This document shows positions 1 through 64,000 of a DNA stretch of 64,000 bases, piece after piece; the stretch's first letter is position 1; each line of letters begins with the position of its first letter. The notes under the pieces are model-generated. The model saw only the letters and a list, made by a program, of their open reading frames with translations, made no database searches and was not told the DNA's origin. The DNA is from Bacteroidota bacterium (GTDB lineage Bacteria; Bacteroidota; Bacteroidia; 2-12-FULL-35-15): assembly GCA_029237775.1 (NCBI GenBank), contig JAQZBR010000004.1, positions 868,001-932,000 on the forward strand. Direction: 5' to 3'. A program made the translations under genes and the position numbers.

Positions 1-1
1 T

Positions 2-127
2 GAAAACCCCGGTTGCTGGTGCGAACAGATCAAGCTATCTTTGGACACATTGCAGGAATTAAAAAAAGATTTTGACAATTGCCTTTGTCCGGACTGTCTT
101 CAAGATTACAGTTCAAGCCCTAAATGA
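2..127 (+). CDS. Cysteine-rich CWC family protein, C-terminal fragment
   Basis: The frame is open from base 2 to a TGA at 125-127 and gives 41 residues; the start lies left of the window. The fragment reads NPGCWCEQI, then a helical stretch, then CLCPDCL. This CWC...CxCPxC arrangement is the hallmark of the small cysteine-rich CWC family, a putative metal-binding protein of unknown function. Its last 15 bases overlap the 3' end of the convergent TMEM220-like gene. It is too short for the usual ORF cutoffs, but the motif match is specific. Confidence 0.75.
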   Translation, partial: ENPGCWCEQIKLSLDTLQELKKDFDNCLCPDCLQDYSSSPK

Positions 128-541
128 TCTTATCGCGGAATCTTCGTCATTTTGTTTTTTCGAGATCGCGTTTTTCCTCCAGTACAACCAAATAGTGTTC
201 GCAAGCAGAACACCTAATACGATAACCAATCCAAAAAATTCACGGGTCTCTTCTATCCAGGGTTTCTCTGCGTGCATCGACTGCGCAATATTTTCAGAAT
301 CATGCTCGAACATCCACGACAGAACTCCGGTTTTATCAACCATCAGATACACACTGTACGAAAGATAAATAACAAATCCCGCCAGGTACAAAGAAGGGTT
401 ATAACGTTTTTGGATCGCAAAATAGCTTAGCAGAGCCGCATAGAGGTAAATTGGGATCCAGATATAGGGGTCAGGGTCATTATACTGAAGTGCAGCAAAA
501 ATGATGAACAATACCACAAAAATGACGTTAAATGTTTTCAT
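113..541 (-). CDS. TMEM220-like small integral membrane protein
   Basis: A protein of about 142 residues with four predicted membrane helices. Helix 1 follows MKTFNVIFVVLF, and the motif LQYNDPDPYIW just after it is the signature of the transmembrane 220 family. The function of this family is unknown. I chose the ATG at 541 because family members begin a few residues before the first helix; an upstream in-frame start at 574 would add 11 polar residues. The C-terminus is charged and probably cytoplasmic. The gene is convergent with the CWC gene and divergent from tRNA-Cys. Confidence 0.8.
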   Translation of the reverse strand: MKTFNVIFVVLFIIFAALQYNDPDPYIWIPIYLYAALLSYFAIQKRYNPSLYLAGFVIYLSYSVYLMVDKTGVLSWMFEHDSENIAQSMHAEKPWIEETREFFGLVIVLGVLLANTIWLYWRKNAISKKQNDEDSAIRSFRA

Positions 542-667
542 AGGACTTTTGTTAGAGATTAGACAAAAATGCACGAATAAGGGGAAAAAAATATGCCAAC
601 ACGGTCTTTTAAGCCATCACAGTAAATTTAATACCTAAGATAAATAAGGGGATATAGAATATTTTTT

Positions 668-675
668 TAACTTTG
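668..675 (+). promoter_or_regulatory. Bacteroidota -7 element for tRNA-Cys
   Basis: TAACTTTG matches the Bacteroidota -7 consensus TAnnTTTG exactly and lies 17 nt before the tRNA. No clear -33 TTTG is visible, so the match rests on the -7 box and its position. Confidence 0.5.
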
Positions 676-692
676 CACCGTAAATTTTACTG

Positions 693-763
693 GGTCCTGT
701 GGCCGAGCGGTTAGGCTGAGCTCTGCAAAAGCTCCTACAGCGGTTCAAATCCGCTCGGGACCT
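693..763 (+). tRNA. tRNA-Cys (anticodon GCA)
   Basis: The acceptor stem pairs GGTCCTG with CGGGACC with one G-U pair. The anticodon stem GAGCT/AGCTC holds the loop CTGCAAA, giving anticodon GCA. The T arm contains GGTTCAAATCC. The discriminator base is T, as expected for tRNA-Cys. CCA is not encoded. The 3' end of this gene is the integration site of the downstream island. Confidence 0.97.
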
Positions 764-767
764 CAAA
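750..767 (+). repeat. Left attachment core (attL) inside the tRNA-Cys 3' end
   Basis: The 18 bp TCCGCTCGGGACCTCAAA cover the tRNA T-arm/acceptor 3' end and four bases beyond. The same 18 bp recur exactly at 15024-15041, and a one-mismatch copy lies at 24378-24395. A tRNA 3' end repeated at the far side of an integrase-bearing segment is the classic att arrangement of tyrosine-recombinase elements. Confidence 0.8.
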
Positions 768-810
768 GTTTGGCTTCCTTTGAACAAATTTGGAAGCGAA
801 TACAACAAGA

Positions 811-836
811 AAGCCCTCTTTACAGAGGGCTTTTTT
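811..836 (+). terminator. Rho-independent terminator after tRNA-Cys
   Basis: The stem AAGCCCTCT/AGAGGGCTT with loop TTAC is followed by a run of T. It lies on the island side of attL, so the mobile element supplies the terminator now used by the tRNA. Confidence 0.85.
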
Positions 837-966
837 ATTCAAATGACTTCATTTAATTCCAAAAGATTTCAAAATTCCAACCCCTTTTTTAGCCCCTTTA
901 TTCATACTACTTGCTTTCTGAGCTGAAATTGGCGATATTTGAGAATAGTAGCGGTCTAAAATAGAA

Positions 967-1407
967 ATGATAAAATATAATCGAGATAAACGATCCCCTC
1001 GACCCAAAAATGCGATAGTGTCTAAGGTGATGAGCGCCAATAAATCTAAAAACACTAAGCCTGAACTACTATTACGGAAGGCATTATGGGCAGAAGGTAT
1101 CAAGGGCTACAGAATTCATTCTAAATTACTGCCTGGTAAACCCGACATTGCTTTCATTTCGAAAAAAGTTGCTTTGTTCATTAATGGATGTTTTTGGCAC
1201 CGATGTCCCTATTGTAATTATCAATTGCCTAAAAATAACACCGCGTTCTGGCAAAATAAATTCGAAAAAAATGTTGAGCGTGACAATAAAAAAATCACAG
1301 CTTTGAAGGAAATAGGTTGGACTACAATAACCATTTGGGAATGTGAACTGCAAAAAAATCACAAAGAACAAATTCTAAAAGTTCAACGGGCTTTGAACAA
1401 AAGTTAG
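967..1407 (+). CDS. vsr: Very short patch repair endonuclease (Vsr)
   Basis: A 146-residue protein of the Vsr family, which nicks DNA 5' of the T in T:G mismatches formed by deamination of 5-methylcytosine. Visible features are E33 in the N-terminal helix, D60 in PGKPDIAF (the metal-binding Asp), the core NGCFWHRCPYC with H78 and Cys pairs fitting the structural zinc site, an FW...N..RD segment, and the C-terminal GWTTITIWECE. Length is typical. It precedes a C5 cytosine methyltransferase, the usual partner, since m5C creates the mismatches it repairs. The gap of about 150 bp and a promoter before the methyltransferase suggest separate transcription. Confidence 0.92.
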   Translation: MIKYNRDKRSPRPKNAIVSKVMSANKSKNTKPELLLRKALWAEGIKGYRIHSKLLPGKPDIAFISKKVALFINGCFWHRCPYCNYQLPKNNTAFWQNKFEKNVERDNKKITALKEIGWTTITIWECELQKNHKEQILKVQRALNKS

Positions 1408-1516
1408 ATAACAAAATCTAGTTTCTCTCTATCCCCTCTTTTCGTTAAATTAGAATGTACTATTCCTCTCAATGCTAACAAAATCCTACGTTTGTTAAGA
1501 AAGAGTTGCTTTTGAA

Positions 1517-1548
1517 TTTGGATCCTACATTTAGCGGGATTATATTTG
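1517..1548 (+). promoter_or_regulatory. Bacteroidota promoter of the methyltransferase-endonuclease operon
   Basis: TTTG at 1517-1520, a 20-nt spacer and TATATTTG at 1541-1548 fit the Bacteroidota -33/-7 consensus (TTTG, TAnnTTTG) perfectly. Transcription would start only about 8-10 nt before the ATG at 1564, so the mRNA would be almost leaderless. The in-frame TTG at 1546 lies inside the -7 box and is therefore unlikely to be the start codon. Confidence 0.6.
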
Positions 1549-1563
1549 CAAAAAGGTATTTTA

Positions 1564-3123
1564 ATGAAAAGAGCAATTGATCTATATAGTGGTATCGGTG
1601 GATGGACACTTGGAATGAAGTTATCCGGAATTGAAAACGTTTCTTCCTTCGAATGGTGGAAAGATGCGAACCAAACTCACAATTTCAATTTTGGTACATC
1701 ACATAAAGAAGTTAATATTCGAGAGCTTAATATTAAAAAAGATTTAGTTTTTGATAAGCAAATTGATTTTGTAGTTGGGAGCCCACCTTGTACTCAATTC
1801 TCATTTGCTAATAAGGGAGGTAATGGAGATATTGCTGATGGGCTAATAGATATTTACAAATTTTTAGAGGTTGTTGCTTATCTGAAGCCTAAATACTGGG
1901 CAATGGAAAACGTACCTCGGGTAGCAGGAATTCTAAGAGAACAAATTGAAAAAGGTGGCCAATTACATAAATTTAAAAAATTAATTCCTGTAATTGAGGT
2001 CATTGATACATCAGATTTCGGAGTTCCTCAAAGCAGAAAACGAATGATTGCAGGGAATTTTCCAATTGAGCTTTTTAACTCCTATAAATCAAAGATTGTT
2101 AAAAAGACTCTTGGTGATGTCTTAAATAATCTTAGCGGTGACCAAGTAGTTGATACTAATTATGGTTATACGATGCCAAAAAGTCAACTCACGGATGCAG
2201 AGTACGAACCAGATTTATCAAGGATGGAAGCGAGAGTAAACAGAGACATGAAATCGTTTCATCCAGTATATAATAATATGAGTTTTCCTGAAAACCTAAG
2301 TAAACCAGCGAGAACTGTTACTGCAACATGCACAAGAGTTTCAAGGGAAAGCATAATTGTTAAATCACCTACAGGATATAGAAGATTAAGCGTAAGGGAA
2401 AGAGGTGTTGTGCAAGGTTTTCCAATTACATACCAATTCTATGGTAGCACCTTGAATTCGAAGTTCAAAATGATCGGAAACGCAGTTCCGCCAATCGTAA
2501 CATATTATCTCTTTCAGAGTATGTTAGGAACTGATTTATCAAACTTAGTGACTCCGGATAAAGCAGCATATCAGCACAAAAGTCCAGTTGTCCCAATCCC
2601 CAAATCAAAATTTGATAATGTTAAAGCTAACTTTCCTGAAGACAGAAAGTTTATGTATGCGATCCCTAATCTAAGATATGGAAGTGGTGTCCGGTTTGAG
2701 TTATCTAACAATTTAAAGAACGATAAACAGGTTTGGAGCTTAAAATTCTTTTATGGTAACTCGAAGAATATTAAAGCTGTTTCCCTTGACTCCAAATTAT
2801 ATAATTTATTAGCGAAAAAATTAAGTTCAACTGATTTAAAAAAGATCAATGAAATTACCAAAGACTTTATAAATGATCATAAAGGCATTAACAGTAAATC
2901 TCTTCAAAAAATGTGGGTTACAAAAGACGAAGCCCATAAACCATTTGATTTTATTGACGATATAGGAGAATTAATTAAAAAGGCGGATAAATTGTGCGAA
3001 TTGAAACTTGATGCTAAAATAATAGAGGGTATTCTTAAAGAAGACAATAAAAAGTTAGCTTTGAATTATCGTTCAGTGATCCTTGGCTTTATTATATTAT
3101 CAAAAATTAACGAAATCCTTTAA
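1564..3123 (+). CDS. C5 cytosine-specific DNA methyltransferase (type II R-M)
   Basis: It transfers a methyl group to cytosine C5 in the recognition site. Motif I is DLYSGIGG (residues 6-13). Motif IV is GSPPCTQFS with catalytic Cys76, motif VI is MENVPRV, and motif VIII contains GVPQSRKRM. The C-terminal GFP and IGNAVPP segments correspond to motifs IX and X. At 519 residues it is longer than most enzymes of this class: about 170 residues follow motif X, Lys-rich and without motifs I recognise, possibly an extra DNA-contact or partner-binding domain. ATG 1564 is chosen over TTG 1546 because AAAGG precedes it and motif I sits at its usual distance. The endonuclease gene follows after 9 nt, so the two are co-transcribed. 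Confidence 0.95.
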   Translation: MKRAIDLYSGIGGWTLGMKLSGIENVSSFEWWKDANQTHNFNFGTSHKEVNIRELNIKKDLVFDKQIDFVVGSPPCTQFSFANKGGNGDIADGLIDIYKFLEVVAYLKPKYWAMENVPRVAGILREQIEKGGQLHKFKKLIPVIEVIDTSDFGVPQSRKRMIAGNFPIELFNSYKSKIVKKTLGDVLNNLSGDQVVDTNYGYTMPKSQLTDAEYEPDLSRMEARVNRDMKSFHPVYNNMSFPENLSKPARTVTATCTRVSRESIIVKSPTGYRRLSVRERGVVQGFPITYQFYGSTLNSKFKMIGNAVPPIVTYYLFQSMLGTDLSNLVTPDKAAYQHKSPVVPIPKSKFDNVKANFPEDRKFMYAIPNLRYGSGVRFELSNNLKNDKQVWSLKFFYGNSKNIKAVSLDSKLYNLLAKKLSSTDLKKINEITKDFINDHKGINSKSLQKMWVTKDEAHKPFDFIDDIGELIKKADKLCELKLDAKIIEGILKEDNKKLALNYRSVILGFIILSKINEIL

Positions 3124-3132
3124 ACATACCTT

Positions 3133-3744
3133 ATGAAAATCGCTAAAATACACTCGCACTTAAATGGGTTTGAATGGATTCAGTATCACCAGAAATCTGT
3201 ATGGGATGAAATTGTAAATACAATTAATAGTGTTGATGCGAGCAAATACATAACAAAAGTAAGTGAGGAAAAAACAATGAAAGGAAGGCTGTTATATAGT
3301 CCTACCGAACTCAACGAAAAGTTTAAAAGTGAACTCAGTAAATTAAAGTGGAAGGAAAGTAGAACTAGCTATTGGGTTACCGATGATTACAAATTGATAA
3401 GTAAGACAATGCGCTTAAGCAGAGCAGACCAAAAAGCTGAAATCTTAGCTGCGGGCAAAACTCCTATTCCGTCTTATAATCAAACCGATTTTGTAAAAAA
3501 CCGTATTGCTGTCGAAGTCCAATTGGGAAAATACACTTTCATTGCTTACGATCTTTTTGTAAAGCATTTGGCTTTCTATGTTGGTGATACAATAGATCTT
3601 GGAATTGAGATATTGCCAATGAAAAGCATGCAAAGAAAGATGTCTTCGGGCCCAGGATATTTTGAAGGCGCATTATATGACATAGCACGACAAGGGCGTG
3701 GAGTCCCTGCTGTACCTTTAATCCTTGTGGGAATCGAAGAATAG
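3133..3744 (+). CDS. BglII/BstYI-like type II restriction endonuclease
   Basis: A 203-residue protein. The segment from residue 119 reads DFVKNRIAVEVQ, giving D119-x8-E128-x-Q130. This is the unusual BglII-type active site (Asp, Glu and Gln, where most PD-(D/E)XK enzymes have Lys), with the same spacing I recall for BglII (D84, E93, Q95). A conserved-looking tail, SGPGYFEGALYDIARQGRG, follows, as in BglII/BstYI-family proteins that cut GATC-centred sites. It is 9 nt downstream of the methyltransferase, so it is the cognate endonuclease. The target is probably GATC-centred, but the sequence does not prove it. Confidence 0.85.
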   Translation: MKIAKIHSHLNGFEWIQYHQKSVWDEIVNTINSVDASKYITKVSEEKTMKGRLLYSPTELNEKFKSELSKLKWKESRTSYWVTDDYKLISKTMRLSRADQKAEILAAGKTPIPSYNQTDFVKNRIAVEVQLGKYTFIAYDLFVKHLAFYVGDTIDLGIEILPMKSMQRKMSSGPGYFEGALYDIARQGRGVPAVPLILVGIEE

Positions 3745-3905
3745 AGAATGGCGAGGATCACGCAAAAATCTAGTTTATCCGCTTGACCAATTATCGAGAA
3801 AAATTCGACTTGTAAATCGCCCTGACAAATTAAATTCCATTTATTCCAGCTAATTGACGTGGCAGGTATAGAGAATGCTTTAATAACTACTTAAATCTTA
3901 AACTC

Positions 3906-4682
3906 ATGATTCTTAATTATGAAGAGATAAAAACGAAAAACATTCTTACTGATGCATCTGATAATGAGTTTGCAGATGGAAGCTATAATCTTACCATAAG
4001 TCAAATCATCGACATGAAAGGCTCCGGTAGCCAAGCTTTCACATTAAAGCCCCAAGGAATGGCATATGTAATTTTCAAAGAAAAATTAACAATGCCTTCC
4101 AATGTAATCGGGTTCGCACATGTGAAAACGAGCCTCACTAAAAGAGGGATTATGGCAACGAATATTGGAATTATTGACCCTAACTATGTTGGTTATATTT
4201 CGACTTTACTAATTAATTTTGGGAAGAGTGATTGCGTCTTGACCGAAGGGGATTCTGCATTGAGAGTTACTTTTGCGAACATGAACGGCCCGACTAAAAA
4301 AATTGCTATAAAAAACAACAACCTGGATTTAAAAAAATATACTCAGAAAACGCAAAAAACCATCGGTAATCTTGATGAAAAATTTTTAAATCTCAATTCA
4401 GTTGCAACGGATATTAAAAGTTCCGTCTATAAAGCTTTGATAGGCCTCTCGATTGTCTTTACTGCTGCTAATTTTGTAGTTGGGGGTTATTTCAATTATA
4501 AAAATTCGAACGAGAGAGAGTTAGATAGGGCCGTTAAAAAATATGAAATGTCACTTTCCACAACTGATGAAAATAATAAGCTTCTAAACGAACAGTTGAA
4601 AAGGTATGATTTCATGTTGCAATCGTTACAGGATAGCTTAAAATCGCAGGCCGTTGAGATTAAAAAGCTCAAAAAGAAATAA
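3906..4682 (+). CDS. dUTPase/dCTP-deaminase-fold protein with membrane anchor and coiled coil
   Basis: A 258-residue protein. Residues about 1-135 match the trimeric dUTPase/dCTP deaminase fold: ADGSYNLTI at motif 1, P-x-N-x-I-G-F before VKTSLTKRG at motif 2, GIIDPNYVGYI at motif 3, and a final GDSALRVTF strand. The motif 3 Asp is kept. The Glu that is catalytic in dCTP deaminase (in GCIVLEFYN of E. coli Dcd) aligns with Leu, the motif 1 Asp is Asn, and the glycine-rich dUTPase motif 5 tail is absent, so catalysis is doubtful. One membrane helix (about 177-200) is followed by a charged coiled coil to the end. The stop codon overlaps the next ATG by one base (TAATG). I infer a membrane-tethered nucleotide sensor or a modified pyrophosphatase. 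Confidence 0.75.
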   Translation: MILNYEEIKTKNILTDASDNEFADGSYNLTISQIIDMKGSGSQAFTLKPQGMAYVIFKEKLTMPSNVIGFAHVKTSLTKRGIMATNIGIIDPNYVGYISTLLINFGKSDCVLTEGDSALRVTFANMNGPTKKIAIKNNNLDLKKYTQKTQKTIGNLDEKFLNLNSVATDIKSSVYKALIGLSIVFTAANFVVGGYFNYKNSNERELDRAVKKYEMSLSTTDENNKLLNEQLKRYDFMLQSLQDSLKSQAVEIKKLKKK

Positions 4683-5569
4683 TGAGTATCGGTAAATTTA
4701 CCTTTGATTCAGTTGATGAAATTCAACTTCATATTTTGGAGAAATTATTTTCCGAGGGCCAATTTATTGTTACTAGAGAGCACAGAACTCTTGAAATTTG
4801 CCACGTTAATCTCTGCTTATCGAATCCTCGGAACAGAAATACTTATAACACTAAAAGAAAATGGAAATTTCCTTTGGCAATAGGCGAATTTGCTTGGCAT
4901 GTTTCTGCTTCTAATAGCCTTGATTTTATAACATATTACGCAAGACAATGGAAAGACTTTTCTCTCGATGGAAAGTTAATTCGTGAAAGCTGTTACGGCC
5001 ATAAAATATTCAAAATTGACTCTTCTGGAGATAGTCAATGGAATAGAGTAGTGAAATTACTAAAGTATGATAAGTTTTCAAGAAGGGCCGTTTTAGCTCT
5101 TTATGACTCTAATGGAGGCATTGATGACTCTGTAAAGGATGTAGCTTGTGTTTGCACGATTCAATTTTTAATTAGAAATGAAAAACTCGATGCAATTGTT
5201 AACATGAGAAGTAACGACTTAATTTGGGGATTCCCTTACGATGTCTATTTCCTTACTATGCTGCAAGAATTACTCTCGCTCGAATTGGAAGTTGAAATTG
5301 GCAAATATTACCATAATGTGGGCTCAATGCATATTTACGAAAAACATTTTGGTTTGGGAAAAGAGATGTTAAACTATACTATCCAAAAAAAGATTAGTGA
5401 GCCGAAGATGGAAGAAATAGGCGCTCTTAAAGAGTTTATTAAGTATGAAGAATTGATAAGAACTGGGAAAATTAACACGAAAGAAATTCAGGATTTTTCA
5501 ATACACCAGTACTGGAAAAGTTTATTAATTCATTTAGGAAATTTTAAAAATGAAAAGATAAACAAATAA
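4682..5569 (+). CDS. Thymidylate synthase / dCMP hydroxymethylase-fold protein
   Basis: A 295-residue protein aligning along the thymidylate synthase (TS) core. GEFAWHV corresponds to HELLWFL, SRRAVLALYD to SRRIIVSAWN (phosphate-binding R134 and R135), and ACVCTIQF to PCHAFFQF with the catalytic Cys kept as C156 and Gln as Q161. MRSND (R176, S177, D179) matches QRSCD, and MHIYEKH (H217, Y219) matches THLYSNH. The pyrimidine-discriminating Asn of PFN is Asp (D187 in PYD), as in T4 dCMP hydroxymethylase, which points to cytosine-nucleotide binding. The His after the catalytic Cys is Val. It overlaps the dUTPase-fold gene by one base, so they are translationally coupled. It is not the housekeeping ThyA. 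Whether it is catalytic or a dCMP sensor is unknown. Confidence 0.78.
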   Translation: MSIGKFTFDSVDEIQLHILEKLFSEGQFIVTREHRTLEICHVNLCLSNPRNRNTYNTKRKWKFPLAIGEFAWHVSASNSLDFITYYARQWKDFSLDGKLIRESCYGHKIFKIDSSGDSQWNRVVKLLKYDKFSRRAVLALYDSNGGIDDSVKDVACVCTIQFLIRNEKLDAIVNMRSNDLIWGFPYDVYFLTMLQELLSLELEVEIGKYYHNVGSMHIYEKHFGLGKEMLNYTIQKKISEPKMEEIGALKEFIKYEELIRTGKINTKEIQDFSIHQYWKSLLIHLGNFKNEKINK

Positions 5570-5678
5570 ATATAAAGAATCATTGTTTTAGATTCGTGTG
5601 TTGAACAATTTGTTTCTACAAAAGGCTGCGTAGGAAAAGTAATGTCAAAAAAAGTAAAAAGTGAATAGTCGTAAGGGA

Positions 5679-7004
5679 ATGTCAAGATCCATTTTAAATA
5701 AAGAAGAAATTCGAGGAAAGTATGAAGAGCTTCTGAAAGATGACAGTACAAATCATCAAAGAAGGGGTTTTGAATTCGAAAATATGATTTATTCCATCCT
5801 TTATAATGAATCTTTAGAGCCGAGAGCAAGTTATAAACCTGTAGGTGAACAAGTAGATGGTTCATTCTTTTGGCAAGGCCAAACCTTCCTATTAGAGGCG
5901 AAATGGGTAAAAGACCCTGTACCTGCTTCCAGTATATATGCCTTTAAAGGGAAAGTAGATGGCAAATTTCACACGAGTAGTGGTGTTTTTATTTCCGTTA
6001 ATGGTTACAGTGATGATGCAGAAGATGCTTTACTAAAGGGAAAAACCTTAAATATTTTGCTTTTTGATGAAAATGACATTACCATTATTTTTAATGGAGA
6101 AGTTACATTTCTTGAAGTACTTAAATTTAAACTTCGTGAAGCTGGAGATACTGGCAGTTTAAGAGTACCCTATACATTAAAAGAAAGGGCTGAAAAAATA
6201 TCAAAAACAAATTCAGAATTAATTTCTGTAGAAAGATTCTATTCCGACATAAATGAAATTATTCCAAAAAAAGATTTGCTAATTGGTGATCTATTGGTGT
6301 TTGTAGAAGGAAAAACAGATATTCCAATTATTAAAAAATTGCTAGAGCCAATAAAAAAACATTATTCACTTTCTTATAAAGTTGATGTTTTAAATGGGGC
6401 TAATAATATTCGTCAGTTACCTTCTCTCTTAAGTGTTTATAGTGATTACAAAAAAGCAAAGGCAGTTATTGTTTTTTTAGATGATGATCAAGCGGCAAGA
6501 CAATTGGAAAACGTTATTGTTAACATAGGAGAACAGCTTCAAAAATCATCTATTCCTGTTAGACCCATTTTTTTACACATCAACGAAAGTTTAAAACACA
6601 AGCTTTCTAAAAGAAAATTATCTATTGAAACTCTTAGGAGCGAATTAATTTTTGAAAAGTTAGAGACCTTTATTCAGCAAATAGCCCAAGATTATTACGA
6701 TCCAGAAGTTTACATACCACTTGAGACTTTAAAAAATAGCTTAGAAACACTTGACTGGAATTTTAAGCAAGGAGTAATTTATGGACGAGAAGATGAAAGC
6801 GGACATTCCACCTCAATTGATTCATTAGAAGAATTGATTAAATATTTGGATGAAGAAATAATTCATGCTATGAATGGAGAAATGCCAATGCATTGGTTAA
6901 AAGAACAGGATTATTTAGATTATGATCACGAAGTAAGAGAATACTTACGTGATAACCATTTAGGCTATATAAAAAAAATGGGTTGGGATATAAACAATTT
7001 ATGA
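5679..7004 (+). CDS. Restriction-endonuclease-like domain fused to a TOPRIM domain
   Basis: 441 residues from ATG 5679 (GTG 5661 would add six). The N-terminal domain begins with RRGFEFENMIYSIL, typical of Mrr-like nucleases, and carries a PD-(D/E)XK core: D60 in VDGSFF, then E73-A-K75 in LLEAKW. Around residue 205 a TOPRIM-like domain starts: LLVFVEGKTD supplies the metal-binding Glu and VIVFLDDDQAA the DxD. The C-terminal 150 residues are helical and acidic. TOPRIM of this VEGxTD type occurs in OLD and Gabija nucleases, but no ATPase is present here. It lies 109 nt after the TS-fold gene, so co-transcription is possible but unproven. It is probably a two-nuclease defence protein. Confidence 0.75.
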   Translation: MSRSILNKEEIRGKYEELLKDDSTNHQRRGFEFENMIYSILYNESLEPRASYKPVGEQVDGSFFWQGQTFLLEAKWVKDPVPASSIYAFKGKVDGKFHTSSGVFISVNGYSDDAEDALLKGKTLNILLFDENDITIIFNGEVTFLEVLKFKLREAGDTGSLRVPYTLKERAEKISKTNSELISVERFYSDINEIIPKKDLLIGDLLVFVEGKTDIPIIKKLLEPIKKHYSLSYKVDVLNGANNIRQLPSLLSVYSDYKKAKAVIVFLDDDQAARQLENVIVNIGEQLQKSSIPVRPIFLHINESLKHKLSKRKLSIETLRSELIFEKLETFIQQIAQDYYDPEVYIPLETLKNSLETLDWNFKQGVIYGREDESGHSTSIDSLEELIKYLDEEIIHAMNGEMPMHWLKEQDYLDYDHEVREYLRDNHLGYIKKMGWDINNL

Positions 7005-7373
7005 CTCTATAATCCTTGTCCGAATTGAAGATTAAAGGTCTATCAATGTATTACAATTAAAAGATCGAGCATATAGACGCAAAAATAAAAAAAGCCTTGA
7101 AGTAAGCCGTTTTTAAACGGTTAATTTTCTACTCCACTACCGAAGCTTCGACTACCTTAAGAACGATAATTTCCCGATTACTTTAACGGCTTTAAAGACA
7201 GTTTCATTCATACCCCCTTTTTTCCTCTTAGTTATCAAGGCAACAAAATTTTCTCTGTTGGAAACACTGGAGAAAAATTTTATTTGTTTGATTATCATGA
7301 AGTTATATATAATTTCGAATCATAGCAAGTTTCCCCAAGTTAATATATGGGTATAACTCTAAAAGAAGAAAAA
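7005..7373 (+). promoter_or_regulatory. Integrase upstream region with hairpins and a promoter
   Basis: This 369-bp stretch has no gene. It holds a short palindrome CCGTTT-TT-AAACGG (7107-7120), the palindrome CGAAGCTTCG near 7141, and a longer inverted repeat AAAATTTTCTC (7245-7255) against GAGAAAAATTTT (7270-7281). A promoter candidate follows: TTTG at 7287-7290, a 19-nt spacer and TAATTTCG at 7310-7317 (one mismatch to TAnnTTTG). The hairpins just upstream could be regulator or integrase arm-type sites. Confidence 0.45.
7330..7343 (+). repeat. Shared 14-bp leader motif, copy 1 (integrase)
   Basis: TTTCCCCAAGTTAA lies 30 nt before the integrase ATG and is repeated exactly at 13085-13098, at nearly the same distance (27 nt) before the excisionase-like gene. 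An AT-rich run (ATAT) follows in both. It is probably a common operator or leader element of the element's recombination and replication genes. Confidence 0.6.
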
Positions 7374-8522
7374 ATGAACTACAATTATTCAATTAAAGCT
7401 ATCCTCAGGAAGGATAAGACTAAAAAAAATGGAAAATGCCCGATTAATTTAATGGTAACATTTGGAGGGAAACAACTAAAGCTTCCAACTCAGCTCGAGG
7501 CAGAAGAAAAATTTTGGGATAAAAACCTTTTACAAATAAAAAAGGGTGAACAAGATTATGGACTGAAAAACGCTAAACTAATGCGTTTAAAAAACAAGTT
7601 ACAAACTCACATATATAAACTTGAACTGTCTGAGCAAATTGTAAATGGCGAGGCTATTAAAAACTTTCTTGGCACAAGCGAAAATAAAAATTCCTTTTAT
7701 ACTTATTTTGAAAAGCAAATACAACTTTGGAAAAGCAAGAAAAAAGAATCTACATTGATTGGTTATAGCCACACTTTAAGTGTGTTGAGAAAATTTAAAG
7801 CTGAAGTTAAATTCATTGATATTAATTTGCTATTCGTAAAAGAGTTTGAACAATACTTAAGAGATGTACGAAAAGTGGGAGACGGTGGAGCTTTTAATAG
7901 ACAAAAACATTTAAGAGCAGTGATCCGAGAAGCAGTAAGGGAAAAAAAATTGAATGAAAGTCCTTATGCGAACGGCAACTTTCAAATAAAAAAATCCGAA
8001 AATAAAAAAAGGTTCTTAACTATTGAGGAGGTTGAACAAATTGAAAAGGCTACAATACCGGCAAAACGAACCCGCTTATTAGTAGCAAGAGATATGTTTC
8101 TTTTTTGTTGCTATACAGGCTTACGATATTCTGATATGCAAAAATTATGTTGGGAGAATATTGTTAACGGAGAGATTAATATAGTAATGCAAAAAACCGG
8201 GAAGCAACTAACTATTAATTTGAATAATAAAGCCTCAGGAATTATTGAAAAATATAAGAACAATGAAAGCTCCTTTGTCTTTGAAAAGTTATCTAACCAA
8301 AAGTTAAATGTAGGGGTGAAAAAAATATTCCGTTTGGCCGGAACATCAGAACAATTTACTTTTCACGATTCTCGTCATGCATTTGCATGTGCCCTTGTAG
8401 CTCGAGGCGTTAGCCTAACAATTATAAGAGACCTAATGGGACACGCCTCTATAAAAGAAACAGATAAATACGCAAAAGTTGACCAAAAACAAAAGCATTC
8501 CGCGATATTACTGTTGGACTAA
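7374..8522 (+). CDS. Tyrosine recombinase / integrase (Bacteroidota type)
   Basis: A 382-residue site-specific recombinase. The N-terminal arm-binding domain (KCPINLMVTFGGKQLKLPT...FWDKN) and the helical core-binding domain are typical of Bacteroidota integrases. The catalytic domain is complete: R251 in TGLRYSD, K274, H331 and R334 in HDSRH, H357 in LMGHAS, and nucleophile Y366 in TDKYAKV. The ATG at 7374 is chosen because AAAAGAAGAAAAA precedes it and the protein then starts at the arm domain; the upstream in-frame ATG at 7347 lies in the leader motif region. Its likely substrate is the tRNA-Cys core at 750-767/15024-15041. Confidence 0.95.
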   Translation: MNYNYSIKAILRKDKTKKNGKCPINLMVTFGGKQLKLPTQLEAEEKFWDKNLLQIKKGEQDYGLKNAKLMRLKNKLQTHIYKLELSEQIVNGEAIKNFLGTSENKNSFYTYFEKQIQLWKSKKKESTLIGYSHTLSVLRKFKAEVKFIDINLLFVKEFEQYLRDVRKVGDGGAFNRQKHLRAVIREAVREKKLNESPYANGNFQIKKSENKKRFLTIEEVEQIEKATIPAKRTRLLVARDMFLFCCYTGLRYSDMQKLCWENIVNGEINIVMQKTGKQLTINLNNKASGIIEKYKNNESSFVFEKLSNQKLNVGVKKIFRLAGTSEQFTFHDSRHAFACALVARGVSLTIIRDLMGHASIKETDKYAKVDQKQKHSAILLLD

Positions 8523-8546
8523 GTTGACGATTTTGCACGACACGAA

Positions 8547-8576
8547 AAGAGGAACTATTGAGTTCCTCTTTTTTAT
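8547..8576 (+). terminator. Terminator after integrase
   Basis: A perfect stem AAGAGGAAC/GTTCCTCTT with loop TATTGA runs into a T-rich tail. It separates the integrase from the following membrane-protein gene. Confidence 0.85.
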
Positions 8577-8604
8577 TTATCTTCGTACTACACAGAAATT
8601 CTAA

Positions 8605-9171
8605 ATGAAAGCCATATTTATTGTTAATCTTTTTAAGCTTTTATTAAGTCGAACGACTTTTTATCGTGTGATAAAAAAGTCTTTATTCAGTGTGTTGTTG
8701 CTTCTTATTAATTATGAAATATTCGTAAGGCATTTTGGAAAACCCTCTCTAAATATTAATGACGCAACTCTTTTTGTTACTCATTATCCTGAAAGATTAA
8801 TCTTTGGTTCTTTAACTTTTATAGCAATCTTTTTAATGGCTTATATTTTGGAAAAGGCAGTTTTACCCTTTGGAATGCTTTTCTTAGGAGAGTACAAATT
8901 AAGTAGCTTGAGAGGCGGACTCAAGTACGCGGGCAAAGTAGTCACGAGATTTGCACCGAGGGAAGAAATAAGGGAAGCAATGAATTTTTTAAACAATAAT
9001 AAGTTTGATATCTACCGTTATATGGCCTATTTGCCTTCCCTGCTTATTTTAGCTTCTATATGGTTATCGTTGCACATCTGTCCTGTTTTTCTCTTATTAA
9101 TTCCTCTGACCGTTCTTTTTATGAGGTGGTTTTTAAAACTTTTTAATACGATTATAAGAGCATTCAAATAG
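8605..9171 (+). CDS. Small integral membrane protein, unknown
   Basis: A 188-residue protein with about four hydrophobic segments: SLFSVLLLLINYEIF, LIFGSLTFIAIFLMAYILE, a pair near LPSLLILASIWLSLHICPVFLLLIPLTVLFM, and a basic C-terminus. A soluble loop (LSSLRGGLKYAGKVVTRFAPREEIREAMNFL) lies between helices 2 and 3. I recognise no family. It is island cargo placed between the integrase terminator and a convergent XRE gene. Confidence 0.6.
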   Translation: MKAIFIVNLFKLLLSRTTFYRVIKKSLFSVLLLLINYEIFVRHFGKPSLNINDATLFVTHYPERLIFGSLTFIAIFLMAYILEKAVLPFGMLFLGEYKLSSLRGGLKYAGKVVTRFAPREEIREAMNFLNNNKFDIYRYMAYLPSLLILASIWLSLHICPVFLLLIPLTVLFMRWFLKLFNTIIRAFK

Positions 9172-9187
9172 CTATACTAATATACTT

Positions 9188-9424
9188 CTATAGCTCTACA
9201 AAAAATTCTTCCAAAGATAATTGATGAACATCTAAAATCTTAAGTAGTGAGTTAATTGTAAAATTACTTCCTTTCTCCATTCTCCAATATTGAACTCTAT
9301 TTAATTCGTTCTCCCAAGCGAAGTCTTCGTAACTGGTATAACCGGCTTCCATTCTAAGCTTTTTGATTTTTGCTCCAATTTTCTGAAGCCTCTTGTCAGT
9401 AATATCGTGTTTGGTTTTAACCAT
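9188..9424 (-). CDS. Cro/C1-type HTH transcriptional regulator
   Basis: A 78-residue protein. After a lysine-rich start, GAKIKKLRMEAGYTSYEDFAWENELNRVQYWRME forms an XRE helix-turn-helix, ending with SLLKILDVHQLSLEEFF as in single-domain XRE repressors. It is the only minus-strand gene of the island, divergent from the 9519 gene, so the 94-bp gap probably holds both promoters and its operator. Likely an element regulator. Confidence 0.75.
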   Translation of the reverse strand: MVKTKHDITDKRLQKIGAKIKKLRMEAGYTSYEDFAWENELNRVQYWRMEKGSNFTINSLLKILDVHQLSLEEFFVEL

Positions 9425-9518
9425 TTTTTTTGATGGAAAATTCCTTTAAATGCTTAATATTTGTTACCGCATATAATATGTTTCTTATATTAGACTGCTC
9501 TAACTAATCTATGACTGT

Positions 9519-9986
9519 ATGAAATACACTCTCATGTTAGCCATTGTTTTAAAGGCTGCACTCCTTACTTCTCAGGAAAATTATATTGGACTAACTAAAC
9601 AAGAGATCGCCAAAAAAAACAAAGGACTTGTTGACTCCGGTTTTCTTAAAATTTCAAAGCAGGGAAAAAGCAATAATGGAAATGATTTTATAATGTACGA
9701 ATGGATTTATGATGCCGAAGCAACGCCAGCCGATAAATTTTTATTGAATGAGGTTTTCTTCTTCGATAAAAAATCGAACAAATGTTTTCAGATAAGTGAG
9801 GTGTTTTCTACTTGGTCCGCGATGAAAGTAACTAATTATTTAACCCGCAACTTTACAAGAGATCAGACAACTAAAGGTACTTGGTATCCTAACGAGGCTG
9901 AGGGATTTTATGTGGTAGAATCTCTATCCGAGGATAAAAAACAAATAGTTCTAACCACTTATGAGGATTTAGAGGCTGGTGACTAG
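9519..9986 (+). CDS. Hypothetical protein with N-terminal signal-like segment
   Basis: A 155-residue protein beginning MKYTLMLAIVLKAALLTSQEN, which resembles a signal peptide with cleavage near S18-Q19. The rest is a compact alpha/beta domain (YIGLTKQEIAKKN..., MYEWIYDAEA, VFFFDKKSNKCFQISEVF). No family is recognised. It is divergent from the XRE gene. Confidence 0.55.
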   Translation: MKYTLMLAIVLKAALLTSQENYIGLTKQEIAKKNKGLVDSGFLKISKQGKSNNGNDFIMYEWIYDAEATPADKFLLNEVFFFDKKSNKCFQISEVFSTWSAMKVTNYLTRNFTRDQTTKGTWYPNEAEGFYVVESLSEDKKQIVLTTYEDLEAGD

Positions 9987-10156
9987 TCTCCGCCAATTAT
10001 GGCTCGTTTTGAGCCTTACACATGGAAAATTACCATCTTAGCTAAAAAAAGAGATAATATTCTATCCGAACTTTTTTATGCGTAAAAACCAAATTACCAT
10101 TATATTTTAAATTTAAAAATATAAATAGTTGGTTTACAATCCTTTAATATCTTTCG

Positions 10157-10209
10157 GGAATATTATTTGGAATATTATTTGGCAATTAGTTAACAATGAT
10201 GTATTATTG
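10157..10209 (+). promoter_or_regulatory. Promoter with tandem 12-bp operator-like repeat
   Basis: GGAATATTATTT occurs twice back to back (10157-10168, 10169-10180). The second copy supplies the -33 TTTG (10178-10181); after a 20-nt spacer comes TATTATTG (10202-10209), one mismatch from TAnnTTTG. A direct repeat overlapping the -33 box upstream of an operon that encodes an XRE protein suggests autoregulation. Confidence 0.55.
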
Positions 10210-10237
10210 CAGCATGATAAAACTAATACTTTAAACT

Positions 10238-10819
10238 ATGATTATTACTCAGGAAGAAGCTAAGACTTTATTGCTCCCGTATGCACAAAAATTTTATGAA
10301 GCTATTGTTGAAGGATTTAATGATTACATAACAAACGACTCCGCGCAAGCTCATATACATGACCGAACTACAAAAGCGAATTTAATACGTTCTTATATAT
10401 TGGCTCGTGTTAAAAAAATCGTTGCCGATGATCCTTCGTTAAGAATGCAAACGAGAAAGAAAATGTTAGTTGTTGTTATTGGTGACCGATTGAAAATAAG
10501 GTTTAAAAAACTTGATGAAAATTTTAAATCGACTAATATAAAAACGAAACAGGTAACAGCCTTTCGTAACCATTCTTTGGTCTTAGATGATGGAACAAGT
10601 GCTTTGTACTTAGATGCTGGCTGGCGCTTAAATGAGTACTTTACAGAGATAACAGATGTTTCTTTTGTTTGTCCTAATGGTGACCGGAATAAATGGAAAA
10701 TAACAGCAGAAGACTTAGAAATAAATAAACCTCAGATTGAAATTTTCGAAACCGAAGAAGATAATATATTGCCTGTTGTTACTGTAAAAGAAGGCTTAAG
10801 AAAGAAAAAGGTGGGTTAA
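10238..10819 (+). CDS. Hypothetical protein paired with XRE-ImmA gene
   Basis: A 193-residue protein of unknown family. The N-terminal half is helical with a basic patch (IRSYILARVKKIVADD, RMQTRKKMLVVVIGDRLKIRFKKLD). The C-terminal half contains LVLDDGTSALYLDAGWRLNEYF. It is first in a three-gene operon, 53 nt before the XRE-ImmA ATG. Gene order (small unknown protein, then XRE plus metallopeptidase) resembles toxin-antitoxin or defence modules such as RosmerTA; I cannot confirm this without a profile search. Confidence 0.6.
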   Translation: MIITQEEAKTLLLPYAQKFYEAIVEGFNDYITNDSAQAHIHDRTTKANLIRSYILARVKKIVADDPSLRMQTRKKMLVVVIGDRLKIRFKKLDENFKSTNIKTKQVTAFRNHSLVLDDGTSALYLDAGWRLNEYFTEITDVSFVCPNGDRNKWKITAEDLEINKPQIEIFETEEDNILPVVTVKEGLRKKKVG

Positions 10820-10872
10820 AAATATAATCTGTTTACAGATTTTTCGTTTAATTATACCACAGATTATTGTAC

Positions 10873-11967
10873 ATGCAACCTGAAATAAATTATAAAACAT
10901 TTGAAATTGCTCGTGTTTCGAGAGGGTATAGCCAAAAAGAGTTTGCGGAAAGATTAAATGTTGAACAAGGCACTGTCTCCAAAATCGAAAGAAACATATT
11001 GGGTGTTAAAGAGGATTTACTTGAAAGAATTTCTGCGGTTTTAAATTATCCAATATCGTTTTTTTACGAGGATATAATTTTATTATCTCCTCTTCTAACA
11101 CATTATCGTAAAAGGAAGAGTTTGGCTACAAATGTTCTTGACACGATAGAATACAATCTGTTTATCAGGAAACATTTTTTTAAGAAATTGCTTAAATCGG
11201 TCGACATTCCAAATCGAATTCTGCACTTAAATACTTACGATAATGGTACTCCGGAGGATATAGCTAGACTCGTTCGGCAAAAGTGGAATATCCCGAGAGG
11301 TCCTATAAACAATTTAACACGGGTGGTTGAGACTGCCGGTATTATTGTTTTACAAATTGAGTATAACGACAATAAACTGGATGGCGAATTACTGCCTGAC
11401 GAGGATTATTTACCTGTAATTTATCTGAATAAAAATCTTTCCGGAGACCGGCAGCGATTTACTTTGGCCCATGAGTTAGGGCACTTAATTATGCATTATG
11501 CCAAGGATTTTATTCCTTCTATGACTGATAACTTCGAGGAAGAGGCAAATAGATTTGCTTCCGAATTTTTAATGCCCGAAAATGATATAAAAGCATCGTT
11601 TTATGGTGGCGTTTCTTTTCCCCAGCTCGCTGATCTTAAAAGATATTGGAAAGTTTCTATGGCTGCACTTATTAGAAGAGGAAAAGATTTAGGAATGATT
11701 AACGAATCACGATATAAGTCTTTAATGATTCAGCTAAGTCGTGCAGGATATAGAAAAAGTGAACCTGAATTTGATGTTAAAAAAGAAACACCTACTCTTA
11801 TTTACCAATTAATTAAAGTCCATTTGGATGAGCTTGGGTTTACTTCTGAAGAATTAGCTACTTTACTTTGTGTTACGCAATCTGAATTGAATAGCTTAAT
11901 TGATTTTTATTCGAACAGTCCTTTAAAAGTTGTGCATAATACCCATTCGAAACATTCGCTTAAATAG
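10873..11967 (+). CDS. XRE HTH plus ImmA/IrrE metallopeptidase-like regulator
   Basis: 364 residues from ATG 10873; a TTG two codons upstream is less likely. The N-terminal XRE domain reads ARVSRGYSQKEFAERLNVEQGTVSKIE. A linker region leads to an ImmA/IrrE (M78) domain with zinc motif HELGHLIMH (H200, E201, H204) and the downstream helix EEEANRFASEFLMP that supplies the third ligand. The last 70 residues contain a second HTH-like helix set (EELATLLCVTQSELNSLI). Such proteins sense a signal and cleave or release a partner repressor or toxin. It is the second gene of the operon starting at 10238. Confidence 0.88.
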   Translation: MQPEINYKTFEIARVSRGYSQKEFAERLNVEQGTVSKIERNILGVKEDLLERISAVLNYPISFFYEDIILLSPLLTHYRKRKSLATNVLDTIEYNLFIRKHFFKKLLKSVDIPNRILHLNTYDNGTPEDIARLVRQKWNIPRGPINNLTRVVETAGIIVLQIEYNDNKLDGELLPDEDYLPVIYLNKNLSGDRQRFTLAHELGHLIMHYAKDFIPSMTDNFEEEANRFASEFLMPENDIKASFYGGVSFPQLADLKRYWKVSMAALIRRGKDLGMINESRYKSLMIQLSRAGYRKSEPEFDVKKETPTLIYQLIKVHLDELGFTSEELATLLCVTQSELNSLIDFYSNSPLKVVHNTHSKHSLK

Positions 11968-11999
11968 CCCTTGAAAGAAAACCCGAAATCTACTTAACA

Positions 12000-13031
12000 A
12001 TGGAAAAAACTGAACTTGAAAAATTACTCCAAAATACTTCTTTGAATGCTGAACAAAAAAAAATCTTTTCGTGGCATCTGCTGAACACTGATGACTTAAA
12101 CCTATACTATATAAAAGACACTAGTGAGCACGAAAGCCATTTGGACTATTTAGAGATGTACAAACGAATTGTAGAGTCTTCACACTTTTCACAATTAGAC
12201 CAGTCCAAAGAAAGAATGGATCAGCTAAGGGAATTATCGACTCGTTTAATGATGACCGCCAGTTTGAAGGTTACGGATAATAATTTGCCTTTATATCCGG
12301 TAAGACTTCCAACCCACCCTGATTTTGTTGGTCTTGGTTTACCAATAAATAATGAAAAAAAAGAGCCTTCTGAACTTGAACTTATTTATACTAAAATAAA
12401 TTCTGAATTAAAAGAAATTAAGGAATCTCTAAAAAGAACCCAGAAAGAAGTAAGAATTTTAAAACAATCTTTTATTGATAATGTAGCTAATTCTTATTTA
12501 GATGATAGAAAAATTCAATTTATTGATGTTGAAATTTATCTTGATACAAACGATGCCGAAGCTATAATTGACATCTACAATAGCGTTCTTAAATATATCA
12601 CCGCTCTCGATTTTGTTACTGACATTGAGTTGCCAGCCGTATTTGGCTCTTGGTACAAAAAACTCCTTGCGAAATCTAAGGCAGCTTTAACCTCTGAAGA
12701 AGTTGTTTCGCGGCTTAAAGAGGTTGAGTACGGCATGGAGGTAAACGGTATATTAAAACCACAATCTGAAGTAGAAAAAAATCAGTCGGAAGCTCTCGTA
12801 AATATGATGAAGTGCCTTGAAAATATACCTAACGGCATGATTCGCATAGGCTCCATCTTAGCTGTTAAAGTTACAAATCCTATTACGAATATTCCACATC
12901 TTCACGTTCGGACCTTGGCAATATCGGAGATTTACTTTTTAAATAAAAATCCACATCTTTCCTCTAGTCCGATGGAATTACTTGAAGCATTAGCAAATCA
13001 TGCCGATGATCCTTCGGACTCCTTAAATTAA
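12000..13031 (+). CDS. Hypothetical coiled-coil protein, third gene of the XRE-ImmA operon
   Basis: A 343-residue protein. Residues about 120-160 (LELIYTKINSELKEIKESLKRTQKEVRILKQSF) form a strong coiled coil. The C-terminal domain starts IQFIDVEIYLDTNDAEAIIDIYNSVLKYI and includes FGSWYKKLLAKSKAALTSEEV and a GSILAVKV...LHVRTLAI strand pair. No membrane helix or catalytic motif is seen. It begins 32 nt after the XRE-ImmA stop on the same strand, so it is probably co-transcribed. An effector or adaptor role is a guess. Confidence 0.6.
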   Translation: MEKTELEKLLQNTSLNAEQKKIFSWHLLNTDDLNLYYIKDTSEHESHLDYLEMYKRIVESSHFSQLDQSKERMDQLRELSTRLMMTASLKVTDNNLPLYPVRLPTHPDFVGLGLPINNEKKEPSELELIYTKINSELKEIKESLKRTQKEVRILKQSFIDNVANSYLDDRKIQFIDVEIYLDTNDAEAIIDIYNSVLKYITALDFVTDIELPAVFGSWYKKLLAKSKAALTSEEVVSRLKEVEYGMEVNGILKPQSEVEKNQSEALVNMMKCLENIPNGMIRIGSILAVKVTNPITNIPHLHVRTLAISEIYFLNKNPHLSSSPMELLEALANHADDPSDSLN

Positions 13032-13084
13032 CGTTTGTTAATAATTTGTTAATTAAAAAAGGCGGTTTTTCCCAAAACTCGAAC

Positions 13085-13098
13085 TTTCCCCAAGTTAA
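13085..13098 (+). repeat. Shared 14-bp leader motif, copy 2 (excisionase/rep)
   Basis: An exact copy of TTTCCCCAAGTTAA found before the integrase. Here it precedes the HTH-Rep operon by 27 nt and is followed by a longer ATATATA run. It suggests co-regulation of excision/replication with integration. Confidence 0.6.
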
Positions 13099-13125
13099 GA
13101 TATATATAACTAATATATTTTAACC

Positions 13126-13392
13126 ATGACTAAATTAAACAGAATGATCTCGGAGTCTATTGATAGCTCTGTAGAAAACAAAGTACTTCCACTAATTAAA
13201 GAATTTCTAACTCGACAAGTCTTAGGACAAAAAGTTTTGCTTACCGAAAATGACTTACGCCTTTTTCTCGATGTTTCTTCGAGTACGATAAGAAGATTGC
13301 GAAAAAGTGGTTTACCCGCTTCTAAAGTGGGCGGGAAATGGTACTACAAAAAGGCAGATGTTTCCAAATGGGTGGAGGGTAAAAAATGGTAG
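13126..13392 (+). CDS. Excisionase-like helix-turn-helix protein
   Basis: An 88-residue protein. After a helical N-terminus, the segment LLTENDLRLFLDVSSSTIRRLRKSGLPASKVGGKWYYKKADVSKWVEGK is a MerR-type/HTH_17 excisionase domain (HTH followed by a basic wing). Such proteins act as recombination directionality factors or as replication-operon regulators. Its stop overlaps the rep start by 7 nt, so translation is coupled. Confidence 0.82.
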   Translation: MTKLNRMISESIDSSVENKVLPLIKEFLTRQVLGQKVLLTENDLRLFLDVSSSTIRRLRKSGLPASKVGGKWYYKKADVSKWVEGKKW

Positions 13393-14339
13393 ATAAGTGT
13401 ACCATTAGATTTTTCGCATCTGAACTTGTAAACAAAGACTTGGGAGAAATATATCACCATGGCAAGGATTGGGAAACGGGAAAGCCAGTTCCGATCATGA
13501 AATTAAATAACGATTTTGATAACAGCTTCCTGGCCGTTGCCGTTAATCCAAACGGTAAAATAAAAATTACAGGCAGCTTAAGGAAATGGTATTTAGGGGG
13601 TAGGTCGATTAAAGACCTATCTCCAAAAACATTTTCTCTTGCTATAAACAAACTTGCGATTAAGTTAGGAGTAGCTCCTGGTAAGATTTTGAACGCACGT
13701 ATCTACGGTTTCGAATTTGGCAAAAATATACGTCTTGATTCCTCCCCAGCCTTAGTTTTACCGTGTTTGTTAAAACGCAACAGGTTAAAAAAGAACACCT
13801 ATGGAAACAATATCGAAACAGTGGATTTTGTAGGAGAAAATTATTCTCTTTCTTTATACGACAAAGTGAAAGAGATGAATGAAAACGGTACAATTAATAA
13901 GGTGTTCGCAAAAAAAATAAATATTTTAAGATATGAGGTTAGGATAAAAAAGACCTCTGCGCTTTACAATAAAATTGGCGATGTGCGAACTGTTTATGAT
14001 ATAAAGAAATATTGGAATCGATTAGTAAATGTTTGGTACAATGAATTTAAGAAAATTGAACTTTTAGGTGCCATAATACCTATAACACAAGAGGTGAACT
14101 TATGGAGAGCAAAAGACTTTCGTCAGTATCTTATGCTTATAGGAATAGTAAATATTACTCCAGAATTCGCAATATCGATAATTGATAACTTAGGAAAATG
14201 CTATCCCTCATCTAAAACTGCACTTAGAAAAGAGATTAAAAAAATTACACAACAGCATTCTACTTTAAGCAACAATACAACGGCTTTTTTGAATGCATTA
14301 GACAATGCTTATAATTGCTCCTTAATACCTAAATTATAA
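13386..14339 (+). CDS. Phage/plasmid replication initiator (gene II/X-like)
   Basis: A 317-residue protein. Features shared with filamentous-phage gene II/plasmid replication proteins of Bacteroidota are VAVNPNGKIKITGSLRKWYLGG near the N-terminus, a central ARIYGFEFGKNI strand, SLSLYDKVKEM (a candidate tyrosine strand, Y then DK), and LRYEVRIKKTSALY. The nicking Tyr is not proven. Such proteins start rolling-circle replication at a nearby double-strand origin; two perfect inverted repeats lie about 120 bp downstream. It overlaps the HTH gene. The assignment is from pattern recognition only. Confidence 0.65.
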   Translation: MVDKCTIRFFASELVNKDLGEIYHHGKDWETGKPVPIMKLNNDFDNSFLAVAVNPNGKIKITGSLRKWYLGGRSIKDLSPKTFSLAINKLAIKLGVAPGKILNARIYGFEFGKNIRLDSSPALVLPCLLKRNRLKKNTYGNNIETVDFVGENYSLSLYDKVKEMNENGTINKVFAKKINILRYEVRIKKTSALYNKIGDVRTVYDIKKYWNRLVNVWYNEFKKIELLGAIIPITQEVNLWRAKDFRQYLMLIGIVNITPEFAISIIDNLGKCYPSSKTALRKEIKKITQQHSTLSNNTTAFLNALDNAYNCSLIPKL

Positions 14340-14460
14340 TATAGGTAAGTTATTACTATATTTAATAATCTACAAGACTTCTCTCCTCCTATCCTGTAAG
14401 TACAATTTAATACAAGTGAATTTATTCAGTCCAGTAAAGCCGGTCGTTAAAATATTTCGA

Positions 14461-14520
14461 GCATTCTGTACAGAATGCTGAATTTAGAGAATCGTGCATA
14501 ACACAACTTCTGTGTTATGC
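14461..14520. repeat. Two perfect inverted repeats downstream of rep (origin candidate)
   Basis: GCATTCTGTACAGAATGC (14461-14478) is a perfect 18-bp palindrome. After 17 nt, GCATAACACA (14496-14505), loop ACTTC and TGTGTTATGC (14511-14520) form a perfect 10-bp hairpin without a T tract. They sit in the 443-bp non-coding stretch 14340-14782 right behind rep, as expected of a replication origin, packaging or resolution site. The rest of that stretch holds no gene I can support, only a weaker CCTTG/CAAGG hairpin near 14660. Confidence 0.55.
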
Positions 14521-14782
14521 AAGTAATGTTACCTAAGAAGACCAAGTATAAAATTTTCTTTAAGAATGATAAACATGCAGGGATACTTGGATTGATATAA
14601 TTGGAGTCTCATTTTAAACTTTAAATTTTAGCTGTAGCGACTTAGGCGCTCCTTGTGTATGCCAAGGTCTATATTAAAAAAGAAAGTGGCTTAAATCGAA
14701 TAAAAACAAGTGTTTTTGATTGCCGCGTATCCAAACTAATTAAATCTCTGTTCGCAGATATAGTAATAAGTAAAACAATAAA

Positions 14783-14947
14783 ATGAAACCAAAATTATCT
14801 GACCACATTAGAAACATCCTCGAAAAAGCTTCCATGGACGAAAAGCTACAAAAAAACAATCTTTCGCAAAGCATAAATAAAAAACCAAAAAATATGAATT
14901 ACAACTCAGATATTGAAAAGAGCCTTAATGCTCTCGGGTTAAAATAA
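14783..14947 (+). CDS. Small basic hypothetical protein, last ORF of the island
   Basis: A 54-residue ORF starting MKPKLSDHIRNILEKASMDEKL and ending IEKSLNALGLK. It is hydrophilic with two amphipathic helices. It sits between the inverted repeats and the right att core. There is no Shine-Dalgarno and no recognised family, so expression is unproven, but its composition is protein-like. Confidence 0.4.
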   Translation: MKPKLSDHIRNILEKASMDEKLQKNNLSQSINKKPKNMNYNSDIEKSLNALGLK

Positions 14948-15023
14948 TCCTAAAAATAACCCCTGTTAAAATACTTGAACCGGAAAGGCTTATTTACAGT
15001 GGAGATAATCCGTTTTATGGAAG

Positions 15024-15041
15024 TCCGCTCGGGACCTCAAA
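15024..15041 (+). repeat. Right attachment core (attR)
   Basis: An exact 18-bp copy of the tRNA-Cys 3' end (see 750-767). Bases to its left do not continue the tRNA, so this is a tRNA-end fragment created by integration. What follows should be the pre-integration flank of the tRNA gene. Confidence 0.8.
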
Positions 15042-15043
15042 AG

Positions 15044-15080
15044 ATCCCTTCTGTACAAAGTACAGAAGGGATTTTTATTT
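15044..15080 (+). terminator. Strong terminator adjoining attR, probably the original tRNA terminator
   Basis: A perfect 13-bp stem ATCCCTTCTGTAC/GTACAGAAGGGAT with loop AAA is followed by TTTTATTT. It starts 3 nt past the att core, as expected for the tRNA-Cys terminator before the island inserted. A degenerate version follows the outer att copy at 24398. Confidence 0.85.
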
Positions 15081-15146
15081 CGCAGAATCTTAAGATCCTT
15101 CATCTTGAAGATTCGATTAAATAAAAAAGACCTCAGCTGCCGTTAG

Positions 15147-15310
15147 GCAGATGAAAGAATCATGTTTGCAAAGCGACCTCTCCGAGATTTTACAAATCTG
15201 AATTTAATTTGCTTAATATTTGTAATAAAATCCACCAGTTACGATAGCAGATGAAGAGATTATGCTTGTTAAGCAACCTCTTCGAGATTCTGGAAATTTA
15301 ATTTACTTAA
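15147..15310. repeat. Imperfect ~65-bp direct repeat with 100-bp period
   Basis: A unit beginning GCAGATGAA at 15147 and again at 15247 shares the order GCAGATGA, ATG-TTG, AAGC-ACCTCT-CGAGATT. Part of the unit (TGTTTGCAAAGCGACCT) also occurs near 24482 beside the outer att copy. The stretch 15081-15373 holds no gene; it is a relic of repeated flanking DNA. Confidence 0.5.
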
Positions 15311-15373
15311 GATCCTGTGAATTCTGCAAATCCTTATTAAACTATCATGTTGAAAATGCGAAGCGAATTAAAC

Positions 15374-15786
15374 TCACATTTCAATTAGAATCTCATTAGT
15401 GAGAGGTTTATTAAAAAAAACAATACTCTTATCCATTTTCCCAGCCTTAATTCTGTTACCGTTATGAATTGAAGATGTAAGAACAATGATCTTACAGTTA
15501 GTTAATCTCTCACTGTTTAGCTTTTGGAAATTCATTATAAAATCAAAACTATCCATAATTGGCATGTTTAAATCCACAAAAACAACATCAAGGGAAGGGC
15601 CTCTGCCCCCGCTCTGATGAATTCATAAAACCACTTACAAAATTCAACGCCCTTTCTCCATTTACACACACAAAAACATTTTTAGAAAAACGGTAGGCCT
15701 TTAACATCCTCTCGCTAATAAAATTTGTCCATTTCATTGTCATCAATCGGTAAAACGTTGCTGTATTTAAATTCTGTATCGATCAT
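15374..15786 (-). pseudogene. Single-domain response regulator broken by a frameshift
   Basis: From ATG 15786 the first frame reads MIDTEFKYSNVLPIDDNEMD and runs through VCVNGERALNFV, the first half of a receiver. It stops at a TGA about 65 codons in. The second half continues in another frame: DVVFVDLNMPIMDSFDF with the phospho-acceptor Asp, then IIVLTSS and FFNKPLTNE with the conserved Lys. The shift falls in the run CGGGGGCAG near 15607-15612, a one-base slip. This is either a genuine pseudogene or an assembly error in the homopolymer. It lies downstream of the hybrid kinase on the same strand. Confidence 0.75.
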
Positions 15787-15810
15787 TTTAAGTGATTATA
15801 ATTGTGAGTG

Positions 15811-18800
15811 TCACACAGGCAATTCAATTATGAATTCAGTTCCTTCACCCTCTTTGCTTTCGACCCGAATGGAGCCACCCAAAGCTTCAACTTGTATTTT
15901 TACCATATACAGGCCTAACCCTTGTCCATCTCCATCAAGATTGAAGCGTTGGTAAAGGCCAAATATTTTTTCACCGTGTTTTAATAGATCAATCCCAATA
16001 CCATTGTCTTGGAAAACAATTTTGATTTTTTGTCTTTCTCTTCCACTCGTGATCTTTATTAATGGAGGCTTATTCCGTTGTTTATATTTTATACTGTTTA
16101 AAATAAGGTTATAGAAAATGCTATAGAGATAGCTTTTTACCGAGAGAATTCTATCAACTGAATTAAAATTTGTTTCTATTCTCACATGTTCCCTCTCAAC
16201 TACCTTGGAAATACTCCCTGTGATATCGTGCACCAATTCGTTAAAAAATACCGGTTCCTTATGTTCGCTGACCTCTGATTTCACATCTAAAATTTTATTT
16301 AGGTCCTTTAAAATAAGGTCTAATCGCTCAGTTGCAATAAACAGAAACTGCTCACTTCGAAGCCTGTCTGTATCAGTGATGCTGTTCTTTAAGACATGTG
16401 AAAGACCAAGTATCTGCGCGACAGGAGCACGCAAATTATGGGACACAATGAAAGTAAATTGTTCCAGCTTTTTACTTTTTTCAACCAGACTAACAATTAT
16501 CCTTTCCCGCTCCGCTTCTGCAATCAAACGTTCCGTCACATCCAGAACAATTCCATGTATGGCAACCGGGGTACCGTTTTTATCGGATTCAAACCTGCTT
16601 TTTGCGTAAATATTTTTTATACTACCATCCTTTAAACGGATACGATAATTTAAAACAGGTGCAATTCCTGTTTGCGCGGTTTCATCCGTGATCCTTGAAA
16701 CTTCATTCAAGTCATCAGGGTGTATGAAGGATAACCATCTTTCATGTGTTACCTTATTGTCCTCTGGTAAAAGTCCGAAGATCATACAAGCTTCCTTAGA
16801 CCATAACCATTCGGCCGAATCAAACCTGATCTCCCAACTCCCTAAATGTGCGATCTCCTGAGCCTCATTCAACCTCGCTTCGCTCTCTAAAAGAGCCTTC
16901 TTCGACTGTTTACTTTCAGAAATATCTCGAAAAATCATATAGGTTCTTTTGTTTCCTAAACCATCTGTAAAAACTGTCGAAGCTAATTCCCCGGGAAATA
17001 CTGACCCGTCCTTTCTAACGAATGTTATTTCACCCTTTGCTTTACCAGTAAGTTCTCTGGTTTTAAGTAAAGGAATTAAATTCGGGTCTTGCGGATCTAT
17101 TAAACCTTGTCTTCCTGCTTCACAAATTTCTCTCTCAGTTCTTTGCAACATCTCACAAGCAGCTGGATTGGCAGCAAGAATGCTACCGTCTGGATTTGTT
17201 AGTAAAATACCATCCATACTGTTTTCAAAAAATGCACGGTATCTGGCTTCACTTTCTTTTATTGCATTTTCTGCTTTTTTTTGTTCTGTGATGTCGGTGA
17301 GTATAGACAAATGCAAACCCGGAAGAATATTAGAGCTGGCATTATAGTGGCAAATTACAAGGCTTCCGTCCTTTCTTACCAATTCAATGGCACCGGTCTG
17401 GCTTCCGTCCTGCATAAACTCATTCCACAATTCGTCAGTTTGCCTTCCCGAAATTAAGTCGGCAGTGTTCATGCCGGTTAGTTCCTGTAGGCTATAGCCG
17501 AGCATTTTTGCTGCCGCAGGATTAACCTGCACATAGTTACCGCTATCATCTGCCAGCACTATAGCGTCATTGGTTTTTTCAAAAATGGCTTTTAACCGGG
17601 TGTGAAGTTCGTATTCTATTTTCGCTGCTTTCTTGCGTTCGGTAATATCCTGTACCGTGCCCAAGGCACGTATAGCTTTACCGTTTTCATCTTTTGCAAT
17701 GAGCCATCTTTCTTCAACTTCTTTCAAAATACCATCTGCGGCTATTATACGATGCTCTATAGAATTTAATGAGTCACTTGTAAGGGAAGAGACCAAAGCT
17801 TTATCCACTTTTTCTTTATCATCAGGGTGAACAAATTTTAAAAAGTTTTCGTGGGAAGTATGAGGCAAACAATTGTTAACACCAAAGATGCGGCATGTTT
17901 CATCAGACCAGATCACATCAAGATTAGTAAGATCGGTTTCCCAGCTTCCTACTTTGGCTACCGACTGCGAGGCTGCTAATCTTGCTTCGCTTTCTTTAAT
18001 TTTTTCTTCACTTTTTTTCCGTTCGGTTACATCTTTGAAATAAACCGACAAGCCATTCTCAGAACCAAAAGCACTTACTGCAAACCACTTATTCCTTCGT
18101 TTGGAAAACTCCTCAAAATGAATTGTACTGTTTTCCTTTATTGCTTTTTTATATTGATCGTTAAATGCCTTTGAATCCTCACCTGCAAACACTTCATGTA
18201 CATTTTTGCCAATAAGGTCTTCTCTTTTTTGATCCAGGAGTATCTCAGCCTTTTTATTCCAATAGGTAACCTTCGAGTATTTATCAACTGCAAAAAAACC
18301 ATCATCAATGCTTTCTAAAACAGCGTTTTTTTCATCATAGGCGCTTTTTAAAGCTATAGCCGATTTTTTACTTTCCGTAATATCCTGTGCAGTACCAAAT
18401 AATCGAATCACTTTTCCTGTCACATCCTTAATACCATAGCCATGCTCCTGTATCACCCGCTTTTCACCTTTGTGCGTAGTGATACCGTACTCTATTATAA
18501 ACGCATCACCGGTTTCTTGGGTATGCTTGCTGGTCTTTTCCGCATATTCCCTATCAGAATCATCAATCAGGTGCAGAAAGGAGCCATGTGTTTCATTAAA
18601 TGTTTGTTTATCTATATCAAATACATTGTACAATTGTTCTGACCAGGTGAGTTTGTCTGCAGCAAAATCAAAATCCCAGCTACCCAGCTTCGCCAGGCTT
18701 TGTGCCTCATCCAAATGAGCCATGGTTCGCTTAAGATCCTGTTCAATTTTAGATTTTTCTCTGCTTGCTTTCGCATCTCTTAATGCCCTTAACAGTTTTG

Positions 18801-19152
18801 TAGTTAAAGCAAACATTTTATCCTTCAGAACAAAATCTGTTACACCATTTTTGATCAGTTCAATAGAAATCTCTTCGCCAATGGTTCCCGACACCAGGAT
18901 AAAAGGAGTTTCCGGTGCAACCTGCTCCCTTATTTTAAAAGCAGTTGGTCCATCGAATGAGGGAAACCTGTAATCACATAATATGATATCCGGGATAAAA
19001 TGTTTGAGTGCTTTGCGGTAGCCCTCTTCATTTTGAACAATTTCAGAAACAAAATCAATCCCTCCCTCTTTAAGTTCGTTATCAATCATAGCCAGGTCAT
19101 GTTTATCATGTTCTGCTATTAATATTTTTATGACAGTATTTATTTTTTTCAT
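15811..19152 (-). CDS. Hybrid histidine kinase: receiver, six PAS domains, HisKA, HATPase
   Basis: A 1113-residue soluble sensor. An N-terminal receiver (phospho-acceptor D60 in LCDYRFP, Lys in VLKDK) is followed by six PAS domains. Three are PAS_3 type beginning with LGSW or VGSW, and three are classical PAS with NPAAA-like motifs. The HisKA box is FIVSHNLRAPV with H905; the HATPase has N box NLILNSIKYK, G1 DNGIGI and G2 GQGLGL. There are no membrane helices, so it senses cytoplasmic signals. The receiver at the N-terminus means it probably takes a phosphate or signal from another kinase. Its start overlaps the stop of the response regulator gene by one base (minus-strand TAATG), so the two form an operon. 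Confidence 0.93.
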   Translation of the reverse strand: MKKINTVIKILIAEHDKHDLAMIDNELKEGGIDFVSEIVQNEEGYRKALKHFIPDIILCDYRFPSFDGPTAFKIREQVAPETPFILVSGTIGEEISIELIKNGVTDFVLKDKMFALTTKLLRALRDAKASREKSKIEQDLKRTMAHLDEAQSLAKLGSWDFDFAADKLTWSEQLYNVFDIDKQTFNETHGSFLHLIDDSDREYAEKTSKHTQETGDAFIIEYGITTHKGEKRVIQEHGYGIKDVTGKVIRLFGTAQDITESKKSAIALKSAYDEKNAVLESIDDGFFAVDKYSKVTYWNKKAEILLDQKREDLIGKNVHEVFAGEDSKAFNDQYKKAIKENSTIHFEEFSKRRNKWFAVSAFGSENGLSVYFKDVTERKKSEEKIKESEARLAASQSVAKVGSWETDLTNLDVIWSDETCRIFGVNNCLPHTSHENFLKFVHPDDKEKVDKALVSSLTSDSLNSIEHRIIAADGILKEVEERWLIAKDENGKAIRALGTVQDITERKKAAKIEYELHTRLKAIFEKTNDAIVLADDSGNYVQVNPAAAKMLGYSLQELTGMNTADLISGRQTDELWNEFMQDGSQTGAIELVRKDGSLVICHYNASSNILPGLHLSILTDITEQKKAENAIKESEARYRAFFENSMDGILLTNPDGSILAANPAACEMLQRTEREICEAGRQGLIDPQDPNLIPLLKTRELTGKAKGEITFVRKDGSVFPGELASTVFTDGLGNKRTYMIFRDISESKQSKKALLESEARLNEAQEIAHLGSWEIRFDSAEWLWSKEACMIFGLLPEDNKVTHERWLSFIHPDDLNEVSRITDETAQTGIAPVLNYRIRLKDGSIKNIYAKSRFESDKNGTPVAIHGIVLDVTERLIAEAERERIIVSLVEKSKKLEQFTFIVSHNLRAPVAQILGLSHVLKNSITDTDRLRSEQFLFIATERLDLILKDLNKILDVKSEVSEHKEPVFFNELVHDITGSISKVVEREHVRIETNFNSVDRILSVKSYLYSIFYNLILNSIKYKQRNKPPLIKITSGRERQKIKIVFQDNGIGIDLLKHGEKIFGLYQRFNLDGDGQGLGLYMVKIQVEALGGSIRVESKEGEGTEFIIELPV

Positions 19153-19589
19153 TATCGAGGTTGTTGGTTTACGATCATCCAGTATAATCCCAGGCTGGAA
19201 ATAGCCTTTTGAAATTCATCAAATTCTACCGGCTTTACCACGTAGCTGTTTACCTTCAGGTCATAACATTTTTTTATGTCGGGGTCTTCCTTGGAAGATG
19301 TAAGTATTACTACCGGGATATTTTTAGTGCGTTCATCAGCCCGTATTTTTTGCAGCACTTCTATGCCATTCACCTTGGGCATTTTTAGATCGAGCAGGAT
19401 AATTTTCGGTTTATTTTCTATACTCCTGCCGGCATATTCTCCTTCTGCAAAAAGGAAATCCAGTGCCGCAGCGCCATCTTTAACATGCAAAAGTTTGTTG
19501 GCTAAGCCGTTCTTTTTTAAAGCATCAATGGTCATTTCTGCATCACTGGCATTGTCTTCTGCTAATAATATTTCAACTTCTGTGGTCAT
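19152..19589 (-). CDS. Single-domain response regulator (Rcp1-like)
   Basis: A 145-residue receiver with no output domain. Acidic pocket LLAEDNASD, phospho-acceptor D67 in [11 protein letters not shown], Thr/Ser in VILTSS and Lys in [10 protein letters not shown]. Family members shuttle phosphate from phytochrome-like or PAS kinases. It is sandwiched between two kinases: it overlaps the hybrid kinase start by one base and begins 4 nt after the repeat kinase stop. It is probably the partner of one or both. Confidence 0.93.
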
Positions 19590-19593
19590 GTTG

Positions 19594-20751
19594 TTATGAT
19601 TTATTTAGTGTAAAAAAGAATGTTGCACCTTCGTTTACTTTGGCCTCCGCCCATACCCGTCCTCCGTGTTTTGAAATGATGCTATGTACCAGGGCGAGCC
19701 CTACACCGTTGCCCTCAAACTCATCATCCGAATGCAGGCGTTGAAAGACACCAAAGAGTTTATCGGCATACCGCATGTCGAAACCTGCACCATTATCTTT
19801 AATGCAATAGATGATCTGATCTCCGTTTTCTTCAGAGCTGATTTCAATGATGGCTTTCTCTTTAAGCCTCGTGTATTTAACAGCATTGGAAACCAGGTTC
19901 AGCCAAACCTGTTTTATAGCCATGTTATCTGCCAGGGCAGGCAACAATGTATCGAGATGAAACGCTATCTTGCGACCGCTCTGTTCATTTTCCAGCTCAG
20001 TGCATATTTCCTTTACAATGCTAAGCATGGGGATATTCACTTTTACCAAATCCCTGCGCCCTATACGGGAAAAGGTTAGCAGGTCATCAATGAGCTGCCC
20101 CATTTTTTTTGCATTAGCAACAATATTGTTCATTAGGCGGTGGGCTTCAGGATCCAACTGTGTTTCAAAATTTTCCTTAAGCTTTTTTGTATACCCGTTA
20201 ATGGCACGGAGGGGGGCCCGCAAATCATGCGATACTGAGTAGGAGAATGATTCCAGCTCTTTATTTATTTCTATGATCTGTTCTTTCGATGCTTTAAGAT
20301 CGCTGATGGCAGTAATTAGTTCTGCGGCACGCCTTTCTTTCTCCTGGTTTTGGGAAATTAGTTCGTCCTTGGCGATGATCAGTTCGGCCGCTCTGTTCTC
20401 TTTTTCATTGTTTTGAAAAATAAGCTCCTGATTGGCAATTATCAGTTCTTGTGCACGCTTTTCTTTTTGACTATTTTGAAAAGCGAGCTCTTTATTGGCA
20501 AGGATCAATTCTGCCGCCCGTTTTTCCTTTTCAGTATTTTGAAATACCAATTCTTTATTTGCAATGATCAGTTCTGCTGCTCGTTTTTCTTTCTCCTCAT
20601 TTTGAAAAGCGAGCTCTTTGTTGGCAATCATTAATTCTGCTGCCCGTTTTTCTTTCTCTTGGTTTTGAAGGGCAAGCTCTTTGTTTGCGAGATTTAGCTC
20701 TTCCGTTTTTTTAATTAAAGTCATTTTCGCGAATATTAAATTATCTTCCAC
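19594..20751 (-). CDS. Soluble histidine kinase with six 21-residue coiled-coil repeats
   Basis: A 385-residue protein. Residues 23-148 are six tandem repeats of 21 residues, consensus [18 protein letters not shown] plus a short hydrophobic end, equal to three heptads each. A HisKA box follows ([13 protein letters not shown]175), then a HATPase with N box [10 protein letters not shown]1 DNGAGF and G2 GNGVGLAL. There is no PAS or membrane segment; the repeat rod itself must be the input or partner-binding surface. The downstream receiver follows after 4 nt. It is paralogous to the 21389 kinase. Confidence 0.92.
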
Positions 20752-20792
20752 ATTATTGTGAAGCCCAAAGGATACCCTTCAGCTGATGCGCT

Positions 20793-20868
20793 AGAAAATA
20801 GAAGTAGCAACGTTTTCCTGCAATATTTTTGGGAGAGATATCAATCAAAAGCAGAAGACAGATACCTA
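20793..20868. repeat. Upstream sequence shared by the two repeat-kinase genes, copy 1
   Basis: About 70 bp upstream of the 20751 start resemble 22640-22710 upstream of the 22579 start. Shared blocks are AAAATAGAAGTAGC, GTTTTCCTGC and ATCAAAAGCAG. The two genes therefore arose by a duplication that included their promoter region. The rest of the 238-bp gap holds no gene. Confidence 0.6.
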
Positions 20869-20989
20869 TAGGTGGAAAGAAATAAAAAATCATTTAGAAC
20901 GCCCGGAGTGTGGACGCCTTATACTAAAGATACGAACATATATCGTCAATCATACTATTAAACACCAACTATTTGTAATTTAGGAAAAG

Positions 20990-21388
20990 CTACAGATCCT
21001 TGATAATTTCAATAAACCTCTCCCTTGAAACAGGCTTGATAATAAAATCCAGAACCTCAGACATTCCCTTTGCCCGCTCAATTTCATGAGGTGAAACAGA
21101 AGAAGAAACAATATAGATTGTAATCGGTACTTCGAATTTATGTTTCATTAAAATAAATTCCTCCAGGAAGCCCCATCCATCCATCACAGGCATAGAAAGG
21201 TCCAGGAATATTATCCCAGGCAGCAACTCGTCATTGCCTTTGTTGTTTACTAAAGCATCAAGGGCTTGTTTCCCGTTGTTGAATACGGTAACGTTTCCTT
21301 CAAAAGATGTTTTCAGGATTGTCTTCTTTGTCAGGAAAACAAAAATCTCATCATCATCAACTAACCAAAGGTTCTTTATTTTTATCAT
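20990..21388 (-). CDS. Single-domain response regulator
   Basis: A 132-residue receiver: acidic pocket WLVDDDEIF, phospho-acceptor D63 in FLDLSMPVMDG, Ser in IVSSS, Lys in IIKPVSRERF. There is no output domain. The ATG at 21388 directly abuts the stop of the upstream repeat kinase, so the two form a coupled kinase-regulator pair. The pair repeats the layout at 19152-20751. Confidence 0.93.
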   Translation of the reverse strand: MIKIKNLWLVDDDEIFVFLTKKTILKTSFEGNVTVFNNGKQALDALVNNKGNDELLPGIIFLDLSMPVMDGWGFLEEFILMKHKFEVPITIYIVSSSVSPHEIERAKGMSEVLDFIIKPVSRERFIEIIKDL

Positions 21389-22579
21389 TTAGATTTGGTT
21401 TACAAATTCAACAAAAAAAGTACTCCCTTTTTCAACTACACTTTCTACCCAGATCTGTCCATCTAAGGCTTCGACCTGCGTTTTGGTAATGAATAATCCA
21501 AAGCCTTTCGCGTCAGGATGCTCATGAAACACTTTCCTTATCTTAAACAGGTTATCCTTATGTCTTGACAGATCAATACCCAATCCGTTATCTTCAACTG
21601 AAAGAATGATACTGCTGTTTTTTTGAATCGTTTTTACTTTTATGATCAGTTGCCTGTCAGGAAACTGGTATTTTAATGAATTGCTTATAAAGTTATGAAA
21701 GATGCTTTTTAAATATTGTGCTGGAAAGTTGACAAGCGGGGCACTGCTGAAATCAATGTCCATAATTGCGTGGGACTTACTAATTTGTCCCTGTAGCCCT
21801 TCACAAACCTTGTTTAAATAATCATGGAATGATAATTTTTCTGAAATTATATCCAGATCCTGTTTAACCTGGAGAGATTCTACCAGCTCGTTAAAAACCT
21901 CATTAAGATTACCTGTGGCAATGGTTAACTTTTCCCTCAAAAGGGACTGCTCCCCTTCGTCATTACTTTCGGTAATGAAATCTACAAGCATAGAAATATT
22001 CACAAGTGGAGCGCGAAGGTTATGTGAAATGATATTACAAAAATCTTCAAGCTGCTTCTTCTGTCGTGCAAGTTCTTTATTTATAATCACTGCTTCTTCA
22101 GCGCGTTTTTCTTTTTCGTCATTTTGATACGCAAGTTCTATATTCGCGATTATCAGTTCGGCTGCGCGCTTCTCCTTTTCTTCATTTTGAAAATGAAATT
22201 CCTTATTCGCAAGAATTAACTCTGCTGCACGTTTTTCCTTCTCTTCATTCTGATAGAGTAATTCCTGATTAGCAATCAGCAACTCAGCAGCGCGCTTTTC
22301 TTTTTCTTCATTTTGATAAGCAAGTTCCATATTGGCTAGGATCAGTTCGGCAGCACGCTTCTCTTTTTCTTCATTCTGAAATTGGAGCTCCTTATTAGCA
22401 AGAATTAACTCTGCAGCACGTTTTTCTTTCTCTTCATTCTGATAGAGCAATTCCTTATTAGCCAAAAGCAATTCTGAAGAACGTTTTTCTTTTTCAGAAT
22501 TCTGGAACGCCAGCTCTTCATTTACCTTGATCAATTCATTTGCCTGTTCTAAAAAAGTTTTATTAATATCCGGAGCCAT
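21389..22579 (-). CDS. Soluble histidine kinase with seven 21-residue coiled-coil repeats
   Basis: A 396-residue protein. Residues 20-166 are seven tandem 21-residue repeats of the same type as in the 19594 kinase ([18 protein letters not shown]). The HisKA box is NIISHNLRAPLV with H186, and the HATPase has NFISNSLKY, DNGLGI and GFGLFI. The repeat number differs from its paralogue (seven against six). No membrane helix is present. It is co-translated with the receiver just downstream. Confidence 0.92.
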   Translation of the reverse strand: MAPDINKTFLEQANELIKVNEELAFQNSEKEKRSSELLLANKELLYQNEEKEKRAAELILANKELQFQNEEKEKRAAELILANMELAYQNEEKEKRAAELLIANQELLYQNEEKEKRAAELILANKEFHFQNEEKEKRAAELIIANIELAYQNDEKEKRAEEAVIINKELARQKKQLEDFCNIISHNLRAPLVNISMLVDFITESNDEGEQSLLREKLTIATGNLNEVFNELVESLQVKQDLDIISEKLSFHDYLNKVCEGLQGQISKSHAIMDIDFSSAPLVNFPAQYLKSIFHNFISNSLKYQFPDRQLIIKVKTIQKNSSIILSVEDNGLGIDLSRHKDNLFKIRKVFHEHPDAKGFGLFITKTQVEALDGQIWVESVVEKGSTFFVEFVNQI

Positions 22580-22639
22580 TTGTTTAATTTTTAGTAACAG
22601 TGTATTTAATCGAAAAATGTATTCGATTATAAGCCAGCT

Positions 22640-22710
22640 AAAAAAATAGAAGTAGCGGTGTTTTCCTGCGATCTCGGTGATAAGGTGTCTATCAAAAGCA
22701 GTAGATAGAC
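22640..22710. repeat. Upstream sequence shared by the two repeat-kinase genes, copy 2
   Basis: The second copy of the promoter-proximal segment described at 20793-20868, located 60-130 bp before the kinase start at 22579. It is the only notable content of the 260-bp gap 22580-22839. Confidence 0.6.
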
Positions 22711-22839
22711 TCTTTAGGAAGTAACTTTTTTAAGGAAATTTTTGTCCAAACGTAGCAGACAACATCAATAAAGATACGTAAAAAGAAAGGGAATGACTAA
22801 TTAATCTTAATATGGCGTGAAAAATAAAACGTGATATCA

Positions 22840-24066
22840 TTATTCTATTTTTACTCCTACTATCAATATATCATCCACTTGTTCTAATTCTTTCTGCCAG
22901 CAGATTAGGGTTTGTCCTAACACTTTTTTTTGCTCGTCAACGCTCTTGTCCGCAACCGAAACCAACAACTCTTTAAACTGTTTATACATAAACTTTTTAC
23001 CATTTTCACCACCAAACTGATCTTTATAACCATCGGAAAAAGTATATATCATATCCCCGGTCTGCAGCTGAAATGTATTATTAGTAAAAAATTCCCGGGA
23101 AAACGAAATTCCAATACCCTGCTTGTCAGCTGTCAGTTCAATCATTTTCCCATTTCTTACAATACATAGCGAATTATTCGCTCCGGCATATTCTAAGGTA
23201 TTAGTTTTAAGATCTATTGAATAGAATGCGATATCCATTCCATCATCCACCTTTTGGGGACAGTTCTCCTTTCTAAGTGCATTGTATACCAATACATCCA
23301 GCCTGTCAAGGGCTTCTGATGGTTTAGTAATGCTTTGTGATTTGAAAACATCATGTAATTTTCCTACCCCTAAAACCGAAAGCATAGCACCGGGAACGCC
23401 ATGACCCGTGCAATCTGCTACAGCAATAAATATTTTATCATCCCTATTTTCAAACCAGAGGAAATCACCGCTTACAATGTCCTTAGGAGCGTTGTAAACA
23501 AATGATTGCGAAAAGGTATTTTTTAAGGCTTCAGGGTCGTGGCAAATGGCTTGCTGCAGCAATAAAGCATATCGAATACTTTCTGTTTTATGTTTTGCTA
23601 GTTCCTGTAATTGTAATTCGGCTTTCTTTTGTTCCGTGATGTCACGGGCGATCGCGTAAAACCAATTTTCACCCGGAATGGGCACGGATCGCCATTCCAA
23701 CCATATTATTCTTCCATCCTTGCATTTGAAGCGATTTTGAAAATTAAGGGTTGAAATACCATTTTTTAGCTCTGTTAATATATTATCCGTGTTACTGGAA
23801 TCTTCTTGTACCACAAAGTCAATAAATGGCATTGACAGAAGCTCCTGCTCGGTATAACCTAACGTTCGCGTAAAGGAGCGGCTTATTTTCTTGTAATAAC
23901 CATCCAATCCGGCAATACAAAGCATATCTAATGAAACTTCAAAGAAAAGATCCTGTTCTTTAGCCTTTTCTTCATTGACAAGATTCTTCAATAACTTCTG
24001 GATCTCATCTGGTGATTCGCGAGGGATTTCTTGGCTTTCCTTTTCTAAATCGAATTTTATAATCAT
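22840..24066 (-). CDS. PAS domain plus SpoIIE/PP2C-type serine phosphatase
   Basis: A 408-residue soluble protein. A short coiled N-terminus leads to a PAS domain (DMLCIAGLDGYYKKISRS...), its PAC extension (WFYAIARDITEQKKAE), then a PP2C/SpoIIE domain from about residue 185. Metal-binding Asp residues are visible in VSGDFLWF, VADCTGHGVPGAM, TFSDGYKDQFGG and VDDILIV. Such phosphatases act on anti-sigma antagonists or STAS proteins. No STAS gene is adjacent here, but a stressosome with STAS proteins lies at 37-42 kb. Confidence 0.92.
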   Translation of the reverse strand: MIIKFDLEKESQEIPRESPDEIQKLLKNLVNEEKAKEQDLFFEVSLDMLCIAGLDGYYKKISRSFTRTLGYTEQELLSMPFIDFVVQEDSSNTDNILTELKNGISTLNFQNRFKCKDGRIIWLEWRSVPIPGENWFYAIARDITEQKKAELQLQELAKHKTESIRYALLLQQAICHDPEALKNTFSQSFVYNAPKDIVSGDFLWFENRDDKIFIAVADCTGHGVPGAMLSVLGVGKLHDVFKSQSITKPSEALDRLDVLVYNALRKENCPQKVDDGMDIAFYSIDLKTNTLEYAGANNSLCIVRNGKMIELTADKQGIGISFSREFFTNNTFQLQTGDMIYTFSDGYKDQFGGENGKKFMYKQFKELLVSVADKSVDEQKKVLGQTLICWQKELEQVDDILIVGVKIE

Positions 24067-24373
24067 GCTACAAAAGTATGACGCAATAGTATCTTTTGTC
24101 CATTAGAACACGTCAAGGAACAACACATGTAAGATTTTTCGATCTTCTGTAAATTCGCCATTCTCATATTTAATTGAAAACAAAGCTGACTTTTCAAAAA
24201 CCTGAGTTGGTTTAATCCAATTGGGATTGTTGGATATAATATAACCTGAAATTAATTTCAGAAAACCCACTTTTGACCAAATGAACATTAGTATATTTCG
24301 CTTCAGAATCGCTTCAATGGAAAAAACTAAAGTCTTGTAAGTACTGATTTTATTGATAATGAAATAAAGAGGC
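24067..24373. other. Non-coding gap before the outer att-like copy
   Basis: About 300 bp with no supported gene; a 61-codon minus-strand frame here has no family features. It holds the promoter region of the phosphatase gene (start 24066). Confidence 0.4.
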
Positions 24374-24513
24374 CAAATCCGGTCGGGACCTCAAAAGATC
24401 CTTTCTGTAAGAAGTACAGAGGGGATTTTTTATTTCGGAGTGTCTCAAGATCCTTCATCTTGAAGATTCCCGCAATAAAAATGTTTGCAAAGCGACCTTG
24501 TTGGATTCTATAA
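24374..24513 (+). repeat. Third, diverged copy of tRNA-end/terminator flank (outer att-like site)
   Basis: 24374-24395 matches tRNA-Cys 746-767 with one mismatch (GGTCGGG for GCTCGGG). The following bases parallel the attR flank: AAAGATCC-TTCTGTA, a degenerate terminator hairpin, GATTTTTTATTTC, then AAGATCCTTCATCTTGAAGA and TGTTTGCAAAGCGACCT. So roughly 140 bp are shared with 15024-15200, with substitutions and a gap. The signalling cluster 15.0-24.4 kb is thus flanked by repeats of the tRNA end. Confidence 0.7.
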
Positions 24514-24649
24514 ATCCAAATACTGATAATTTCGGAGAAATAAAAAATCCCTCACCTGCGCCAGCAGTTGAAGGGATCATCTTTGCAATGGAGCTTTGTC
24601 GAATTTTATCCGAAATATCTTTTTAGAAATCTCAATAAAACCTTCCAGA

Positions 24650-24684
24650 TAAAAACAAAAAAAGCGCCCATCTCCAGGCGCTTT
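24650..24684 (-). terminator. Terminator of the 24702 T9SS gene
   Basis: The stem AAAGCGCC/GGCGCTTT (24661-24668, 24677-24684), read on the minus strand, is followed by TTTTTGTTTTTAT. It lies 18 bp past the stop. Confidence 0.85.
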
Positions 24685-24701
24685 CTATCAATGAATAAAA
24701 T

Positions 24702-26444
24702 TTACTGAACTACAATCTTTTTAGCTGAGATCACTTGTCCTCTATTCACAAGCTTAACAAGATACATTCCTGCAGCAAGCTCATTTTGTTTTAGGTTGAC
24801 CTGGTAAGTATCGCTTAGCATTCTTTCAGATAAAATGATTTTACCGCTTAGCTCAGTCAACTGAATTTCCGCACCACGCAAATCACCATTAATGTTAAGT
24901 AAATCTGAAGCAGGGTTAGGGTAAACCGTCATCAATTCGGAATCAAGTGTTGTGATACCCGTGCAAAGATCTACTGTTATAGCAGTAGAATCGCTTGCCG
25001 CACATAAGTTAGCATCTTCATAATAATAGGTGATCGTGTGGGTTCCTTCTCCCGCAACTGAGGGATCGAAATCTGTTGTGTTTACCCCGCTTCCGCTGTA
25101 GGTTCCGCCTGATGGAGCTCCCACAGGCAACGCAATCGGTGAGTTCCCTATGCATACAGTTGAAGGCGAAAATGACGCCATCGTAACTACAGGTAGCGCG
25201 TTCACAGCAAGAGTGGTTGATGCTGAAGCGGCACATGTATTAGCGTCCTCATAGTAATAAGTAATTGTATGTGTCCCGCTTCCCGCTGCTGCAGGATCGA
25301 AATCTGTTCCGCTCACACCTGTTCCGCTGTAAGTTCCACCTGCCGGGCTTCCTGCAGGTAATGGCAGGGCAGAATTATCAATACATACAGATCCCTGCGC
25401 GAATGCTGCAATCGATACAACCGGCAAGTTGTTAACCGTGAGCGTAGTGCTGATGATACTGTCGCAACCTGTTGAAGTGCTGAGTGTATCATTATAAGTC
25501 CCGCTATCCAACCTAAACTGACCAGCTAAAAGTATACTGTCTCCATCACAAATTTGGGCAGATGCTGATGTCAAGGCGCTGTGATTAACCTGTACCGGGT
25601 TTAATACGTGAACTGATGTGTCTGCATCATACTTATAATAGATCTCGGTTCTTGAAATTGCACCGCCTGGTTCTGACCAAACGTCAAACATTTGCATCGC
25701 ATCAAGATCATACTGCATTCCCGTTCTTTCAAGAGTAACAGGGAAGCCTCCAATGTCCGAAACAAATGATCCACCACTGCTATAGCTGTTTGTCGCGCCT
25801 CTCCAGCCATAGACTCCAATAACATCACCAACGTTTACAGTAATGTTGGTGCTTACAATACCAGTAGATGCTACACTATTAAAGTATGCAAGTGAAACAA
25901 AATCATTTGTAAGGCCAGGATATGCAGGCGGGGTTCCAGCGTTAAAACGAAGTATCTCAACGGTTTGATTTCCGGTTGCTGCATCTTCAGGAACGCGCAC
26001 TCCGGTGATCGTAAAATTGATAGGAGCCGTGAAAAAGTATCCGCGGATATTACCTGAATAAGATCCCGCTTGCGCAGGTAGAGGCATTGACGTGCTGTCA
26101 GGACAAAGTGCAGCAACGTAAAAATCTGTGCTAGAATTTATTACAGGAGTAGTGAACGAGCTCCCCGAGCCAATTGGTGTTCCCCCTGATGCAGTGGTGA
26201 ACCAGCTATATGATGCAGCACCGGTTGCAGTAAGTGTCACAGATCCGCTATCACATATTGGAGAAACGGAAACGGTTAGTGGCGGACCACATACACTACC
26301 TCCGCGAGGTATCCCAGGCGAGGAAGCATTTAAAGGCAGATGATGGTAATTTGCAGAATTATCCGTAACCGAAGATTGTGCCGATACCCGGACAGAGAGC
26401 TGCACTGCGCTGCAAAGCGCTAACGCTAAGTAAATGTGTTTCAT
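24702..26444 (-). CDS. Secreted T9SS protein with PKD/Ig-like repeats
   Basis: A 580-residue protein with a signal peptide (IYLALALCSAVQLSVRVSAQ). An Ig-like segment (VSPICDSGSVTLTATGAASYSW) leads to a beta domain. Then come two near-identical repeats of about 75 residues containing GGTYSGxGV, DFDP and GTHTITYYYEDANxCAAS, typical of Bacteroidota adhesins. The C-terminal 75 residues (MTVYPNPASDLLNI ... GMYLVKLVNRGQVISAKKIVVQ) are a type A T9SS sorting domain, so the protein is exported through the outer membrane and anchored or released. Ligand unknown. Confidence 0.88.
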   Translation of the reverse strand: MKHIYLALALCSAVQLSVRVSAQSSVTDNSANYHHLPLNASSPGIPRGGSVCGPPLTVSVSPICDSGSVTLTATGAASYSWFTTASGGTPIGSGSSFTTPVINSSTDFYVAALCPDSTSMPLPAQAGSYSGNIRGYFFTAPINFTITGVRVPEDAATGNQTVEILRFNAGTPPAYPGLTNDFVSLAYFNSVASTGIVSTNITVNVGDVIGVYGWRGATNSYSSGGSFVSDIGGFPVTLERTGMQYDLDAMQMFDVWSEPGGAISRTEIYYKYDADTSVHVLNPVQVNHSALTSASAQICDGDSILLAGQFRLDSGTYNDTLSTSTGCDSIISTTLTVNNLPVVSIAAFAQGSVCIDNSALPLPAGSPAGGTYSGTGVSGTDFDPAAAGSGTHTITYYYEDANTCAASASTTLAVNALPVVTMASFSPSTVCIGNSPIALPVGAPSGGTYSGSGVNTTDFDPSVAGEGTHTITYYYEDANLCAASDSTAITVDLCTGITTLDSELMTVYPNPASDLLNINGDLRGAEIQLTELSGKIILSERMLSDTYQVNLKQNELAAGMYLVKLVNRGQVISAKKIVVQ

Positions 26445-26676
26445 AAAATTTTAGTTGGTTTTGTAAAAATTCGCGCAAAGGTAAATTATTTGTCAGAATT
26501 TAAATCTCTCGTTTTAAATGTAATTTAAGATGAAGTCAAAATGACTGGACTGCCCCGGATCGTGTTCAAAACAGACTGCTCAGCATCAACCAATTGCGAT
26601 TGCAGAATTCAAAACTCACACGGAATTATTACTTTTACGCAACGATAGTCCTTCAATCAAAGTCAACCCTCCGTTA

Positions 26677-28563
26677 ATGAAACCTGTTTTTTTTTTACTT
26701 TATCTTATACTTAGTATAACTCTGTCAGCGCAAACTCCTGAAACAGATTCTCTGATCCGTCTTGAAAAAAAGCTGAGATCCCGTTCAGGAGTTCTGACGA
26801 CCGATACATCCTTGATAAATTGCTATCTCTCACTAGCCAACGAGTATTATGATTTAGAGGAACGGGCCAAGGAGCTGGAAAATACAAACAAGTCATTAGT
26901 CCTCATTGACAGAATGATGAAGGAGCGTGAATACTCGGGGCAAATAAAAAAATATCTGTTTATTAAACAGGCTGCAGCGTATGATAACATTGCCAGCTAT
27001 TATTCAGATATAAATAATTATCCGAAAGCTTTCGAATATTATTTCAAAGCACTGCAAATTGATGAAGCTCATGATAACCCCGTTGGAATTAAGAGACATC
27101 TCATAAACATTGCAGTTACTTTCGGGGACCAAGGTGAATATGAAAAGTGCATCGCGTATAACCAGCGGGCTCTTAAAGTCTCATTGCAGAATAATATAAC
27201 AGATGGAATGGCATATCTTTATGAGAATATCGGCTCTTCCAACAGCTCACTCCGAAAATATGACTCAGCATTATATTATTATTATAAGGCTTTAAATATG
27301 TACGAAAATAGCCGTGATACGTTGGGCCTCCAAACAGTTTTCGGCAACATTGCAAGTGTTTATGGAGGAAAAGGCGATCGCGAATTGGATAAAGGCGTAC
27401 CTGCTAAGGATATTGCTGACTATTACACAGCAACGGTGTTTTATAAAAAATCCTTAGAGCTGTTTCGTTCATCAGGAAATAAACGAATGCACACGATTCA
27501 GTTATCAAATTATGGAGCGCAATGTCTTAAAATGGGAAAATTCAAAGAGGCTGAAGATCTGCTGAAAGGCGCGCTATCAATATCAATGGAGCTTTCCGAT
27601 CTGTACGGTATAATGGAAACAAATCAGTACCTGAGCGAGTTATATGAACAGACGGGTGATAATAAAAATGCCTTTCGTCACTATAAAGAATTCATTGAGG
27701 CGAAGGACAGTATTTTCAACACTGAAAACACAAAGAAAAACGTACAGGCAGAAATGAATTTCGAATTCGATAAAAAGCAGGCGCAGAAATCCATGGAACA
27801 CGAGAAGCAGGTTGTTGCCCTTGAGGCTGAAAACCGTATTCAGAAAAATACGAGGAATTTTATCATTGTTCTTTCATTTATGACTTTACTGCTCGTGGCC
27901 TCAGGATTTGTTTATTTCAATAATAAAAGAACCCTGGAGCTCCGTGAGCTGCATGCACAGCAATTGATCATTGCGCAGGATAAAGAAAAACAAAGGATCT
28001 CCAAAGAGCTTCACGACAGTATCGGACAAAATATCCTGTTCATTAAAAACCAGATGATCAAAAATAATGAGTTACGATTAATGTCTTCGGTTGATGAAAC
28101 CCTTGAAGAAGTAAGGAACATTTCAAAAAATCTATATCCTAATCAACTGGAAAAATACGGCCTTTCGGCTGCAGTTGAAGCGCTTGCAGAAAAAACAAAA
28201 CAATCGTCAGACATTTTTGTCAGCTGTGATCTGGAAGGCTTTAGGGATTCCATTCCACCGGGACATCAGATAAACTATTACAGGATCATACAGGAATGTA
28301 TTACAAATACCGTCAAACATGCTGATGCAACTGCATTAAGAATCACCGCGACAAAAAAAGAAGGCAATATCGAGTTGATCATCCAGGATGACGGAAAGGG
28401 ATTCAGCAAAACGGCACTGGCAAAAAAAGCGCAACAATCTTTCGGTATGCTTAACATTGAGGAAAGAATTAAATCTTTAAAAGGAAGATATGAGCTTGAA
28501 ACGTCACCGGGAAAAGGAACAAAGCATATCTTTATAATTCCGATCCAGGAATCCAGTATATGA
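26677..28563 (+). CDS. TPR-type sensor histidine kinase (NarL partner family)
   Basis: A 628-residue protein. Signal peptide (MKPVFFLLYLILSITLSAQ), then a periplasmic array of TPR repeats (about residues 50-345; repeats such as YYFKALQIDEA, YYYKALNMYEN), one membrane helix (about 394-415), then HisKA_3 with KELHDSIGQN (H446) and a HATPase (NTVKHADA, DDGKGF, GMLNIEERI). The architecture is common in Bacteroidota, where the TPRs sense an extracytoplasmic ligand or partner. The stop overlaps the response regulator ATG by 4 nt (ATGA). Confidence 0.93.
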   Translation: MKPVFFLLYLILSITLSAQTPETDSLIRLEKKLRSRSGVLTTDTSLINCYLSLANEYYDLEERAKELENTNKSLVLIDRMMKEREYSGQIKKYLFIKQAAAYDNIASYYSDINNYPKAFEYYFKALQIDEAHDNPVGIKRHLINIAVTFGDQGEYEKCIAYNQRALKVSLQNNITDGMAYLYENIGSSNSSLRKYDSALYYYYKALNMYENSRDTLGLQTVFGNIASVYGGKGDRELDKGVPAKDIADYYTATVFYKKSLELFRSSGNKRMHTIQLSNYGAQCLKMGKFKEAEDLLKGALSISMELSDLYGIMETNQYLSELYEQTGDNKNAFRHYKEFIEAKDSIFNTENTKKNVQAEMNFEFDKKQAQKSMEHEKQVVALEAENRIQKNTRNFIIVLSFMTLLLVASGFVYFNNKRTLELRELHAQQLIIAQDKEKQRISKELHDSIGQNILFIKNQMIKNNELRLMSSVDETLEEVRNISKNLYPNQLEKYGLSAAVEALAEKTKQSSDIFVSCDLEGFRDSIPPGHQINYYRIIQECITNTVKHADATALRITATKKEGNIELIIQDDGKGFSKTALAKKAQQSFGMLNIEERIKSLKGRYELETSPGKGTKHIFIIPIQESSI

Positions 28564-29192
28564 AATTTACCGCAATAGTTGCAGACGACCACCCCATTTT
28601 TCGAAAAGGCCTCGTTGAGATCTTATCTGAAATGAAAGACCTTGAAATTCTTGCAGAAGTTTCAAATGGCATTGACGCGTACCAAAGTATTATAGCGAAA
28701 CGCCCGGATGTGGCCATCCTTGATATAGAAATGCCCGGCCTGAGCGGACTTGATGTCTGCAATAAAGTGTTGAGTGAGAAGTCGGAAACAAAATTCATCG
28801 TATTGACCATGCATCGCGATAAGAATTTTTTTAATGATGCAATGAAGATCGGGGTGCTTGGGTATATTTTAAAAGACAATGCGATCACCGATATGTTACT
28901 CTGCGTTGAATCCGTTTTGAAAGGCAACAAGTATGTAACCCCGGAGATAGAAGAATTTTTAACGCTCACAGAAAAAGAGAATGATTTCCCGCAGCTTGAA
29001 AAATTAACTGCCACCGAAAAGATCATTCTCAAGCTTATAGCAGAAAGTAAAACATCACCTGAAATTGCCGCATTGCTGTTTGTCAGTCCGAACACAATTG
29101 ATAATCACCGATCGAACATTGTGAAAAAACTGGGGCTTGAAGGGAAAAACTCTCTATTAAAGTTCGCAATCACCTCCAAAGGGCTCTTTTAA
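28560..29192 (+). CDS. NarL/FixJ-family response regulator
   Basis: A 210-residue protein. The receiver has DDHP at 9-12, phospho-acceptor D55 in ILDIEMPGLSG, and Lys in ILKDNAITD. The LuxR-type HTH follows at about 148-205 (LTATEKIILKLIAESKTSPE, then VSPNTIDNHRSNIVKKL). It is the cognate output of the overlapping TPR kinase. A perfect palindrome 46 bp downstream, before the LamG gene, is a candidate target. Confidence 0.95.
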   Translation: MKFTAIVADDHPIFRKGLVEILSEMKDLEILAEVSNGIDAYQSIIAKRPDVAILDIEMPGLSGLDVCNKVLSEKSETKFIVLTMHRDKNFFNDAMKIGVLGYILKDNAITDMLLCVESVLKGNKYVTPEIEEFLTLTEKENDFPQLEKLTATEKIILKLIAESKTSPEIAALLFVSPNTIDNHRSNIVKKLGLEGKNSLLKFAITSKGLF

Positions 29193-29237
29193 TTTTTATA
29201 TTCCATTTTTGAACTCTCATTATCAGACTTGTGTCCT

Positions 29238-29257
29238 AATAGTGGTTAACCACTATT
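29238..29257. promoter_or_regulatory. Perfect 20-bp palindrome upstream of the LamG adhesin gene
   Basis: Half-sites AATAGTGGTT and AACCACTATT meet without spacer. The site lies 71 bp before the adhesin ATG and just after a NarL-type regulator gene, fitting an operator for that regulator or another dimeric factor. The half-site AACCACTATT also occurs at 37191-37200. Confidence 0.55.
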
Positions 29258-29328
29258 GTGTATCCCATGCATTAAACCCACTTTTGCGGCCTTAACTTAC
29301 CACAATTATCATAAAACTATAATTAAAC

Positions 29329-32300
29329 ATGACAACAAAATCTACCCTTTTATTAACGTTTGCTGTGCTTTCGGCCGGGTTTGCCCGGAGTCAATGCTCA
29401 ATTCAGCAGCAATCCGTATCCGGAACCAATGTGATCTGTTCGGGAACCGGCTCCGTGACTGTTGCCAACACTGAAACAGGTGTAAATTATTATCTGAGGG
29501 ACAATTCAAACAATGCAATTGTTGCCGGACCGCTTGAAGGAACGGGATCTTCTGTTACATTCAACACAGGGATAGTAACAGCTCCAACAACATATAATGT
29601 AAATGCTGTAGAAGCTACAGATGCATTGGATTTTAATTCCGGGGTGACTCAATATGTCAGCGTAGGGACAGGAATAAATTCTGCACTTAACGGCACCAGC
29701 CAGATCACGGCAGAAGCCTGGATAAAGCTTGAATCTTATGCGTGGTATCCAACCATCATTGGTAACTACGGGGCGAACCAGATGCAATTCCTATTAAGAG
29801 TTGACGAAGGAAAACCTGCTTTCTGGATTGGAAATCAATTTAATAACTGGCAGCGCGCTTACGGGACAAACTATATTCCACTAAACACCTGGGTGCATCT
29901 TGCAGGTACCTGGGATGGAAGCACGATCAAAGTTTATGTAAATGGCGTTCTTGCTGCTTCTGCAGCACATAGCGGTAATTTTTTCATGGCATCACAGGAA
30001 GTGCGTATAGGAGCTAGTTCTACCAGTGAAATCTTCAACGGAAGAATTGATAACGTTCGCGTTTGGAACACTGTTAAATCAGATACTGAAATCAACAACA
30101 ACAAATCAATATGTCTGACAGGTTCTGAAGCCAACTTACTCGCTTATTATGATTTTGAAAATATTTCAGGGGCAACACTGAATGATCTTACTGCAAATAA
30201 CTTTGATGGGACTTTAGTTAATGCTCCTGCCATTGCGAATGGAACAGAATTCTGTTTAAGCTGCTCTCTGCAGATGGCATCAACAACAACAATATCAGTT
30301 GCTCCTTTAACTGCACAAAACCTTACAGCTAATTCAGCTTCACTTACATGTTCCGGGCTTACCACTGTTGGCTTAACTTCTTCTGATGCGGGGGCAAGCT
30401 ACTTCCTGAGGGATAACTCAAACAACAATATTGTTGCAGGACCTGTGTTTGGAACAGGAGGGGCAATTTCTCTAAACACTAACACTAATGCAACAACTAC
30501 TTATAATGTTTACGCTAAAAAAGGAGGCGCTGTTAACCTTACGGGAACAGCTCTCAGCCTTGATGGTGTTGATGATTACGTGAACATCCCAGGCAGTACA
30601 ACTGACCTCACAAATGGCGACTTTACCCTCGAGGCCTGGGTAAATACTACAGGTATAAATGAAGGTCTTCTAACTAAAAGCGATGCTTCCGGATGGCAAC
30701 CGGGTGAAAAATGCTTTTACATTGATGGCCTTGGTCGCCCCTCTTTTGTAGGATGGGGAAATGATTTTATTGTTGGCGGAACTGTAGTTAATGACGGTAC
30801 TTGGCACCACGTTGCTGTAACCTGGAACTACTCAACAAGCACAGGAAAAATCTATGTGGATGGAATGGAAACTACAATAATCGACAACTATCAGCCCAAC
30901 CTACCCGACAACGTTGGAAACACCTTGAAGTTAGGTGCTCCAAATTATGCAGAGGCGACAAATTATTTTTCAGGGATGATAGATGAAGTCCGTATCTGGA
31001 ATACTACAAGATCTGCATCACAGCTTTCTTCAAATATGACCTCTTGTCTGTTCGGAAATGAGCCAAATCTCGTAGCCTATTACCAATTTGAAAACGAAAC
31101 ATCAACTTCAGCTACCGATTTAACCGGAGGTGCTGAAAACGGTGTACTGATGAATGCATCGACTACACCGTGGATGACAGGAATTGGCTGTGGTACTGTT
31201 TGTGACATTACTATGTCAACGCTTTACACAACTACAGTTGCTCCCATTGCTGATAAAGTTGTAAGCCCTGCTACAAGTTCATTGACTTGCGTTGGCAACG
31301 TTGCAGTAACAGTTGCTAACACTGATGCCGGAATCGGATATTTCCTGAGAGATGATGCTAATGACAACATTGTTAGCGGACCTTTCTATGGTAATGGATC
31401 CACCGGAACGCTGAACACCGGTAATATCACCTCTTCAGCCACTTATAATGTTTTTGCAACGCATCTATCTGCATTGCAGTTCGATGGACAAAACGATTAT
31501 CTTGAATCGCCTGCGATCACTATCAGTCGCTTGTTCACCTACGAAACATGGATCAAAACAAACGATCCTTCCCCGGAATGGTCTGGAATTATAACCACAA
31601 GCACTGTATCGGGAAGCGGAATGTTCAGCCAGCTGGCTATGTCACCAAGCGGAACTTTACGTTGGGAGTCTAATTTTCCGAATTCATTTCAGGATATGAC
31701 AACCGTTATCAATAATAATGTTTGGCATCATATCGCTGTTGTTTCTGATGGAAACACATTAACATTCTATGTTGACGGAAATATTGAACATTCCATGTCT
31801 TTCGTTGCAGGTTCTTTTGAAAGGAAAATGTTATTCATGTCAGAAAGAATGGTAAACAGTTTTACATCTGGAATAATGGATGAAGCACGTATCTGGAATG
31901 TTGCAAGAACACAGTCACAGATCCAGGCAGGCATGAGTACCTGCATAAGCGGAACTGAACCTGGCTTGCTGATCAATTATAATTTCGAAAATAATCCACA
32001 AAGCGGGGTTGTAACTGACATTGCGGGAGACACACAGAACGGGACTCTTTATAACATGGATCTTTCAAAAGTATGGGTAGATGGAAGTTCTGCATGCAGC
32101 AGCTGCTCAATGGAATTGACCAATAAAGCAATTGTAACGGTTAACGGCATCAATGACCAGCTTATCACTTCGTCACCATCATCTTTATGCAACAGCGGCT
32201 CGTCCAACATAGTTGTTCCTACATCAGACGCCTCTGTGACCTATACATTAAGAAACGATCTGAACGATACCATCGTTGCAGGTCCTGTGAACGGTAACGG

Positions 32301-34002
32301 AGGAGCATTGTCTATGAATACAGGAATGATTTCAGCAACTACAACATATAATGTTTACGCAGAGCGTATCGCTGATTCACACGATGCCTTAAGCATCCCT
32401 AACAATACGTATGTTTCGGTTCCATCCGGAATCAACATAGCAAACCAATCTTTTACTGTAGAGTTCTGGGGTAAAAGAAATACCAATAACACTTATGACT
32501 TCATGGTCGGCCATGGCTCATCTAGTACAAATAATGGATTACATATTGGCTTCAGGGATAATAACAGCTTTACCTTTGCTTTCTGGGGAAATGACCTGGA
32601 TGTAACTACACCTGCAAATACAGATGGTAACTTTCACCACTGGAGCTGTGTTTATAATGCGGGGGTGAGTGGAACAGACAGATACATCTATCTTGATGGC
32701 ACCCTGATTGCTTCCGATGATGCTACAGGCGATTTTACGGGTAATGGCGTCCTGAATATAGGAGCCACTCCGAACGGCACAGATCAGCTGAACGGTGAAA
32801 TCGATGAGCTCAGGATCTGGAATGTTGCTCGTACCCAATCTGAAATTCAGAATGATATGAATAAGTGTGTACTCCCTAATACAACAGGACTTCTCGCTTA
32901 TTATGATATGACACCAACAGGTTCAGCAACTGTACTTGCTGACAAATCAGGAAATAACGCAAACGGAACATTTGTAAATCTGGATGCGAGCGCATTTGTA
33001 ACTGACGGACCTGCTATTACATGTACGTATTGTCAGGCGGAAATGTCGCAAACTGCAACAGTAACTGTTAACAGCAGCACTACATCAAACATTACCGTAA
33101 CAGAATGTGATTCGTATACGGCACCTGATGGAGCAGTATATACAAGCACGGGAATCCAAACGGCAGTGATCAACAACATGGCAGGTTGTGATTCAACCAT
33201 AACAATCGATCTTACTATCAACAATAGTACTGCATCAACTATGACTGTATCGGAATGTGATAACTATATGTGGACGGCTAATGGTATGTCATATACATCC
33301 GGTGGAATTTACACGGCAACGTTAACCAACGCTGCAGGTTGCGATTCAATCGTTACCCTCGATCTTACTATCACTAACAGCACGGCTTCTACTATGAACG
33401 TAGCATCATGTGGAAGTTACATTTGGTCTGCGGACGGAAACACTTACAGTAATGCCGGAACCTTTATGGCAACATTAACAAATGCCGCAGGTTGTGATTC
33501 AATCGTTACGTTAAACCTTTCGATTAACTCTGTTGATGCAACAACAACAACAACAGGCGTTACTATTACAGCAAATTCTGCAACTGCATCTTATGCATGG
33601 TTAAATTGTGATGATCAAACATTAATTGTAAATGAAACGTCTCAATCATTCACAGCGTTGTTCAATGGAAATTACGCAGCGGTTGTAACAGAGAACGGAT
33701 GTACTGACACTTCAGCTTGTGTTACGATAAGTAGTGTAAGTATTGCGGAAGCAGCGACTGCTAATGAGAATCTGGTTGTTTATCCTAACCCTACATCAGG
33801 AAGCATAAACATTTCAAGAGCGAATGAGTTCAACAATGTAATAGTTCAGTTGATGACGATCGAAGGTAAAGTTTCAGTTATAGAAACAAAATTCAGCGGT
33901 AATAACCTGAATATCGATATCACAGGCTTCGCTTCAGGAATCTATTTCATGGAACTGATAGAAAAAGAAAAGACCACAAGAATTAAAGTGATCAAGAATT
34001 AG
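29329..34002 (+). CDS. Large T9SS adhesin with four LamG-like domains
   Basis: A 1557-residue protein: signal peptide (LLLTFAVLSAGFARSQ), then four modules. Each module has an Ig-like segment (YFLRDNSNNNIVAGP...TTYNVYA) followed by a LamG/concanavalin-like domain recognisable by ALxFDGxxDYV..., AEAWIK, WHHVAV, VYVDG and IDEVRIWN(V/T)xR. After the fourth, three repeats of about 47 residues follow (TVSECDNYMW ... NAAGCDSIVTLDLTI). The C-terminus (VVYPNPTSGSINI ... GIYFMELIEKEKTTRIKVIKN) is a T9SS type A sorting domain. LamG domains usually bind sugars or proteins, so surface adhesion or glycan binding is likely. It ends 20 bp before a terminator. Confidence 0.92.
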   Translation: MTTKSTLLLTFAVLSAGFARSQCSIQQQSVSGTNVICSGTGSVTVANTETGVNYYLRDNSNNAIVAGPLEGTGSSVTFNTGIVTAPTTYNVNAVEATDALDFNSGVTQYVSVGTGINSALNGTSQITAEAWIKLESYAWYPTIIGNYGANQMQFLLRVDEGKPAFWIGNQFNNWQRAYGTNYIPLNTWVHLAGTWDGSTIKVYVNGVLAASAAHSGNFFMASQEVRIGASSTSEIFNGRIDNVRVWNTVKSDTEINNNKSICLTGSEANLLAYYDFENISGATLNDLTANNFDGTLVNAPAIANGTEFCLSCSLQMASTTTISVAPLTAQNLTANSASLTCSGLTTVGLTSSDAGASYFLRDNSNNNIVAGPVFGTGGAISLNTNTNATTTYNVYAKKGGAVNLTGTALSLDGVDDYVNIPGSTTDLTNGDFTLEAWVNTTGINEGLLTKSDASGWQPGEKCFYIDGLGRPSFVGWGNDFIVGGTVVNDGTWHHVAVTWNYSTSTGKIYVDGMETTIIDNYQPNLPDNVGNTLKLGAPNYAEATNYFSGMIDEVRIWNTTRSASQLSSNMTSCLFGNEPNLVAYYQFENETSTSATDLTGGAENGVLMNASTTPWMTGIGCGTVCDITMSTLYTTTVAPIADKVVSPATSSLTCVGNVAVTVANTDAGIGYFLRDDANDNIVSGPFYGNGSTGTLNTGNITSSATYNVFATHLSALQFDGQNDYLESPAITISRLFTYETWIKTNDPSPEWSGIITTSTVSGSGMFSQLAMSPSGTLRWESNFPNSFQDMTTVINNNVWHHIAVVSDGNTLTFYVDGNIEHSMSFVAGSFERKMLFMSERMVNSFTSGIMDEARIWNVARTQSQIQAGMSTCISGTEPGLLINYNFENNPQSGVVTDIAGDTQNGTLYNMDLSKVWVDGSSACSSCSMELTNKAIVTVNGINDQLITSSPSSLCNSGSSNIVVPTSDASVTYTLRNDLNDTIVAGPVNGNGGALSMNTGMISATTTYNVYAERIADSHDALSIPNNTYVSVPSGINIANQSFTVEFWGKRNTNNTYDFMVGHGSSSTNNGLHIGFRDNNSFTFAFWGNDLDVTTPANTDGNFHHWSCVYNAGVSGTDRYIYLDGTLIASDDATGDFTGNGVLNIGATPNGTDQLNGEIDELRIWNVARTQSEIQNDMNKCVLPNTTGLLAYYDMTPTGSATVLADKSGNNANGTFVNLDASAFVTDGPAITCTYCQAEMSQTATVTVNSSTTSNITVTECDSYTAPDGAVYTSTGIQTAVINNMAGCDSTITIDLTINNSTASTMTVSECDNYMWTANGMSYTSGGIYTATLTNAAGCDSIVTLDLTITNSTASTMNVASCGSYIWSADGNTYSNAGTFMATLTNAAGCDSIVTLNLSINSVDATTTTTGVTITANSATASYAWLNCDDQTLIVNETSQSFTALFNGNYAAVVTENGCTDTSACVTISSVSIAEAATANENLVVYPNPTSGSINISRANEFNNVIVQLMTIEGKVSVIETKFSGNNLNIDITGFASGIYFMELIEKEKTTRIKVIKN

Positions 34003-34021
34003 TCATTTTAAAATGAAAAGA

Positions 34022-34053
34022 AAAACCCCGGCTAAAAATTTAGCCGGGGTTTT
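34022..34053. terminator. Bidirectional terminator between the LamG and GH10 genes
   Basis: A perfect 15-bp stem AAAACCCCGGCTAAA/TTTAGCCGGGGTTTT with a 2-nt loop and T-rich flanks on both strands, placed between convergent genes. Confidence 0.9.
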
Positions 34054-34070
34054 CTTTTCATCAAGTTTAT

Positions 34071-35156
34071 TTATTCGGTTAGTCCTTTTAAAAAACCACA
34101 ATATGCAGGCTTCACCCTATTCTTCGTGTCAAAGAGTAAAGGCCTGTCGTGATCGTTCTTATCATACAGCCAGCTATCAGCATCTGAAAGCCCCCACATG
34201 GTAATTCCAAAACGTGACTGGGGTTTTAAATTTTTATACGCTGCAACAACTTCTTTTATTCTCTCTTCCTGAAGCCTTAACAAATGCTTGTTCATCATCC
34301 AAAGCTTTCCGGTTTTAACCATTGTAATGTCAAACTCAGAATAGTGGACTGCAAAGCCGGCTTCCTCAATTTGCATTGCAGCGAGATTAATATCAGTTAG
34401 GTACGGAAAGGTGATACTTATATGCATCTGCATTCCTATCCCGTCAATCTTAACGCCCTTGGCTTTCAGGGACCTGAAATAATTAACCACCGCCTTTAAC
34501 TTCTCCGGCCTTGACTCAAGATCGAAATCATTATAAAAAAGCATCGCAGATGGATCTGCTTCCGCTGCATAGCGAAATGCTTTTTCAATGTATTCAGGCC
34601 CCATGTTTTTCAACCAGATACTTTCCCGCAAGGATCCATCGTCATTGAAAGCCTCATTTACGACATCCCAGCTTCTGACGCGTCCGCGACAATGTCCAAC
34701 CACAGTCTGTATGTGATCTTTCAAAAGCACATCCCACGCGTTTTTATCGCCCTTGAATTTTTCCATCCATTTGGGAATACCTTTATACCATACCAGCGTA
34801 TGTCCGTGCAGACGCATGTTATGCTGCCTGCAGAAATCGATAAGAAAATCGGTTTCATTAAAATTATAATTGTCCTTACCGGGATGCAAAACAGAAGCCT
34901 TCATACTTTGTTCTGCCGTGATGCTGTTGAATTCAGATACAATTAAATTCCGATAGTCTGTATCTCTGATAAGTTTTGAAACATCTACTGCCACTCCGAT
35001 AGGGAAATCAGCTTTCCTGCATAAACCGGATCTTCCACAAGTAACTACAGGCTCGGAACCTTTAAAACGCATTGCATTTTCATTGCGTCCATGGTAGGTA
35101 TCAAGATTCAGCGGGCCGGTCAGCATTAGAATTAATATGAATAAAACACTTTTCAT
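34071..35156 (-). CDS. Glycoside hydrolase family 10 endo-1,4-beta-xylanase
   Basis: A 361-residue protein with a signal peptide (VLFILILMLTGPLNL). The GH10 barrel is clear: FNSITAEQSMKASVLHP, LHGHTLVWYKGIPKW, WDVVNEAF with acid/base E168, GIGMQMHI, and HYSEFDITM with nucleophile E274 (commonly TELD in GH10), ending in GITMWGLSDADSWL. It hydrolyses internal beta-1,4 bonds of xylan. No T9SS tail is present, so it is probably periplasmic. It stands alone rather than in a polysaccharide utilisation locus with SusCD. Confidence 0.94.
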   Translation of the reverse strand: MKSVLFILILMLTGPLNLDTYHGRNENAMRFKGSEPVVTCGRSGLCRKADFPIGVAVDVSKLIRDTDYRNLIVSEFNSITAEQSMKASVLHPGKDNYNFNETDFLIDFCRQHNMRLHGHTLVWYKGIPKWMEKFKGDKNAWDVLLKDHIQTVVGHCRGRVRSWDVVNEAFNDDGSLRESIWLKNMGPEYIEKAFRYAAEADPSAMLFYNDFDLESRPEKLKAVVNYFRSLKAKGVKIDGIGMQMHISITFPYLTDINLAAMQIEEAGFAVHYSEFDITMVKTGKLWMMNKHLLRLQEERIKEVVAAYKNLKPQSRFGITMWGLSDADSWLYDKNDHDRPLLFDTKNRVKPAYCGFLKGLTE

Positions 35157-35199
35157 TTTATTCCTTTTTTATTAAATAACGTACCAGCAGCATATTCCA

Positions 35200-35227
35200 T
35201 AAAAAAAGCTGCTTTTCAGCAGCTTTT
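35200..35227 (-). terminator. Terminator of the SBBP gene
   Basis: The stem AAAAGCTGCT/AGCAGCTTTT with a 4-nt loop runs into T residues on the minus strand, 17 bp past the stop of the upstream gene. Confidence 0.85.
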
Positions 35228-35243
35228 AAAAATCATTAACGAA

Positions 35244-36944
35244 TTATCTCAAGACAACCTTCTGCCTGTACATCTCATTTGCATTTCTAAGCTCGATTAT
35301 ATAAATTCCTCTTTCTTTGTCTGCCATATCCAGGCTCGTACTTACCGGGGTAACAATACGTTTTTGTTCCACAATTTGTCCCAAGCTGTTGATCACCAAA
35401 AGATCGTACTCCGAACTTTCAGCATCGTTCAACTCCATTACAAAATGCCCGTCACCCGGATTCGGATACACATTCAGGGAAGCAAGCCTCTTTTCGGTAG
35501 TAACCGTTTCCTCCCTTTGGATAAAACTACTGTCGGCTTCCTCTGCTGCCAATTGTTCTTCCTCCCCTTCCCTTGTCGGAGATGAAAGAATTTTTACAAT
35601 GAACATATCTGTCCGTGAATATGCTGTAAGGCTTGTGCTTCCAAAAGTGGCACCGCTCAGCATAGCACCTGTTGAGTAAACATTCCCATTTGACTCGGCA
35701 CAGATCGCATTTCCCGATTCATAACCAAGATCCTCATAGGCATCTGCAGAACCTCCTCCAGTTGACACCCATTTAAAATTTCCTGCATTATCTAAACAAG
35801 CTGTAAAAATATCAGAGTTATCTGCTGCTGTCTTAGTGTAAGGGCCAAAGCTCACTGTTTTCCCATATTGTCCAGTGATGTACACGTTACTTCCTGCACA
35901 AGCAATTCCTCTTGCTCGGTCGTTTACATATCCTCCCGCCTTTTTTACCCACTTCACATTCCCGTTAAGGTCATACTTTGCAACGAAAATATCTGATGAT
36001 CCTGTACTGTTAACCACGACACCTCCGAAATTTGCACTTGATCCGAATTCTCCTCCGACATATAATTCATTATAGCTGTTTATGGTCACCGCCCAACCAA
36101 CATCGTTTGAGCTTCCTCCGCCTTTCTTCACCCACATTAGACTTCCACTTGGTGAATATTTTGCAAGAAACATTTCATACCCTGAAGCACTCATTGTTGT
36201 AGAACCGAACTTACATCCGTTACTGTACATTCCGCAGATGTAGACGTTTCCGTAAGCATCGCACTTAACCGATTTAGCTTCATCCCTCCCCGGGCCGGCA
36301 GCTTTCTGCACCCACAAAAAGTTTCCGTTTGCATCATACTTAGCAATGAATATATCATCATCACCGGCACCGGAAAGCGTGGTGGCTCCGAAGGTGGTGG
36401 TGTTCCTGAAAAACCCGCAGACAAAAATATTTCCGCTTGCATCTGTCGCTATACCTAAACCTTTTTCATCATCATATCCCCCTCCTCTTCTGGCCCAGAG
36501 CAATGTTCCGCTTAAAGTGTACTTCGCAAGTATCACATCATTATTGTTTTTCGTAGTTAAGGTGATTGAAGAACCCGGAAATATGATCTTCGCATTCGAG
36601 CCTTGTGCTTCTCCTGCAACATACACGTAATTACCATCGCAGGCCAGTGCATGCGCATAGTCACCGGACGGGCCACCCATTGTCCTTATCCAATTGAGGC
36701 TGCCTGAGGGACTATACTGCGCTACATACATATCGTGGTTTCCCTGACATGGAAGAGTAACTCCGCTGAAGACTGCATTCTGTTCATATTTCCCGGCAAC
36801 ATATACATTGCCCGCTCTGTCGTTTGCTATTCCATAGCCGTAATCATAGGCCCACAATCCGCCCTTCTTCGCCCATGAAACAGTCTGCCCGTAACTGCCC
36901 GCGAATGATACATTCAGCAGCAGCAAAAAAAATAGTCGTTTCAT
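35244..36944 (-). CDS. Secreted SBBP-repeat beta-propeller protein with T9SS tail
   Basis: A 566-residue protein: signal peptide (LFFLLLLNVSFAGSYGQ), then about eight SBBP-type repeats of about 52 residues (pattern DASGNVYVxGxF, FGxTTLSxxGxxDIFIAKYxxxGNxxWVKKAGG), which form a beta propeller. A short acidic linker leads to a type A T9SS domain (LNVYPNPGDGHFVMEL ... GIYIIELRNANEMYRQKVVLR). Such proteins are surface or extracellular and of unknown ligand. Confidence 0.88.
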   Translation of the reverse strand: MKRLFFLLLLNVSFAGSYGQTVSWAKKGGLWAYDYGYGIANDRAGNVYVAGKYEQNAVFSGVTLPCQGNHDMYVAQYSPSGSLNWIRTMGGPSGDYAHALACDGNYVYVAGEAQGSNAKIIFPGSSITLTTKNNNDVILAKYTLSGTLLWARRGGGYDDEKGLGIATDASGNIFVCGFFRNTTTFGATTLSGAGDDDIFIAKYDANGNFLWVQKAAGPGRDEAKSVKCDAYGNVYICGMYSNGCKFGSTTMSASGYEMFLAKYSPSGSLMWVKKGGGSSNDVGWAVTINSYNELYVGGEFGSSANFGGVVVNSTGSSDIFVAKYDLNGNVKWVKKAGGYVNDRARGIACAGSNVYITGQYGKTVSFGPYTKTAADNSDIFTACLDNAGNFKWVSTGGGSADAYEDLGYESGNAICAESNGNVYSTGAMLSGATFGSTSLTAYSRTDMFIVKILSSPTREGEEEQLAAEEADSSFIQREETVTTEKRLASLNVYPNPGDGHFVMELNDAESSEYDLLVINSLGQIVEQKRIVTPVSTSLDMADKERGIYIIELRNANEMYRQKVVLR

Positions 36945-37252
36945 TTTTCATATACGTTTTATTGGTTATTCAATTCTACCATAAACTTACAACTGTTAAT
37001 AAACGTCTTGAGAAATAATTAGTTGAGCAGTAAAAAATGAATGTCATTTAACATATATCCTTAGCTATTCAGAAATCAGACTGCCGCGGATAAAAATTTG
37101 CAATTCAAACTACACCCACTAAAATTTTTTACAACAAATTGCCAGGAATTCAGCGAAAAATTAACCAAAAGTGGGGTATTATCGCCCCAAAACCACTATT
37201 AACAGGGGCTTTTGCGTATTTATCCGAATTAATAGCCGATGTTTGCACTGCG
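36945..37252. promoter_or_regulatory. Divergent regulatory gap before the stressosome operon
   Basis: 308 bp between divergent genes with no ORF I support. It contains nested inverted elements around 37170-37200: AGTGG...CCACT arms enclosing GGGG-TATTATCG-CCCC, with AACCACTATT at 37191-37200 equal to the half-site of the palindrome at 29238. A weak -7 candidate GATGTTTG lies at 37238-37245. Confidence 0.4.
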
Positions 37253-37666
37253 ATGAAAAAGGAGTTAGTTTTTTTTCTTATTGATGATGATAAAGATGAT
37301 ATAGAAATATTTGATCTTGCTCTTAAACAAACCGAACACTCCGTTAGGCTGGTTTCCACAAATAATGGCAATGACGCCATTAAAATGTTTGAATCAGACA
37401 AAACATTCATTCCTGATTTTATTTTTCTTGACCTTGATATGCCGGTAATGGATGGAAGGGCTTGCTTCAGAGAGATCAAAAAATTAGAGCACCTGAAAAA
37501 GATCCCGGTGTACTTCTATACGACTTCACCTCATCTGCTGGAGAATCCTGAGTTCAGATTATCGGGAACCACACTGTTTTTTTTCAAGCCATCCTATATA
37601 CAGGAATTGATCGCTTTTTTAAAGAATGTAATAAATAAAAATAATCCTCTGACGAATAACAACTAA
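37253..37666 (+). CDS. Single-domain response regulator, first gene of the stressosome operon
   Basis: 137 residues from ATG 37253; the longer open frame upstream lacks receiver features. Acidic pocket FLIDDDKDD, phospho-acceptor D60 in FLDLDMPVMDG, Thr in YTTS, Lys in FFKPSYIQE. It has no output domain. It precedes the RsbR-like gene by 11 nt, so phosphate relay is tied to the stressosome. A second receiver closes the operon. Confidence 0.9.
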   Translation: MKKELVFFLIDDDKDDIEIFDLALKQTEHSVRLVSTNNGNDAIKMFESDKTFIPDFIFLDLDMPVMDGRACFREIKKLEHLKKIPVYFYTTSPHLLENPEFRLSGTTLFFFKPSYIQELIAFLKNVINKNNPLTNNN

Positions 37667-37677
37667 ACCTAGAATAC

Positions 37678-38556
37678 ATGACAACAAAGAACGAAGCGCT
37701 GAAAGCACTTCAAAAACGCAAAAAAGAAGTTCTCGAACAATGGATGAAAAACCAACTTGAGGATGAGGGTCTTCGTAATAATCTTATTTCGGATGAAGAT
37801 CAGCAACAAACATCAGATGAGCTGTTAAATCTTCTATTGGCTGCATTGAACGATTCGAGCATTGAAGATGTTCACTCAAGGGATTTTGAGAAGGTTCTTG
37901 ATATCCTGTCAGGCATTTCCATTTCACGTGCGAAACAAGGGTTTTCCCCCCGTGAAACAGGGGTGTACATTTTCGGATTAAAGGAAGCCCTCCTTACAAC
38001 CCTGCAAAAGGATATGAAAGACCCTGCCCAGCTTTATTCAGAGAGTCTGAAGCTCAGCAAGCTCCTCGATAATTTCGCTATTTCTTCATTCGAAACATTT
38101 ATCAAAGGCCGTGAAGAAGTTATTCTTCGCCAAACCGATGAGATCACCGAGATCTCAACACCTGTCATCCATGTTTGGGATGGTGTTCTGGCAATGCCGA
38201 TCATCGGTACTCTTGACAGCGCAAGGACCCAGATCGTGATGGAAAATCTTCTCCAGGAAATTGTTGAAACAGGAAGCAGTATTGCAATTCTTGATATATC
38301 AGGCGTTCCTGCGGTAGATTCATTGGTTGCTCAGCATCTAATTAAAACGGTAAGTGCTACACGTTTAATGGGTGCAGAATGTATCATCAGCGGAATCCGT
38401 CCGGAGATCGCTCAGACTGTTGTTCATCTGGGAATTGACCTTTCAACGATCATTACAAAAGCTACATTGGCAAGTGCACTCAAATCAGCATTCTCTATGC
38501 TTCAGCTGGAGGTTTCCAAGTCAAAAATCAATTCAATTCCGTTAGCTGCTCGATAA
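37678..38556 (+). CDS. RsbR-like stressosome scaffold/sensor with STAS domain
   Basis: A 292-residue protein. The N-terminal helical domain (KALQKRKKEVLEQWMKN ... LSGISISRAKQGFSPRET) resembles the RsbRD-type N-terminal domain. The C-terminal STAS domain (about 165-285) contains PIIGTLDSART and ILDISGVPAVDSLVAQHL, where RsbR carries its phosphorylatable residues: Thr/Ser at the first site and Ser at the second. It forms the stressosome core with RsbS and holds RsbT. RsbS starts 2 nt after its stop. Confidence 0.88.
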   Translation: MTTKNEALKALQKRKKEVLEQWMKNQLEDEGLRNNLISDEDQQQTSDELLNLLLAALNDSSIEDVHSRDFEKVLDILSGISISRAKQGFSPRETGVYIFGLKEALLTTLQKDMKDPAQLYSESLKLSKLLDNFAISSFETFIKGREEVILRQTDEITEISTPVIHVWDGVLAMPIIGTLDSARTQIVMENLLQEIVETGSSIAILDISGVPAVDSLVAQHLIKTVSATRLMGAECIISGIRPEIAQTVVHLGIDLSTIITKATLASALKSAFSMLQLEVSKSKINSIPLAAR

Positions 38557-38558
38557 AC

Positions 38559-38963
38559 ATGGATAAGATACCTATTCTTAAAATGAGTGATTTTTTGCTG
38601 GTAACAATCCAGGTTGATCTCTATGACCAGCTGGCAGAAAATCTGGAATCCGACCTGATCAACATGGTCAAAAAATATAACAGTCATGGAGTATTAATAG
38701 ACATCTCCGCAGTTTCCATCATCGATTCATTTATGGGCCGTATTCTCGGAAATATTGCGATGATGTCGAAGATCCTTGATGCTGAAACGGTGGTGGTTGG
38801 TATGCAGCCCGCTGTTGCAATCACGCTGATAGAGCTCGGTTTGCCATTGAAGGGTGTACACAGTGCATTGAATGTAGAGAAAGGTATGGCTTTATTACGC
38901 TCTAAGATCCATAACATCGAGCAGGATATATCTATACCGGCTGATGATAGTAGTACTGAATAA
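38559..38963 (+). CDS. rsbS: RsbS-like stressosome STAS protein
   Basis: A 134-residue single STAS domain: ILKMSDFLLVTIQVDLYDQ at the N-terminus and VLIDISAVSIIDSFMGRIL with the Ser that RsbT phosphorylates. Phosphorylation would release RsbT. The last 20 bases overlap the RsbT gene, so the order and coupling match rsbRST operons. Confidence 0.92.
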   Translation: MDKIPILKMSDFLLVTIQVDLYDQLAENLESDLINMVKKYNSHGVLIDISAVSIIDSFMGRILGNIAMMSKILDAETVVVGMQPAVAITLIELGLPLKGVHSALNVEKGMALLRSKIHNIEQDISIPADDSSTE

Positions 38964-39357
38964 AGACGAATTAAGGATCATGAAAGAACAGGATGTTGTT
39001 CCATACCGTAACAGGGTGAAAGAGCATGCTGTGAAAATGGGAATGGGGCTTGTGAACCAGACCAAGCTTATTACGGCCGCCAGTGAGCTGGTTCGTAATA
39101 TGCTTAAATATGGCGGTGGTGGAATCGCCACCATTGAAACGATAAGCCAGGGACGGGAAAACGGAGTGAGACTTGTTTTTGCTGACAAAGGCCCGGGAAT
39201 AAAAGATATTTCGCTAGCGATGAAAGACGGCTTCACCACGGGCAGAAGCTTAGGCTTAGGCTTGCCGGGAACAAAGCGGCTTGTAAGTGAGTTCCTGTTA
39301 GAGTCAACAGAAGGCAAGGGGACAACCGTAACTATAATAAAGTGGAAGAATGGATAA
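38944..39357 (+). CDS. rsbT: RsbT-like serine kinase / switch protein
   Basis: A 137-residue GHKL protein: N box ASELVRNMLKYGGGG, G1 DKGPGI, ATP lid with GLGLGLPG. In the known system it phosphorylates RsbR and RsbS and, once released, activates the phosphatase RsbU. No RsbU with an RsbT-binding domain is encoded here, so the released RsbT must act on another partner, possibly the kinase at 40376. It overlaps both neighbours. Confidence 0.92.
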   Translation: MIVVLNKDELRIMKEQDVVPYRNRVKEHAVKMGMGLVNQTKLITAASELVRNMLKYGGGGIATIETISQGRENGVRLVFADKGPGIKDISLAMKDGFTTGRSLGLGLPGTKRLVSEFLLESTEGKGTTVTIIKWKNG

Positions 39358-40372
39358 CAGTGCTGGTTTCATATCCTATCGTCTCGAAGAACGGAGTTAC
39401 GTATCAGCAGCAAAAAGAGATATTCATTCACGTGTTGTGGCAGCGGGGTTTTCTTCTAAAACTGCAGGAGAAATAGACATCATAATTGCCGAGTTGACAT
39501 CCAATCTGATCAAACACACACCTCATGGTGGTGAAATTATCTACAGAATCACAGGCCTTCCCTATAATAAAGTGTTCGAAGTATTTTCATTGGATAACGG
39601 ATTTGGAGAAAATGATATTCAGCGTATGCTGAAGGATGGGCTTTCATCTGCAAACACTCTCGGACACGGACTGGGGGCAATCCAGCGCCTGAGCGACCAT
39701 TTCCAGATCTATTCAATGAAAGGCTGGGGAACTGTCGCATTCGCGCAGAAATATATGGTATCCCCTTCATTAAAACCATCTGCAAAAACTCCTGTAATTG
39801 TGCGGGCTATTCAGGAAAATATTCCGGGAGAAGATGTATGCGGTGATGGGTACGCAGTCATTCATAAAGAGAATGAAACGCAGATATTTTTAGGTGACGG
39901 GCTGGGCCACGGCCTCGAAGCAAACATTGCGGTGAAGATGGCTATTGAGGCTTTCAGGTCCTGCACTGAAAAGAGGCCTGCTGATATCCTGAGATTTATC
40001 CATGAAAAAGTAAAGAAAAGCCGGGGTTTAGTTGCCGCAATAGCGATTTTAAATCATCAGGAAAAGGTGTGGACATTATGCGGTGTAGGAAACATCATGA
40101 CAAGGGTTTACACAGGCCTGGAATACAAGAATTACATGGCACATAACGGGATCCTTGGGCTTAACGTTTCTCATACGCTTACCAACTGTGAGATTCCGGC
40201 CGAACGCTTTCAGACGCTAATCATGTGCTCTGACGGCATAAAAACCAAATGGGACATCAATAAATATGTATCCATTTTAAAATACGATCCAGCTATACTC
40301 GCTGCGTCAATTTTTAAGGATAACGCACGCAGAACAGATGACATGAGTATTCTGGCTGCAAAAATAATATAA
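39350..40372 (+). CDS. HATPase plus PP2C (RsbX-like) bifunctional protein
   Basis: A 340-residue protein. Residues about 1-135 are an anti-sigma-type HATPase (IIIAELTSNLIKHTPHGG, SLDNGFG, GHGLGAIQRL). Residues about 145-340 are a small PP2C phosphatase (GEDVCGDGYAV, FLGDGLGHGLEA, LIMCSDGIKTKWD, RTDDMSILAAK). The order RsbT-like kinase domain then RsbX-like phosphatase is known in stressosome operons outside Bacillus. It would dephosphorylate RsbR/RsbS to reset the complex. It overlaps rsbT by 8 nt. Confidence 0.88.
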   Translation: MDNSAGFISYRLEERSYVSAAKRDIHSRVVAAGFSSKTAGEIDIIIAELTSNLIKHTPHGGEIIYRITGLPYNKVFEVFSLDNGFGENDIQRMLKDGLSSANTLGHGLGAIQRLSDHFQIYSMKGWGTVAFAQKYMVSPSLKPSAKTPVIVRAIQENIPGEDVCGDGYAVIHKENETQIFLGDGLGHGLEANIAVKMAIEAFRSCTEKRPADILRFIHEKVKKSRGLVAAIAILNHQEKVWTLCGVGNIMTRVYTGLEYKNYMAHNGILGLNVSHTLTNCEIPAERFQTLIMCSDGIKTKWDINKYVSILKYDPAILAASIFKDNARRTDDMSILAAKII

Positions 40373-40375
40373 TCA

Positions 40376-42049
40376 ATGATCGAAATAGTAAAAATAAATC
40401 TGGACAATGAGATGGACTTGATCCTCGCTCATAAGCGCACTATGAAGCTTTGTGAGCTTTGTGGGTTGAGTGTGGCAAATCAGACCACCTTTGCAACTGC
40501 GGTTTCCGAAATTGCAAGATGTGCAATAAATATAGGGGATCGTTCCCACCTAATTCTTTCCATAAACACCTTCAAGATAAACAAAAAGGAGATTGTTGCC
40601 ATTATTTATGATAAGGTGAACCTTGGTGAAAACCCTGAAGCGCTGGCCTATGCAAAGCGTTTAATGGGAGATATGAAATCAGTAAAATATAATGATTACT
40701 ATGAAATCAGGCTTTCACATATCATTAATTTCAGCGGGACAATATCAGAAACAAAGATTCAGGGATTCAAGGATTATTTTAAAAATGAGCCACCTATATC
40801 ACCTTACGATGAGATCAGAAAGAAGAATATCCAGCTGATCGACATTTCCAACAAACTGATGGAGAGTGAAAAGCAATATCAGATGCTGAGTGACACGCTT
40901 CCGCTAATGATGTTTGTTATCAATAACCAGGGGGAGATCACGTATTCAAACAAATGGCTCACAGATTTTTTCCCACTTCAAAAGGTGGGAAGTTCGGGTA
41001 TTTCTTTTCAGTCGATGTTTCACACAGATGATTTTAAGAGCCTTTCTATTAAATGGGAAAAGTCGCAAACAGAACGATCGATTTTCAGAGCTGAAGGAAG
41101 GTTACGCGGAAGAGAAGATAAATATGTGTGGCATCTGATCACAATAGTGCCTTCAAAATCTGAAAAAGATGTTGTTGCCAACTGGATCGGTTTCTTTGTA
41201 GACATCCACTCACAAAAGTTGGTAGAAGCTGCATTAAAAGATAATGACGGATTAAAAGTCATTCAGGAAGAGCTCAGGTCGAATCAATCCTTGTTAGAAG
41301 CAAAGTTAGGTGAGCTAAAGATCAGCAATCATAACCTGGAGCAATTTGCATTCATCGCCAGTCACGATTTACAGGAGCCCTTGCGGAAGATCAAAACCTT
41401 TGCTAATCTGCTGGAAGATGATATAAAACTGACAGAACCTCAGACCAGGTATTTTAATAAGATCAGAAATTCGGCCGACCGGATGTCATCGCTGATCAGT
41501 AATATCCTCGACTATTCCAGATTGAATAAACAAAGCAGCAGCTTCTTGAGAACAGACTTGAACCAGATAATGCAAAACATTCTGGTTGATTATGAATTAC
41601 TGATCGAGGAGAAAAATGCGACTATCAAGGTTTCAAATTTACCGACACTGAATGTTATACCCTCTCAGATACTTCAGTTGTTTTCAAACCTTCTTCATAA
41701 CTCTCTTAAGTTTTCTGAACGCATTCCTGAGATTGAGATCAGTTCACAAGAGCTCTCCGTAAAGGAGGCTTCACAGGTGGACGGCCTCGTGAATGGTAAA
41801 AAATACATACAAATTAAATTTAAAGATAACGGGATCGGTTTTTCGAAAGATTATTCAGAGAAAATATTTGCGATTTTCCAGCGGCTCCGTGAAATAGAAA
41901 CACCCGGCACAGGGATCGGACTTGCACTTTGTAAAAAAATAGTAGAGAATCACAATGGCGTTATAAAAGCGGAAAGTGTTCACGGGCGTGGATCTGAATT
42001 TAATATTTACATACCAGACAATAACCCGGCATCGATAACTAAAGAATAA
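40376..42049 (+). CDS. Histidine kinase with RsbT-like N-terminus and PAS domain
   Basis: A 557-residue soluble protein. Residues about 1-130 look like a degenerate RsbT/anti-sigma HATPase: an N-box-like VSEIARCAINIGD is present, but the G1 and G2 loops are lost. A PAS domain follows (about 165-285), a coiled coil, HisKA (FAFIASHDLQEPLRK, H330) and a HATPase (NLLHNSLKFS, DNGIGFS, GTGIGLALC). The degenerate domain could let the kinase join the stressosome or compete with RsbT, coupling it to a phosphorelay. It starts 3 nt after the previous stop. Confidence 0.88.
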   Translation: MIEIVKINLDNEMDLILAHKRTMKLCELCGLSVANQTTFATAVSEIARCAINIGDRSHLILSINTFKINKKEIVAIIYDKVNLGENPEALAYAKRLMGDMKSVKYNDYYEIRLSHIINFSGTISETKIQGFKDYFKNEPPISPYDEIRKKNIQLIDISNKLMESEKQYQMLSDTLPLMMFVINNQGEITYSNKWLTDFFPLQKVGSSGISFQSMFHTDDFKSLSIKWEKSQTERSIFRAEGRLRGREDKYVWHLITIVPSKSEKDVVANWIGFFVDIHSQKLVEAALKDNDGLKVIQEELRSNQSLLEAKLGELKISNHNLEQFAFIASHDLQEPLRKIKTFANLLEDDIKLTEPQTRYFNKIRNSADRMSSLISNILDYSRLNKQSSSFLRTDLNQIMQNILVDYELLIEEKNATIKVSNLPTLNVIPSQILQLFSNLLHNSLKFSERIPEIEISSQELSVKEASQVDGLVNGKKYIQIKFKDNGIGFSKDYSEKIFAIFQRLREIETPGTGIGLALCKKIVENHNGVIKAESVHGRGSEFNIYIPDNNPASITKE

Positions 42050-42056
42050 TGATAAA

Positions 42057-42503
42057 ATGGAAGATACCATAAAAATATTACTGGCTGATGATGACGAGGA
42101 TGATCGTTTCTTTTTCGAGCTTGCATTAAGCGAACTGAAACGAAATGTTAAACTGGACTCAGTTGTAAACGGGGAAAAATTAATGCATTATTTAAACGGG
42201 GCAGGAGATAAATTACCTGATGTTTTATTTCTTGATATAAACATGCCGAAGAAAAACGGAGCAGAATGTCTTAAAGAGATAAAAGCTATCGATTCGTTAA
42301 AGGACATTCCCGTTATAATTCATTCCACTGCCTTAAGCGACCTTATGACCGAGTCCCTTTATGATAACGGAGCGATCTATTACATTCACAAAAAAGAACC
42401 TAAAAAGCTTAAGAAATGCATAGATCACATTCTTAATCTTGTAGCAAACGAAGGTCTCTCGCAGCCGGCAAAAAACGATTTTATTCTTTGTGTGAAAGAG
42501 TGA
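42057..42503 (+). CDS. Single-domain response regulator, last gene of the stressosome operon
   Basis: A 148-residue receiver: LLADDDEDDRFFF, phospho-acceptor D60 in FLDINMPKKNG, Ser/Thr in IIHSTAL, Lys in IHKKEPKK. It has no output domain, so it relays phosphate or signals by protein contact. It begins 7 nt after the kinase stop and ends directly against the convergent 42504 gene. Confidence 0.93.
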   Translation: MEDTIKILLADDDEDDRFFFELALSELKRNVKLDSVVNGEKLMHYLNGAGDKLPDVLFLDINMPKKNGAECLKEIKAIDSLKDIPVIIHSTALSDLMTESLYDNGAIYYIHKKEPKKLKKCIDHILNLVANEGLSQPAKNDFILCVKE

Positions 42504-43115
42504 TCAACTAATCCTCTCCCGCTTGATATAAGGGCGAAATTGCTCCACCAGCTTCTCTAACTTAATAGGAAAAGCTGTGGATGTGGAATTTACGATCGCG
42601 CAAAGCAGCGTGCGGTCCTTTAAGAAAATTCTGAACTGGGTGCCTGCTTTGATCTGCTCGGCCAATTCAACACGGACTTTGCGGTCATTTAAATATTCTA
42701 TGAATTTTTTTGCTGTGCTGTTCTTGGCGGAATAGCCCGCAATAACAATGGTTTCAAGCTCACGATGTCTATTTAAAAGTTTCAGCACATCGTTATATTC
42801 AATAATTTCGATGTCAGTATCCCGTGCACTATGCCCTTTTCTTCTGACCTTGCGTGCAATATTCATAACACCGGTTTGAAGATCTTGCATGATCTTTTTT
42901 CTTTCTTCTACTGCCCGTTCTCCCTCTTTATATTTTAAATCTGTTTTGTTAAGAGCTGCAAGAACTTTCCAGAAGTTATTCTGTTTATTTGGATAGAAGA
43001 ACTCATAGCTCCAACGTTTTTTGTGGGGAGGAAAATTGCCTAGTATAAGCGTTCTCATTACCGGGATATCATAATCCCAGTCAGGATGAGTCTCTATGGT
43101 GTATTCTTCGTTCAC
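42504..43115 (-). CDS. Uracil-DNA glycosylase-superfamily-like protein
   Basis: A 203-residue protein. RTLILGNFPP (residues 21-30) followed by SYEFFYPNKQNNFWKVL fits the UDG superfamily start (a GxxPG-like loop, then YY...NxFW). A second region, ETIVIAGYSAKNSTA, and LLCAIVNSTSTAF (171-182) near the C-terminus correspond to the LxSTSPAN-like loop. A catalytic Asp at the usual place is not evident, so the exact activity is uncertain. The neighbouring AlkB gene supports a DNA-repair context. Confidence 0.65.
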   Translation of the reverse strand: MNEEYTIETHPDWDYDIPVMRTLILGNFPPHKKRWSYEFFYPNKQNNFWKVLAALNKTDLKYKEGERAVEERKKIMQDLQTGVMNIARKVRRKGHSARDTDIEIIEYNDVLKLLNRHRELETIVIAGYSAKNSTAKKFIEYLNDRKVRVELAEQIKAGTQFRIFLKDRTLLCAIVNSTSTAFPIKLEKLVEQFRPYIKRERIS

Positions 43116-43186
43116 ATTTTAGAATTGAAAAAATTCAGACCAGCAGAAGGCACAAGTTTTTTCACAATTTCGTCAACCACATTTCT

Positions 43187-43513
43187 ATGATATTAAGAAG
43201 CGACCTCCTCATTAAATTTTTTGAAATTTTTGCTCCTATAAAAATTCGTGCGATCACTCTTTTTCCTTTCATTGTTATTTCTTCGCAAACTAAAATGGAC
43301 GATGTGTTGTTAAATCATGAAAGAATTCATTTACGTCAGCAGCTGGAGATGCTCATCATCCCGTTTTATATTTTATATTTAATTGAAGGTATTTTCAAAG
43401 GTTACAGAAACATAAGTTTTGAAAAAGAAGCCTTTGCCAATGAAGCAGACCAGGGTTATCTTAGGAAACGGAAATTGTTTGCCTTTGTTAAATATTACAG
43501 AAAAAAATATTAA
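43187..43513 (+). CDS. Small membrane-associated protein with HExxH motif
   Basis: A 108-residue protein. A hydrophobic stretch (ITLFPFIVI) is followed by NHERIHLRQQLEML, which contains HERIH (HExxH), a hydrophobic helix (LIIPFYILYLIEGIF) and SFEKEAFANEAD, whose Glu could be a third zinc ligand. It thus resembles a minimal membrane zincin. I know no characterised family. It is 23 nt upstream of alkB on the same strand. Confidence 0.6.
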   Translation: MILRSDLLIKFFEIFAPIKIRAITLFPFIVISSQTKMDDVLLNHERIHLRQQLEMLIIPFYILYLIEGIFKGYRNISFEKEAFANEADQGYLRKRKLFAFVKYYRKKY

Positions 43514-43536
43514 CGTAACTAAAATGTATTTTCACA

Positions 43537-44139
43537 ATGGATTTGTTCACTGAAGACTTCCCGGTAAGCATTCTGCCTTATGACGGGACGGTCTTGTACT
43601 ATGGCAAGGTCTTCTCATTGAAGGATTCTGATGAGATCATGCAGGAGCTTTTAAGTACCATTGAATGGAAGAACGATGAAGCGGTCCTATACGGCAAACA
43701 TTTTATTACACCAAGGAAAGTGGCCTGGTATGCCGATAAAAATTATTCTTATTCTTATTCGGGAACCACCAAACATGCGCTTCTATGGACAGCCGGGCTC
43801 CTTGCGCTGAAGAGTAAAGTGGAGCAGATCACCAAACGCAGCTACAACTCATGCCTTCTTAATTTGTATCACACGGGTGATGAAGGAATGGCATGGCACA
43901 GTGACGATGAGAGATCTCTTGACAGCCAATCATCAATAGCCTCTGTTACATTTGGTGCGGAAAGAAAATTTTCTTTTAAGCATAAGCGGACAAAAGAAAC
44001 CGCATCACTCGTCCTTGAACATGGTAGTCTGCTTGAAATGAAAGGATCGACACAAACCAACTGGATGCACCGCCTTCCTCCGACCACGAAAGTGAAAAGG
44101 CCAAGAGTGAATCTAACGTTTCGTTCTATGAAGGAATAG
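43537..44139 (+). CDS. alkB: AlkB-family 2-oxoglutarate/Fe(II) dioxygenase
   Basis: A 200-residue protein. AlkB motifs: LLNLYHTGDEGMAWHSDDE with iron ligands H121 and D123, distal His H178 in NWMHRLPP, and RPRVNLTFR (R190, R196) for 2-oxoglutarate binding. Length and RxNLTFR ending match the short AlkB/ALKBH2-like group that removes alkyl groups from DNA bases. Its 3' end overlaps the convergent DoxX gene by 14 nt. Confidence 0.93.
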   Translation: MDLFTEDFPVSILPYDGTVLYYGKVFSLKDSDEIMQELLSTIEWKNDEAVLYGKHFITPRKVAWYADKNYSYSYSGTTKHALLWTAGLLALKSKVEQITKRSYNSCLLNLYHTGDEGMAWHSDDERSLDSQSSIASVTFGAERKFSFKHKRTKETASLVLEHGSLLEMKGSTQTNWMHRLPPTTKVKRPRVNLTFRSMKE

Positions 44140-44518
44140 CAGCTGCTCTTTCTTTTCTTCTTTTGTGATAGAAAATATAAGAACAAATTCCAACAATAAG
44201 CGGTAAAAACACGGGTACAGATCCCGCTCCTTCACCTATCGCGAATATAGAATAGATCGCACCGATCAGATCGAAGATCAAACCTGCATAAGCCCATTCT
44301 TTAACAATTGGAAATCCGGGGATCAAAATAGCAAGGGAACCAAGGATCTTTGCCACCCCAATGAATACGATAAAATACTCGGGATAACCGAGGTGTGTCA
44401 TAAATTCCACCGCCTGCGGCACCATAAGCACATCCGGAATGGCTGATAAGAGCATAAAAGCGCCAAAAATTCCTGTAAAAATCCAATAAAAGGTATTTGT
44501 TCTTTTTGTATTTGTCAT
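44126..44518 (-). CDS. DoxX-like membrane protein
   Basis: About 130 residues with four membrane helices (FYWIFTGIFGAFMLLSAIPDV, YFIVFIGVAKILGSLAILIPG, WAYAGLIFDLIGAIYSIFAIG, FLPLIVGICSYIFYHKR). The pattern A-K-x-L-G in helix 2 is typical of DoxX-like proteins. I use ATG 44518 rather than GTG 44524. It follows the SRPBCC gene by 5 nt; this pair is common in Bacteroidota. Function is unclear. Confidence 0.85.
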   Translation of the reverse strand: MTNTKRTNTFYWIFTGIFGAFMLLSAIPDVLMVPQAVEFMTHLGYPEYFIVFIGVAKILGSLAILIPGFPIVKEWAYAGLIFDLIGAIYSIFAIGEGAGSVPVFLPLIVGICSYIFYHKRRKERAAAIPS

Positions 44519-44523
44519 GATCA

Positions 44524-44943
44524 CTAATTTTCTAAATATTCCTTAAGGGACGTTCCGATAATGTGTGTCCAGCCGGCTACAAAATTCTTTTTATCGAAGT
44601 CGGCTATTGGCGGGAAACTTTCTAATCCGGAATGAGTTAATATTACAGTAGTAAAATCCCCATTGGTTAGCAGTTCAAATGTTACTAGCGACTCACCTTG
44701 GTATCCTTCATACTTCCAGGTGTAGCTCAGTTTTTGATTTGCAATCACTTCGCGCACCTCGCATAAATGAACGAACTGCTTTTCGTCCCCACCGAGGAAA
44801 CGAAACTTAAAACCTGGTTCCGCTTTGAACTCTTTCAAATTGAAATACCACTTTTCCATTTCATCCCTGTCAGAGATCGCCTTCCATATTATGGGCGCCT
44901 GTATTTTGAACGTATGCTCAATAACTATCGGTTCATTTGCCAT
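44524..44943 (-). CDS. SRPBCC (AHSA1/START-like) domain protein
   Basis: A 139-residue protein with the Bet v 1/AHSA1 fold: IEHTFKIQAPIIWKAISDRDEMEKWYFNL at the N-terminus, FRFLGGD, LSYTWKYEGYQGESLVTFEL, VILTHSGLE, and the closing helix WTHIIGTSLKEYLE. Such proteins bind hydrophobic ligands. It begins 9 nt after the VOC gene stop and is probably co-transcribed with the VOC and DoxX genes. Confidence 0.88.
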   Translation of the reverse strand: MANEPIVIEHTFKIQAPIIWKAISDRDEMEKWYFNLKEFKAEPGFKFRFLGGDEKQFVHLCEVREVIANQKLSYTWKYEGYQGESLVTFELLTNGDFTTVILTHSGLESFPPIADFDKKNFVAGWTHIIGTSLKEYLEN

Positions 44944-44952
44944 ATATTTTAA

Positions 44953-45369
44953 TTATTTGTAATCGTAGTTCACCATCCAGTTGATTCCAAATTTATCGGT
45001 AAACATTCCGAAATACGCTCCCCAGAATGTTTTTGCAAGAGGCATAGTTACATTTCCACCTGCCGACAAGCCATTGAATAGTTTATTCGCCTCCTCCTCT
45101 GAATCCGCGACCAGGGATATTGAAATATTGTCGCCACTTACTTTTCCGTGCTCCCGGGATATATCACTTCCCATTAAAACTGTGTTGCCTATCGGTAAAG
45201 AAACGTGCATGACCAGATTTCCTTCTTCCTTTAATGCCGGCATATCTGATGGTGCGCTACTAAAACGCATAATTCCATCGGGAAACTCCCCTCCAAAAAC
45301 TGATTTGTAAAAATTAAATGCTTCTTCGCAATTGCCGTTAAAGGTCAAATAAGGATTTACTGCAGCCAT
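44953..45369 (-). CDS. VOC-fold (PhnB/YjdN-like) protein
   Basis: A 138-residue protein starting VNPYLTFNGNCEEAFNFYKSVFGGEF, with LVMHVSLPIGNTVLMGSD and the ending WGAYFGMFTDKFGINWMVNYD. This is the PhnB/glyoxalase-like vicinal oxygen chelate fold; W-G-x-x-x-G-x-F-x-D-x-F-G-x-x-W is the family signature. Substrate unknown. It is the first gene of a three-gene minus-strand operon. Confidence 0.9.
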   Translation of the reverse strand: MAAVNPYLTFNGNCEEAFNFYKSVFGGEFPDGIMRFSSAPSDMPALKEEGNLVMHVSLPIGNTVLMGSDISREHGKVSGDNISISLVADSEEEANKLFNGLSAGGNVTMPLAKTFWGAYFGMFTDKFGINWMVNYDYK

Positions 45370-45657
45370 GTTTCTCTGAGTGTATTTTATTAATGTTTAT
45401 TGTATTTAGAAATGTGAACGAATTTACAAAACAATTCGATAACCCTTTCTATTGGGGTTTTATTCGAATACCCTTGATTGCGGAGGTTTTTATACACTTT
45501 TGCCGGGAGTTTCAAACGGGGAAAAAATGCTTGTCTTATTTCAACGATGATTTTTCCCCTTTCAACTACACTTATTCCTTTTAGCGGCAATACCGTTTTA
45601 TGCCAACCGTTGTATATATATACGCTTATACAAGTGTTTTAAGAACAGGAGGACATA

Positions 45658-45957
45658 ATGAAAACGGCAAAAAGTAATGAAAATGGAAACCAAAATGTCC
45701 ATAACGAGGGCGTGAAGAAAACCGGAAAGTCTTCTCACGTTGAGGACTGGGAAACAGATTCAAATTCACCAAACACGCATGATGTCAAAAGTGAATTTGA
45801 GATCCGAAGCCATACAAAAGGTGGAGAAACAGGGGAAAAGTTCCTGTATGACGGACTACACTGGGATCATTCCGAGTCGGGACCCGATGACTCTGGTTCA
45901 GGAAATGACGATAGAGAATCCATCGAAGGACGTGATGAAACGATAGGAATACCGTAA
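45658..45957 (+). CDS. Small acidic, disordered hypothetical protein
   Basis: A 99-residue hydrophilic protein rich in D, E, G, S, N and K with no hydrophobic core (for example GPDDSGSGNDDRESIEGRDE), so probably disordered. An unusually strong Shine-Dalgarno, AGGAGG at 45647-45652, lies 5 nt from the ATG, rare in this window and deciding the start. A terminator follows at 46036. The 288-bp stretch upstream (45370-45657) holds no gene I can support. Such small proteins are often stress-induced, but this is inference. Confidence 0.6.
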   Translation: MKTAKSNENGNQNVHNEGVKKTGKSSHVEDWETDSNSPNTHDVKSEFEIRSHTKGGETGEKFLYDGLHWDHSESGPDDSGSGNDDRESIEGRDETIGIP

Positions 45958-46035
45958 GATCAGACATATATCTCTTTAATTAAAGTCAGATATTCATGAG
46001 TTTTATTGGTTAATATAAATGAAATCTGAAAACGA

Positions 46036-46063
46036 AGCCGCACAGAAATGTGTGGCTTTTTTT
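46036..46063 (+). terminator. Terminator after the small acidic protein gene
   Basis: The stem AAGCCGCACA/TGTGTGGCTT with loop GAAA is followed by seven T. Confidence 0.88.
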
Positions 46064-46150
46064 GTTTGAACGGGTTCAGACGCATCTAATATTTCATTTT
46101 CTACCGGGTACGAAATTTTATTACAAGTTTTTAACTACTCTGGAAAGAAA

Positions 46151-49100
46151 ATGGATAAAAGCTACAAAGAGTCCGGAATTATCAAGATAGACCGGATACA
46201 AAAGAAGGACATACTGACTATCAGAACGCTGATTACCTGCGGGTTAGTAATAATGGGGATATTTGTTTGGTGGTTTGCGGACCCTTCACATATCGGTTAT
46301 AAGCCAATATTCTGGCTGCTTACCATCGCCCTTTTATTTAAGTTGGTGAAAATGTTACACGAATGGTATCACTACTGGAGCCTGAGCATTCCGGTGGCAC
46401 CTAAGCTTAAAACTCCCTTCACTGCTGATGTTTTAACAACTGCTTGTCCCGGAGAGCCCCGTGAAATGATCATCCGTACCCTGCGCGCAATGGTGGAGAT
46501 CAGATATCCACATACCAATTATTTATGTGATGAGGGAAATGATCCTATACTAAAACAGGTGTGCGATGAACTTGGTGTGATACATGTTACCCGCACCGAT
46601 AAATCAAACGCGAAAGCCGGTAATATTAATAATGCCTTAAAACAAGCAACCGGAGACATTTGCGTTGTACTTGACCCAGATCATATTCCGGTACCTGAAT
46701 TCCTGGACCGCACAATTGCATACTTTGAAGATCCTGAAGTAGGATTTGTACAATGCGTTCAAGGGTATTACAATCAGGATGAGAGTATAATTGCAAAAGG
46801 CGCTGCTGAACAAACCTACCATTTTTACGGCCCTATGATGATGTGCATGAACACCTATGGCACAGTTCAGGCTATTGGAGCTAACTGCACATTCCGCAGA
46901 AGCGCACTGGACTCTATTGGCGGACATGCAGCCGGATTATCGGAAGATATGCATACGGCAATGCAACTGCATGCTAAAGGATGGAAATCCCTATATATCC
47001 CTGAAATGCTTACGAAAGGTCTTGTTCCTGCAACGCTTTCAGCATATTATAAACAACAGTTAAAATGGTCAAGGGGAACATTTGACCTTTTGTTCAATCA
47101 GTTTCCTAAGTTGTTCAAACAATTTACCTGGAGACAAAAGCTTCATTATTTTACGATTCCACTTTACTTTTTATTTGGGCTCATCAATTTTATTGATATC
47201 CTGATTCCATTAGTAGCATTATCGTTGGCAGAGGTTCCATGGGAAGTTAACATTGCAGATTTCGGTATGTTCTTTATTCCGCTGTGCTGTCTTTCAATGG
47301 TGATCCGCTTATACGCACAGCGATGGCTTCTTGAAAAACATGAGCGCGGATTTCATCTTGCCGGAGGAATTCTGAGAACAGCTACATGGTGGATCTTCCT
47401 TATCGGATTCATTTATGCTATCTTTAATGTGAAGGTTCCTTATATCCCGACTCCAAAAGAAGACGAGCATCAGAATTACGTAAAATTAAGCGTTCCTAAT
47501 ATTATCATTGCCTTGATATGCAGTGCAGGAATTCTTTACGGACTACAGATCGACTGGTCTCCATACAGTATTGCGATGGCTTCCTACGCGCTCCTGAATG
47601 CCGGAATGCTATTTTTTATTGTGATGATGAGTCAGCAGAAATGGCTGGATAGCTTTACCAAAAAAGTTAAAGCATTTTCTTTCGTAAACTATTTTTCTCA
47701 TCAGACAACAATTTATGTGACAAAGATCCAACACGCGTTTTACGGCTTGCTGCGTAACGGGCCGGTTGCATTGCTCATCGGAAGTGCGCTGCTCTTCTTT
47801 AGCTACAGCAGTGTTGATAACGATAATAACAAAACCTCATTGCCTAATCAAAAAGAGATTGGTGGTTTCTTTACAGGAATTACTCTTAATGAAGATATAA
47901 ATACAAAGTACATCCCTACACTTGAATCACTGTACGGAAATAAATTTGAGATCATCTCATTCAATGAAAAATGGAATAATGATCAGAGCATAGCTAAATG
48001 TTTCAAAACTAATTTAAATACAATTCCTATGCTATGCTGGCAGATGCCACAGAAAGATAGTATGTGGAAGGTAATCAGTTCAGGGGCAAGTAATAAATAC
48101 CTTGATAATGTTGCGAAAGAGATCCGTGAATATGGTAAGCCCGTATTTATGAACTTCTCACCGGGCTTTGACAATTATTCCGCATCGGTTAGAAACTCGC
48201 CACGTGAATTTGTTCTTGCATGGCAGCATGTTTATACTTATTTCAATAACCTTGGAATATCGAATCTTACATGGGTATGGAGCCCTCAATATGCAAACTC
48301 GGCCGCATTCTATCCTGGAACAAAATTCGTTGACTGGGTCGGAATAAGCTGTCTAAACTATGCACATGCAGGTCAGAAAGATCGTTACGCGTTTTCGCAG
48401 CTTTATTCTCCTTTCCGCGATAAGTATAATGTTTTCCTTAAACCGGTAATGATCACTGAGCTTGGATCTGTAAAAGACAATACTCAAAAAGAATGGCTTG
48501 ATGAAGCATTCAGATCCATGAAAGATAAATTTCATGAAGTACATGCTGCTGTTTTATTTGACCGGATGAAGAGTCAGGTAAGTCCTGTGAATCCTTCAAC
48601 CGAATTTGTTTACAATTTTGATTGCAAAAACTCCGATTGTCTCATGACTATCGCTGATAACCTCAATGAAATCCCATTCCGTAAAAATGTTTTTATTGAT
48701 AATAACGCAGTATCTCAGATAAAAACGAAATATACTTCCGCGTTCATTAAGGGAAGCCCGGGCAAGTTCGAGCTGATGATCAATGGTAAACCTTTTTATA
48801 TCCGCGGTGTAGCATACAACACAGCACACGATTGGAGAGATGGGAACATGCCTTTAACTCGCAGACAAGTTGAAAAGGATATGCAAAAGATCAAAGAAAT
48901 GGGCGGAAATCTGATCAGAAGGTATGATCATGGAATTTACGACCACAACATCCTGAACATTGCACAGGAAAATCAGATGAATGTACTTTACGGATTCTGG
49001 TTCGATCCAAAAACCGATTTCTATAAGGACTCTGTTAAAGTGAAAGAATACATGGATGAAGTGCTTGCAAAAGTTGAAGAGAATAAAGGACAATCTTCTA

Positions 49101-49981
49101 TCCTTGCCTGGTCTCTCGGAAATGAAACCTGGGGATTATTGAAACACAACTTTTCAAAACCGTATTTAACAACTGTTCGTCAGTGTTATGTCAACATGAT
49201 AGAAGTGCTTGCAGAAAGAATTCATCAAATCGATCCGAGCCGCCCTGTTTTCAGCTCAATGGAGCATGAAGAATATCAATTACCGGGAGAGGTTGCTGCC
49301 TTTCATGATGGCGCACCTTCCCTGGACGCGATCGGAATCAACTCTTATTATAAAGAGCAGATCAGCAACCTGAACAATGTTTTGACTCATTTCGATCCGC
49401 AACGTCCATATATTGTTACTGAGTTCGGTCCAAGAGGATATTGGGATCCTTCCCATAACCGTTATTCGAACGGACTTCTTGTAGAAGACAGCGAACAGGA
49501 TAAAGCATCATGGTATAGTTATCAGTGGAAAAATTATGTAGAAGCGAATAAAGGATCTAATATAGGTGGCATCGCTTATTGCTGGCATGATCGTATGGAA
49601 GGCAGCAGAACCTGGTTCGGTTTAACCGATTATATGGGAAGAGTAAAGCCTGCCTATTATGCACTTAAAGAAGCCTGGACCGCTAAAGCTGAACAGCCGA
49701 TTCCAACGTTCCAAATTCATGTCCCTAAAGAAGTGAAGCCGGGTGAAGAGTATGTTTTCACTGCCACTTCATCTACTCTTAGCACTAAGACACTGAAATA
49801 TGAATGGTCCATGAATAAGGACAGCTATTTAAAAAATGCTGACGGAATCACTAAAACAGATGAAGAGAACACTGTTGTTGTTAAAATTCCCGAAACAAAG
49901 TCTGAGTACAGACTGTATCTGTACGTTAGCGATGATGCCGGCAACGTTAGCACCACTTCTGTTCCGATCAAAGTATATTAA
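46151..49981 (+). CDS. GT2 polysaccharide synthase fused to GH26-like and GH2-type domains
   Basis: A 1276-residue membrane protein. Two N-terminal helices precede a cellulose-synthase-like GT2 domain: D127, DPD at 175-177, SED at 264-266 and QQLKW at 302-306 (Lys for the usual Arg). About six more membrane helices follow (to about 560). Then a GH26-like domain (GGFFTGITLNED ... WVWSPQYANSAAFYPG, nucleophile-type Glu in VMITELGS). Its usual acid/base Glu position reads MNFSPGFDN, so activity is doubtful. A GH2-type barrel comes next (IRGVAYNTAHDW, SLGNETWG, VTEFGPRG), then an Ig-like end. It probably makes and trims an exopolysaccharide or periplasmic glucan. The next gene starts after 10 nt. 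Confidence 0.88.
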   Translation: MDKSYKESGIIKIDRIQKKDILTIRTLITCGLVIMGIFVWWFADPSHIGYKPIFWLLTIALLFKLVKMLHEWYHYWSLSIPVAPKLKTPFTADVLTTACPGEPREMIIRTLRAMVEIRYPHTNYLCDEGNDPILKQVCDELGVIHVTRTDKSNAKAGNINNALKQATGDICVVLDPDHIPVPEFLDRTIAYFEDPEVGFVQCVQGYYNQDESIIAKGAAEQTYHFYGPMMMCMNTYGTVQAIGANCTFRRSALDSIGGHAAGLSEDMHTAMQLHAKGWKSLYIPEMLTKGLVPATLSAYYKQQLKWSRGTFDLLFNQFPKLFKQFTWRQKLHYFTIPLYFLFGLINFIDILIPLVALSLAEVPWEVNIADFGMFFIPLCCLSMVIRLYAQRWLLEKHERGFHLAGGILRTATWWIFLIGFIYAIFNVKVPYIPTPKEDEHQNYVKLSVPNIIIALICSAGILYGLQIDWSPYSIAMASYALLNAGMLFFIVMMSQQKWLDSFTKKVKAFSFVNYFSHQTTIYVTKIQHAFYGLLRNGPVALLIGSALLFFSYSSVDNDNNKTSLPNQKEIGGFFTGITLNEDINTKYIPTLESLYGNKFEIISFNEKWNNDQSIAKCFKTNLNTIPMLCWQMPQKDSMWKVISSGASNKYLDNVAKEIREYGKPVFMNFSPGFDNYSASVRNSPREFVLAWQHVYTYFNNLGISNLTWVWSPQYANSAAFYPGTKFVDWVGISCLNYAHAGQKDRYAFSQLYSPFRDKYNVFLKPVMITELGSVKDNTQKEWLDEAFRSMKDKFHEVHAAVLFDRMKSQVSPVNPSTEFVYNFDCKNSDCLMTIADNLNEIPFRKNVFIDNNAVSQIKTKYTSAFIKGSPGKFELMINGKPFYIRGVAYNTAHDWRDGNMPLTRRQVEKDMQKIKEMGGNLIRRYDHGIYDHNILNIAQENQMNVLYGFWFDPKTDFYKDSVKVKEYMDEVLAKVEENKGQSSILAWSLGNETWGLLKHNFSKPYLTTVRQCYVNMIEVLAERIHQIDPSRPVFSSMEHEEYQLPGEVAAFHDGAPSLDAIGINSYYKEQISNLNNVLTHFDPQRPYIVTEFGPRGYWDPSHNRYSNGLLVEDSEQDKASWYSYQWKNYVEANKGSNIGGIAYCWHDRMEGSRTWFGLTDYMGRVKPAYYALKEAWTAKAEQPIPTFQIHVPKEVKPGEEYVFTATSSTLSTKTLKYEWSMNKDSYLKNADGITKTDEENTVVVKIPETKSEYRLYLYVSDDAGNVSTTSVPIKVY

Positions 49982-49991
49982 TTAAGAGATC

Positions 49992-52427
49992 ATGAAACGA
50001 ACCGGACTTTTAATTTTACTTTTTCTGCAGATCTTTATTCTTGCCGCTGATACAAACCCGGAAACATCACCGGTTGTCCAGCAGGATATACTCTACGTAT
50101 GCAAGGATGCCAGCGAAGTTTATCTGGTGTGGGGAATAAATAACTGGGCCTTACCGGAAGAATCATTGAGGCCGGAAGGAAGCTTTGTGAAAGACAAGCT
50201 GCTTTTCACACCAATGAAACAAAAGGGTAACGGCTTTGTTGCTTCACTGAAAGTACTACCAAACACGATGGTAGATTATGTGTTTTGGATCTCAGGCGGA
50301 CCTGCAAAAAAACCGGTTGATCTGTGGGACCTGAATGTGGCACCTCAAAAAGATTATCACACGTGGAGTGTGAGCAGCAATATGGTCATGGTCAATTCAA
50401 AGGTGAACGTGAGACCAAAAGAACCAATCTCAGTGCTTGACTTCGCGGTTCCCATTCTTAGCATCTGCACTACGTTGATGCTATTATTTTTCATTATCAA
50501 AACATCCCTTACCGGAGATAATTCACTGAAGAAAACACCTTTTAGAATTATCTGTGCGGGAGCCTTTGTGACATCAATAATGCTTGTATTTATCAGATCA
50601 TCAGTTACTGGGCAATCCTGGGATCTGTATCTGCATCCTTTTGCATATTTCCCAAAAGTTTTATGGTCAGGCTTCTATGATGTTTTTTATATCCTCATAC
50701 TCAGTGCACTGTTCATTCTATTAGCGACCTTATTAAGAAAGTATAGGAGAATTCTCGCGGTAGTAATTTCATCCTATATTTTTATTTGTCTTTTCTCAAT
50801 TGTTGCAGGTATAATGAATATCAGAGTGATCGCAACTTTGGGAAAACCATTTAACTATCCATGGTTTTATTATTCTGATTTCCTTCAAAGCTCCGATTCC
50901 CAGGCTGCCATGTCTGCAAATGTCGACTCCGCTTATTTCCTTCAGATAGCAATGGTTTGTTTAGCGTCTGTTTTTGCTGCCATAACAATATTGTTAGCCA
51001 CAGAAATACTGGTGGTGAAATACAAAATGAAACATGTTTTGACAGGTGCTCTGACCACTATTTGCCTTGCGTATATTATAATCGCGCCCGGAGCGGTCCG
51101 TCATTATAACTGGGATTACACGAAACTTGCAAATCCCATAATTGCTTTTGCCGGCTCAATGCCAACATTCTCAGGCAACCCCGAACTATTTACAATGAAT
51201 GTAAATGACAGCCTCAAATTCGAGCTCTTTCTGAAAAAAAACACTAAGGCAGCCATTCCTGAGCATAAGATCAAAAATGTAGTTCTGTTCGTCATGGAGT
51301 CGACACCTGCAGAATATGTTCAGCCGTATGCTAATGAATATAAGATCACTCCTGAGCTTGAAAAGCATCTGAACGAATCAATCGTTTTTGACAACATTTA
51401 TGCGCATGCACCCGCAACTAATAATTCAATGGTGAGCATTCTTGGTTCTGTTTATCCATGGCTATCCTATAATAGCATCACCAAGGAACATCCTGATGTG
51501 CAATTGACCACCATCAGCTCAGAACTGAAAAGACACGGCTACCGCACTGCCTTTTTTAACTCTGCTGATAACCGTTTCCAGAAAGCTGGAGAATTTCTTT
51601 CAAACAGAAAATTTGATAACATTAAAGATTGCAACTCGATAAATTGTGAAAAAGGATTCGAGGTAAATGATGAACATTGGGACTTTTTAAATGGAAAAGA
51701 TGATGCTTGCACCGGTGGCGATCTGTTCTCTTGGATTAGTGAATCGCCTGAAAAGCCTTTCTTTGGTATGATGTGGACCTACCAGACACACTTTCCATAC
51801 TTCAGTTCGGGAGAAGAGATTACGTATAATCCTACTGACCGCGTGATGAACCGTTATCTCAATGCTGTTCATCACAGTGACCAGGTGCTGGGAAAATTAC
51901 TTGATGATCTCAAAGCAAAAGGACTTTCAGAATCAACTCTTGTTGTTGTAGTCGGTGATCATGGTGAGGCTTTTGGAAGACATTCCCAGGTTACGCATGC
52001 GGGTGGCATCTACGAAGAAAATCTTCATGTCCCTTTTATCCTCATCAACCCCGCATTTAAAGGAGAACGTAAAAATGGAATTGGCGGGCTTGTAGATATT
52101 GCTCCAACACTTATGAATATTCTTGGTTACGCTCCTTCTGAATACTGGCAGGGTAAAGACCTTTTCACCGCAAAGGAAACAGACAGAGTCTATTTTTTCA
52201 CCCCATGGGCGGATTATCTATTCGGATACCGCGAAGGAAATTATAAATATATTTTTAATGCGACCAAAAACATTTCCGAAATGTATGATCTGAAGGCGGA
52301 TCCGCATGAAACGAATAATATAGCTTCACAATTTCCGGAAAAAACCGAGATCTCTCATCAGCGTATTGCAGGCTGGGTCCAGTCGCTTGACCATTATATG
52401 AATACTTTACTGACTGCAGGTAAATAG
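49992..52427 (+). CDS. LTA-synthase-like sulfatase-fold membrane transferase
   Basis: An 811-residue protein. Signal peptide, then a periplasmic starch-binding/CBM-like beta domain (VYLVWGINNWALPEE, VDYVFWISGG), then several membrane helices (about 150-370), then an alkaline-phosphatase-superfamily domain. That domain has FVMESTPAEY, nucleophile-type Thr in HAPATNNSM, VVVVGDHGEAFGRHSQVTHAG and LYDLKADPHETNN. Relatives transfer phosphoglycerol, phosphoethanolamine or similar groups to glycans. Being co-transcribed with the GT2 fusion, it probably decorates that polysaccharide. Confidence 0.85.
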   Translation: MKRTGLLILLFLQIFILAADTNPETSPVVQQDILYVCKDASEVYLVWGINNWALPEESLRPEGSFVKDKLLFTPMKQKGNGFVASLKVLPNTMVDYVFWISGGPAKKPVDLWDLNVAPQKDYHTWSVSSNMVMVNSKVNVRPKEPISVLDFAVPILSICTTLMLLFFIIKTSLTGDNSLKKTPFRIICAGAFVTSIMLVFIRSSVTGQSWDLYLHPFAYFPKVLWSGFYDVFYILILSALFILLATLLRKYRRILAVVISSYIFICLFSIVAGIMNIRVIATLGKPFNYPWFYYSDFLQSSDSQAAMSANVDSAYFLQIAMVCLASVFAAITILLATEILVVKYKMKHVLTGALTTICLAYIIIAPGAVRHYNWDYTKLANPIIAFAGSMPTFSGNPELFTMNVNDSLKFELFLKKNTKAAIPEHKIKNVVLFVMESTPAEYVQPYANEYKITPELEKHLNESIVFDNIYAHAPATNNSMVSILGSVYPWLSYNSITKEHPDVQLTTISSELKRHGYRTAFFNSADNRFQKAGEFLSNRKFDNIKDCNSINCEKGFEVNDEHWDFLNGKDDACTGGDLFSWISESPEKPFFGMMWTYQTHFPYFSSGEEITYNPTDRVMNRYLNAVHHSDQVLGKLLDDLKAKGLSESTLVVVVGDHGEAFGRHSQVTHAGGIYEENLHVPFILINPAFKGERKNGIGGLVDIAPTLMNILGYAPSEYWQGKDLFTAKETDRVYFFTPWADYLFGYREGNYKYIFNATKNISEMYDLKADPHETNNIASQFPEKTEISHQRIAGWVQSLDHYMNTLLTAGK

Positions 52428-52860
52428 TTACATCTTTAATTGGCGGGAAGCTGGGGTCGTTTTCCTTAAATAAAGATAAGTTGACTCTATGTAATATAAA
52501 TCAATTCGTTTTTTAGAACGTCATTGTGATGAGCTTTTCGCGAAGAAGCAATCTCATACAACTATTATCTACCGCCAATCAGACCCATTCGACTTCGCTT
52601 AGGAAGACATTGTTTTAAGGCTTTCGCGACAGGCAAAGTCTGTCAAAACATTATCATAATGACGTTCCGCTAGCTGCGGTAAGCAAAGTGCTGAGACACG
52701 AAGCAGAAGGATGGTGGCGTCATCCTGAACTTGTTTCAGGATCCGCGCGCAGATTTTGAACTATTTTACGTTCAATAAAAACAATGAGTTGAGATGTTTA
52801 GTTTGAATTAGATCCATTCGGCTTCGCCTAGGCGACATTGTGGTAAACCGTGTCGGAAGC
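52428..52860. repeat. Extragenic repeat cluster
   Basis: This gene-free stretch contains repeat-like sequence: an interspersed-type unit CATTGTGATGAGC...CGAAGAAGCAATCTC (about 52523-52557); an inverted unit TCCTGAA-CTTGT-TTCAGGA (52723-52741) inside GTCATCCTGAACTTG; and two imperfect direct copies CCATTCGACTTCGCTTAGG (52585) and CCATTCGGCTTCGCCTAGG (52814), each followed within a few bases by GACATTG. These resemble the small interspersed repeats seen in many bacterial genomes. Confidence 0.6.
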
Positions 52861-52899
52861 CCAGGTTTTTTATACTCCATTCCGATAACTCTTTCGAGC

Positions 52900-52927
52900 A
52901 AAAAAAATCCCGCAGCAAGCGGGATTT
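52900..52927 (-). terminator. Terminator of the 52952 gene
   Basis: The stem AAATCCCGC/GCGGGATTT with a 5-nt loop is followed on the minus strand by a run of T. Confidence 0.88.
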
Positions 52928-52951
52928 CCTGATATTCGTTTATAGGTCTAT

Positions 52952-54244
52952 TTATTTCTTCACATAAAATGGAGCATTTGCAGTAGCAACATTATTATGT
53001 CCGTCATACACATAAGCATAAACTCTGTATGCGCCTTCCTTTTCAGGAGTGATAAATGAAAGTGCTTTGCCTTTACCATCCCTGATGAGGCCCGGAATAG
53101 CTATTGGTTTTTCTTCACGATCCCCGCCTTCTTTCTTTTCCTGGCTTTCATGTAAGATCTCCCAGTAGTAATATAGATTTTCATTTTCCGGATCTTTACA
53201 ATCTGTATAAACCATATGTGCGGTTCCCGGTTTTAAATAAACACCTAAATGTGTTTGTTTATCATCTATTCCCAATGGTGAAATTTCGGGTGCCCTGTTC
53301 TGCGGGTATTGTCCCGTCCAGTTTTTCTGCATCGCATCAATCATGCTCATCTCTTCACCACCTTCCAGATACAGGCTTAATAATGTATGTGTTCTGGCTT
53401 GTTTGTACCCCCAATAAAAAACATACGAACCTAAACAGCGGTCGGTATGTGTCGCTATTGCATCTTTATAATGATCCTCAAAGAGTTTAGCTTTCTGAGT
53501 GCTCGTTTCCTCTATGAAAGCGCCCCAAGGCGTCATCAGAGCCTCCCAGTAACCGGAAGCACCGAACTCCCCGACCATGTAAGGGCCTTTGTAATTTGCT
53601 TCATTTAAATGACCGCGTACGTTTGGAAGATCCAGAAATGCATTAAGAGATAACACATCCAGGTCAGGACAGCGCTTCATGATTTCTTTTACATGGTGTA
53701 GCGGAACTCCGGCAAGCATGGTGGTTGTCGGATGATGCGGATCCACTTCATGGATGTATTTCACCAGGTCGTGCACAGCATCCCACACTTCATAATTTTT
53801 GGCAAACTGATCAAGTTCATTTCCCACTCCCCACATCAGCAATGCAGGATGATCCTTGAAAGCGAGGACCTCTTTTTTTAATCTTTCGAATTGTTCAGCC
53901 ACCGCTTTTTTATTGCTGTAATTAAAACCTCGTCTTTCCAGCTCCATATCCAATCCGAGAGTTACAGTAAGGCCCAAGGCATACGCACTGTCCATGTATT
54001 TTTTTGCTCCAATGGTGCTCCATAAACGAAGAGAATTACCCCCGTATTTTTTGACATCCGAAAGGTGTGAATATCCTCCAGCCCCTTTGATAAAGTATGG
54101 AGAGCCGTTTAAATATAATTGATAAAGTTTCCCACGCTTTTTGATCTCTACATGGGATCCAGCCGGTGCAGCAGCCTTAGGCGACTTCACGGGAAAAAAG
54201 AATGGCATAAACCATAATGTAAAAGGTAAAAGTATCTTCAGCAT
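52952..54244 (-). CDS. GH2/GH5-type TIM-barrel glycoside hydrolase
   Basis: A 430-residue protein with a signal-like N-terminus (LKILLPFTLWFMPFFFPVKS). The barrel contains YFIKGAGGYSHL, NSLRLWSTIGA, WGVGNELDQF with the putative acid/base Glu, and YMVGEFGASGYWE with the putative nucleophile Glu. A C-terminal Ig-like module (YYYWEI ... YRVYAYVYDGHNNVATA) resembles the C-terminal module of the GT2 fusion at 46151, so the two are related and probably act on the same glycan. It is convergent with the GT2 operon. Confidence 0.85.
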   Translation of the reverse strand: MLKILLPFTLWFMPFFFPVKSPKAAAPAGSHVEIKKRGKLYQLYLNGSPYFIKGAGGYSHLSDVKKYGGNSLRLWSTIGAKKYMDSAYALGLTVTLGLDMELERRGFNYSNKKAVAEQFERLKKEVLAFKDHPALLMWGVGNELDQFAKNYEVWDAVHDLVKYIHEVDPHHPTTTMLAGVPLHHVKEIMKRCPDLDVLSLNAFLDLPNVRGHLNEANYKGPYMVGEFGASGYWEALMTPWGAFIEETSTQKAKLFEDHYKDAIATHTDRCLGSYVFYWGYKQARTHTLLSLYLEGGEEMSMIDAMQKNWTGQYPQNRAPEISPLGIDDKQTHLGVYLKPGTAHMVYTDCKDPENENLYYYWEILHESQEKKEGGDREEKPIAIPGLIRDGKGKALSFITPEKEGAYRVYAYVYDGHNNVATANAPFYVKK

Positions 54245-54310
54245 TTTTTGTTGTTTTACTGTATCCGCAACAAAAAATTTTCCATCTTATTTTGGGGAAA
54301 ATACTGAACA

Positions 54311-54341
54311 AAAAAACCGTGAAATTGGCTTCCCACGGTCT
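54311..54341 (-). terminator. Terminator of the 54361 gene
   Basis: The stem ACCGTG/CACGGT with a 12-nt loop is followed by T residues on the minus strand, 20 bp past the stop. Confidence 0.65.
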
Positions 54342-54360
54342 TTATACAGTTATCCCCGTC

Positions 54361-55740
54361 CTATTCTTTTACCACTTTATAATAGCTTATAGTTTCATGC
54401 CTTTGAACAGAGATGAAATACACTCCGGAAGAATAATTATTGCCAAAAATATATTCCGAATTTTTCGGCTGGAATGTCTCTATCAGGCGGCCCATATTAT
54501 CAAAAACCCGAACCTGTGCTATTTCTCTATTTGGTCTGAGAATAAAATTGGAAGAGCTCGGATTCGGATAAACTCTCAGTTCATCTTTCTCGTTGTCTTC
54601 TGCAATACCCACTGTGCATTCTATATTCTCTTTCAAATAATCCTGCAAAAATGAGGGAAGGCCTAAGCTCCCGCCTGTACCATTTCCATTGGGATCAATA
54701 GTGATTCCCATCTCATCATAATTCGCACCTGCGCCAAAAATATCAGGGTTGTTTATAACACCTAAAAAGGGGCTGCCAAAAGATTCGGCAACATAAATCT
54801 TACCATGCGAGCCTATCTGTAAGGCATACAATCCGGACGTGTTGGACAAAGGCACCTTGCTTGCCGCAATCAGAGTTTCTGAAGGCAGCGTAATATTAAA
54901 TGCAACAAGTGTTGCTGAAGGGTCATAGGTAGTAGCATAAAGATTTTGCGAATTCTGGGAAAATTCCACTCCGTAAACATGATATCCCATAGGGAATGAG
55001 ATGGCGTTCGACACCACACCGGTGCTTTTATTAAAATCGAAAAGCTCGATCTTATCCTGATACCCTATAGCCAGTGCAAGCTTGTCACCACACATATTAA
55101 ATTTCATTTGCCCGTATGTATTTTGAAAGGTTGTAGTTGTGTGAACAGATCCGGCATGACTGACAACTGGAGCCGCTATTCCTGTTGCCGTTAAATGATA
55201 TGCATAGAATTCATCTGTTCCCCATTTATGCACCATGATCCAATATCCCGAACCGAAAGCATCTTTAATAGCACAAATTTTTTCAGCAATACTGTCGGTG
55301 AGCATAACGTTTTTTGTAGCTGTCACATCTCCCTTTCCCGCATTCAAAGTCATATCAACCATCGAATAACGGAATCCTGCGGTACCTCCATCCGGAGGAG
55401 TTGTGAAAAGATAATATTGTGAAGGCGAGGTTGGTGATGGAACAACGATAGCTGACTGTGAGGACGAGCCATCACCCATAAGCCCAGTACCGTTTGGCAT
55501 CGGACTGTTTGTAACGTCCCAAACCGTTACACCGTCTGTGTAAAAAAGTGTGGCACCTGAAGGACTTGAAATAGATGCTGTGCCCTCCGTGCTTGCAAGA
55601 GAACCGACACCCGCAACAGGCGATCCCGTCACGAAACTAAGTTTAGCGAACGTGCCGAAATACCAGTTGTCTGCTTCTTTTTGTGAATATCCGGAAAATG
55701 TTAAAGCAGAAGAAAGGATGAGAAGTAGATTTTTTTTCAT
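54361..55740 (-). CDS. Secreted beta-propeller-like protein with T9SS tail
   Basis: A 459-residue protein: signal peptide (LLLILSSALTFSGYSQ) followed by KEADNWYFGTFAKLSFVTGSP, the usual beginning of a Bacteroidota secreted propeller-like group. Repeated strands such as ATLFYTDGVTVWD, YYLFTTPPDGG and QIGSHGKIYVAESF suggest a seven-bladed fold. The C-terminus (LRVYPNPSSSNFIL ... GVYFISVQRHETISYYKVVKE) is a type A T9SS sorting domain. Ligand unknown. Confidence 0.85.
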   Translation of the reverse strand: MKKNLLLILSSALTFSGYSQKEADNWYFGTFAKLSFVTGSPVAGVGSLASTEGTASISSPSGATLFYTDGVTVWDVTNSPMPNGTGLMGDGSSSQSAIVVPSPTSPSQYYLFTTPPDGGTAGFRYSMVDMTLNAGKGDVTATKNVMLTDSIAEKICAIKDAFGSGYWIMVHKWGTDEFYAYHLTATGIAAPVVSHAGSVHTTTTFQNTYGQMKFNMCGDKLALAIGYQDKIELFDFNKSTGVVSNAISFPMGYHVYGVEFSQNSQNLYATTYDPSATLVAFNITLPSETLIAASKVPLSNTSGLYALQIGSHGKIYVAESFGSPFLGVINNPDIFGAGANYDEMGITIDPNGNGTGGSLGLPSFLQDYLKENIECTVGIAEDNEKDELRVYPNPSSSNFILRPNREIAQVRVFDNMGRLIETFQPKNSEYIFGNNYSSGVYFISVQRHETISYYKVVKE

Positions 55741-55807
55741 CTTTTTAAATTTAGGGGTTAACCAAATTTAAAATAATAAATCCGCTAAGTCAAGCGCCAT
55801 ATCGGGA

Positions 55808-56773
55808 TCAAAAGGCAACAGTAATATAACAATGCCCCCATCCATGATCAAGTCCCGAATAAATTTCCTTACTGATATATACTTTGGTATATTCAACGCT
55901 TACTCTTTTATAGGCAAGCACGATACCTGCGCTTCCGGTGCCTACAATCCTGTTGATTTGATCTGCGCGTAGAATATAAACACTGGAACGATTAAGCATT
56001 CCCCCTTGCATGGAGGCGTTATATGCAACCCCTTTCAGCGCACCATGCAAAGTAACGTAACATTGAAATTTTTTGTCGCTGCTGTATTTCGATGTCCCCA
56101 GATTTTCAAAATATTTCTGGAACCGTCCCAGCCGGATCATGCTGCCCACGCTCAGATCATCGTAAAGCGTTCCCAGCCTTGCTTCTAGTGAGCCAACCAC
56201 TTCAACATTTTTATGATCGATAATTCCTTTTTCGTATCTCAGTTTATAATTTATGATAATGTCATTGGCTATCTGGTACTCCCATCCGAGAGGCTGAATA
56301 TTATCAAGCTTTTTATGAATAAATTTCTGTTCCTCTGCGCCTAAGGAATTCGGTCCGATGATCCCCAGATCAATATAATTCGAAAGTTTCTGGTTCTCTT
56401 TCCCATCTAGGGAAATCAGAAATGATGATAAATAAGAGATTCCTGCGTACGGCCGTTCATTTAAGTAAATTGAGTCCTTTCGTATGCTCCTTGGGGTAAA
56501 TCCGTCCCGCTCAAAGGCCAAGCCGTAATACTTTCTGGAACTTCGGTTAACCGGTAGCAGAAGATAAGAAAGGGGGTTATGTTTCAAAGCTTTAAGGATG
56601 AGCTCAAGTCTTACGCCCTGCGTGTAATATCGGTCGGTAGCGCTGAAAAAGTCATTGTCGTATGTGTACCTGAAATAGTTTTCTGTTTCAGCTTTGCTGC
56701 TGTCAGTATTCTGACTATACAAAGTGTTACATACACTAGCCGTGAACAAAAGTATAATTAGGACTGTTCTCAT
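55808..56773 (-). CDS. LpxR-family (DUF2219) outer-membrane lipid A deacylase
   Basis: A 321-residue protein with a signal peptide (VLIILLFTASVCNTLYSQ). FRYTYDNDFFSATDRYYTQGVRLE, with its YDNDxFxxTDRYYTxG, is the LpxR signature; ERPYAGISYLSS and the aromatic C-terminus (HGWGHCYITVAF) are also typical. LpxR removes the 3'-acyloxyacyl chain of lipid A; family members in Bacteroidota are untested. It is a predicted beta-barrel. It is divergent from the MarR operon. Confidence 0.88.
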   Translation of the reverse strand: MRTVLIILLFTASVCNTLYSQNTDSSKAETENYFRYTYDNDFFSATDRYYTQGVRLELILKALKHNPLSYLLLPVNRSSRKYYGLAFERDGFTPRSIRKDSIYLNERPYAGISYLSSFLISLDGKENQKLSNYIDLGIIGPNSLGAEEQKFIHKKLDNIQPLGWEYQIANDIIINYKLRYEKGIIDHKNVEVVGSLEARLGTLYDDLSVGSMIRLGRFQKYFENLGTSKYSSDKKFQCYVTLHGALKGVAYNASMQGGMLNRSSVYILRADQINRIVGTGSAGIVLAYKRVSVEYTKVYISKEIYSGLDHGWGHCYITVAF

Positions 56774-56833
56774 AAATGCATGTACGGTTTCTGCTGGTAC
56801 ATAGTTTTAGGTTTATATTAAGGACGTATAAAT

Positions 56834-56876
56834 AATAGTTCGCAATGCGAACTATTCGTAATAATAACTATCTTTG
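56834..56876 (+). promoter_or_regulatory. MarR operator and promoter of the efflux operon
   Basis: A 23-bp perfect palindrome (56834-56856) has half-sites AATAGTTCGCA and TGCGAACTATT around one central A. Twelve bases later TATCTTTG (56869-56876) matches TAnnTTTG exactly. The palindrome covers the -33 region, so MarR binding would block RNA polymerase. The MarR ATG is 18 nt downstream of the -7 box. Confidence 0.78.
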
Positions 56877-56894
56877 TGCCACCATAAATAATAA

Positions 56895-57383
56895 ATGAGT
56901 AATGATCTCTTTGAACGGCTTCCTCTTGGTCGTTCTCTTTCCCTTCTCGCAAAAACCTATTTCGGTGCTCTGACTAAAAAGCTGGAGCATCTGGAAGTGG
57001 AACGTTATTACTCTATTTTAATTTTTATTGAGGAATCAGGGAAAGGCTGCTCACAGCAATATATCTGTGATCATTTGAAGATCGATAAGGTGTCAATGGT
57101 TCGGATCCTCGATTATTTGATAAAAAAGAAATTCATTAAAAAAGTCCAGAATCCGAAAGACAGGCGAGAATATTTCATTGAACTCACACCTAAGGCTGAA
57201 AAAACAATGCCTGAAATCCACCGCGAGATCAAAAACCTTAATGATGTCGCATTTAAAGGCCTTTCAAGAGAAAAACAAAAAGAGTTTTACAGGAATATGT
57301 GTCTCATTTACGACAATGTTGAAACCCTGCCTGCTCATAAAATTTTTGTGAATTATAAAAAAGCGAACAAAGAAAAGAAATGA
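56895..57383 (+). CDS. MarR-family transcriptional regulator
   Basis: A 162-residue protein. The winged helix is QYICDHLKIDKVSMVRILDYLIKKKFIKKVQNPKDRREYFIELTPKAE, with the DxR wing motif (PKDRREY). It heads the efflux operon and overlaps the adaptor gene by 4 nt (ATGA). It probably represses its own operon at the palindrome 39 bp upstream and releases it on binding an aromatic or toxic ligand. Confidence 0.94.
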   Translation: MSNDLFERLPLGRSLSLLAKTYFGALTKKLEHLEVERYYSILIFIEESGKGCSQQYICDHLKIDKVSMVRILDYLIKKKFIKKVQNPKDRREYFIELTPKAEKTMPEIHREIKNLNDVAFKGLSREKQKEFYRNMCLIYDNVETLPAHKIFVNYKKANKEKK

Positions 57384-58438
57384 AAAAAAGTACAATAATC
57401 ATTATCATCAGTATAGTTGCCGTTTTAATACTTATTAAAATTGTTTTCCTCAAGCCGGAGAACCAGGGCCCGCCACCGGCTGCCGGCCAGAAGCCGTCTT
57501 CAGCAATTGCGACAGGGTATCTGGCCATGCCGGTGATACTTGAAAATAATATTTCTTCAAGCGGAAGTGTACTTGCTTCAGAAGAAGTTGAGCTTCGTCC
57601 GGAGATGTCCGGCAAACTTGTTTCTGTTCTTTTCAAAGAAGGAACTACTGTTGAAAAAGGTGCTTTGCTTGCAAAAATGAATGATGCCGAATTGCAGGCG
57701 CAATTAAAGAAATTAAACCTGCAATATAAGCTGGCAAAAGAAAGAGAAAGGCGGGTAAAAGGATTACTTGAAATTAAAGGAGTAAGTCAGGAAGAATATG
57801 ACGTTGCTGCAAATGAACTTGAAACCATTGAGGCAGACATGGAATATACCCGCGCACAGATCGCGAAAACAGAGATCCGGGCTCCATTCAGTGGCAAAAT
57901 AGGTTTAAAGTCCGTAAGTGAAGGAAGTTTTGTCAGCAATTCAAATGTTATTGCCAGCATACAACAGACAGAAATGTTGAAAATCGATTTTTCAATTCCT
58001 GAAAAATATGCAGCGCTTGTTAAGGTGGGCGATACCGTCAAGTTTTCTGTTGAAGGAAACAAAGAGAAGCTCTTGGCTAAAGTGGCTGCCATCGAGCCGC
58101 GCATCAGCTCACAAACCCGGAACATTATGATCCGTGCGGTGTATGATAATAAATCCGGCTCTGTATATCCGGGGGCATTTGCAAAAGTTGAACTCATTGC
58201 CAGTAAAAAACAATCTTTTATGATTCCCACAGAAGCGCTGATTCCCGAAATGAAAGGGAACAAGATCTTCATCGTTAAAAACGGAAAAGCATTTCCTCAA
58301 AAAGTTGAAACCGGAGTGCGTACTGATGCAGGAGTGGAAATATTATCCGGACTGACAGCAGGCGACACCGTGATCACTACAGGTATCATGTCCTTAAAAC
58401 CGGACACGCAGGTCAAAATTATTCAATTGAAAAAATAA
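57380..58438 (+). CDS. RND efflux periplasmic adaptor (membrane fusion protein)
   Basis: A 352-residue protein. One N-terminal membrane helix (IIIIISIVAVLILIKIVFL), a barrel-sandwich/lipoyl part (ELRPEMSGKLVSVLFKEGTTVEKGALLAKM), an alpha hairpin (AQLKKLNLQYKLAKERERR ... YDVAANELETIEADMEYTRAQIAKTEIRAPFSGKIG) and beta-barrel plus membrane-proximal domains. It bridges the inner-membrane pump and TolC. The pump gene starts 9 nt downstream. Confidence 0.94.
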   Translation: MKKSTIIIIISIVAVLILIKIVFLKPENQGPPPAAGQKPSSAIATGYLAMPVILENNISSSGSVLASEEVELRPEMSGKLVSVLFKEGTTVEKGALLAKMNDAELQAQLKKLNLQYKLAKERERRVKGLLEIKGVSQEEYDVAANELETIEADMEYTRAQIAKTEIRAPFSGKIGLKSVSEGSFVSNSNVIASIQQTEMLKIDFSIPEKYAALVKVGDTVKFSVEGNKEKLLAKVAAIEPRISSQTRNIMIRAVYDNKSGSVYPGAFAKVELIASKKQSFMIPTEALIPEMKGNKIFIVKNGKAFPQKVETGVRTDAGVEILSGLTAGDTVITTGIMSLKPDTQVKIIQLKK

Positions 58439-58447
58439 ACGCATTTA

Positions 58448-61400
58448 ATGAATATCTCTTCTATCAGCATTAACCGTCCAGTCCTGGCAATAGTGATGAG
58501 CCTTATCATCATTCTCTTCGGAGGGATCGGGTTTTCATTTCTGGGTGTCAGGGAATATCCCAGCATTGATCCGCCAATCATTACCGTCCGCACGAACTAT
58601 TCTGGTGCAAACGCAGATGTTATTGAATCGCAAATAACAGAGCCTCTCGAAAAAGCCATCAATGGTATTGAAGGTGTCCGTACTATTTCATCTTCGAGTA
58701 ACCAGGGATCAAGCACAATTACGGTTGAGTTTAATCTTAACGCTAACCTCGAAGCTGCTGCTAACGATGTTCGTGACAAGGTTTCACAGGCGGTACGACA
58801 GCTTCCGCAGGATATTGATGGGCTACCTACCGTAACCAAATCGGATGCAAACTCGGATGCGATTCTCTCTCTTACCTTACAATCAGACACGCGTTCGCAA
58901 CTTGAGATCAGTGATTTTGCAGAAAATGTATTAGCTGAAAGGTTGCAGACAATCCCCGGTGTAAGTACAATTCAGATCTGGGGACAAAAAAAATATGCAA
59001 TGCGAATGCGGATTGATCCCGTTAAACTTTCCGCATATGGGTTAACACCACAGGATGTTAAGCTTGCACTGGATAAGGAGAATGTCGAGCTTCCAACGGG
59101 AAAAGTAGCGGGCAATACAACTGAGCTGACTTTAAAAACAGTCGGTCGGCTTAAGACCGAAGAAGACTTCAATAATCTGATCATAAAAACTGAAGGCGAT
59201 CAGGTGATCCGTTTCAAAGATGTTGGAACAGCAATGCTCGGTCCTGAAAATGAAGAAACTATTCTGAAACTTTCAGGCAAACCAATGATCGGGATGGGAC
59301 TTGTACCACAACCCGGTGCAAACTACCTTGATATTGCAGATGAGTTCTACAAGCGTTTTGAAGAATTGAAAAAAGATCTTCCCAAAGACTATACACTCGA
59401 TACAGCCCTTGACAACACATTGTTTATTAAGAAGTCTGTAACAGAAGTTGCCGAAACATTGATCATCGCAATCGTACTAGTGATCATCATTATTTATCTT
59501 TTCTTCCGCGATTGGCTTATTGCATTCAGGCCACTGATCGATATTCCCGTATCCTTGATTGGAGCATTCTTCATCATGTACCTCATGGGATATTCGATCA
59601 ACGTACTTACGTTACTTGCCATTGTGCTTGCTACGGGACTTGTTGTAGATGATGGTATTGTTGTAACTGAAAATATTTACAAAAAAATTGAAGATGGATT
59701 GCCACCAATCCAGGCAGCACATGAGGGCTCAAAAGAAATTTACTTTGCCGTAATATCTACTTCAATCACTCTGGCTGCGGTATTCATGCCTGTGATCTTT
59801 CTTGAAGGTTTTGTAGGCCGTTTATTCCGTGAGTTTGGAGTTGTGCTCGCGGGAGCCGTACTCATCTCGGCTTTTGTTTCGCTCACTTTAACACCAATGC
59901 TGAATGCACGCATGGTAAGAAAGAACCATAAGAAGAGTCGTTTCTACGAAATGACTGAACCTTTCTTTGAGCGCTTAACAAACAATTACAGCGAATCATT
60001 GAATAGTTTTCTTAAAAGGAGATGGGTTGCAATCGTAATTCTTTTGGCAGCAACGGGAATGATCTTTGGCCTAGGCAGCACGCTTCAGAGTGAGCTTTCA
60101 CCACTTGAAGACAGAAACTGGATGCGCGTTTCATTAACGGCACCCGAAGGGGCATCCTTTGAGTACACGGATAACTTCGTAGATAAGTTCACCCAGTTTG
60201 TACTTGACTCAATCCCTGAAAAAAGAATTTGCTTAACCGTTACCGCACCCGGATTCACCGGTTCAGGAGCAGTAAACACAGGCTTTGTGAGACTCGCGCT
60301 TGTAGATGCATCTGAACGCGATCGTTCACAGCAAAAAATCGCAGATTACATAATGAAGGAAGGAAAGAAATTTCCGGATGGCAAAATATATGTGATCCAG
60401 GAACAAACTATTTCTGCCGGAGGCGCAAGAGGGGGACTGCCCGTACAGTTTGTTTTGCAGGCGCCTAATTTTGAAAAGCTGAAAAGCGTTATGCCAAAAT
60501 TCCTGGAGGCAGCAAATAAAAATCCGGTGTTCCAGGGAGTGGATGTGAATCTGAAATTCAACAAGCCCGAGTTGAACATTATTATCGACCGTGACAAAGC
60601 AAAGAACCTGGGGGTGTCGGTTGCCGATCTCGCACAAACATTGCAGCTGGCCTTAAGCGGACAAAGATTCAATTATTTTACAATGAACGGAAAGCAGTAT
60701 CAGGTTATCGGACAGTTTGAGCGTGCTAATCGGGATGAACCAACAGACATCACTTCTGTGTACTTAAAAAATAACCGCGGTCAACTCGTTCAGCTTGATA
60801 ACATTGTTAAGATCATTGAACAAAGTTCACCACCTCAGCTTTATCACTACAACAGGTATCAGTCGGCAACGGTATCAGCCGGACTTGCACCGGGAAAAAC
60901 AGTGGGAGATGGAATTGAAGAAATGGAAAAAATCGCGAGTGAAGTACTTGACGAAAGCTTCACAACTTCCTTAACAGGAGCATCGAGAGACTTTGCAGAA
61001 AGTTCTTCCAACATTCTGTTCGCATTCTTACTTGCATTATTGATCATTTATCTGATCCTTTCGGCACAATTCGAAAGCTTTGTTGATCCGTTCATCATCA
61101 TGCTTACTGTTCCGCTCGCTCTCGCTGGTGCGATATTATCATTATGGTATTTTAACCAAACTCTGAATATTTTCAGTCAGATCGGGATCATTATGCTAAT
61201 TGGACTTGTTACCAAGAATGGCATTCTTATCGTTGAGTTTGCAAACCAATTGAAAGAACAGGGCAAATCAAAACGTGAAGCGATCCGTGAAGCTGCTGCA
61301 GCACGTTTGCGTCCGATCCTTATGACAAGTATTGCGACAGCGCTCGGAGCAATGCCGATTGCATTGGCATTGGGTGCAGGAGCAAAAAGCCGCATGGGAA

Positions 61401-61504
61401 TGGGAATAGTTATCGTGGGTGGAATCATGTTCTCATTGATCCTGACACTTTATGTGATTCCTGCGATCTATAGTTATTTATCAAAAGAAAAGAAACATGA
61501 GTAG
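58448..61504 (+). CDS. RND multidrug efflux permease (AcrB/HAE1 type)
   Basis: A 1018-residue protein with 12 membrane helices in the AcrB pattern. The N-terminus (INRPVLAIVMSLIIILFGG) and REYPSIDPP are family hallmarks. The proton-relay Asp pair is present in LVVDDGIVVTENI, and the Lys in LVTKNGILIVEFAN, so it belongs to the HAE1 multidrug group rather than heavy-metal pumps. The stop overlaps the first possible start of the next frame by 8 nt. Confidence 0.96.
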   Translation: MNISSISINRPVLAIVMSLIIILFGGIGFSFLGVREYPSIDPPIITVRTNYSGANADVIESQITEPLEKAINGIEGVRTISSSSNQGSSTITVEFNLNANLEAAANDVRDKVSQAVRQLPQDIDGLPTVTKSDANSDAILSLTLQSDTRSQLEISDFAENVLAERLQTIPGVSTIQIWGQKKYAMRMRIDPVKLSAYGLTPQDVKLALDKENVELPTGKVAGNTTELTLKTVGRLKTEEDFNNLIIKTEGDQVIRFKDVGTAMLGPENEETILKLSGKPMIGMGLVPQPGANYLDIADEFYKRFEELKKDLPKDYTLDTALDNTLFIKKSVTEVAETLIIAIVLVIIIIYLFFRDWLIAFRPLIDIPVSLIGAFFIMYLMGYSINVLTLLAIVLATGLVVDDGIVVTENIYKKIEDGLPPIQAAHEGSKEIYFAVISTSITLAAVFMPVIFLEGFVGRLFREFGVVLAGAVLISAFVSLTLTPMLNARMVRKNHKKSRFYEMTEPFFERLTNNYSESLNSFLKRRWVAIVILLAATGMIFGLGSTLQSELSPLEDRNWMRVSLTAPEGASFEYTDNFVDKFTQFVLDSIPEKRICLTVTAPGFTGSGAVNTGFVRLALVDASERDRSQQKIADYIMKEGKKFPDGKIYVIQEQTISAGGARGGLPVQFVLQAPNFEKLKSVMPKFLEAANKNPVFQGVDVNLKFNKPELNIIIDRDKAKNLGVSVADLAQTLQLALSGQRFNYFTMNGKQYQVIGQFERANRDEPTDITSVYLKNNRGQLVQLDNIVKIIEQSSPPQLYHYNRYQSATVSAGLAPGKTVGDGIEEMEKIASEVLDESFTTSLTGASRDFAESSSNILFAFLLALLIIYLILSAQFESFVDPFIIMLTVPLALAGAILSLWYFNQTLNIFSQIGIIMLIGLVTKNGILIVEFANQLKEQGKSKREAIREAAAARLRPILMTSIATALGAMPIALALGAGAKSRMGMGIVIVGGIMFSLILTLYVIPAIYSYLSKEKKHE

Positions 61505-61532
61505 CCACCACGCTGGTTATATAAATAAATTT

Positions 61533-62846
61533 ATGAATAAGCTTTATATAATATTAAGTCTGCTTTTTTCAATTGCCTTTGTTACTTCAAGGGCACAAAA
61601 CAATAACGTGTTGACATATCAACAAGCTATCGAAGCAGCATTAAAAAACAATTTTGACATTCAGATCGCAGGTAATAACGCTGAGATCTCTAAGACGCAG
61701 AACACTTATGGCAATGCAGGATTTTTACCGCGGGTAGATCTTAACGCAAGCGGAACTCTCGCAAGCAATGATACGAAACAGGAATTCTCAAATGGTACTA
61801 CGGTTGATAAAAACGGGGTTAGCTCAAGCGGAATCAGTGCCGGAGTGTATTTAAACTGGACAATTTTTGACGGGCTGAGAATGTTTGCTGCAAAGGAAAG
61901 GCTGAACCTTTCTGAGGAAAGCGGACAGCTGAATTTAAAGCTGCAGATTGAAAATACTATCCAGCAGGTAACGCTTGCATACTTTCAAATTGTAAAGCAG
62001 GAGCAATTAATTAAGGGAATCAATTCAGCAAAGGCTGTATCAGAAGAGCGTATTAAAATCGCTGAAAAAAAGCAGGCACTTGGCTCGGGTTCAAATGTTG
62101 AATTGCTTCAGGCAAAATTGGACCTCAACGCCCAAAAAGCCAACCTGATCATACAAAAGAATCTGCTTGAAGAGTTTAAAGGCGACCTGTTGATCCTTCT
62201 GAAAAACGACCCGTTCTCAAGCTTTACAGTTGATTCGGTATTTACTTTTGGCAACATACAATCCGCTGAAGAAATAAAAACCAACATTGAAAAAACAAAC
62301 ACATCTATTCTTCTTGCGCAAAAAAACATCCTCATTTCAAATCAATATATTAAAGAGCTTCGTTCGGAGCATTTACCCAAACTTGCTGTGAATGCGGCTT
62401 ATCAGTATGGAAGAAATCAAACTGCAGCCGGCTTTGCATTATATAACCGTAATCAGGGAGCGAGTGCAGGATTTACTTTTACATGGAATATCTTTAACGG
62501 GCTCAATACAAGCAATCAGATAAAAGCTGCTAAGCTTGAGCTTGAAAATAATAACCTGTATGCAGAAAGCACAAAATATATTTTGTTTTCAGGTGCCAAT
62601 GTTGCTTACAGGCGCTGGCTTGGCGACAAAGAAATGCTGGCGCTCGAAGAAGAGAACATAAAGCTTGCGGAAGAAAGTATGCATATAACCACAGAACGAT
62701 TACGCCTCGGACTTGGAAACTACCTTGAGATCAAGGAAAGCCAAAAATCCTATGAGGAGGCTATCACACGGTTGGTAAATGCACGCTACAATTTAAAGGC
62801 ATCTGAAACCGGCTTAAGAAAAATGACGGGAGAGCTTTTAAAATAA
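61533..62846 (+). CDS. TolC-family outer-membrane efflux protein
   Basis: 437 residues from ATG 61533, which starts directly at a signal peptide (MNKLYIILSLLFSIAFVTSRAQ); an in-frame ATG at 61497 overlapping the pump gene would add 12 polar residues. Two outer-membrane-efflux repeats are visible: LTYQQAIEAALKNNFDIQIA ... NASGTL and the second around EHLPKLAVNAAYQYG, with long alpha-helical barrels between. It completes the MarR-MFP-RND-OMP operon. Confidence 0.93.
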   Translation: MNKLYIILSLLFSIAFVTSRAQNNNVLTYQQAIEAALKNNFDIQIAGNNAEISKTQNTYGNAGFLPRVDLNASGTLASNDTKQEFSNGTTVDKNGVSSSGISAGVYLNWTIFDGLRMFAAKERLNLSEESGQLNLKLQIENTIQQVTLAYFQIVKQEQLIKGINSAKAVSEERIKIAEKKQALGSGSNVELLQAKLDLNAQKANLIIQKNLLEEFKGDLLILLKNDPFSSFTVDSVFTFGNIQSAEEIKTNIEKTNTSILLAQKNILISNQYIKELRSEHLPKLAVNAAYQYGRNQTAAGFALYNRNQGASAGFTFTWNIFNGLNTSNQIKAAKLELENNNLYAESTKYILFSGANVAYRRWLGDKEMLALEEENIKLAEESMHITTERLRLGLGNYLEIKESQKSYEEAITRLVNARYNLKASETGLRKMTGELLK

Positions 62847-64000
62847 TCAAGACCATTTCCCTTTTCCCTCGCGCTTTTTATTTTCGATCCATTCAAGGAA
62901 GTCAAATGTTTTGTACATGATCTCTTCGCTAGATTTTCGCTGCTGCTTTTTGGTTTCGGAGATAAGCCGTTTTAATTCCTGTTTGTTTTTATGAGTTACA
63001 TTATCTTCAAAAATAATTCTCAAAGCATCAAGAATATTTGACTGAAGCTTATAAGCACTTTCCTGCGCGAAAAATCTGCGGGTTGCATTCAGCCGGTTTT
63101 CAAGCAACCAGTCGTTCGATTCAAACAAGGCGATCAAATAAAGCAAACGTGCGTTCAACTGAAGCTCTTTCCTGATATAAATATCCTGTCCCGCATTCAG
63201 GATTCTGTTAAGCCATTTTAAAGCTGCACTATAATTATGTGCAAGAAGGTCGGCAACAGCCATAAAAAAAAGAAGATCATATAAAGCCAGGCTAAAAGAC
63301 GGCTTAATCTTTCTAACCTCTGTTTCTATTCTCTTTACCACACGCTCTCCTTCTTTAATATTACCCAACTTATAATTTAGGTAGAGTTCATTTTCGGATG
63401 TATTCAAAAAGTTAATGCTTTGAACCATTTGGTTCTTTATGCCATGAGCATCAAGGAATGAGCGTTGCTTACGGATCAAACCTTCAGCCACATCATATTT
63501 TTTCAGGATAAACATTCCGTTCACAAGATTATTGAAATTTGTATGATAAACTGCAGCCAGATCCTTAATGAACTGAGGTGCCTCATCCATGATCTTTTTA
63601 ATTTCACGGTAGCAGCTAAAACGCGCTTGTTGATCATTCCTTACTGAGCAGATCAAACCTAAGGCTGATTGATAATAATAGTCTATCCAGAAGCTTCTTT
63701 TTTCCTTCTCACGCGGATAAAGCATTTTCATGCGCTTCTCGCTTTCGGAAAGAAATTTCTGTGAAACATTTCCTTTGTCTATCCTGATCTGAATATTAAA
63801 GGCAAGCTGCATGAAAGCAGATTGTGTCCTGACAATATCAAGGACTCTCATCTCCTCATCAAAACTCTTATACAGGTTCTCCCCTTCTTCCTCCTTAATA
63901 TAAATCAACGTTTCCCATCTTAAGATCACCAGAAGGATCGAAAATTTCTCAAGGCTGTATGCTTCCTTTTTTGAGCGGTTGATGAGCCTCTTACATTGCT
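62847..64000 (-). CDS. Hypothetical helical-repeat protein, 5' end beyond the window
   Basis: The frame is open from the stop at 62847-62849 to the right edge, so the N-terminus lies outside; a GTG at 63929 is not a convincing start because the frame continues upstream (RLINRSKKEAYSLEKFS). At least 384 residues are visible. It is all-helical with TPR-like spacing of aromatic and Leu residues (for example VYHTNFNNLVNGMFILKKYD, LNYKLGNIKEGERVVKRIE) and basic ends. There is no enzymatic motif. It abuts the convergent TolC gene. Confidence 0.75.
   Translation of the reverse strand, partial: QCKRLINRSKKEAYSLEKFSILLVILRWETLIYIKEEEGENLYKSFDEEMRVLDIVRTQSAFMQLAFNIQIRIDKGNVSQKFLSESEKRMKMLYPREKEKRSFWIDYYYQSALGLICSVRNDQQARFSCYREIKKIMDEAPQFIKDLAAVYHTNFNNLVNGMFILKKYDVAEGLIRKQRSFLDAHGIKNQMVQSINFLNTSENELYLNYKLGNIKEGERVVKRIETEVRKIKPSFSLALYDLLFFMAVADLLAHNYSAALKWLNRILNAGQDIYIRKELQLNARLLYLIALFESNDWLLENRLNATRRFFAQESAYKLQSNILDALRIIFEDNVTHKNKQELKRLISETKKQQRKSSEEIMYKTFDFLEWIENKKREGKGKWS

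What the first reader, a model, noticed from the sequence alone, without database searches (positions are those of the whole stretch)
3906..5569. Coupled dUTPase-fold membrane protein and thymidylate-synthase-fold protein: candidate undescribed defence or nucleotide-sensing system
Seen: two genes overlap by one base (TAATG). The first has a dUTPase/dCTP-deaminase-type core with weakened catalytic motifs, one membrane helix and a cytoplasmic coiled coil. The second keeps the TS catalytic Cys and phosphate-binding Arg residues. They sit in an integrase-bearing island between a type II R-M set and a nuclease-TOPRIM gene. Known: both folds bind deoxypyrimidine nucleotides, and phages strongly alter these pools or make hydroxymethyl-dCMP. 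Inference: the pair senses or alters pyrimidine nucleotides during infection, with the membrane protein as sensor or effector.
Basis: partly seen in the sequence, partly recalled or inferred. Interest (0 to 1): 0.85.

Follow-up and report, generated by a model that had tools for sequence, protein, structure and literature searches.

The report
Membrane deaminase-fold protein paired with hydroxymethylase
Two overlapping bacterial genes, one for a membrane protein built on a nucleotide-binding fold and one for an enzyme predicted to modify a DNA building block, recur together in distant bacteria and may be a little-known antiviral alarm.

Summary
ORF1 (3906-4682) is a dCTP-deaminase/dUTPase-fold domain plus one membrane helix. 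ORF2 (4682-5569) is a thymidylate-synthase-fold enzyme, closest among solved structures to the CMP hydroxymethylase MilA. They lie in a 14.3-kb tRNA-Cys island whose empty site is seen in two same-genus genomes.

The pairing is not local. Of the 80 genome loci kept as most similar to ORF2, the top seven have the ORF1 family directly upstream (six intact, one cut by its contig end), in three phyla; none of the other 73 do. With the window's, these eight synthases form one clade (100/99) and keep the catalytic residues. Residue rules from the MilA study predict dCMP 5-hydroxymethyltransferase.

ORF1 and 14 relatives lack the deaminase glutamate. Paired loci are enriched for C5-cytosine restriction-modification genes and a dCMP-deaminase-like gene.

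Best reading (about 0.4): a nucleotide-alarm defence unit in which ORF2 makes a 5-substituted deoxycytidine nucleotide and ORF1 senses it at the membrane. Function is untested.

A thymidylate-synthase domain was validated in phage defence in 2026, so this is a new variant of a known kind.

The parts
3906..4682 (+). ORF1 (DCD-TM): dCTP-deaminase/dUTPase-fold domain (about residues 1-135), membrane helix (about 174-192), C-terminal helix (203-257)
   Evidence: Pfam/NCBIfam, AlphaFold2 model and fold matches, hydropathy
4682..5569 (+). ORF2: thymidylate-synthase-fold enzyme of the MilA/dCMP-hydroxymethylase type, predicted dCMP 5-hydroxymethyltransferase
   Evidence: Pfam, PDB sequence matches, model and fold match, residue alignment
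967..1407 (+). Vsr-like mismatch endonuclease
   Evidence: Pfam PF03852 1.4e-23
1546..3123 (+). C5-cytosine DNA methyltransferase
   Evidence: Pfam PF00145 3.9e-44
3133..3744 (+). BglII-family restriction endonuclease
   Evidence: Pfam PF09195 2.3e-27; PADLOC REase_II 2.8e-82
5661..7004 (+). Mrr-type nuclease with a weak TOPRIM-like match; neighbour, not conserved with the pair
   Evidence: Pfam Mrr_cat 6.2e-5, above cut-off; DUF3226 and OLD-like TOPRIM below cut-off; 0 of 7 paired loci carry a match
7347..8522 (+). tyrosine integrase of the island
   Evidence: Pfam Phage_integrase 1.9e-26
693..764 (+). tRNA-Cys, the integration target
   Evidence: ARAGORN
747..767 (+). left attachment repeat (tRNA 3' end)
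   Evidence: direct repeat D2; empty site in two same-genus genomes
15021..15041 (+). right attachment repeat, 20 of 21 bases identical to the left copy
   Evidence: direct repeat D2

Best explanation
A two-gene nucleotide-alarm defence unit. (1) Inferred from residues: ORF2 transfers a one-carbon unit from methylene-tetrahydrofolate to C5 of dCMP, giving 5-hydroxymethyl-dCMP. (2) Inferred: host or phage kinases raise it to the triphosphate during infection. (3) Inferred: the DCD domain of ORF1, which keeps a dUTPase-like motif 3 but has lost the deaminase glutamate and altered the motif-2 arginines, binds this or another 5-substituted deoxycytidine nucleotide without turning it over quickly. 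(4) Inferred: binding rearranges the ORF1 oligomer in the membrane, and its helix and periplasmic coiled coil disturb the membrane or signal outward, stopping infection. (5) Inferred: in a subset, a divergent dCMP-deaminase-like gene removes the signal. Shown by sequence: the folds, the conserved coupled operon, the intact synthase active site, the missing deaminase glutamate, the mobile island and the enrichment of C5-cytosine restriction genes.
For: Pairing: six intact DCD-TM genes directly upstream of the synthase plus one contig-truncated case among the 7 most similar of 80 loci, 0 of the other 73. Gene gaps -1, -4, +12, -4, -4, +8, -4 in the 7 intact pairs, window included (starts taken mechanically). 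Paired synthases one clade, 100/99. Active site kept in 8 of 8: E69, R134, R135, C156, R176, S177, D179, D187, H217, Y219. Asp at the base-reading position goes with cytosine, Ser and Arg with deoxyribose, by the MilA study PMC5175136. E/D at the deaminase Glu position in 0 of 15 DCD-TM proteins (position set). Own genome has a separate gene that reads as an ordinary thyA. Distant DCD-TM proteins often sit beside other nucleotide enzymes. 0 of 80 viral synthase loci have a DCD-TM. Island with integrase, att repeats and empty sites.
Against: No phage, toxicity or ligand data exist here. ORF1 keeps the motif-3 Asp (D91) and dUTPase-like residues, so it may be an active hydrolase rather than a sensor. 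The membrane part of the model is low confidence. No dedicated killing domain is seen. One DCD-TM with the same signature residues (S. meliloti) has no synthase in the 12.6 kb searched (tblastn E<=1), so the two are separable. The association with restriction genes could reflect shared residence in defence islands. In the paired loci neither the window's integrase nor its BglII-type or Mrr-type gene recurs (0 of 7 each). ORF1-like and ORF2-like genes are rare: 4 and 3 of 395 genomes of the phylum, the window's own included.
Confidence: 0.4

Rival explanations
1. Enzymatic pool changer: ORF1 is an active membrane-anchored dCTP/dUTP pyrophosphatase feeding dCMP to ORF2, as T4 pairs a dCTPase with dCMP hydroxymethylase (recalled). 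Together they drain dCTP or poison phage DNA synthesis with no separate signal.
For: ORF1's closest solved relatives are DCD-family dUTPases; D91 is D in 14 of 15 family members, P92 and N104 are invariant. Nucleotide depletion is an established defence logic: the dGTPase CloA (PMC12265719).
Against: Motif-2 arginines replaced (window K74 and K79); the Pfam dUTPase match stops at profile position 106 of 129, so the C-terminal arm is not matched and the membrane helix follows. A membrane anchor is not needed for hydrolysis.
Confidence: 0.22
2. Accessory of m5C restriction-modification: the unit senses or clears 5-methyl-dCMP/dCTP released when C5-methylated host DNA is degraded, either as an alarm keyed to the host's own methylation or as pool sanitation.
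For: C5-MTase 4 of 7 paired loci against 1 of 73 others (p 1e-4), Vsr 3 of 7 against 0 of 73 (p 4e-4), dCMP deaminase 3 of 7 against 0 of 73 (p 4e-4). The window adds C5-MTase and Vsr. The REases found beside the pair belong to three different families: BglII, NaeI, MvaI/BcnI.
Against: Two intact loci (L134, L138) show no C5-MTase in about 12.8 kb. Vsr with C5-MTase is a common restriction pairing (recalled). The control loci are not matched for residence in defence islands.
Confidence: 0.17
3. DNA-marking system: ORF2's product ends up as 5-hydroxymethylcytosine or a further modified base in DNA, with ORF1 limiting unmodified dCTP.
For: Other synthases of this family sit with aGPT-PPlase/ADDT-type genes (67 of 73 other loci), and two distant DCD-TM loci carry HMUDK_hel; the Pfam names refer to thymine or 5-hmdU modification.
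Against: No base transferase, DNA kinase or polymerase-type match among the 10 window proteins scanned (not every ORF of the island was scanned); 0 of 7 paired loci carry ADDT. A membrane tether has no place in it.
Confidence: 0.1
4. Not defence: a small metabolic or nucleoside-biosynthesis module carried by chance on an island.
For: The unpaired synthase that joins the paired clade in the quick tree (L139, Bacillota) sits beside an AMP-binding ligase-like and a GMC-oxidoreductase-like gene (my reading of the sequences), and MilA itself is a biosynthetic enzyme.
Against: Same tight operon in three phyla, in 4 of 7 loci with a C5-MTase; I recognised no biosynthetic cluster around the six intact loci (reading only).
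Confidence: 0.11

Closest known systems
MilA (CMP 5-hydroxymethylase, mildiomycin) and phage T4 dCMP hydroxymethylase
   Same: ORF2 shares fold, nucleophilic Cys, catalytic Glu and cytosine-reading Asp
   Different: ORF2 has the Ser/Arg pair of deoxyribose enzymes, not MilA's Ala/Lys; it is cellular, island-borne and coupled to a membrane DCD protein
DCD-family dUTPases / dCTP deaminases (8y1w, 9ln0, E. coli Dcd)
   Same: ORF1 residues 1-135 share the fold, Z 18.6 at best
   Different: no deaminase Glu, altered motif 2, C-terminal membrane helix; below the NCBIfam dCTP deaminase cut-off (52.3 against 92.8 bits)
Thymidylate-synthase and 5hmdU-kinase defence domains of DefensePredictor (PMC13092281)
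   Same: both domains newly validated in phage defence; dUTPase, MazG and aGPT-PPlase domains predicted
   Different: the text read does not say which domains share a system and names no membrane DCD partner; its figures are not held, so its dUTPase system could be related. The window has no HMUDK_hel or dNMP kinase among the 10 proteins scanned
Kongming (dITP alarm)
   Same: logic of a host enzyme making an abnormal dNMP that is raised to a triphosphate and sensed (PMC12948488 passage)
   Different: purine, different protein families, NAD+ depletion effector; no such match among the 10 proteins scanned
AvcD-like / dCTP deaminase defence
   Same: deoxycytidine nucleotides; distant DCD-TM G267 sits beside a protein with a dCMP-deaminase domain and a weak P-loop match; the deaminase-like gene of L136 matches PADLOC dCTPase (9.4e-21)
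   Different: deaminase of another fold; not found in the window pair or the neighbours scanned

Membership tests
Thymidylate synthase superfamily (ORF2) | TS fold and nucleophilic Cys with catalytic Glu and phosphate Args | tested here: met
   Pfam 2.5e-24 above cut-off; C156, E69, R134, R135, R176 in 8 of 8 paired synthases; fold
Ordinary thymidylate synthase (ThyA) | Asn at the base-reading position; equivalog score | tested here: not met
   Asp187 instead of Asn in 8 of 8; best NCBIfam equivalog 70.4 bits against cut-off 327
dCMP hydroxymethylase (as T4 gp42) | Asp for cytosine, Ser + Arg for deoxyribose | tested here: met
   D187, S177, R134 in 8 of 8, by the rules of PMC5175136
dCMP hydroxymethylase (as T4 gp42) | makes 5-hydroxymethyl-dCMP | not testable with these tools
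   needs enzymology
dCTP deaminase (ORF1) | DCD/dUTPase fold | tested here: met
dCTP deaminase (ORF1) | catalytic Glu (E. coli E138) | tested here: not met
   Leu101 in the window; E/D in 0 of 15 family members (position)
dUTPase (ORF1) | motif-3 Asp and motif-2 Arg plus C-terminal motif 5 | tested here: inconclusive
   D91 present, motif-2 Arg replaced by Lys; Pfam dUTPase match ends at 106 of 129
Kongming | KomA deaminase, HAM1-like and SIR2-like genes | tested here: not met
   no such Pfam match in the 10 proteins scanned between 967 and 11967 (some ORFs of that stretch were not scanned); component families partly recalled
AvcD-type dCTP/dCMP deaminase defence | P-loop kinase plus zinc deaminase domain | tested here: not met
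   neither domain in ORF1, ORF2 or the 8 neighbours scanned; no PADLOC match for ORF1 or ORF2
TS / 5hmdU-kinase defence (DefensePredictor) | HMUDK_hel kinase beside the synthase (whether the validated system needs it is not told in the text read) | tested here: not met
   no HMUDK_hel among the 10 proteins scanned in the window; 0 of 7 paired loci
Integrative island at a tRNA | integrase, repeat of tRNA 3' end, empty site in a relative | tested here: met

The most novel reading that the evidence does not exclude
A membrane-bound immune receptor for 5-substituted deoxycytidine nucleotides: ORF2 makes hydroxymethyl-dCMP, and ORF1 reads its triphosphate, or 5-methyl-dCTP set free when C5-methylated host DNA is broken down, so that the cell's own cytosine methylation doubles as an alarm for DNA degradation. 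The linked restriction system deals with ordinary phages and this unit with phages that carry modified cytosine or degrade host DNA.
Probability: 0.25. Interest if true: 0.92.

Novelty: new variant of a known kind. Interest (0 to 1): 0.72.

Why it matters
If right, it adds a pyrimidine, membrane-anchored branch to nucleotide-alarm immunity and gives a cellular role for a dCMP hydroxymethylase, an enzyme known from T-even phages. It also offers a direct test of whether modified deoxycytidine nucleotides act as immune signals. The operon is small, orthologues occur in named, cultured strains, and its key residues are known, so experiments can start at once.

Tried and rejected
Chance proximity: rejected, the same two-gene order recurs in three phyla and the paired synthases form one clade. 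Housekeeping dTMP synthesis: rejected, the genome has another gene that reads as an ordinary thyA (not scanned by Pfam) and ORF2 has Asp for Asn. Phage-derived pair: not supported, 0 of 80 viral synthase loci (best 80 of 228) have a DCD-TM (7 have a plain dUTPase/DCD without a membrane segment), and a viral scan with the DCD-TM alignment found 22 pattern matches, none a relative. Mrr-type gene as third component: not supported, 0 of 7. The first single-protein genome scan with ORF1 found none; such a scan reaches close relatives only.

A three-gene unit without membrane helix (DCD + metalloprotease-like + about 101 aa) answers the same profile and was set aside. Of the 16 matching genomes, the own one aside, I fetched regions of six, chosen by frame length, and left nine; one of the six (L050) reads as an ordinary dUTPase and one (L046) as a DCD protein without membrane segment. 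Of the 22 I looked at G286 only. The quick tree was replaced by the careful one, whose bootstrap had just not settled. HMMs for Vsr, MTase and deaminase were built partly from the tested loci, so repeats the test with queries from the window and S. meliloti; one search gives 2 of 73, not 1 of 73, for the MTase. In viral loci the deaminase query also matches 5 of 80.

Papers. Passages only: PMC10853773, PMC7824862, PMC7159879, PMC5175136 with abstract, PMC12948488, PMC12265719 with abstract, PMC12839542. PMC13092281: sections 5, 6, 7, 8, 15 and passages; figures not held. Burroughs 2015 and Iyer 2013 (identifier recalled) are not held: nothing seen. Ten paper searches showed no title or abstract start on this pair, but several lists were capped (20 of 283, 10 of 167, 12 of 16, 15 of 572, 12 of 36) and one search was swamped by a short word.
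Full report
What is there. ORF1 (258 aa) begins with a domain that Pfam places in DCD (1.8e-8) and dUTPase (9.6e-5). Its AlphaFold2 model, built with six relatives, is confident over about the first 125 residues and matches dUTPases and dCTP deaminases, best 8y1w at Z 18.6, rmsd 1.8, 133 residues. A single hydrophobic segment lies near residues 174-192, followed by a long helix; the helix segment of the model is low confidence. ORF2 (295 aa) is a thymidylate-synthase-fold protein (Pfam 2.5e-24) whose closest solved relatives are MilA (2.1e-33) and then T4 dCMP hydroxymethylase (2.2e-14). Its model (pLDDT 87, pTM 0.88) matches MilA best. Neither protein matches PADLOC-DB at E<=1. The genome has a separate gene that reads as an ordinary thyA.

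Where it sits. A 21-base repeat of the tRNA-Cys 3' end (747-767 and 15021-15041, 20 of 21 identical) brackets a 14.3-kb segment of about 31-35% G+C, against about 39% further right, with a tyrosine integrase. In same-genus genome G407 the tRNA-side match (window 693-767) and the right-hand match (window 15021-15177) meet and overlap over the repeat, so the site is empty there; G410 shows the same overlap. Within the island the pair follows Vsr, a C5-cytosine methyltransferase and a BglII-family endonuclease, and precedes an Mrr-type nuclease gene.

The pair is a conserved operon. In samples of the window's phylum (not named by the tools), ORF1-like proteins were found in 4 of 395 genomes (E<=1e-8) and ORF2-like in 3 of 395 (E<=1e-14), the window's own genome included in both; the one other genome in both lists, G286, has the two hits 1.8 kb apart on one contig. 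In the window's family ORF2 is in 1 of 36 genomes, its own. A scan of the species-genome collection with a synthase alignment found 220 relatives and kept the best 80 (the other 140 were not examined). A nine-protein DCD-TM profile finds a match directly upstream of the synthase in L133-L138, six of the seven most similar loci. In the seventh, L132 (66% identical synthase), the contig begins inside the upstream gene, whose remaining C-terminus resembles ORF1's but is split between two frames. The other 73 loci have no match at E<=0.01. Hosts, by record title, are a Chitinophagaceae and a Binatia MAG, Sphingorhabdus, Antarcticirhabdus, Neorhizobium, Frateuria and Aminobacter; these fall in three phyla (labels in the tree). 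Gaps between the two genes are -1, -4, +12, -4, -4, +8 and -4 in the window and the six intact loci. The eight synthases, window included, form one clade with support 100/99, in all of 200 bootstrap trees (108 rows).

What ORF2 should do. All eight keep E69, R134, R135, C156, R176, S177, D179, D187, H217 and Y219. The MilA study (PMC5175136, abstract and passages) states that Asp at the position of D187 goes with cytosine substrates and Asn with uracil, and that Ser and Arg at the positions of S177 and R134 go with deoxyribose, Ala and Lys with ribose. The prediction is therefore dCMP 5-hydroxymethylation; methylation of dCMP is not excluded.

What ORF1 should do. The profile alignment to E. 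coli dCTP deaminase places window L101 at the catalytic E138 (entries with the native and the E138A residue show the position). Among 15 DCD-TM proteins none has E or D there. The motif-2 arginines are K74 and K79 in the window. D91 is D in 14 of 15, E in one. T75 and R120 are found in the window, L133-L138 and S. meliloti and in none of the other seven; N86, G88 and F105 are invariant in those eight and present in some of the others. Deaminase activity is therefore unlikely; binding, and perhaps slow hydrolysis, of a deoxypyrimidine nucleotide remains open. A hydrophobic segment is called in 14 of 15 (two segments in the Priestia member, none above threshold in G267). Because the nucleotide domain must face the cytosol, one membrane pass puts the C-terminal helix outside. 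The charge balance agrees in 5 of 7, is equal in the window and reversed in L134.

Company it keeps. With queries taken from the window and from S. meliloti (phmmer E<=1e-5), the 7 paired loci against the 73 others show C5-MTase 4 against 1 (p 1e-4), Vsr 3 against 0 (p 4e-4), dCMP-deaminase-like gene 3 against 0 (p 4e-4) and, with a Leptospira query, ADDT/aGPT-PPlase-type gene 0 against 67 (p 5e-7). The window's integrase, BglII-type and Mrr-type genes recur in 0 of 7. The restriction enzymes beside the pair belong to unrelated families: BglII (window), NaeI (L136), MvaI/BcnI (L137), which argues against simple joint inheritance. The deaminase gene lies divergent to ORF1 in L133, L136 and L138, and in S. 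meliloti, where no synthase was found in 12.6 kb. More distant DCD-TM proteins often lie beside other nucleotide enzymes. G286 has a synthase, a synthase-like protein that Pfam does not recognise, thymidylate kinase, HMUDK_hel and, by reading, a MazG-like gene. S. fredii has two genes annotated thymidylate synthase, HMUDK_hel and MazG. G267 has a dCMP-deaminase protein with a weak P-loop match and an HD phosphohydrolase, 15 bases apart. A. rubi has a methyltransferase and a protein with an adenylosuccinate-synthetase domain. The G353 member has a weak radical-SAM match next to it and a kinase-like protein further along. A Priestia member has an FMN oxidoreductase and no nucleotide enzyme that I recognised. 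The pattern suggests one membrane DCD protein with exchangeable nucleotide-modifying partners.

Mechanism. I commit, at about 0.4, to a nucleotide-alarm unit: ORF2 makes a 5-substituted deoxycytidine nucleotide and ORF1 reads it at the membrane. The closest logic in what I read is Kongming, where a host enzyme and a phage dNMP kinase make dITP (PMC12948488 passage). That nucleotide levels are sensed and depleted in defence is reported for Clover (PMC12265719). Thymidylate-synthase and 5hmdU-kinase domains occur in systems that protect E. coli from phages (PMC13092281 sections 5 and 15), and the same paper lists dUTPase, MazG and aGPT-PPlase domains among predictions not yet validated. Rivals are an active pool-changing enzyme pair, an accessory of m5C restriction, DNA marking, or an ordinary metabolic module. 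None of these can be settled by sequence.

Limits. The 73 comparison loci are the next most similar synthases, not loci matched for defence islands. Gene starts were taken mechanically. Residue numbers of E. coli proteins other than E138 are recalled. Not every ORF of the island was scanned (10 proteins). The claim that the pair is new in print rests on ten searches of an open-access library, several with capped lists, that lacks the 2015 nucleotide-systems paper and the figures of PMC13092281.

Noticed in passing
L047 6270-8392, L048 5942-8048, L049 5859-7835, L051 7299-9290 (antisense): A recurrent three-gene unit in four genomes of the window's class: a 101-102-aa protein, a 353-398-aa metalloprotease-like protein (HELGH motif) and a 199-222-aa DCD-fold protein without membrane segment, in L051 beside what reads as type I restriction genes; possibly another undescribed conflict system.
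   Followed up: partly
73 of the 80 loci L132-L211 (all but L132-L138); also L009, L012, L013: A large sister group of MilA-like synthases sits with an aGPT-PPlase3/ADDT-type gene (67 of 73) and often an ImmA/IrrE protein (63 of 73 by a family HMM, 12 of 73 with the window's own ImmA as query) in many phyla.
   Followed up: partly
L017 5774-12238; L018 467-5447; L030 346-7716: Recurrent kit in two genomes of the window's phylum and in S. fredii: ACP-like protein, HTH, ImmA, short synthase-like protein, HMUDK_hel kinase (in L018 by reading, fused to a kinase), second synthase and, in two of three, a MazG-like gene; a DCD-TM protein is present in two of the three.
   Followed up: partly
L019 6225-9729: DCD-TM protein, dCMP-deaminase protein with weak P-loop match and HD phosphohydrolase in one direction, 10 and 15 bases apart, possibly one nucleotide-depleting operon.
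   Followed up: no
window 7327-7348 and 13082-13103: A 22-base direct repeat (91% identical), one copy just upstream of the integrase and one just upstream of the small ORF at 13126; perhaps an integrase arm or regulator site.
   Followed up: no
window 10867-11967: HTH-ImmA/IrrE protein in the island scoring strongly against PADLOC RmrA (1.1e-66), a second possible defence or island-regulation gene.
   Followed up: no
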